Below, piece after piece: positions 1 to 26,206 of a DNA stretch of 26,206 nucleotides. Both the position numbers and the translations under genes were made by a program. Numbering within the stretch: the stretch's first letter is position 1; every line of letters begins with the position of its first letter. The stretch comes from a virus. The DNA lies in the IMG/VR virus record IMGVR_UViG_3300025141_000635, positions 1 through 26,206 of that record; one strand, written 5' to 3'. Under the pieces are notes generated by a model. The model saw nothing but the letters and a program-made list of their open reading frames with translations. It was not told the origin of the DNA and did no database searches.

Positions 1-9
1 AATGCTATT

Positions 10-504
10 ATGAAAGCACATAATTATTACCATCCAGATTCGAAAACAATTACTATGTATTTGAAGGGTGATAAAACTAAAGGTATAGAAGCAGATCCTG
101 ATTATTATGAAAAGGTAAAAGATTTTTGGGCAAAAAAAGGTGTTGAATTGCCAGAAAGTGTGGATGAAGTTGATTTTAAAATGCCACCTTTCAATCAAAC
201 GATGACTATCTATGTTCCAGCTGGTAGGGGTAGGGGTGGAGCTAAAAGAAGAAAGACTGAGGATGATTACAGTTATATGATAGGAGAGTTTCAAGCACAG
301 GATTATTATGGTAGTACACTTCAAGAAGATAAAGAACAAGAACAAGTTGTTGATGATGCTAGAAAAAAAGTGAACAAGATATTAGATATGAAACGGATTA
401 AAATATTAAAACTTCAATTAGATAATCCAGACCTTTCAGATAAAAAAAGACAAAACAGACAAAAAGAGTTAGATTCTCTATTAGCTTTATATGGTGATGA
501 ATAA
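10..504 (+). CDS. Unrecognised phage protein, 164 aa (possibly N-terminally incomplete)
   Basis: I do not recognise this protein. The reading frame is open back to base 1 (three sense codons precede the ATG at 10), so the true start may lie outside the window. The middle has a basic Gly/Arg stretch near residues 72-82 (GRGRGGAKRRK), followed by an acidic, charged C-terminal half (about residues 100-160) that looks helical. No signal peptide or membrane segment is visible. It sits upstream of the ssDNA-binding protein; in T4 that place holds genes 33 and 59 (late transcription co-activator, helicase loader). I see no sequence reason to assign either. The coding call is well supported by its length and by the tight junction with the next gene. 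Confidence 0.75.
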   Translation: MKAHNYYHPDSKTITMYLKGDKTKGIEADPDYYEKVKDFWAKKGVELPESVDEVDFKMPPFNQTMTIYVPAGRGRGGAKRRKTEDDYSYMIGEFQAQDYYGSTLQEDKEQEQVVDDARKKVNKILDMKRIKILKLQLDNPDLSDKKRQNRQKELDSLLALYGDE

Positions 505-505
505 T

Positions 506-922
506 ATGAGAACTCAATTACTTTGTACATTCACAAAACGTAATAAATTTTACGAAACAGTCAATATAATAATTGAATGTAATGAAATTTTATTTGATAA
601 AATTTATGTGTTTCAAAATGAAAATGATCATCATCAATTGATTTGTACATATAACGTAGAATATGATGATAATTTTATGGATGGTATTCCAGATACTATT
701 TCATTACATAGAAAGAAACAAACAAATACACTCTATACAATTAATGCATTAAATGATGTTATCAGAGAATTGAATAATGGTAAATTAGATAAATCGTTTC
801 CAATACCCTGGGACAATTATAGAAATTGCTTGTTGTTAACTAATGAAGAAGGTTTAACAGCAATACCAACAAGAATTTATACAATAGTAGATGTAAAAAC
901 TTGGGATAAAGATAAAAAATAA
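506..922 (+). CDS. Unrecognised phage protein, about 138 aa
   Basis: Function not recognised. The frame can start at ATG 491, 497 or 506. I favour 506, which lies one base after the stop of the upstream gene, but no clear Shine-Dalgarno decides it and the longest form is 143 aa. The protein looks soluble, with alternating hydrophobic and polar segments, for example around IIIECNEILFDKIYVFQNEN, that suggest beta strands. There is no obvious motif or membrane helix. The following 97-base gap carries a candidate promoter, so this gene probably ends a transcription unit before the replication genes. Confidence 0.65.
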   Translation: MRTQLLCTFTKRNKFYETVNIIIECNEILFDKIYVFQNENDHHQLICTYNVEYDDNFMDGIPDTISLHRKKQTNTLYTINALNDVIRELNNGKLDKSFPIPWDNYRNCLLLTNEEGLTAIPTRIYTIVDVKTWDKDKK

Positions 923-923
923 A

Positions 924-952
924 TTGTATTTTCGGCGATTCGATTATATATA
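924..952 (+). promoter_or_regulatory. Candidate sigma70-like promoter upstream of gene 32
   Basis: TTGTAT (924-929) is separated by 17 bases from TATATA (947-952), within the run TTATATATATTAATGTA. The spacing is ideal but the region is so A+T-rich that chance matches are easy. It would drive the ssDNA-binding protein and downstream genes. Similar TATATAT-containing boxes lie upstream of the RNR and clamp genes. Confidence 0.4.
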
Positions 953-959
953 TTAATGT

Positions 960-977
960 ATCAAGGTTACACTTGAT
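960..977 (+). promoter_or_regulatory. Small hairpin in the gene 32 leader
   Basis: ATCAAG (960-965) and CTTGAT (972-977) form a 6-bp stem with loop GTTACA, in the leader 43 bases before the gene 32 ATG. It is followed by TAAAAAA, not a T-run, so it is not a classical terminator. In T4, gp32 represses its own translation by binding its leader, so an operator role is possible, but only by analogy. Confidence 0.25.
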
Positions 978-1019
978 TAAAAAATGACAATTAACTAATT
1001 AAATAATAGGAGATAACAA

Positions 1020-1784
1020 ATGGATTTAAACGCAATCAAGAAACGTCTTAACCAACTTCAAACAACAAATACTCGTACTACTAATCTTTGGAAACCCCAG
1101 CCGGGGCAACAGGTGATTAGAATAGTGCCTTACAAATACAATAAAGATAATCCTTTTATTGAATTGTATTTTCATTATGATATAGGTGGAAAATCTTATC
1201 TTTCACCAGTTTCATTTGGTCGTCCTGACCCGATTGAAGAATTCGCACAGAAACTAAAGTCAACCGGTTCAAAGGATGATTATAGACTTGGTAAGAAAGT
1301 TGAAGCTAAAATGAGAACTTTCGCACCAGTTGTAGTTCGTGGTGAAGAAAATCAAGGAGTAAGGTTTTGGGGATTCGGTAAAACTGTATATCAGGAATTG
1401 TTATCTATTATAGCAGATCCAGATTATGGTGATATTACGGATCCAACAAACGGGCGTGATGTAGTGGTTGAGTTTAAGACAGCTGAGGAAACAGGGAAAT
1501 CATTTCCCTCAACGTCCATTAGAGTCAAACCCAATCAAACTCCAATTACAGAGAATGCAGAGGTTCTTGAAACCATAAAGAAAACTCAAAAAGATATTCG
1601 TGAGATTTATAGTGAAATGACTTATGAAGAACTTACGGATACATTAAATGAGTATCTAAATGGTGGTTCAGAAGATGATTCAGTAGAGAAAAAAGAAAAA
1701 GTAGTATCATCTACTGTAACTGAATCAACAAACTTTGATGCTAAAGATACAGCATCTGCATTTGATGATTTATTCAATAAATAA
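1020..1784 (+). CDS. 32: Single-stranded DNA-binding protein, T4 gp32-like
   Basis: Likely the phage ssDNA-binding protein that coats unwound template and recruits replication and recombination proteins. At 254 aa it is somewhat shorter than T4 gp32 (301 aa). It has a basic N-terminal segment (residues 5-30, KKRLNQLQ then a Trp-Lys-Pro-Gln element), an OB-fold-like beta-rich core with aromatic residues (FHYDIGG, VRFWGFGKTVYQEL near 120-130), then a Ser/Glu/Asp-rich linker and a C-terminus ending AFDDLFNK, the acidic/hydrophobic tail type used for partner contacts. There is no Cys in the protein, so the Zn site of T4 gp32 is absent. Start ATG 1020 has AGGAGA upstream at a good distance. Position next to the recombinase, flap nuclease and helicase supports the call. 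Confidence 0.85.
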   Translation: MDLNAIKKRLNQLQTTNTRTTNLWKPQPGQQVIRIVPYKYNKDNPFIELYFHYDIGGKSYLSPVSFGRPDPIEEFAQKLKSTGSKDDYRLGKKVEAKMRTFAPVVVRGEENQGVRFWGFGKTVYQELLSIIADPDYGDITDPTNGRDVVVEFKTAEETGKSFPSTSIRVKPNQTPITENAEVLETIKKTQKDIREIYSEMTYEELTDTLNEYLNGGSEDDSVEKKEKVVSSTVTESTNFDAKDTASAFDDLFNK

Positions 1785-1791
1785 ATAACCT

Positions 1792-1888
1792 AATGGTGGT
1801 GGTTGAAGGCTGAGATAAAACCGCCCAGTCATCCGAGATTCGAATCGAAATTTCGCGAAATACGTGGCTACCGGGTATCACCACCATT
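1792..1888 (+). ncRNA. Candidate structured RNA or leader element between gene 32 and uvsX
   Basis: A 12-bp stem pairs 1792-1803 (AATGGTGGTGGT) with 1877-1888 (ATCACCACCATT), with one G-T wobble. It encloses 73 nt. Inside are overlapping palindromes: GATTCGAATC (1837-1846), CGAAATTTCG (1846-1855 with flanks) and ATTTCGCGAAAT (1850-1861). A GGC/GCC hairpin (1808-1810 with 1823-1825) is also possible. It is much more G+C-rich than the surrounding DNA. TTTT follows the stem, and the Shine-Dalgarno GGAG of the recombinase gene lies only 8 bases past it. It could be a terminator/attenuator, an operator, a ribozyme or an independent small RNA. It is not a cloverleaf: the TTCGAAT segment is not in T-arm position on either strand. 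No riboswitch or ribozyme class was recognised. Confidence 0.55.
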
Positions 1889-1906
1889 TTATAATTGGAG
1901 AGTGAT

Positions 1907-2989
1907 ATGTCAACAAGAGACAAATTGGCTGAAGTATTAGCCAACACCCTAAACAAACAATTCAAGGATATGAAAGTTGCGTATTTCTTGGATGGAACAG
2001 ACACAACACCCACCGACATTAAAGATTTTGTATCTACAGGTTCAACTGTGTTAGATTTGGCTATTTCAAATAAACCACACGGTGGAATTGCTGTCGGCAG
2101 GATTACTGAAATAAACGGATTAGAATCAAGTGGTAAATCACTGCTTGGTGCACATATATTAGCAGAAACTCAACGTAAAGGTGGAGTAGCTGTTTATATA
2201 GATACAGAAACTTCCGTTAGTACTGAGTTTCTTAGTGCAATAGGTATTGATGTGGATAGTATGTTATATCTACATTTAGAAACAGTTGAAGATGTTTTTG
2301 AATCAATTGAAGAAATTGTAGCAAAAGTTAGAGAGTCAGATAAGGATAGATTAGTAACTATTTTAGTAGATTCACTTGCTGGTGCTACTACAAAAGTAGA
2401 GTTAGAAGCAGATTTTGATAAAGATGGTTGGGCTACTGCTAAAGCAATTATTATATCTAAAGCAATGAGAAAGATTACACAGATGATTGGTAGAGAGAAG
2501 ATAGCTCTTGTCTTTACAAACCAGTTAAGACAAAAACTTGGTGTAATGTTCGGTGATCCGTGGACTACAAGTGGTGGAAAAGCATTACCATTTCATGCGT
2601 CAACACGAATAAGATTGAAAAATCTTGGACAAATAAAAGATAGTAAGAAAAATACAGTAGGAATAAAAATCAGAGCACAAGTTATTAAAAATAGACTTGG
2701 GCCTCCAATGAGACATGCTGATTTTGAGTTATATTTTGAAACAGGTATTGATAACAAAGGTAGTTGGTTACAAGTATTAAAGGATCATAAATTGGTAAAG
2801 CAAGGTGGTGCTTGGTATACTATGGTAAATCATAAAGGAGAAGAAATTAAATTTCAATCTAAAGATTGGGCAACATATTTAGAAGGAGAGTTTAAAGAAC
2901 ATTGTTATCAATTAATTTGTGATAAAATTATACTGAAGTATGAAAAGAACTTTGGAATAGATGATGTAGTTGTATTAGAAAATGAATAG
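1907..2989 (+). CDS. uvsX: RecA/UvsX-family recombinase
   Basis: ATP-dependent strand-exchange protein for recombination-dependent replication and repair. It would form filaments on ssDNA together with the upstream ssDNA-binding protein. From ATG 1907 it is 360 aa. Walker A is GLESSGKS (residues 71-78); a Walker B-like ILVDSLAGATTK segment follows near 160; and TNQLRQKLGVMFGDPWTT resembles the L2/DNA-binding region of RecA, with SGGKALPFHAS just after. These motifs look closer to bacterial RecA than to T4 UvsX, yet the gene order is T4-like. I chose ATG 1907 over TTG 1895 because GGAG (1897-1900) stands 6 bases before it. It overlaps the next gene by 8 bases. Confidence 0.93.
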   Translation: MSTRDKLAEVLANTLNKQFKDMKVAYFLDGTDTTPTDIKDFVSTGSTVLDLAISNKPHGGIAVGRITEINGLESSGKSLLGAHILAETQRKGGVAVYIDTETSVSTEFLSAIGIDVDSMLYLHLETVEDVFESIEEIVAKVRESDKDRLVTILVDSLAGATTKVELEADFDKDGWATAKAIIISKAMRKITQMIGREKIALVFTNQLRQKLGVMFGDPWTTSGGKALPFHASTRIRLKNLGQIKDSKKNTVGIKIRAQVIKNRLGPPMRHADFELYFETGIDNKGSWLQVLKDHKLVKQGGAWYTMVNHKGEEIKFQSKDWATYLEGEFKEHCYQLICDKIILKYEKNFGIDDVVVLENE

Positions 2990-3995
2990 GAAATATCTCT
3001 CAATTTTTGAAGAGATAAAATCTAAGGGCGGTAAAATAAATGGTCGAGAACCTAACGATAAAGTACTCATAGTAGATGGCCTGAATACTTTTATTAGAGT
3101 GTTTAGTGTTATACCAACTACCAATGATGATGGTATTCACGTTGGTGGAATAGTTGGTTTTTTAAAGAGTATTGGTTACACCATTAATATGGTTAGGCCT
3201 ACTCGTGTTATCATTGTTTTTGATGGCAAGGGTGGGTCTGATCGACGCCGTAAACTTTATCCAGAATATAAAGATAAAAAAAGAACTAAATATCGTTTAA
3301 ACAGAAGTTATGATTTTGCATCAATGGATGATGAACGACAAAATATGTTGATGCAACTCCAACGTAGTGTAGAATATTTAGATACTTTACCACTTTTAAC
3401 TTTATCATTTGATCATATTGAAGCAGATGATACGATTGGTTATATTAGCAGACAAGTACTTACTGATTCTAAGATTGTTATTATGTCAACTGATAAGGAT
3501 TTTTTACAGTTGGCTAATCAAAGAATAAAAATATGGAGTCCAACTAAAAAGAAAATGTATGATGAGAATGCTGTATTAGAAGAGTATGGTATTTCATCTC
3601 ATAATTTAATTTGGTATAGAGTTTTAGATGGTGATAAATCTGATAATATACCAGGGGTTAAGGGATTTGGATTAAAGACAATTCAAAAAAAGTTACCGTT
3701 TTTAAGGGAAAATAGTATAGCTGATATAAATGATGTTATTACTGAAGTTCCTGATTCAAAAGAAATTATAGAAAGAAATTATAAATTAATGCAGTTATCA
3801 GATGTTAATATATCTGCTTCTACAAAAACAAAAATAACTAAAAGAGTAAATGAACCAATTAATAGATTAATAAAATATAAATTTCAAACAATGTTTATGG
3901 AAGATAAACTGTATACGTCACTTCCAAATGTAACGAGTTGGTTAGCAACTAATTTCAATCAACTGAATAATTATGCTGAGAAAACATATGAGTGA
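2982..3995 (+). CDS. rnh: 5'-3' exonuclease / flap endonuclease (T4 RNase H-like)
   Basis: A FEN-family nuclease that removes RNA primers and 5' flaps during lagging-strand synthesis, 337 aa (T4 RNase H is 305). The metal-binding acidic residues are visible in order: D32 in VDGLN, D81 in FDGKGGSDRRRKLYPEYK, E147/D149/D150 in EADD, D171/D173 in STDKDF, and D218/D221 in GDKSDNIPGVKGFG, which also gives the helix-hairpin-helix DNA-binding motif. The Arg-rich stretch after D81 is typical of the family. It starts within the end of uvsX, with no strong Shine-Dalgarno, so translation is probably coupled. It overlaps the helicase start. Confidence 0.92.
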   Translation: MNRKYLSIFEEIKSKGGKINGREPNDKVLIVDGLNTFIRVFSVIPTTNDDGIHVGGIVGFLKSIGYTINMVRPTRVIIVFDGKGGSDRRRKLYPEYKDKKRTKYRLNRSYDFASMDDERQNMLMQLQRSVEYLDTLPLLTLSFDHIEADDTIGYISRQVLTDSKIVIMSTDKDFLQLANQRIKIWSPTKKKMYDENAVLEEYGISSHNLIWYRVLDGDKSDNIPGVKGFGLKTIQKKLPFLRENSIADINDVITEVPDSKEIIERNYKLMQLSDVNISASTKTKITKRVNEPINRLIKYKFQTMFMEDKLYTSLPNVTSWLATNFNQLNNYAEKTYE

Positions 3996-5355
3996 AACTT
4001 TAACAGAATATGGAATAACGTTTCAAACTAAAATTATATCTTCGCTGTTGAGTGATGTAAAATTTATTCAGACAATTAGTGATATTTTAAATCCTACTAT
4101 GTTTGATAGTGATGCAAATAAATGGTTGGTTAAAGTTATTAACGAGTATTATTATGAATATAAAAAACACCCAACTCTTGAAGTTTTAAAAGTTAAGATA
4201 AATGAAATTGAAAATGATATTTTGAAATCAACTGTAGTTGATAAGTTAAGAGAAGTTTGGAAAAATGTAGAGGCTACAGATTTAGAATTTGTACAAACTG
4301 AAACATTAGATTTTTGTAAAAATCAAACATTGAAAACAGCTATAATGCAATCAGTAGATATGTTAGAGAATAAAGACTATGATGGTATTAAAAGGGTTGT
4401 TGATGATGCAATGAAAGCTGGAACTACAAGAGATTTAGGACACGACTATATTGAATCACTTGAAGTTAGATTAACTGAATCAAGTAGAGATACAATTGAA
4501 ACGCCGTGGGATGTTGTAAATGAAATTATGGATGGTGGTTTAGGTAAGGGAGAACTTGGTGTTATAGTTGCACCAGCAGGAATTGGCAAATCGTGGACAT
4601 TGCAGAATTTGGGTGCAACAATGCTTAAAGAAAAGAAGTCAGTTGTACATTATACTTTAGAATTGAATGAAAATTATGTTGGAATACGATATGATACTAT
4701 TTTTACTGGAGTAACAACATCAAATATAAAATTTAATAAAGAAGAAGTTCAGAAAAAAATATCGAAGCTAACTGGAAAACTGTTGATTAAATATTTTCCA
4801 ACTAAATCTGCCACAGTTCAAACATTAGGATCACATTTAAAACAAATTGAGTTAAGTGGTATTAATCCTGATTTGGTTATTGTGGATTATGCAGATATTA
4901 TAATGCCAACAGGATTTTTTAAAGAAAAGAGACATGCAATTGGTAATATATATGAAGATTTGAGAGGACTTGCAGGAGAAGTAGAAGTTCCAATATGGAC
5001 AGCCTCACAAGCAAATAGAAGTGCTTTAGAAGAAGAAATTATTGGGGCTGATAAAGTTGCAGAAGATTATAGTAAAATTATGACCGCTGATTTTGTAATG
5101 AGTATGAGTAGAAAAGTTGAAGATAAGATAGCTAATACTGGTAGATTTCATGTAATTAAAAATAGATTTGGTGTAGATGGAATTACATTTCCAGCTACTA
5201 TTAATCCAAATATAGGGTTAGTTCAGTTATATGAGAGTACTTCAAAATTGGGTAGAGAAGCTCAAAAAAAGATGGATAATAGTGAAGAGTTTTTAAGAAA
5301 ACAATTAGCAAATAAATACAAAGATATGGGAAAAAAAGTGGATGGATTTGAATGA
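3988..5355 (+). CDS. 41: Replicative DNA helicase, gp41/DnaB family
   Basis: Hexameric 5'-3' helicase of the replisome, 455 aa from ATG 3988 (T4 gp41 is 475). An N-terminal helical domain (about 1-150) is followed by a RecA-like motor. Walker A is APAGIGKSW (195-203), preceded by GGLGKGELGVIV as in DnaB-type proteins; Walker B is LVIVDYADI near 293-301; WTASQANRSA near 335 matches the DnaB sensor region. The C-terminus is highly charged (QLANKYKDMGKK). An alternative in-frame ATG at 3973 would add 5 residues. I prefer 3988 because it begins MSETL and lies at an 8-base overlap with the preceding stop, but this is not decisive. I saw no separate gp61 primase or gp59 loader in the window. Confidence 0.9.
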   Translation: MSETLTEYGITFQTKIISSLLSDVKFIQTISDILNPTMFDSDANKWLVKVINEYYYEYKKHPTLEVLKVKINEIENDILKSTVVDKLREVWKNVEATDLEFVQTETLDFCKNQTLKTAIMQSVDMLENKDYDGIKRVVDDAMKAGTTRDLGHDYIESLEVRLTESSRDTIETPWDVVNEIMDGGLGKGELGVIVAPAGIGKSWTLQNLGATMLKEKKSVVHYTLELNENYVGIRYDTIFTGVTTSNIKFNKEEVQKKISKLTGKLLIKYFPTKSATVQTLGSHLKQIELSGINPDLVIVDYADIIMPTGFFKEKRHAIGNIYEDLRGLAGEVEVPIWTASQANRSALEEEIIGADKVAEDYSKIMTADFVMSMSRKVEDKIANTGRFHVIKNRFGVDGITFPATINPNIGLVQLYESTSKLGREAQKKMDNSEEFLRKQLANKYKDMGKKVDGFE

Positions 5356-5376
5356 TGATCTAATATATATTATATT
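5348..5376 (+). promoter_or_regulatory. Candidate sigma70-like promoter upstream of nrdJ
   Basis: TTGAAT (5348-5353) overlaps the helicase stop region and is spaced 17 bases from TATATT (5371-5376). The intervening DNA includes TAATATATAT, echoed upstream of the clamp gene. It is the best-formed of the promoter candidates and would start a metabolic transcript of RNR, glutamine synthetase and polymerase. Confidence 0.45.
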
Positions 5377-5435
5377 TACTATTGTAATTAAGCAGGGTTA
5401 TGGTAAAAGATTTTATATATTAAGGAGAATTTCTG

Positions 5436-7421
5436 TTGTCAATTGAAAAATTTGTTTTATCTGAAAATTTTATAGATAAATATAAAAGAAAAAGACCACC
5501 ATTTGGTTTTAATGGTTTAGGTGAATTAGTTTATATGAGAACTTATTCTCGTATTAAAGAAGATGGAAAAAATGAAAGATGGTGGGAAACTATTAAACGG
5601 GTTGTAGAAGGTACTTATTCAATGCAAAAGCATTGGATTGATTCTCATGGCCTTGGTTGGAATCCTTGGCAAGCACAACGGTCAGCACAAGAAATGTATG
5701 ACCGTATTTTTTATATGAAATTTTTACCACCCGGCAGAGGTCTTTGGGCCATGGGAACTTCTATAACAGAAGAAAAGGGGTTATATGCAGCACTTAATAA
5801 TTGTGCATTTGTATCCACATCTACTATTAAAGATGATTATTCAAAACCATTTTGTTTTTTGATGGATGCTAGTATGTTAGGTGTTGGTGTTGGATTTGAT
5901 ACAAAAGGGGCTGGTGAAATTATAGTTAAAGGTGTTAACAGAGATAGAAATGAAGAAATTTATATGATACCTGATACTCGGGAGGGTTGGGTAGAATCTT
6001 TGAGGTTATTGTTAGAAAGTTACTTTCATGGAATGCCATTAATAGAGTTTGATTACAATCAAATTAGAGATGCAGGAGAACCAATCAAAGGTTTTGGTGG
6101 AGTATCAAGTGGACACGAACCATTAAAAGAAATACATAAAGAGATAAGAGAAGTTTTAGATAAAAATACAGGTGAGCCAATTACTGTTACTACAATTGTA
6201 GATATTATGAACCTTATAGGAAAATGTGTAGTAGCAGGGAATGTTCGTAGAACAGCAGAAATAGTATTTGGAAATCCATTTGATGATGAATATTTGAATT
6301 TAAAAAATTATAAAGCAAATCCACATAGAGAACAATACGGATGGACTTCAAACAACTCAATATATGCAGAACTTGGAATGGATTATACTGATGTATGTAA
6401 AAGAATTGTAGATAATGGTGAGCCTGGTTTAGCTTGGTTAGAAAATATGAGAGGTTATAGTAGATTAAAAAACGGTAGAGATAATAAAGACCACAGAGCA
6501 GCTGGTGGAAATCCTTGTTTAGAACAAACATTAGAATCATATGAGTTGTGTTGTTTAGTAGAAACGTTTCCAAACAATCATGATTCATTAGAGGATTATC
6601 TTAGGACATTAAAATATGCGTATTTGTATGCTAAAACGGTAACACTTGGAAAAACTCATTGGAGTGATACCAATAGAGTTATGTTGAGAAATCGTAGGAT
6701 TGGTTGTAGTGTAAGTGGTGTAGCACAATTTATTACTAATCGTGGGTTAGAAGAATTGAGGTCTTGGTTAGAAACAGGGTATGATATAATTCAAAGCTGG
6801 GATTGTATGTATTCTGATTGGTTAGCTGTACCTCGTTCAATTAAAACTACATCAGTAAAACCAAGTGGAACGGTTTCATTGTTGGCAGGGGCAACTCCAG
6901 GATTACACTATCCAGAAAGTAGATTTTATATAAGAAGAATGAGATTATCAAAACATTCAGAGTTATTAAAGCCGTTAAAAAAGGCAGGGTATACAATAGA
7001 ACCAGCATTCGGTTCAGAAGATACTACAGTTGTAGTAGAGGTGCCCGTTGATGTAGGGGAAGGAATAAGAACAGCGGCTGAACTTTCGATTTGGGAACAA
7101 TTCAGTTTGGCCGCGTTCTTACAACGACATTGGGCTGATAATCAAGTTAGTTGTACTGCTACTTTTTGTCCCGAAACAGAAGCAGATGAATTACCATACG
7201 TTTTAAATTATTTTCAATATAGATTAAAGGGGATCTCTCTTTTACCAAGATACGATACTGGGGCATATCGTCAAATGCCGTATGAAAAAATAACTAAAAA
7301 TAAATATAAAAGTATGGTTAGTAATTTAAAATATTTAAGTTTTGTTGGAGTTGAAGGGGAAGAAGCTGAAATAGATAAGTTTTGTAACAACGATATCTGT
7401 GATATACCCGAAACTATATAA
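5436..7421 (+). CDS. nrdJ: Class II (adenosylcobalamin-dependent) ribonucleotide reductase, monomeric type
   Basis: Makes deoxynucleotides from ribonucleotides with a B12-derived radical, oxygen-independently. 661 aa; Lactobacillus leichmannii RTPR, the model of this monomeric subclass, is 739. All five functional cysteines can be placed: C123 (LNNCAF), C361 in NPCLEQ with catalytic E363, C372 eleven residues later, and the C-terminal pair C650/C655 (CNNDIC) that relays reducing equivalents. The C361-C372 and C650-C655 spacings equal those of RTPR. PSGTVSLLAGATPG (near 477-490) is the phosphate-binding strand. The start is TTG 5436, with AAGGAG at 5422-5427, eight bases upstream. No partner subunit is needed. 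The enzyme implies a host with access to cobalamin. It lies 12 bases upstream of glutamine synthetase, so the two are almost certainly cotranscribed. Confidence 0.93.
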   Translation: MSIEKFVLSENFIDKYKRKRPPFGFNGLGELVYMRTYSRIKEDGKNERWWETIKRVVEGTYSMQKHWIDSHGLGWNPWQAQRSAQEMYDRIFYMKFLPPGRGLWAMGTSITEEKGLYAALNNCAFVSTSTIKDDYSKPFCFLMDASMLGVGVGFDTKGAGEIIVKGVNRDRNEEIYMIPDTREGWVESLRLLLESYFHGMPLIEFDYNQIRDAGEPIKGFGGVSSGHEPLKEIHKEIREVLDKNTGEPITVTTIVDIMNLIGKCVVAGNVRRTAEIVFGNPFDDEYLNLKNYKANPHREQYGWTSNNSIYAELGMDYTDVCKRIVDNGEPGLAWLENMRGYSRLKNGRDNKDHRAAGGNPCLEQTLESYELCCLVETFPNNHDSLEDYLRTLKYAYLYAKTVTLGKTHWSDTNRVMLRNRRIGCSVSGVAQFITNRGLEELRSWLETGYDIIQSWDCMYSDWLAVPRSIKTTSVKPSGTVSLLAGATPGLHYPESRFYIRRMRLSKHSELLKPLKKAGYTIEPAFGSEDTTVVVEVPVDVGEGIRTAAELSIWEQFSLAAFLQRHWADNQVSCTATFCPETEADELPYVLNYFQYRLKGISLLPRYDTGAYRQMPYEKITKNKYKSMVSNLKYLSFVGVEGEEAEIDKFCNNDICDIPETI

Positions 7422-7433
7422 AAGGAGTTTATT

Positions 7434-8426
7434 ATGCATAAGTTAGAATATCTATGGTTGGATGGGTGTACACCAACACATATTAGAAGTAAAACTAAAG
7501 TTGTAAAAGAGTTTGATAAAGATGCAGTGGCACCTATTTGGGGGTTTGATGGCAGTTCAACAGAACAAGCAGAAGGTAGTAATTCTGATTGTGTATTGAA
7601 ACCAGTAAGAGTATATCCTAATCCATTAGAAGAAAATAGTTCAATAGTTTTATGTGAAGTGTGGAATGTAGATGATACACCACATACTACAAATACAAGA
7701 AGAGTGTTAGAAGAAACATTAACAGTTGTGGGGAATAATATTGATGAATGGGTAGGATTTGAACAAGAATATACTTTGTATGATAATGAAACAAATAGAC
7801 CATTAGGTTGGCCAGCATCTGATGAACCAGCGCCTCAAGGTGATTACTATTGTGGTAGAAACATTGGTGAAAATATTATGAAAGAACATACTGATGCCTG
7901 TATTCAAGCAGGAATTAGTATTAGTGGAACTAATGCAGAAGTGATGTTAGGACAATGGGAATATCAGATTGGTGCTGGTGGCTCAGTTCATATGAGTGAT
8001 GATTTGTGGGTTGCTCGTTGGTTACTGGAAAGAATTTGTGAGAAATATGAATTGACAGTTTCATTAGATCCAAAACCAGCAGAGGGTGATTGGAATGGGG
8101 CGGGATGTCATTGTAATTTTTCTACAAAAGATATGAGAGAATATGGTGGTAGACAAGACATAGAAGAAGCTTGTTTACTTCTGTCATATAAACACGAAGA
8201 ACATATGAAAGTATATGGTGAGGGAAATGAAAGACGATTAACAGGACTACACGAAACACAAGCTATAGATACATTTAGTTGGGGAGTTTCAGACAGAGGA
8301 GCATCTATTCGTATTCCGTGGCAAGTAGATAAAGATGGATGTGGTTATTTAGAAGATAGAAGACCATCAGCGAATTGTGATCCTTATCTTGTTATTGAAA
8401 AGTTGATTGAAACCATTTGTGTGTAG
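7434..8426 (+). CDS. glnII: Glutamine synthetase, type II (GSII, eukaryotic-like)
   Basis: ATP-dependent amidation of glutamate to glutamine. At 330 aa it is near the GSII size (about 330-370) and far shorter than GSI (about 450) or GSIII (about 700). Signature segments in order: KLEYLWLDG (3-11), WGFDGSSTEQAEGSNSD (36-52), VGFEQEY (107-113; metal/glutamate Glu), PAPQGDYYCG (132-141), GTNAEVMLGQWEYQIG (165-180), DWNGAGCHCNFST (219-231), RRLTGLHE (267-274), DRGASIRIP (287-295) and YLEDRRPSANCDPY (305-318). All catalytic elements appear intact. GSII lacks the adenylylation site used to switch off bacterial GSI, so a phage copy could escape that host control (inference). Start ATG 7434 has AAAAGGAG upstream. 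Reports of this type in phages are not something I can cite. Confidence 0.93.
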   Translation: MHKLEYLWLDGCTPTHIRSKTKVVKEFDKDAVAPIWGFDGSSTEQAEGSNSDCVLKPVRVYPNPLEENSSIVLCEVWNVDDTPHTTNTRRVLEETLTVVGNNIDEWVGFEQEYTLYDNETNRPLGWPASDEPAPQGDYYCGRNIGENIMKEHTDACIQAGISISGTNAEVMLGQWEYQIGAGGSVHMSDDLWVARWLLERICEKYELTVSLDPKPAEGDWNGAGCHCNFSTKDMREYGGRQDIEEACLLLSYKHEEHMKVYGEGNERRLTGLHETQAIDTFSWGVSDRGASIRIPWQVDKDGCGYLEDRRPSANCDPYLVIEKLIETICV

Positions 8427-8440
8427 ATAGTTAGTTAAAA

Positions 8441-8445
8441 AGAGG
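8441..8445 (+). promoter_or_regulatory. Shine-Dalgarno supporting an ATT start for the polymerase
   Basis: AGAGG (8441-8445), in the longer AAAAAGAGG, lies 7 bases before ATT 8453. The polymerase frame between the stop at 8432 and GTG 8651 contains no ATG, GTG, TTG or CTG, so this site decides the start. Confidence 0.5.
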
Positions 8446-8452
8446 TTACGAC

Positions 8453-10957
8453 ATTTATCAGAATATTTTCTACGATAGATTACATAATAAAATACATATT
8501 TGGGATGATGCGTTTGGTCATCAGACGTTTCGGTATAAAAAGTATGCTTATGTAAAAAATAGAACGGGATCATATGTTTCTTTATATGGAGATAAATTAA
8601 AAAAGATATATAAATGGGACGATGAACATCCAGAATTATTTGAATCAGATGTGAATCCAGAAATTAGAACTTTAGTTGATAAATATACTGATTCAGATGA
8701 AGTATCAGTAGGTCATAGAACAATGATTTTTGATATTGAAGTGGAAGTTACACAAGGGTTTCCAAATGTTCAGAGAGCCAACAATAAAATAATTTCTATT
8801 GCTTTTAATGATCAAATAACTGATGAATATTTTTGTTATGTACTTGATGAAAATAAAGAACTGAAAAATGATTTTGAAGAGGGGGTTATTGTAGAAACAT
8901 TTTTAACTGAATTTGAACTTTTAAATAAATTTTTTATAAAATATAGAGAAATACAACCAACCATTTTAACTGGGTGGAATGTTGAGTTTTTTGATATACC
9001 ATATCTTTATAATAGAGCGGTTCAAGTTGTTGGTAAGGATATAGCTAATACATTATCACCAATTTATATAGTTAGGTGGAGTGATTTTAAAAATAGATAT
9101 ACTGTAGCTGGAGTGAATGTATTAGATTATTTAAGTTTGTATAAAAAATTTACATTCAGTCAAAAATCTTCTTATAGATTAGATTCTATTGGAGAAGAAG
9201 AATTGGGTGAAAGCAAAATTAAATATGAAGGAACATTAAATGATTTATATGAAAATGATTTGAAAAAATTTGTAGAGTATAATATACATGATGTTAGGAT
9301 TGTAAAGAAATTAGATGATAAGTTAGATTTTATTGAAATTGCTAAAGGGTTAAGTCATTTGGGTCATATACCATATGAGGATATTTATATGTCTTCAAGA
9401 TATTTGGAAGGTGCTATTTTAGTTTATTTAAAAAAGAATGGAATTGTGGCTACAAATAAAAATCCAGCTAATAGACGACTGTTAAAGGGGCATGATAAGT
9501 TTGCAGGGGCATATGTTCAAGAACCAATACGAGGTAAACATAATTGGGTTTATGATTTAGATGTTACTTCAATGTATCCTTCTTGTATTATGTCATTGAA
9601 TATATCACCGGAAACAAAAATTGGTAAAATTGGGGGGTGGAATCCAGAAGAATTTTTGAAAACGGGTAATAAAAAAACATATACTATAGTACAAAAAGAA
9701 AAAGAAATAGGAAAGTTTACTGAAGAAGAATTAAAAGAATTTCTTTTTGGTAGAAAAATATCTGTAGCAACAAATGGTGTTATGTATAGGTCAGATAAGG
9801 CAGGACTTATACCTGCACTTTTAGCAAAATGGTTTGATGAACGAGTTGAATATAGAAAGTTGTCTAAAAAGTTTTATGAACAAGGAGATAAAGAAAAATC
9901 AGAATATTTTGATAGACGGCAATATCTACAAAAGATACTTTTGAATAGTTTATATGGAGTATTGGGATTGCCTGTATTTAGATTTTATGATGTAGATAAT
10001 GCTGAAGCTGTTACTTTAACAGGACAAACATTAATAAAATTTACAAAAAAAATAGCAAATGATTATTACAATAAGGAATTAAATGATTTGGAAGATCATT
10101 GTATTTACATTGATACGGATTCTGTATTTTATTCAGCTCTACCACTTGTAAAGAAAAGATTTCCAGATGTAGATACTAGAAATGAAGAAAGAATGTCTAT
10201 GGCTATTTTGAATATTGCAAGTGAAGTTCAGGATTATTTAAACAATGGATATGATTGGTTTGCTAAAAACTTTTGTAATTTGGACACACATAGATTTCAA
10301 ATTAAACAAGAGGTTATAGCTAAAAGTGGATTGTTTGTAACTAAAAAACGATATGGATTAAAACTTATTAATGATAATGGTAAAAAGGTTAATAAGATGA
10401 TGGTTAAGGGATTAGATACAGTTCGTTCAAGTTTTCCAGTTGCTATGAAAGAGTTATTACAAAAGATATTAGAAGATATTCTTATGGATGTTCCGAAGGA
10501 TAAGTTGGATAAATTTATTATTAATTTTAAAAATAGTATGAAGTTGATGGATTTTGATAAAATATCTATACCAGTAGGGGTTAAAGGTATTAAAAAATAT
10601 ATTGAAAAAGATAATATTATGTTTAAGAGATATAAAAAGGGAACTCCTGTTCATGTAAAATCCGCAATAAACTATAATGATTTATTAGTACATTTTGGTG
10701 ATAATAAAAAATATAAATTTATATTTAATGGTGAAAAAATTAAATGGGTTTATTTAAAGAGAAATGAACTTGGAATAGATGTTATTGCATACAAAGGACA
10801 TGAAGATTCACCAAAAGTATTAGATTTTATAAAAAAATATATTGATTATAATAAATTATATAAACAAGCATTACACAAAAAAATTATGATGTTGTATGAG
10901 AGTATGAATTGGGATGAACCAACTGATGCATCTAAAACGATGGAAAAGTTTTTTTGA
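8453..10957 (+). CDS. 43: Family B replicative DNA polymerase, T4 gp43-like (probable ATT start)
   Basis: Replicative polymerase with 3'-5' proofreading. From ATT 8453 it is 834 aa (T4 gp43 is 898). Exonuclease motifs: DIEVEV (from residue 94), NVEFFDIPYL, and YNIHDVRIV. Polymerase motifs: A, DLDVTSMYPS; B, KILLNSLYGVLG; C, YIDTDSVF. The C-terminus, ASKTMEKFF, resembles the clamp-binding tail of T4-type polymerases. The first conventional start, GTG 8651, would place DIE only 28 residues from the N-terminus and remove most of the N-terminal domain. The 66 codons upstream read as good protein (YQNIFYDR, IHIWDDAFGHQTF, SYVSLYGDKLKKIYKW), so I extend to ATT 8453. A sequencing error in an original ATG is the main alternative. 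Confidence 0.9.
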   Translation: MYQNIFYDRLHNKIHIWDDAFGHQTFRYKKYAYVKNRTGSYVSLYGDKLKKIYKWDDEHPELFESDVNPEIRTLVDKYTDSDEVSVGHRTMIFDIEVEVTQGFPNVQRANNKIISIAFNDQITDEYFCYVLDENKELKNDFEEGVIVETFLTEFELLNKFFIKYREIQPTILTGWNVEFFDIPYLYNRAVQVVGKDIANTLSPIYIVRWSDFKNRYTVAGVNVLDYLSLYKKFTFSQKSSYRLDSIGEEELGESKIKYEGTLNDLYENDLKKFVEYNIHDVRIVKKLDDKLDFIEIAKGLSHLGHIPYEDIYMSSRYLEGAILVYLKKNGIVATNKNPANRRLLKGHDKFAGAYVQEPIRGKHNWVYDLDVTSMYPSCIMSLNISPETKIGKIGGWNPEEFLKTGNKKTYTIVQKEKEIGKFTEEELKEFLFGRKISVATNGVMYRSDKAGLIPALLAKWFDERVEYRKLSKKFYEQGDKEKSEYFDRRQYLQKILLNSLYGVLGLPVFRFYDVDNAEAVTLTGQTLIKFTKKIANDYYNKELNDLEDHCIYIDTDSVFYSALPLVKKRFPDVDTRNEERMSMAILNIASEVQDYLNNGYDWFAKNFCNLDTHRFQIKQEVIAKSGLFVTKKRYGLKLINDNGKKVNKMMVKGLDTVRSSFPVAMKELLQKILEDILMDVPKDKLDKFIINFKNSMKLMDFDKISIPVGVKGIKKYIEKDNIMFKRYKKGTPVHVKSAINYNDLLVHFGDNKKYKFIFNGEKIKWVYLKRNELGIDVIAYKGHEDSPKVLDFIKKYIDYNKLYKQALHKKIMMLYESMNWDEPTDASKTMEKFF

Positions 10958-11000
10958 TCTGTTTTGATACTGTTAAAATAATAGAAAGATTTTTTTAATT

Positions 11001-11029
11001 TTGACAAATAAAACTAATATATATGTATA
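11001..11029 (+). promoter_or_regulatory. Candidate promoter upstream of the sliding clamp gene
   Basis: A perfect TTGACA (11001-11006) lies 17 bases before TGTATA (11024-11029); TATATA begins two bases later. It is in the 100-base gap between polymerase and clamp. A TATAAT at 11036-11041 is also present but too far from the TTGACA. It would transcribe the long clamp/clamp loader/methyltransferase operon. Confidence 0.45.
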
Positions 11030-11057
11030 TATGGTTATAATAATAGGAGAATAAGTT

Positions 11058-11777
11058 ATGGATAAATCTAAATTGGTAAGATTTATTGAGAAATATTATC
11101 TTGACAAAGAAGTTCAATCAGTAATTTTAGAAACTAAATCTGATATTTTGTTTACTCGGTTTATTACTGGAGATAAATCATTGTTGGGTGAATTAACAAT
11201 GAGTAAGTGGAAGTTTGAAAACAGTGAAATAGGTGTTTATAATACAGAACAGTTTTTAAAGTTATTGGATGTATTGGATGCGGATGTTAATTTAACTTTA
11301 ACCAGAGTGGGTGATAAGTCAGTTGCATTACGTGTTTCTGATAAATTGTCTTCTGTAAATTATATGTTGAGTAGTTTATCAGTTATAAACAGACCACCTG
11401 AAATGAAGAGATTACCTTCTAATTTTGAATTAAAAATAAATGTTGGAAGGGAATTTATTCATAAGTTTGTTACTGGAAAATCTGCATTACCTGAAACAGA
11501 CACTTTTACAGTTTTAACTGATAATGGAAATACAAAAGTTGTAATTGGGTATTCTGCTGTTAATACAAATAGAGTTATACTTCCAGTTAATACAAGTGTG
11601 TATTCTGATATGAATGCTATATCATTTAATGCAAATATTTTTTCTAAAGTTCTTGTAGCAAATAAGGAGTGTGAAAGTGCGGAGTTACAGATTTCATCGG
11701 AAGGTTTGGCTAAAATAAATTTTAAAGTAGATGAATATGATGTAACGTATTATCTCGTAGAACAACTTTTACAGTAA
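11058..11777 (+). CDS. 45: Sliding clamp, T4 gp45-like
   Basis: Trimeric processivity ring that tethers the polymerase and, in T4, also activates late transcription. 239 aa (T4 gp45 is 228). The sequence has the two-domain beta/alpha pattern of such clamps: an N-terminal half with TEQFLKLLDVLDADVNLTL and a C-terminal half with SFNANIFSKVLVANKE and a beta-strand end (KINFKVDEYDVTYYLVEQL). Short motifs are few in this family, so the call rests on length, pattern and position between polymerase and clamp loader. AGGAGA precedes ATG 11058. Its stop overlaps the next start as TAATG. Confidence 0.85.
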   Translation: MDKSKLVRFIEKYYLDKEVQSVILETKSDILFTRFITGDKSLLGELTMSKWKFENSEIGVYNTEQFLKLLDVLDADVNLTLTRVGDKSVALRVSDKLSSVNYMLSSLSVINRPPEMKRLPSNFELKINVGREFIHKFVTGKSALPETDTFTVLTDNGNTKVVIGYSAVNTNRVILPVNTSVYSDMNAISFNANIFSKVLVANKECESAELQISSEGLAKINFKVDEYDVTYYLVEQLLQ

Positions 11778-12997
11778 TGTATTTAGAATATTTCGATAAG
11801 TTTCTTAATATGAGCCCTTATCTTAATATCAATGAAGATGAGTGGGCATATATAAAAGAAACATTTGATAAAGATGATGTTAAAGAATCTTTAGCTAAAA
11901 TTGCTATGACATATCCAATTCCTTATATGGATATAAGTTTGCAAGATGCTCTTAGAGATTTTGCTAAATTAAAAGGTGTTTGGTGGAATGATTTGTTGGT
12001 ACAAGACAAGTGGTATGCTAGAACAGAGAGTGATTTTAAATATTCATTAGAATATTTAGGTGAACCAATATATTTTCGTAGATTAAATAGAGGTAATGAT
12101 TCTTCAAATTATTTTCAACAAAAAAATAGATGGGCAGTTGATGGTTCAATATCGCCTGGCCCAACAAGGACATGGAAAACTGAAAAATTTATGACTACAC
12201 TTATGGGTGCAGCATATACATTAAAAGTTGAAAAAATAAATAAATCTGTATTAAGAACTATGTTGGGATTAAGAAAATATATTTGTTCACAATTTAAACC
12301 AAATGTAGCTAAATGTGTTTATGATTATTTTGAATCTAAAACTATATTAGATTTTTCAGCTGGGTGGGGTGATAGGTTAGCTGGATTTTATGCATCAAAT
12401 CATGGAGAACATTATGTAGGTATAGACCCACGAAAAGAAAATCATTCTATATATAACGAACAAGTAGAATTTTATGAGAACAATATTGGTTGGTTTGAAG
12501 CATCAAAAATGTCAGAATTTATTTGTAGTCCAGCAGAGGATATTGATTATACTAAATGGGCTAATTATTTTGATTTGGTTTTTACATCACCACCATATTT
12601 TAATGTAGAACGTTATAGTTATGATGATACTCAAAGTTGGGTTAGATATAAAAACGTTGAAGGTTGGAATAAATATTTTTTACATAGAACACTTAAAAAA
12701 ATTTGGGATTCTATAAAACCTGGTGGATATTTATTGGTAAACATATCGGATGTAAATGCTAGTAGCGGTTCAAAGAAAAAGGGTTGGTTAAAAATTTGTG
12801 ATCCTATGAATGATTTTTTATCTGAACTAGATAATTCAGAATATCAAGGTTGTATTGGAATGGAAATGGCAAAAAGACCAAATTCAATAGGTGCTGGAAC
12901 TGGAGTAGTAACTGAAGAACCAAATAGAACTCCAGAAATGATTAAGGAATTTGATGGTATTTTCTGTGAACCTATTTGGGTTTGGAAAAAGAATTAA
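11777..12997 (+). CDS. SPPY-motif DNA methyltransferase-like protein 1
   Basis: Probable AdoMet-dependent amino-methyltransferase. 406 aa. The AdoMet-binding motif I is ILDFSAGWGDRLAGFY (190-205), followed by HYVGIDP (212-218). Motif IV is FTSPPYF (269-275), with the SPPY form typical of N4-cytosine and some N6-adenine enzymes. The order I then IV with only about 65 residues between leaves no room for a target-recognition domain there. The N-terminal 170 residues, of unknown fold, may do this job. It shares FKPNVAK/FRPTAAK, GWGxRLxGF, HYxG and TSPPYF with the gene at 15679, so the two are paralogues. It is translationally coupled to the clamp (TAATG) and to clamp loader gp44. The modified base and even DNA as substrate are inferred. 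Confidence 0.75.
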   Translation: MYLEYFDKFLNMSPYLNINEDEWAYIKETFDKDDVKESLAKIAMTYPIPYMDISLQDALRDFAKLKGVWWNDLLVQDKWYARTESDFKYSLEYLGEPIYFRRLNRGNDSSNYFQQKNRWAVDGSISPGPTRTWKTEKFMTTLMGAAYTLKVEKINKSVLRTMLGLRKYICSQFKPNVAKCVYDYFESKTILDFSAGWGDRLAGFYASNHGEHYVGIDPRKENHSIYNEQVEFYENNIGWFEASKMSEFICSPAEDIDYTKWANYFDLVFTSPPYFNVERYSYDDTQSWVRYKNVEGWNKYFLHRTLKKIWDSIKPGGYLLVNISDVNASSGSKKKGWLKICDPMNDFLSELDNSEYQGCIGMEMAKRPNSIGAGTGVVTEEPNRTPEMIKEFDGIFCEPIWVWKKN

Positions 12998-13920
12998 TGA
13001 AAGACACGCATACATTATGGGTAGAAAAGTATCGGCCAACCACCTTAGACACTTATATAGGGAATGAATCTCTAAAAGAAAAAGTGTCTTTTTATCTGGA
13101 GAGTGGCGACTTACCACATCTTTTACTATATGGTAAGGCTGGTACAGGTAAGACCACTCTCTCTAAAATTCTTGTAAAGAATATCGAATGCGATTATCTT
13201 TATATAAATGCGAGTGATGAAAATAATGTAGATACAGTTAGAACTAAAGTAAAGAATTTTGCTTCAACAATAGGATTTAAAGATTATAAAATAATAATTC
13301 TTGATGAGTGTGATTATATTACTCCAAACGCACAGGCAGCACTTCGTAACCTTATGGAAACATTTAGTAAACATTGTAGGTTCATTCTAACCTGTAATTT
13401 CGTAGAGAGAATAATTGACCCAATTCAGAGTCGTTGTCAGGCATTTCATATTGAACCTTTGAGCCGGCCTGAAGTTGCAAAACATTTAATTACTAATATT
13501 CTTGATACTGAGAATATTAAATATGAGTTAGATGATGTTAAAGTTATATTGGATAGTAATTATCCAGATATACGAAGAGTAATTAATACAGCACAGAGAC
13601 AGTCTGTGGGTGGTGAATTAAAAGTAGATAAAGAATCAATAATTCAAAGGGATTATAAATTAAAAATTTTGAATTCTTTAAAAACGCAAGATAAGAAAAA
13701 TGCATTTAATAATATACGACAAACTTTGGCAACTGAAAAGATTAGAGATTTTGCAGATTTATTTAGAGTATTATATGAAGAGGTTGATTATTGGGGAGAA
13801 GGTCATATAGCAGAGTGTATTTTAATAATTGCAAAATATGAATTATCTGATGCACAGGTAGTGGACAAAGAAATAAATGTAATGGCAATGATAATAGAAT
13901 TGTTAGGAGTAGTAAAATGA
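12997..13920 (+). CDS. 44: Clamp loader large subunit, T4 gp44/RFC-small-like AAA+ ATPase
   Basis: Opens the sliding clamp and places it on primed DNA. 307 aa from ATG 12997 (T4 gp44 is 319). It opens with LWVEKYRPTTLDTYIG, the standard RFC-box entry. Walker A is GKAGTGKTT (46-54), Walker B with the DECD box is 101-106, sensor 1 is FILTCNF (129-135), and SRCQAF (145-150) is the arginine-finger motif. Start 12997 is chosen over TTG 12976 because ATG overlaps the upstream stop by one base (TAATG) and the protein then begins just before the conserved WVEKYRP. Its stop overlaps the next start as ATGA. The gp62 partner is four genes downstream rather than adjacent as in T4. Confidence 0.93.
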   Translation: MKDTHTLWVEKYRPTTLDTYIGNESLKEKVSFYLESGDLPHLLLYGKAGTGKTTLSKILVKNIECDYLYINASDENNVDTVRTKVKNFASTIGFKDYKIIILDECDYITPNAQAALRNLMETFSKHCRFILTCNFVERIIDPIQSRCQAFHIEPLSRPEVAKHLITNILDTENIKYELDDVKVILDSNYPDIRRVINTAQRQSVGGELKVDKESIIQRDYKLKILNSLKTQDKKNAFNNIRQTLATEKIRDFADLFRVLYEEVDYWGEGHIAECILIIAKYELSDAQVVDKEINVMAMIIELLGVVK

Positions 13921-14102
13921 CTAAATATAAAAATAAGGATGGCATTGAATTAAGTTATGATGGTCATGAAGATGATTCTCACGCTAATTTAGTTAAAGAA
14001 GTTCTTAAACAAGCAGTTAAACTTATTAATTCGGGCGCAGAAAAGGATAAAGTAATAGAATTTTTAACTGAAAATTTTTCATTAAATGTAGAGGAAGATT
14101 AG
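13917..14102 (+). CDS. Small acidic protein, 61 aa, unrecognised
   Basis: A short acidic protein with probable two-helix C-terminal half (HANLVKEVLKQAVKLINSG and EKDKVIEFLTENF). Function not recognised. It is coupled to gp44 by an ATGA overlap and followed two bases later by the ClpP-like gene, so it is within the operon and likely real. It could be a small partner of either neighbour. Confidence 0.7.
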   Translation: MTKYKNKDGIELSYDGHEDDSHANLVKEVLKQAVKLINSGAEKDKVIEFLTENFSLNVEED

Positions 14103-14104
14103 AT

Positions 14105-14701
14105 ATGAATACTTCTTGGGGTGAAACAAAATCAAGTCCAAAGAAAAATGTAAAACCAGGCGAAGAAAAACATATTTCAGTTTATGAAAATAAAATATAT
14201 TATTATTCTGGAGTGACCAGAGAATCTGTAGTTGAATTAAATCATAAACTTAGTGAATTAGAAGCAAAACATCTTACAGTATCTAATGTATTAGAAATTG
14301 AACCACCCCCGATTAGATTGTATATAAATTCAGGCGGAGGTTCAATTACAGCTGGTATTGCATCAATGGATACAATTTCAAGGTGTAAAGTTCCTGTTTA
14401 CACTTATGTAGATGGATTTTGTGCAAGTGCAGCAACTTTTCTTTCAATAGTGGGAGTTAAAAGATATATAAGTAAAAATTCATATATGTTAATACATCAA
14501 TTATCTTCAAATTTATGGGGAAAATACTCTGAAATAGAAGATGAGAAAAAGAATTTAGATTTAATGATGGAAACAATTAGAAATGTATATACAGAATATA
14601 CTAAAGTTCCAATAGAAGAATTAGATGAAATATTAAAACACGATTTGATGTGGGATGCTAAAACCTGCTTGAAATATAATTTAGTTGATAGAATTGTATA
14701 G
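14105..14701 (+). CDS. clpP: ClpP-like serine protease
   Basis: A caseinolytic-protease-type peptidase, 198 aa, the usual ClpP size. The catalytic triad can be placed: S108 in GFCASAATF, H131 in YMLIHQ, and D180 in KHDLMWDAKTCLKYNLVD, which aligns with the ERDRFLS...YGLVD end of bacterial ClpP. The IRLYINSGGGSITAGIAS element (70-87) is the strand and Gly-rich loop of the family. The nucleophile region is ASAAT rather than the common ASMGA. No Clp ATPase lies in the window; it may use a host ATPase or act alone. Its place between clamp loader subunits is unexpected. Related phage ClpP-like genes can be head maturation proteases, but no head gene is nearby here. Confidence 0.88.
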   Translation: MNTSWGETKSSPKKNVKPGEEKHISVYENKIYYYSGVTRESVVELNHKLSELEAKHLTVSNVLEIEPPPIRLYINSGGGSITAGIASMDTISRCKVPVYTYVDGFCASAATFLSIVGVKRYISKNSYMLIHQLSSNLWGKYSEIEDEKKNLDLMMETIRNVYTEYTKVPIEELDEILKHDLMWDAKTCLKYNLVDRIV

Positions 14702-14711
14702 GAGTTAAACG

Positions 14712-15032
14712 ATGACAACAAAACCAATGAGACCATTACCAGGAGCCAGTAATCAAGGAGCTACAGTTCAGGTAGATTTACGAGATGCAGAGACATTAAA
14801 ATGTGAACATTGTGGGAATTATCTTTTTATACTTTGTTATGTGTTAAAGAGATTATCAGCATTAGTTTCACCTACTGGTAAAGAAGAAATGATACCTGTA
14901 CAAGTTTATTCGTGTGGTGACTGTGGTAAAGTTTCAAAACTTTATACTGGAGTTTTGGGTGATGAAGTTGAAGCAAATGTGTTAAAAGAAGATAAACCAG
15001 ATAAAGAACCATTGTTCCGTGCCGATTTATGA
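14712..15032 (+). CDS. Zinc-ribbon protein, 106 aa
   Basis: A small protein with two CxxC knuckles, C31/C34 (CEHCG) and C68/C71 (CGDCG), likely binding one zinc ion. The N-terminal 25 residues look disordered and the C-terminus is acidic. Function is not recognised; protein or nucleic acid binding would be typical of the fold. TAGGAG stands before ATG 14712. It overlaps the next gene by 14 bases. Confidence 0.75.
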   Translation: MTTKPMRPLPGASNQGATVQVDLRDAETLKCEHCGNYLFILCYVLKRLSALVSPTGKEEMIPVQVYSCGDCGKVSKLYTGVLGDEVEANVLKEDKPDKEPLFRADL

Positions 15033-15279
15033 GTATATCTGTCCAACTTGCGGGCATGAAGAAGAGGTTTTACAGAAGATGGAAGATAAAGCTCCAGATT
15101 GCTCTAAATGTGTAGAGGTAAAACAATTAATGAAAAGGAAAATTTCAAAACCGGCAGTTATATTTAAAGGATCAGGATTTTATGAAACCGACTATAAGAA
15201 AAAACCAGAATCAAAAGAAGATAAAAAGCAAGAATCTGTTTCACCATCTAAAAAATCTGACGGAGATTCAGAATCCTAA
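15019..15279 (+). CDS. FmdB-family zinc-ribbon protein
   Basis: A putative regulatory zinc-ribbon protein, 86 aa. It begins MPIYEYICPTCGH, the hallmark FmdB N-terminus, which fixes the start at GTG 15019. Zinc ligands are C8/C11 and C28/C31. SKPAVIFKGSGFYETDYKK matches the conserved C-terminal part of the domain. The last 25 residues are a low-complexity Lys/Glu/Ser tail whose DNA also encodes the start of the next gene in another frame. What FmdB proteins do is poorly known; a role in phage transcription or protein interaction is only a guess. Confidence 0.85.
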   Translation: MPIYEYICPTCGHEEEVLQKMEDKAPDCSKCVEVKQLMKRKISKPAVIFKGSGFYETDYKKKPESKEDKKQESVSPSKKSDGDSES

Positions 15280-15682
15280 TTATTGGGATGAAATAACAGA
15301 AGAGGATAAAAAAACTTGGTCTAATTATATGATTAATCGTTTTCTTTCTATGAAGAGTGATTGGGTAGAACTTGTAAATGAATTTCAAAAATATAATGTA
15401 AAACCAAAAGATTTATATAAATTTTATATAAATGTTTTACCAAAAAGGAAACAGTGGTTAAAATATGTTAAAGGGAGAAATGATATGAACTATCCAAACT
15501 GGCTTATTAATATAGTACGTAATAATGATGAATGTAGTAGAGCTGAAGCTATAGAGGCTATAGGTTTTTATATGCTGACAGACGGTGGTATGCTTGAATT
15601 GCGTGAGATATTAGTAAAATGGGGTATTGAAGAGAGTAAGCTTAAAGAATTAGGAATAGACTTTACTAATCTTATTGTATGA
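15182..15682 (+). CDS. 62: Probable clamp loader small subunit, T4 gp62-like
   Basis: Likely the non-ATPase partner of gp44. 166 aa (T4 gp62 is 187). SNYMINRFLSMKSDWV (about 47-62) and VLPKRKQWLKYVKG (about 85-98) match the pattern of T4-type gp62 (a Y-x-x-F/I-M-V/N core and a VPRGKRYGKWAK-like element). The remainder is helical with a Lys/Glu C-terminus. The call rests on this weak pattern plus the presence of gp44 and gp45 and absence of another candidate. ATG 15182 has AGGA five bases upstream but lies 98 bases inside the FmdB gene. A later non-ATG start such as ATT 15266 after GGAG is possible, since the first 28 residues are low-complexity. Confidence 0.7.
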   Translation: MKPTIRKNQNQKKIKSKNLFHHLKNLTEIQNPNYWDEITEEDKKTWSNYMINRFLSMKSDWVELVNEFQKYNVKPKDLYKFYINVLPKRKQWLKYVKGRNDMNYPNWLINIVRNNDECSRAEAIEAIGFYMLTDGGMLELREILVKWGIEESKLKELGIDFTNLIV

Positions 15683-16752
15683 TAAAATCTTTGGTTAATT
15701 ATGAAGTTCTAAAAAAATTTACTAATGAAGATACTCTTGATTTAGAATACCATAAAGTAACAAATGACATTGAAAATACTGATATTGAGCGTGGTATAAA
15801 TATTATATTTAAATATTATCGTAAAAGTGGATTTCCCCATTATATTATAAATGATCAAGAAAAATATAGTCATTTTGAAAAGTTAAGAAAGTTTAATTCG
15901 AATACTATATTTGAAAACAATCAAATTATTCAAACGATGCATTGTTTACGGCTAGTGTGGTCATACTTTCCACATTGGATTGATGTTAGATGTGGAACAT
16001 CTTTAAGTCCAAGAGAGGCATTTAATGATGATGTTATGTTGAAAACAATTATTAAAAAATGTTGGAATTGGCAATTAAAATATGGTAATAATAAATTTAC
16101 TTTAAATAGATTTAGACAATCTTTGAAATTATATGGTGGTTCATATGGAGTTAGTAATTTTAGACCAACAGCAGCAAAATTAATTTATGAGAAGTATGGT
16201 GGTGATGGAGTAGTGTGGGATATGAGTTGTGGTTGGGGTGGAAGGTTATTGGGGTTTCTTGCAGCATCTAATACTAAACATTACATAGGAACTGAACCTG
16301 CCACGAGGACATATAATGGCCTATTAGAAATGAAAAAAGATTTTACATATCTAAATAAGAAAGTTGATATTTATAAAAAAGGAAGTGAAGAGTTTTTACC
16401 ACAAAAAGAATCTATTGACTTTTGTTTTACATCACCACCGTATTTTGATACGGAAAAATATAGCTTGGAAAAGTCACAAAGTTTTATTAAATTTCCAACA
16501 GAAGATGAATGGATAAATGGGTTTCTGAAAAAGACTATTGAAAACTGTTATAGTGGATTGAAATACAATTGTTATATGTTATTGAATATAGCAAAAACAA
16601 ATAAATATAAATGGATTGAGAAAGCAACTATTAGTAAAGCAAAAGAGGTTGGTTTTAATTTTGTAGATACTTTGGAGTTGATATTATCAAGTATTGCTGG
16701 AAAAGGTTATAAATATGAACCTGTATTTGTATTTAAAAAGGAACTATTATGA
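15679..16752 (+). CDS. SPPY-motif DNA methyltransferase-like protein 2
   Basis: A second probable amino-methyltransferase, 357 aa, paralogous to the gene at 11777. AdoMet motif I is VVWDMSCGWGGRLLGF (178-193), then HYIGTEP (201-207), and motif IV is FTSPPYF (250-256). The N-terminal 160 residues differ strongly from paralogue 1, so target choice may differ. The C-terminal part (KAKEVGFNFVDTLEL, YEPVFVFKKE) has the closing strands of a Rossmann methyltransferase. The start overlaps the gp62 stop (ATGA) and its own stop overlaps the NMAD1-like gene (ATGA). No restriction endonuclease with matching position is apparent, so self-modification is likelier than a restriction-modification pair. Confidence 0.75.
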   Translation: MIKSLVNYEVLKKFTNEDTLDLEYHKVTNDIENTDIERGINIIFKYYRKSGFPHYIINDQEKYSHFEKLRKFNSNTIFENNQIIQTMHCLRLVWSYFPHWIDVRCGTSLSPREAFNDDVMLKTIIKKCWNWQLKYGNNKFTLNRFRQSLKLYGGSYGVSNFRPTAAKLIYEKYGGDGVVWDMSCGWGGRLLGFLAASNTKHYIGTEPATRTYNGLLEMKKDFTYLNKKVDIYKKGSEEFLPQKESIDFCFTSPPYFDTEKYSLEKSQSFIKFPTEDEWINGFLKKTIENCYSGLKYNCYMLLNIAKTNKYKWIEKATISKAKEVGFNFVDTLELILSSIAGKGYKYEPVFVFKKELL

Positions 16753-17150
16753 AAGTTATAAAAGAAGCTAGTACAAAAAAAGGTATATCAGTAGAAACTA
16801 CACGTGATGAAGAATCTATTGTTGTACAAATGGAACGAGACTGGCCAGAAATGACTTCAGAATTTAAAAAAATTCAACAAGAACAATATGAGTTATTTTT
16901 ACTTAAACAACACGATTACGGCCCTGGCAATATTAGTGTTGGTTCTCAATTAAAAACAGAAGAAGAAGTAAATCTATCACTTATAGGTTTATGGTTTAGA
17001 ATGAATGATAAAATTCAAAGATTAAAAACTCTTTTACTTGGTGATAAGAAATCTGCAGTTAAAGATGAACCATTAGAAGATGCTTATCTTGATGTATCTA
17101 ATTATGGTATTATGGCAACTATAGTTGGTCGTGGTAAGTGGGGCAAATGA
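16749..17150 (+). CDS. DUF1599 / nucleotide-modification-associated domain 1 (NMAD1)-like protein
   Basis: 133 aa, mostly helical. The signature is LKQHDYGPGNI (52-62), followed by LIGLWFRMNDKIQRLKTLL (78-97) and EDAYLDVSNYGIMATIV (110-126), matching the conserved K-x-x-D-Y-G, R-x-x-R-L-K and D-x-x-N-Y blocks of the DUF1599/NMAD1 family. That family was predicted from gene context to be linked to nucleotide or DNA base modification; biochemical activity is not established to my knowledge. Direct coupling to methyltransferase 2 by an ATGA overlap fits this. It could instead act like an all-alpha nucleotide pyrophosphatase. Confidence 0.7.
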   Translation: MKVIKEASTKKGISVETTRDEESIVVQMERDWPEMTSEFKKIQQEQYELFLLKQHDYGPGNISVGSQLKTEEEVNLSLIGLWFRMNDKIQRLKTLLLGDKKSAVKDEPLEDAYLDVSNYGIMATIVGRGKWGK

Positions 17151-18010
17151 AAAATATATCATATAGTCAATATAGTCAATGGGCTGTTTGTCCATATCGT
17201 TGGAAACTGTTATATATAGATAAATTGGGAGAGTGGACAGATAATATACATACGTTGTTTGGAACATCAATGCATGAAGTTCTACAAACATATCTTACTG
17301 TGATGTATAGTGATACGATTAAGGACGCAGATAAACTACCTTTAGATCAAATGTTATTATATAGAATGAAAGAAAATTATGAAAATATTCTTAATAAAAA
17401 CGGGGGTGTTGTAATTTGTGAACAATATGAAATGGAAGAGTTTTATAGGCATGGATTGGTCATTTTAGATTGGTTTAAGAAAAAACGTGGTATGTATTTC
17501 AGTAAAAAAGGATATGAATTAGTTGGAGTAGAAGTTCCTATTAAGTATAAATTACCAAGTGGTATAAATTTTATTGGATATATAGATGTTATCATACGTG
17601 ATGTATTGAGAGATAAACATAAAATTATAGATATTAAAACTTCTACAATGGGATGGAATAAATGGCAAAAGGCAGATAAAAATAAAACAGATCAAATTTT
17701 ATTATATAAACAGTTTTATGGGAAACAAAATAATATTTCGTTAGATAAAATTGATGTAGAGTATTTTATTGTTAAAAGAAAATTATATGAGAAAGTAGAT
17801 TTTCCTCAAAGAAGAGTACAGACATTTATACCAGCGAATGGTACTCCAAGTATAAATAAAGTTACTAATAATTTAAAATTGTTTATTGATGAATGTTTTT
17901 CTGGTAAAGAACATAATACAAGTCATACGTATAGAAAAATCCCATCAAAGAAAAATTGTAGATGGTGTGAATTTAATCAGACAGAATATTGTGATGAAGG
18001 CATAAAATAA
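17147..18010 (+). CDS. PD-(D/E)XK nuclease, Cas4/RecB-like, with probable Fe-S cluster
   Basis: 287 aa. N-terminal SQYSQWAVCPYRWK (7-20) is the opening motif of this superfamily; GTSMHEVLQ (near 43) is motif I; GYIDVI and KIIDIKTS give the catalytic D...D-x-K; QILLYKQFY is the following Q-x-x-x-Y motif. Cysteines C15, C271, C274 and C282 (CRWCEFNQTEYC) are placed as in Fe-S-containing Cas4/AddB nucleases. Likely role: exonuclease in recombination or host DNA breakdown. Start is ATG 17147, overlapping the upstream stop (ATGA), rather than GTG 17138. Confidence 0.88.
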   Translation: MKNISYSQYSQWAVCPYRWKLLYIDKLGEWTDNIHTLFGTSMHEVLQTYLTVMYSDTIKDADKLPLDQMLLYRMKENYENILNKNGGVVICEQYEMEEFYRHGLVILDWFKKKRGMYFSKKGYELVGVEVPIKYKLPSGINFIGYIDVIIRDVLRDKHKIIDIKTSTMGWNKWQKADKNKTDQILLYKQFYGKQNNISLDKIDVEYFIVKRKLYEKVDFPQRRVQTFIPANGTPSINKVTNNLKLFIDECFSGKEHNTSHTYRKIPSKKNCRWCEFNQTEYCDEGIK

Positions 18011-18435
18011 TGTTATCTAAAATAAGTTTAAGACTAAAATTATCAGATTTTATTAATACTGATATAGAACAAACTGTTATGGATATGATAAATGCTGCAC
18101 ATCTTAAATTAAATTCTGCAGTTATATTGTATTTGTGGTATGACGAAGATGAGTTATCGTTAACAGAGTTAAAAACTTTTTTAATGAAGTGGGATAGTAA
18201 ATTACATTTTAAAACTATTGTAACATCAAATAGTAAAATGTCAAATGCTAATTTTATATGGTATGATATTATTCCAGATGAGTATTATACAGAAAGGTTA
18301 AATAGACGATTTGCATATAAATATTTTTATAAAACTGATATATTAAATGGATTAAAAGAATTTTATAAATGTGCAAAATTTATAATTTCAGATAAGCCAC
18401 CACGTAAACAAAAGAGAAATGATTATGAGGGGTGA
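18010..18435 (+). CDS. Unrecognised protein, 141 aa
   Basis: No family recognised. Alpha/beta character: a helix-rich start (DIEQTVMDMINAAHLKLN), a strand (AVILYLWYDED), a helix (LTELKTFLMKW) and further strands (FKTIVTS, NFIWYDII). The C-terminus is basic (KPPRKQKR). The alternation suggests a small Rossmann-like or Toprim-like domain but no motif confirms it. It is coupled to the nuclease gene by TAATG and overlaps the DUF2493 gene, so a joint role with those neighbours is possible. Confidence 0.7.
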   Translation: MLSKISLRLKLSDFINTDIEQTVMDMINAAHLKLNSAVILYLWYDEDELSLTELKTFLMKWDSKLHFKTIVTSNSKMSNANFIWYDIIPDEYYTERLNRRFAYKYFYKTDILNGLKEFYKCAKFIISDKPPRKQKRNDYEG

Positions 18436-18865
18436 TGAATGGAAGTGGTGGAAACAGAGAAGTATTAGAGTGGCTATAGTTGGTAGTAGGCAATATTTGA
18501 ATAACAGAAAGATTAAAGATTTTATTTATAGGTTGAAAGAAAAATATGGTGAAGAAGTAGAAATAGTGAGTGGTGGTCAACCATTGGGAGCTGACGGAAT
18601 AGCAAAACATATTGCTTTAGAGTTTGGTATGAATTATATTGAATTTCCACCAGCACATTATAAACATAATATACATTGTAAATTATCAGCTGAATATTAT
18701 GGTAAGAAATATTATGTGAGCAATTTTTTTAAAAGAAATAAACAAATAGCAGAATATAGTGATATAGTTGTTGCATTTATACCAGATGGTATTGAGTCAA
18801 GAGGCACTATGAATACTGTTAAATATGCTACAGAAATGAAAAAATTAATAAAAATATTTAATTAG
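18419..18865 (+). CDS. DUF2493 / SLOG-superfamily protein
   Basis: 148 aa. Rossmann-like SLOG features: RVAIVGSR (17-24), EIVSGGQPLGADGIAKHIA (48-66; Gly-rich nucleotide loop), RNKQIAEYSDIVVAF (106-120) and SRGTMNTVKYA (127-137). These match the DUF2493 pattern of I-V-G-S-R, S-G-G-x-x-G-A-D, R-N and G-T blocks. SLOG proteins bind nucleotides or nucleotide-derived signals, and DUF2493 members are frequent in phages, with no settled role. Start ATG 18419 (or in-frame 18425) is within the preceding gene. The protein ends just before a strongly A+T-rich spacer. Confidence 0.85.
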   Translation: MIMRGDEWKWWKQRSIRVAIVGSRQYLNNRKIKDFIYRLKEKYGEEVEIVSGGQPLGADGIAKHIALEFGMNYIEFPPAHYKHNIHCKLSAEYYGKKYYVSNFFKRNKQIAEYSDIVVAFIPDGIESRGTMNTVKYATEMKKLIKIFN

Positions 18866-18909
18866 TATATATTTATATATAGATATACATATATACAAAG
18901 GGTTTTGTT
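18866..18909 (+). promoter_or_regulatory. A+T-rich alternating spacer, possible promoter
   Basis: A 44-base gap made of TA-steps (TATATATTTATATATAG then ATATACATATATAC). It echoes the TATATAT boxes ahead of genes 32, nrdJ and 45, but I find no good -35 box. A phage-type promoter without -35 is possible. Confidence 0.25.
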
Positions 18910-19101
18910 ATGGAATACAAATTAACTTCGGTAAAAGTTTTAAAAGATTTATATAAGAAATTCAAAATATCAAATTTAAGTGACGAATTTACTTTACAAA
19001 AATTAGTAAATCGTTCAATGGATTTATATTTATTAGATGAAAAATTTAAAACTAAAATTAAAGATTGGAAAAATTTGAAACCGAGTGGGAGTAGATTATA
19101 A
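18910..19101 (+). CDS. Small basic protein, 63 aa, unrecognised
   Basis: Lys-rich (basic) with helical segments SVKVLKDLYKKFK and EFTLQKLVNRSMDLYLLDEKFK. The latter has the look of a ribbon-helix-helix-type regulator (KLVNRSMDLYL), but the strand portion is not clear, so this is only a suggestion. AAAGGG lies upstream of ATG 18910. Coupled to the next tiny gene by TAATG. Confidence 0.6.
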   Translation: MEYKLTSVKVLKDLYKKFKISNLSDEFTLQKLVNRSMDLYLLDEKFKTKIKDWKNLKPSGSRL

Positions 19102-19235
19102 TGGAAGGCAGATTGAGTGAAAGAATACTTGATAAAATCTATGATGTTTTAGTTCGGATAGATAAGAGATTAAAAATTATAGAGGACAGTCTTAAAAAAG
19201 AAAAAAAAGATAAAAAGCAGTTATTAAATGATTAA
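19101..19235 (+). CDS. Tiny coiled-coil protein, 44 aa
   Basis: ATG 19101 overlaps the upstream TAA (TAATG), and the frame runs to TAA 19233-19235. The product starts MEGRLSERILDKIYDV and has heptad-like spacing of I, L and V (ILDKIYDVLVRIDKRLKII), then a Lys/Glu tail, so it should form one amphipathic helix. Function unknown. The coupling and the lack of any other frame here support it being translated. Confidence 0.55.
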   Translation: MEGRLSERILDKIYDVLVRIDKRLKIIEDSLKKEKKDKKQLLND

Positions 19236-19256
19236 TTTTTAATTTGAGAGGTTATT

Positions 19257-20648
19257 ATGTCAAAACGTAAAATTTTGTTATTATCAGACGACTTGAGAAT
19301 GTCAAGTGGTGTTGGTACAATGTCAAGAGAGTTTGTACTTGGTACAATTGATAAATATGATTGGGTACAAGTAGGTGGTGCTATACAACATCCAGAAGAT
19401 GGTAAAATTATTGATATGAATGAATCAGTTAGAGCAGAAACTGGAGTTGAAGATGCTAGTTTAGTAATATATCCTATTAGTGGATATGGCAATCAAGAAT
19501 TATTGAGGTCTATCCTCGATAAAGAAAACCCAGACGCTATTTTACATTATACAGATCCAAGATTTTGGAGATGGTTATATGATATGGAACATGAAATTAG
19601 GCAGGAGATGCCTATTTTTTATTATAATATATGGGATGATTGGCCAGCCCCACAATATAATGAGTTCTTTTATGAGTCGTGTGATTTAATTATGAATATT
19701 TCCAAACAGACTGTTGCTATTGTAAAAGATGTTTGGACTAAGCACCCACCTGAAGATTGGCAAGTAACTTATTTACCACACGGAATCAATGAGGAATACT
19801 TTAAGCCATTAACTGTTTTTGAAGGTGATTATACGGAGATGGAAGCATTTAAAGAACAAATAACTGATGAAGAAGTAGAATTTATTGTTTTTTATAACAA
19901 TAGGAATATTAGAAGAAAGTCGCCGGGAGATGTTATATATGCATTTAAAACATTTTGTGAATCTTTAACAGAAGAAGATGCTAAAAAATGTTGTTTATTG
20001 ATGCACACACAACCACGAGATGAAAACGGTACTGATTTACCAGCACTTGTTGAAGCTCTTTGTCCTGAATATGTAAAAGTATATTTTTCTGATAGAAAAT
20101 TAGAACCACATGAATTAAATTATTTATATAATATATCTAGTGTAACTATTAATTTAGCGTCTAATGAAGGATTTGGATTAGGTACGGCAGAATCATTGAT
20201 GACAGGGACACCTATTATAGTAAATGTTACTGGTGGATTACAAGACCAATGTGGGTTTAAGTATAAAGGAAAACATTTAGATGAAAATGATTATAGTGAA
20301 ATACAGTCATTACATGACCATAAAAAATGGAAAAATAATGAGGATTTAACTTGGGGTGAATGGGTATATCCAGTTTGGCCATCAAATAGATCATTGGTAG
20401 GTTCAATACCAACACCATATATTTTCGATGATAGATGTGATTATGAGGATGCAGCAGATGCTATAAGATATTGGTATGATATGGATGTGGAAAAAAGAAA
20501 TGAGTGTGGAATGGCGGGATATGAGTTTGTTTGCAGTGATATATCAATGATGACTGCTAAAAAAATGTCTCAAAATTTTATTGATCAGATGGACAAAGGA
20601 TTTGAAATGTGGAAACCAAGAAAACGTTATACAATGTATAAAACTTAG
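19257..20648 (+). CDS. GT-B glycosyltransferase (GT4-like) 1
   Basis: Transfers a sugar from a nucleotide-sugar donor to an unknown acceptor. 463 aa. N-terminal Rossmann half begins KRKILLLSDDLRMSSGVGTMSREF, the usual acceptor-side opening with Gly-rich loop. The C-terminal donor half has the E-x7-E motif, E304 and E312, in SNEGFGLGTAESLMTGTPII. HGINEEYFKP (175-184) is the typical inter-domain segment. No signal peptide or membrane helix, so it acts in the cytoplasm. Start ATG 19257 follows GAGAGG. It is the first gene of the glycan island and is followed 8 bases later by a second GT-B gene. Confidence 0.88.
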   Translation: MSKRKILLLSDDLRMSSGVGTMSREFVLGTIDKYDWVQVGGAIQHPEDGKIIDMNESVRAETGVEDASLVIYPISGYGNQELLRSILDKENPDAILHYTDPRFWRWLYDMEHEIRQEMPIFYYNIWDDWPAPQYNEFFYESCDLIMNISKQTVAIVKDVWTKHPPEDWQVTYLPHGINEEYFKPLTVFEGDYTEMEAFKEQITDEEVEFIVFYNNRNIRRKSPGDVIYAFKTFCESLTEEDAKKCCLLMHTQPRDENGTDLPALVEALCPEYVKVYFSDRKLEPHELNYLYNISSVTINLASNEGFGLGTAESLMTGTPIIVNVTGGLQDQCGFKYKGKHLDENDYSEIQSLHDHKKWKNNEDLTWGEWVYPVWPSNRSLVGSIPTPYIFDDRCDYEDAADAIRYWYDMDVEKRNECGMAGYEFVCSDISMMTAKKMSQNFIDQMDKGFEMWKPRKRYTMYKT

Positions 20649-20656
20649 GAGAAAAT

Positions 20657-21988
20657 ATGAGTGATAAACCTTTATGTTTAGTTACAGCACCTGTTGCAAC
20701 AAGGAGCGGATATGGATCTCATAGTAGAGATATTTGTAGGTCGCTTATTAAGCTTGATAGATTTGATGTAAAAATTTGGCCAGTTCGTTGGGGCAACACA
20801 CCAATGAATGCATTAGATCCAAATGATGAGAATGATAAACCAATAGTGGATAGATTATTGGATGCCCCAGATTTACCAAAACAACCAGAGGTTCATATTC
20901 ATATCGTAATTCCTAATGAATTCAGTACTGTGGGTAAATATAATATAGGTATTACTGCTGGAGTAGAAACAACAGTATGTCCATCAGATTGGATACAAGG
21001 CATGAATAGAATGGATTTAAATATTGTTCCTTCTAATTTTGTAAAAGAAGTTATGTTATCAACAAAGTTTGATTCTTTAAATGATCAAACACAAGAAAAA
21101 ATAGGAGAATTATCTGTTGAAAAACCAATTGAAGTTCTTTTTGAAGGAGTTGATTCGACTATATTCAAAAAAACAAAAGAATTTTCAAAAGAATTGGTAG
21201 ATGAGTTTGAAAAAATAGAGGAGAAGTTTTGTTTTTTGTATGTTGGACATTGGCTACAAGGTGGTTTGGGAGTAGATAGAAAAGATACTGGTATGTTAAT
21301 AAAAGTTTTTCTTGAAACATTTAAAAATAAACCAGTAAAACCAGCATTAGTTATGAAAACAAGTGGTGCTACACTTTCTGTGTTAGATAGAGAAGATATT
21401 TTAGAAAAAATACAACATATTAAAAATTCTGTAAAAGGAGATTTACCAAGTATTTATTTGTTACATGGAGATTTTACTGATATAGAAATGAATGAATTAT
21501 ATAATCATCCTAAAGTTAAAGCACACGTAACATTAACTCACGGAGAGGGATTTGGTAGGCCATTACTTGAGGCAACGATTTCAGAGAAACCTGTAATAGC
21601 ACCAGGATGGAGTGGACATTGCGATTTTTTACATCCAGATCAAGCTATTTTACTTGGTGGTAGTATGAGTAGAGTTGAAAAGGATTCTTTTCAAGAAAAT
21701 ATTTGGGTTGATGGGGCCGAATGGTTTACTGCAAATTATATGGAAGCCTCCAATACAATTAAAGATGTGTACGTTAATTATAAAAAATATACTTTAAGTG
21801 CAAAAAAATTAGGAATAGTTAATAAAGGTAAGTTTTCTTTAGATACAATGACTAAAAAATTTGGTAAAATTCTTGACGATAATGTTCCTGAATTTCCAAA
21901 AGAGGTTGAGTTGAATTTACCAAAACTTAAAAAAACTAATGAAAACAAGGCACCCAAAATCAAATTACCAAAATTAAAAAGAGTGTAG
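20657..21988 (+). CDS. GT-B glycosyltransferase (GT4-like) 2
   Basis: 443 aa. The N-terminus (LCLVTAPVATRSGYGSHSRDICRSL) is a GT-B acceptor domain with the Gly-rich loop. The C-terminal half carries HGEGFGRPLLEATISEKPVIAPGWSGH, giving the E-x7-E donor motif. FLYVGHWLQGGLGVDRKDTG is the usual start of the second domain. The C-terminal tail is unusual: Lys/Pro/Leu-rich with LPKLK twice, probably disordered and basic, perhaps for contact with a membrane or nucleic acid. It has AGGAG before ATG 20657. It likely acts in the same pathway as the preceding gene. Confidence 0.87.
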   Translation: MSDKPLCLVTAPVATRSGYGSHSRDICRSLIKLDRFDVKIWPVRWGNTPMNALDPNDENDKPIVDRLLDAPDLPKQPEVHIHIVIPNEFSTVGKYNIGITAGVETTVCPSDWIQGMNRMDLNIVPSNFVKEVMLSTKFDSLNDQTQEKIGELSVEKPIEVLFEGVDSTIFKKTKEFSKELVDEFEKIEEKFCFLYVGHWLQGGLGVDRKDTGMLIKVFLETFKNKPVKPALVMKTSGATLSVLDREDILEKIQHIKNSVKGDLPSIYLLHGDFTDIEMNELYNHPKVKAHVTLTHGEGFGRPLLEATISEKPVIAPGWSGHCDFLHPDQAILLGGSMSRVEKDSFQENIWVDGAEWFTANYMEASNTIKDVYVNYKKYTLSAKKLGIVNKGKFSLDTMTKKFGKILDDNVPEFPKEVELNLPKLKKTNENKAPKIKLPKLKRV

Positions 21989-21990
21989 TT

Positions 21991-22203
21991 ATGAAAGAAT
22001 CATTAAAGAAAAAGTTAATATCTATTTTTGATTGGAATAGGAATAAAAGAATAGATTGGTATGAAATATTCTTTCCAATACCAGATATAAATAGAAATAA
22101 AAAAGTTGACTGGTGGGAAGCTTTGTCAGCTGTAATAGTACTTATATTATTTTATGGTACAATAGTAGGTGGTGCTATGGCGCTACAGGCTATACTGAAA
22201 TAA
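21991..22203 (+). CDS. Mini membrane protein with two EF-hand-like calcium loops, 70 aa
   Basis: The N-terminal part contains two near-identical 12-residue loops that fit the EF-hand ligand pattern (acidic or Asn at 1, 3, 5, 9 and Glu at 12, hydrophobic at 8): D14-W-N-R-N-K-R-I-D22-W-Y-E25 and D32-I-N-R-N-K-K-V-D40-W-W-E43. The loops start only 18 residues apart, shorter than in ordinary paired EF-hands, so a dockerin- or thrombospondin-like calcium repeat is an alternative. Residues 45-66 are a hydrophobic helix (ALSAVIVLILFYGTIVGGAMAL), which should cross the membrane. The N-terminus is basic. It lies between glycosyltransferases and other unknowns. Calcium binding is inferred from the pattern only. 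Confidence 0.7.
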   Translation: MKESLKKKLISIFDWNRNKRIDWYEIFFPIPDINRNKKVDWWEALSAVIVLILFYGTIVGGAMALQAILK

Positions 22204-22212
22204 GGATTAGAT

Positions 22213-22662
22213 ATGGAAAGAGTAATAGATTGTCCTGTTTGTTTTGATGTGGATCATTGTTTTGAAGAAATACAAAAAGAGTTTAGTTCATTTTTGTGTT
22301 TTAAGTGTGGATTTATGAGTGATTCACGGTATGAAACGGAGAGTTTAAGATTGATTGAAAATCTTAAAAGTTCACCAAAACTTGTGCAGGATTTAAAATT
22401 TTTGGATAAAAAGAGAAACATAACTTGGTTTCCAGCAGTAATTAATATGGGAACTTTGGGAATAATTTTCCCAGAGGGGACAAAGAAAAATTGGGGTTGG
22501 AGATATGCTAAAGTAATAGACATTCCCGAAGAAGAACAGTCTAAATATGATAATTATAGTCAGAGACTTGATGTTGAAAATGCAAAAAAGTTTGGACAAT
22601 ATGAATTCATTGAGGCCTGTAAAAAAATGGGAATAACTAGAGACATTAAACCAGATGCCTAA
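22213..22662 (+). CDS. Zinc-ribbon phage protein, 149 aa, function unknown
   Basis: The N-terminal domain has C7/C10 (DCPVCF) and C29/C32 (CFKCG), a probable zinc knuckle pair. The remaining residues include ITWFPAVINMGTLGIIFPEG and WGWRYAKVIDIPEEEQ, probably beta-rich. I have an impression of a recurring conserved protein in marine T4-like phages, but I cannot name a function. It overlaps the next gene by 8 bases. Confidence 0.72.
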   Translation: MERVIDCPVCFDVDHCFEEIQKEFSSFLCFKCGFMSDSRYETESLRLIENLKSSPKLVQDLKFLDKKRNITWFPAVINMGTLGIIFPEGTKKNWGWRYAKVIDIPEEEQSKYDNYSQRLDVENAKKFGQYEFIEACKKMGITRDIKPDA

Positions 22663-23140
22663 ACAAGTATATACTTGGGGTAAAGTAAAACCTGGTGATA
22701 TTATATCTTTCCGATATACGGGAAAAGGCACAGCAGGGTATTTGACTACATTACTTGTATTGAATCCAAGAATGCCTTATAAAAGAAAAGATACTACTAA
22801 AACATTTCATTTAATTGGTTTAAAATTAGAAAGTAGAGGAATTGTACCTACTATTAGAAATAAACCAATACTTGTTCAAATCTTAGAACGAATAGGTGAA
22901 GTAAAAATTATAGATATAGATAATGATATTTATAGAGTAAATATAAAAGGTGTTGGTGTAAGAGGAGCAAGACCGGCGATTTATAAAAAGATAAAAAGAT
23001 ATTTAAATAAATTTTTAGTTTATAGAACGTATGATTATAAAGAGGCTAGAAAATCACAAGTATTTTTAGAGCCAATCGTTTTACCAAAAGAATTTAAAGA
23101 GGTTTTAATTGAAGATTTCCTACGCGATTACAGTTCATAA
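22655..23140 (+). CDS. Unrecognised beta-rich protein, 161 aa
   Basis: The N-terminal domain (KVKPGDIISFRYTGKGTAGYLTTLLVLNPRMPY) has the look of an SH3-like beta barrel. The rest is basic and mixed. No catalytic motif or membrane helix. Start ATG 22655 is inside the end of the zinc-ribbon gene, with no strong Shine-Dalgarno. It overlaps the next gene by 32 bases. I could not assign a family. Confidence 0.7.
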   Translation: MPKQVYTWGKVKPGDIISFRYTGKGTAGYLTTLLVLNPRMPYKRKDTTKTFHLIGLKLESRGIVPTIRNKPILVQILERIGEVKIIDIDNDIYRVNIKGVGVRGARPAIYKKIKRYLNKFLVYRTYDYKEARKSQVFLEPIVLPKEFKEVLIEDFLRDYSS

Positions 23141-23741
23141 TGAAGTTGATGAACTTAATAAGTTATTAGACGTTTTAATTCATAAGACAGACGTAGAAGA
23201 TGAAATAGTTATTTGTGATGACTATTCAAATGAGGAAACACACGAGGTTATTACAAGTTGGACTCAACAATACGCTCATGCCAAAGTAATAAATGTACAT
23301 CAACATAAATTTGAAGGTGATTTTTCGAAATTAAAAAATTATAGTAAATCAAAGTGTAGTGGTGATTATATTTTTCATATTGATGCAGACGAATATCCAC
23401 ACGAACAATTACTATCTCAAATAAAAGAGATATTAGAAGCAAATGATATTGATTTAGTTTGGATACCAAGAGTAAATACAGTAGAAGGTCTTACTGAAGA
23501 GCATATTAGAAAATGGGGATGGAGAGTTACAGAAAATGGGTGGGTAAATTATCCAGATTATCAGGCAAGAGTTTTTAGAAATAATGAAAAGATAAAATGG
23601 ATAAAACCAGTACACGAAGTTATAACAGGAGCCGATACATATTCACATCTTCCACCATACGAAGAATTTAGTTTATATCATCCTAAGGCAATAGATAAAC
23701 AAGAAAAACAAAATAGTTTATATTCAACAATTAAAAGATGA
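23109..23741 (+). CDS. GT-A glycosyltransferase, family 2-like (TTG start)
   Basis: 210 aa. The protein begins KISYAITVHNEVDELNKLLD, the exact usual N-terminus of GT2 enzymes. Residues 31-38 (DEIVICDD) give the first acidic donor-binding strand, and HIDADE (90-95) is the D-x-D metal motif. EHIRKWGWRVTENGWVNYPDYQARVFRN is the acceptor region seen in short GT2 proteins. TTG 23109 is the only start placing the N-terminus properly. AGAGG lies upstream, and the gene overlaps its predecessor by 32 bases. It has no membrane helix, so it is not a polyprenyl-phosphate type. Confidence 0.88.
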   Translation: MKISYAITVHNEVDELNKLLDVLIHKTDVEDEIVICDDYSNEETHEVITSWTQQYAHAKVINVHQHKFEGDFSKLKNYSKSKCSGDYIFHIDADEYPHEQLLSQIKEILEANDIDLVWIPRVNTVEGLTEEHIRKWGWRVTENGWVNYPDYQARVFRNNEKIKWIKPVHEVITGADTYSHLPPYEEFSLYHPKAIDKQEKQNSLYSTIKR

Positions 23742-24763
23742 TAAAAGTAAAAATACCTAATCCAATTGAAGATAGAAATGAACCAACGTTTAGGCCATTG
23801 TTTTTTGTTAAAGATAAGTTAAGAGATTACAGTATTGATATAACAGATTCAGATGATTTTGATTATATGTTTGTTGGTATGAATGAGTTTATTGATAAGC
23901 AGAAATCATTAGAAGAGAGTGTGGAAATGGGTTTAGAAAATCTCTCAAAAATATCTGGAGATTATTTTTTATTTGATGGATCAGATTCAACTTCTTTAAT
24001 GGGAGCGTATGAAGTATTTATTCAAAGTAAAGCTATATATCTGTTAAAAAATCAAAAGTTGTTTACTCGGGAAGAATATCTCAAACCATATGCATTTAAT
24101 AAATATTTTTTTGGAACTGGAAGTGATTTAGATTTATCATACGATATACCAGAAAATGTATGGGATAGAATTAAATTTACGGGATTTAATTTAGGTTATT
24201 TACTACCACATTATAAAGATTTTCAGCAAATCAATTCAAATAAAACTGTTGATGTTTGTGCTATTTTTAAAGCAGAACATCCGTACTGTGAAGATCATAA
24301 AGTTAGAAATGATGTATATTATACAGAACATAGAAGGGGGTTATGGGAAAATTTAGAACCACTTAAAAATAAGTATAATATGTTAACTGAGAGGATGCCA
24401 TTTCAAGAATATGTTAGAAATTTGTGGAATTCAAAGATATGTTTATCACCATTTGGTATGGGTGAATTGTGTTTTAGAGATTTTGAGGCAATACAATTTG
24501 GAACAATTATTTTAAAACCAAGTCAGTCTAAAGTAGATTCCATACCAAATATTATGTTTGATGATGTAACTTATATACCATGCAAATATGATTGGTCAGA
24601 TTTAGAAGAGAAGATTGATTATATATTAACTAATTTTGATGAATTAAATGAGAAAATATTAACAAATATTAGAAGTATGTTTAAGGAAAAATATACTTAT
24701 GAAAATCTGTGTATGTATTATTACTCTTTGTTTTCTGAGTTGGAAGGGGTGGAGGCCGAATGA
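23738..24763 (+). CDS. Probable GT-B glycosyltransferase (CgeB/exostosin-like C-terminus)
   Basis: 341 aa. The C-terminal half has ICLSPFGMGELCFRDFEAIQFGTIILKP, the Gly/Glu-rich donor site with a conserved acidic pair, and ends in the usual helices (DYILTNFDELNEKILTNIRSMFKEKYTY). The N-terminal half is a less typical Rossmann domain (DYMFVGMNEFI, GDYFLFDGSDST). It lies in an ATGA-coupled chain with the GT2 gene before and another GT-like gene after. The donor and acceptor are unknown. A family name beyond GT-B would be a guess. Confidence 0.7.
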   Translation: MIKVKIPNPIEDRNEPTFRPLFFVKDKLRDYSIDITDSDDFDYMFVGMNEFIDKQKSLEESVEMGLENLSKISGDYFLFDGSDSTSLMGAYEVFIQSKAIYLLKNQKLFTREEYLKPYAFNKYFFGTGSDLDLSYDIPENVWDRIKFTGFNLGYLLPHYKDFQQINSNKTVDVCAIFKAEHPYCEDHKVRNDVYYTEHRRGLWENLEPLKNKYNMLTERMPFQEYVRNLWNSKICLSPFGMGELCFRDFEAIQFGTIILKPSQSKVDSIPNIMFDDVTYIPCKYDWSDLEEKIDYILTNFDELNEKILTNIRSMFKEKYTYENLCMYYYSLFSELEGVEAE

Positions 24764-25767
24764 AATTTGCTTTAATGATGGATGATTGTGCTATCAATTC
24801 TTATTATATTAAGGATAAAGTAGCGTATGATTTTAATGATAATCCATATGTTTATCATCACGCGGTGTCTCCAGAATGTTTTTCAGCGATGCAAAATTTA
24901 CCGTTTATTTTTGAAGAAGGTTACTTTTTTAATTGGGCAGAGTTAGATGAATTACCAGATGTAGATTTTGATTTAATATTTTATGATAATGGTAAGATAG
25001 GACTTGACGATAAAAATTATGATAAATTTTGTGTTGATAGATTAAGAGATAAGTATCCAAAAGCAAAAATTTTTGGTTGGATAAAAGAAGTTTGGGTAGG
25101 AACATCCAATAATTATAATCATCCAAGACATTTGAATCGTATTAAATTCTTAAACGAATGTGATGCTGTAATAACTTCAGGAATATCAACATTTAAACGA
25201 TTAGATGTTTTTACTCAGTTAAAAGAAAATGTTAATAAAAAGTTTAATTTTATAGGACAACCAGTAAATACCGATTATTTGTATGATAATTTTTATTCAG
25301 GGTATAAAGATAGTTGTATTTATGCATATTTACCAAACCCAGTACATAGACGAGGTAGAACATATGCTTTTGCAGAATATATTGGAAAAAAATATAATAT
25401 TGAGGTAAGATATAAACCATTACAGTCTGGACAAAAATTTGATTATTTATCATTAAAAGAATTTATAGAATTGTGGAGTAAATGTGCGTTTCATTTTAAT
25501 TTAGATCCAGAAAATTATTATCCTGGCAATCAATGTATGCAAGCTGCATCAGTGGGGTGTATAAATATAGGAGGTCTTAATGAATCACATACTATTTTAT
25601 TTCCAACGACAGCTACTTGTGATGAAAAAATATTAGAAGAACTTTTTGTAGAATATTTGACTGAAGAGGCCGCTCGGTTTAAAGCTATAGAATATGCATG
25701 GACAAAATTACATGAAATATATAGTTTTGATTCGGTTAGAAAACAAATAGAAGGGCTGGAGTATTAA
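24760..25767 (+). CDS. Probable GT-B-like glycosyltransferase, 335 aa
   Basis: The C-terminal half includes KCAFHFNLDPENYYPGNQCMQAASVGCINIGG, similar in layout to the donor site of CgeB-like GT-B enzymes, and NHPRHLNRIKFLNECDAVITSG is a typical inter-strand GT-B segment. QPVNTDYLYDNF matches the hinge region that in GT4 reads as G-x-N-x-x-x-F. GGAAGGGGTGGAGG precedes ATG 24760. It is coupled to the upstream gene by ATGA. It is probably a divergent glycosyltransferase, with lower certainty than for genes 19257 and 20657. Confidence 0.62.
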   Translation: MKFALMMDDCAINSYYIKDKVAYDFNDNPYVYHHAVSPECFSAMQNLPFIFEEGYFFNWAELDELPDVDFDLIFYDNGKIGLDDKNYDKFCVDRLRDKYPKAKIFGWIKEVWVGTSNNYNHPRHLNRIKFLNECDAVITSGISTFKRLDVFTQLKENVNKKFNFIGQPVNTDYLYDNFYSGYKDSCIYAYLPNPVHRRGRTYAFAEYIGKKYNIEVRYKPLQSGQKFDYLSLKEFIELWSKCAFHFNLDPENYYPGNQCMQAASVGCINIGGLNESHTILFPTTATCDEKILEELFVEYLTEEAARFKAIEYAWTKLHEIYSFDSVRKQIEGLEY

Positions 25768-25768
25768 T

Positions 25769-26206
25769 ATGTTTTCATATGCAGAATATAAAAATTTAAT
25801 TGATTTGTTAAAACTCAATTTCCCTATTCTTGATTTTTCGGAAGTTACTGTGGATACAAATAAATTTTGTTTGTTACGACATGATATAGAATATTCAATT
25901 GATAGGGCATTAGATTTAGCTAGATTTGAGGCAGATAGTCTTGGAGTCAAATCTACATATTTGATTCAGTTGAGGTCAGATATTTACAGTGCTATTTCTA
26001 ATAGAAGTATAAAAATGATGACAGAAATAAAATCTCTTGGACACAAGATAGGAACACACCCCAATCCACCAACCGGTATGGCATTGGATGATTTAAAAGA
26101 ATATATTTTGAAAGATATAGTAACACTTGAAAATTATTATCAGTTTGATATAGATAGGTTTTCTTATCATATTCCAAAACATGAATATTTGAAACAATAT
26201 GTTGAG
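25769..26206 (+). CDS. Polysaccharide deacetylase-like protein (NodB homology), cut by window end
   Basis: The reading frame from ATG 25769 is open for 146 codons to the end of the window. CLLRHDIEYSIDRALDLARFEAD (34-56) holds the metal-site H-D, and VKSTYLIQL (60-68) and LGHKIGTHPN (90-99) with G-x-H match the NodB/polysaccharide deacetylase fold seen in carbohydrate-pathway genes. GGAG (25758-25761) is 7 bases upstream of the start. Such enzymes remove acetyl groups from GlcNAc-type sugars; the actual substrate is unknown. It follows directly on a glycosyltransferase, which supports a glycan pathway. Confidence 0.75.
   Translation, partial: MFSYAEYKNLIDLLKLNFPILDFSEVTVDTNKFCLLRHDIEYSIDRALDLARFEADSLGVKSTYLIQLRSDIYSAISNRSIKMMTEIKSLGHKIGTHPNPPTGMALDDLKEYILKDIVTLENYYQFDIDRFSYHIPKHEYLKQYVE

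Follow-up and report, generated by a model that had tools for sequence, protein, structure and literature searches.

The stretch of DNA analysed here, termed the window, is a 26-kb IMG/VR virus record (26,206 nucleotides) that is T4-like as judged by its gene content. The gap between the stop of gene 32 (g32; position 1784) and the start of the recombinase gene uvsX (position 1907) holds a compact structured RNA element, hereafter type A, which sits 5' of a Shine-Dalgarno-like GGAG just upstream of the uvsX start (Table 1). The closing stem P1 (1792-1803/1877-1888) comprises 12 base pairs including one G-U, with TGGTGGTG/CACCACCA at its core. The G+C content reaches 46% at 1801-1900, compared to 20-43% in the other nearby 100-base blocks, and folding of the 97 nucleotides is better than that of all 200 shuffled versions (z -2.84). 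The preliminary description of this DNA had proposed a G+C-rich island with a 12-bp closing stem at this site, ahead of the Shine-Dalgarno sequence, and these features are all borne out. It had also pointed to three overlapping palindromes; these exist, but are located in P3, the non-conserved part of the RNA, whereas the conserved heart formed by UUGAAG, AUAAAACCG and CCGG had been missed. The Shine-Dalgarno sequence of uvsX lies outside the fold. A sigma-70-like match (TTGACA-16-TAAAAT, 11/12) runs antisense into the element on the minus strand (1913-1886), in a region where the count of such matches is at chance level.

Table 1. Parts of the type A RNA in the window and the two neighbouring genes
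Feature	Positions	Strand	Basis or remark
Gene 32, single-stranded DNA binding protein, upstream neighbour	1020..1784	+	PHROG 1192, E 4e-15
Type A RNA, entire	1792..1888	+	Match to covariance model R2; family alignments
P1 5' arm, 12 bp with 1877-1888	1792..1803	+	P1 covaries in relatives
Invariant junction UUGAAG	1803..1808	+	No change in either alignment (A1, A2); part of the gathering pattern, so invariance partly by construction
P2 5' arm GGCUGAG, partner 1824-1830, one A-C mismatch	1808..1814	+
P2 loop AUAAAACCG	1815..1823	+	C1821 C1822 G1823 in pseudoknot with C1872 G1873 G1874
P2 3' arm	1824..1830	+
P3 region, variable hairpins, overlapping palindromes in the window; sequence and length free across the family	1831..1870	+
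Conserved CCGG, 3' side of the pseudoknot	1871..1874	+
P1 3' arm, followed by UUUAUAAUU	1877..1888	+
uvsX recombinase, downstream neighbour	1907..2989	+	PHROG 97, E 1e-68

The same core occurs at the same place in many of 80 uvsX relatives. The family was gathered with a core pattern that matched at least 120 viral stretches and, after removal of chance matches, comprises at least 83 distinct type A sequences of about 55-110 nt, all from uncultivated viral contigs. Six of the rejected matches (L131, L137, L141, L162, L174 and L198) have no P1. Type A copies share the invariant segments UUGAAG, AUAAAACCG and CCGG, the invariance of which is partly built in as the gathering patterns fix them, in addition to covarying stems P1 and P2, a free-form P3 and a 3-bp pseudoknot. 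They fall into two subtypes, A1 (GUUGAAGCCA ... AAAGCCGG) and A2 (GUUGAAG ... ACCGG), the latter being that of the window. Two contigs of 55 kb and 113 kb (L303 and L324) carry divergent type A copies with a short CCAA/UUGG stem and a long P3. A covariance model, R2, was built from A1 only, leaving out the window and its subtype; it replaced an earlier model based on the RNAalifold structure (R1), which had lost P2. This model, derived only from other phages, returned exactly 1792-1888 in the window, with 23.8 bits and an E-value of 4e-4. A second match, in G015 (E 0.0095), resembles coding sequence and was set aside as chance.

Consistent with the preliminary description, which assigned the element to no recognised class, Rfam 15 at gathering thresholds gave no match in the window or in 17 relatives; permissive scans yielded only chance-level matches, far below gathering scores. 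On the window, ARAGORN did not identify the element as a tRNA or tmRNA, and the TPP-like look of GGCUGAGAU is due to chance, as relatives lack it. Outside the uncultivated viral contigs, scanning 84,980 prokaryote species genomes for the exact pattern returned a single match (L201), which lies within an apparent calcium-binding repeat protein and is attributable to chance. Type A was not found by blastn against isolate phages and plasmids, nor by the covariance model in Microcystis phage Mel-JY01, Pelagibacter phage HTVC008M and three uncultured megaphages; a literature text search, conducted mostly on sources other than subscription journals and preprints, found no description of it. Altogether, the window's element belongs to a family of small, pseudoknotted phage non-coding RNAs that had not been catalogued before.

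The type A fold consists of the closing stem P1, the hairpin P2 and an optional, freely varying hairpin P3. The CCG of the P2 loop (AAUAAAACCG) pairs with a CGG located just 5' of the P1 3' arm, forming a pseudoknot that is also present in the window copy. Strong covariation, which the preliminary description had named as a check on related phages, was found in the alignments of both subtypes. In the A1 alignment (31 sequences; P1, P2 and pseudoknot), 142 cells are double-changed, compared to 43.7 +/- 5.9 in shuffles and 15-32 in slid structures, and 95.7% of the cells are paired. P1 of A2 (14 sequences) has 13 double changes against 3.4 +/- 1.5 in shuffles. P2 covaries in A1, and in A2 it can be formed by most members in one of two registers. 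The third pair of the pseudoknot is G-C in nearly all copies; it is compensated to U-A (CCU/AGG) in L202 and to A-U (CCA/UGG) in L210. Pattern scans revealed no real variants of the other two pairs, the remaining matches to the variant patterns lacking the rest of the motif. The P3 hairpins are formed in most members that have P3 and are better than shuffles (p 2e-10, by a statistic that ignores relatedness).

Type A was found in 30 of 40 viral records, and 28 of these 30, including seven of 101-188 kb, have a single copy; copy number is less certain for the positives at the uvsX site, which are mostly fragments. The record L163 carries a second, divergent copy, the L202 mentioned above. Three genomic settings could be distinguished. 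In many T4-like contigs, the RNA occupies the g32-uvsX gap, a few nucleotides after the g32 stop and with about 13-35 nt left to uvsX. Larger phages have it among tRNAs and a tmRNA (22 copies in such loci), where Rfam identified only GOLLD, tmRNA and tRNA and nothing for type A; GOLLD was confirmed in the type A clusters of L083, L124, L165 and L182. In a third, scattered setting, it lies upstream of genes for a PD-(D/E)XK nuclease, an SPL-like radical-SAM protein, a methylase-like protein and others. No constant downstream gene was found across the type A loci, and the tandem repeats seen in type III toxin-antitoxin RNAs (ToxI-like) are absent, nearly all records being single-copy.

The cluster phages are kin of the window's phage, with uvsX proteins 59-66% identical, and in all three with a readable junction g32 and uvsX are separated by 5-13 nt that contain no element. 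Half of the cluster copies (11 of 22) start a few nucleotides after TTTGG/TTAGG...TATCTTTG, which we take to be a promoter of Bacteroidota type, and 10 of 22 are placed 2-4 nt after a tRNA-Met; a further promoter lies behind most copies. Further small structured-looking RNAs lie beside type A in these clusters (L165:2945-3020, 3195-3262 and 3655-3700; L091:500-546). One of them, with a conserved AUAGGYRAUGAAAGAUACUC core and no Rfam match, is found 3' of type A in most cluster phages.

These settings bear on the proposal of the preliminary description that the element controls recombinase dose. A riboswitch or protein operator, bound for instance by gp32 or UvsX, that tunes uvsX translation would suit the position just 5' of the uvsX Shine-Dalgarno sequence in many phages. 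However, that sequence is not part of the fold, the same RNA occurs in clusters where no gene follows, as well as before unrelated genes, and uvsX of close relatives is preceded by bare hairpins or by nothing. We consider such a role very improbable; dose control is not supported by an RNA that is present usually once per record, at many sites without uvsX, and whose place at the uvsX site can be taken by another RNA class or a bare hairpin, or left empty. The usual single copy per genome, at varying positions, suggests a portable RNA gene rather than a recombinase switch.

The tRNA-rich setting raises the alternative of a new self-cleaving ribozyme that would cut phage transcripts, namely the g32-uvsX mRNA in the window's setting and tRNA/tmRNA precursors elsewhere. 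With its size, pseudoknot, invariant junctions and free P1 and P3, type A has the typical traits of a small ribozyme, a self-cleaving RNA would show the same conservation, and many copies lie 2-4 nt behind tRNA-Met, where theta ribozymes occur (PMC10879173). Those minimal HDV-like ribozymes are likewise small, pseudoknotted and located directly behind phage tRNAs, often tRNA-Met (PMC10879173). By hand judgement from the alignments, however, the HDV-like strand order does not seem to fit: the P1 arms of type A enclose all else, whereas the HDV-like fold is a nested double pseudoknot (P1-P2-P3-P3'-P1'-P2'). In addition, about half of the cluster copies are preceded by their own promoter rather than by a tRNA and have a further promoter shortly downstream, so that no obvious product would be freed by cleavage; a single copy per genome would also be odd for a tool that processes tRNA arrays. 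A ribozyme is rather unlikely in our assessment.

Comparison of the g32-uvsX site in 79 loci (78 relatives and the window) revealed type A in 31, a second RNA class B in 11, a third class C in nine, a plain hairpin in 16 and little or nothing in 12, with labels assigned by simple string rules and checked by eye. The content of the site has changed at least 24 times on the uvsX tree, and the close relatives L019, L020 and L005 have near-identical flanks but different fillings of the stem. A G+C-rich hairpin is nevertheless kept in most of the 79 loci though its interior changes, and the G+C fraction of P1 is 0.62 at the uvsX site compared to 0.42 elsewhere, in a comparison that ignores relatedness. 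Since interiors swap between near-identical flanks and P1 is more G+C-rich at this site, the stem looks like what the g32-uvsX site requires and the interior like separate cargo.

Class B is a conserved RNA with the motif YACAGA ... CUGU ... GCCUAAC inside a GUGGGU stem; it occurs in 44 viral stretches and has no match in Rfam, and a loop-to-junction pseudoknot (ACAG/CUGU) looks possible. It occupies g32-uvsX gaps in L005, L014, L016, L022, L027, L060, L066, L075 and L078 and lies elsewhere in L222 and L240; the label was rejected for L029 and L035-L037, which have no hairpin there. Class C is a looser motif in the same stem (GGCUAGGGU ... ACUG ... UCUGGAGCC), seen in the g32-uvsX gaps of L011, L047, L048, L057, L038 and L051. 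Upstream of uvsX in L050 and L054, a class B-like RNA and a type A RNA stand in tandem with a copy of the g32 tail between them, an arrangement that looks like the product of recombination at short flanks.

The retained hairpin and its higher G+C content at the uvsX site are what would be expected of a cis-acting inter-cistronic element, in which P1 serves as a terminator or attenuator, an RNase processing site or a 3'-end stabiliser that separates the abundant g32 mRNA from the less abundant uvsX mRNA, and the interior merely stabilises the hairpin. Such an element does not account for an interior that is near invariant and pseudoknotted, which would be pointless in a plain hairpin, or for the retention of type A at other sites in phages that lack it between g32 and uvsX. 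The U tract is also broken (UUUAUAAUU after P1), and a scan of the plus strand from 900 to 3100 for terminators with loops of 3-8, a range that does not reach the 73-nt loop, found no terminator-like site. The terminator considered in the preliminary description is thus unlikely in its canonical form, although P1 may be an inter-cistronic hairpin. As a full account, a cis element seems doubtful to us, and a recombinase riboregulator or a plain terminator fits less well than a portable RNA gene.

Type A can further be compared with other phage RNAs. A pseudoknot upstream of T4 gene 32 is autoregulatory and nucleates gp32; type A shares the pseudoknot and, in the T4-like window, the proximity to gene 32, but lies downstream of the gene and is also found away from it. 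T4 also encodes two small stable non-tRNA RNAs, C and D, among its tRNAs, and type A resembles them by description as a small non-tRNA RNA among phage tRNAs. The manA and wcaG motifs (RF01745, RF01761) of T4-like cyanophages, proposed to be cis-regulators of metabolic genes, are similarly structured RNAs of T4-like marine phages, whereas type A has no Rfam match (PMC2864571). The marine-only candidate motif Ocean-VI, which has no Rfam number, was compared by description only and may or may not be identical to type A (PMC2864571). Like type A, GOLLD (RF02032) is a structured phage non-coding RNA and is reported downstream of tRNA-Met (PMC12286853), and the two share clusters; GOLLD, however, exceeds 400 nt and has an unrelated fold, and type A also lies between g32 and uvsX.

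On balance, we lean towards type A being a portable RNA gene, probably trans-acting, whose P1 doubles as an inter-cistronic hairpin. It is movable, usually present once per genome and in one lineage equipped with its own promoter, which together suggest an RNA gene acting in trans; the case for trans action is built on position and copy number, and expression as a discrete RNA and the dual role of P1 are likewise inferred. Most likely, a protein or some other partner would recognise the rigid pseudoknotted core that the RNA presents. For the window's lineage, we envisage co-transcription with g32 and uvsX; there, the G+C-rich P1 would double as the hairpin retained at this junction by most of these phages and may act in mRNA end protection, processing or partial attenuation. 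More tentatively, type A might found a new functional class of phage RNA that works in trans, either as a catalyst or by targeting proteins, with roles such as translation takeover or counter-defence. In the same reading, it would be one of several unrelated pseudoknotted cassettes (A, B and C) for which the g32-uvsX site is a hot spot of exchange among uncultivated T4-like phages, and which these phages also maintain in GOLLD/tmRNA clusters.

Type A, a well-supported structured RNA family, turned up here in neither isolate phages nor bacterial genomes and is therefore absent from curated RNA libraries. With its consensus defined, cleavage, pull-down and expression in infected cells can be tested directly. 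By occurring both in the recombination operon and in the GOLLD/tmRNA RNA cluster, the family links two places in phage genomes; it also provides a small, easily synthesised companion to GOLLD.
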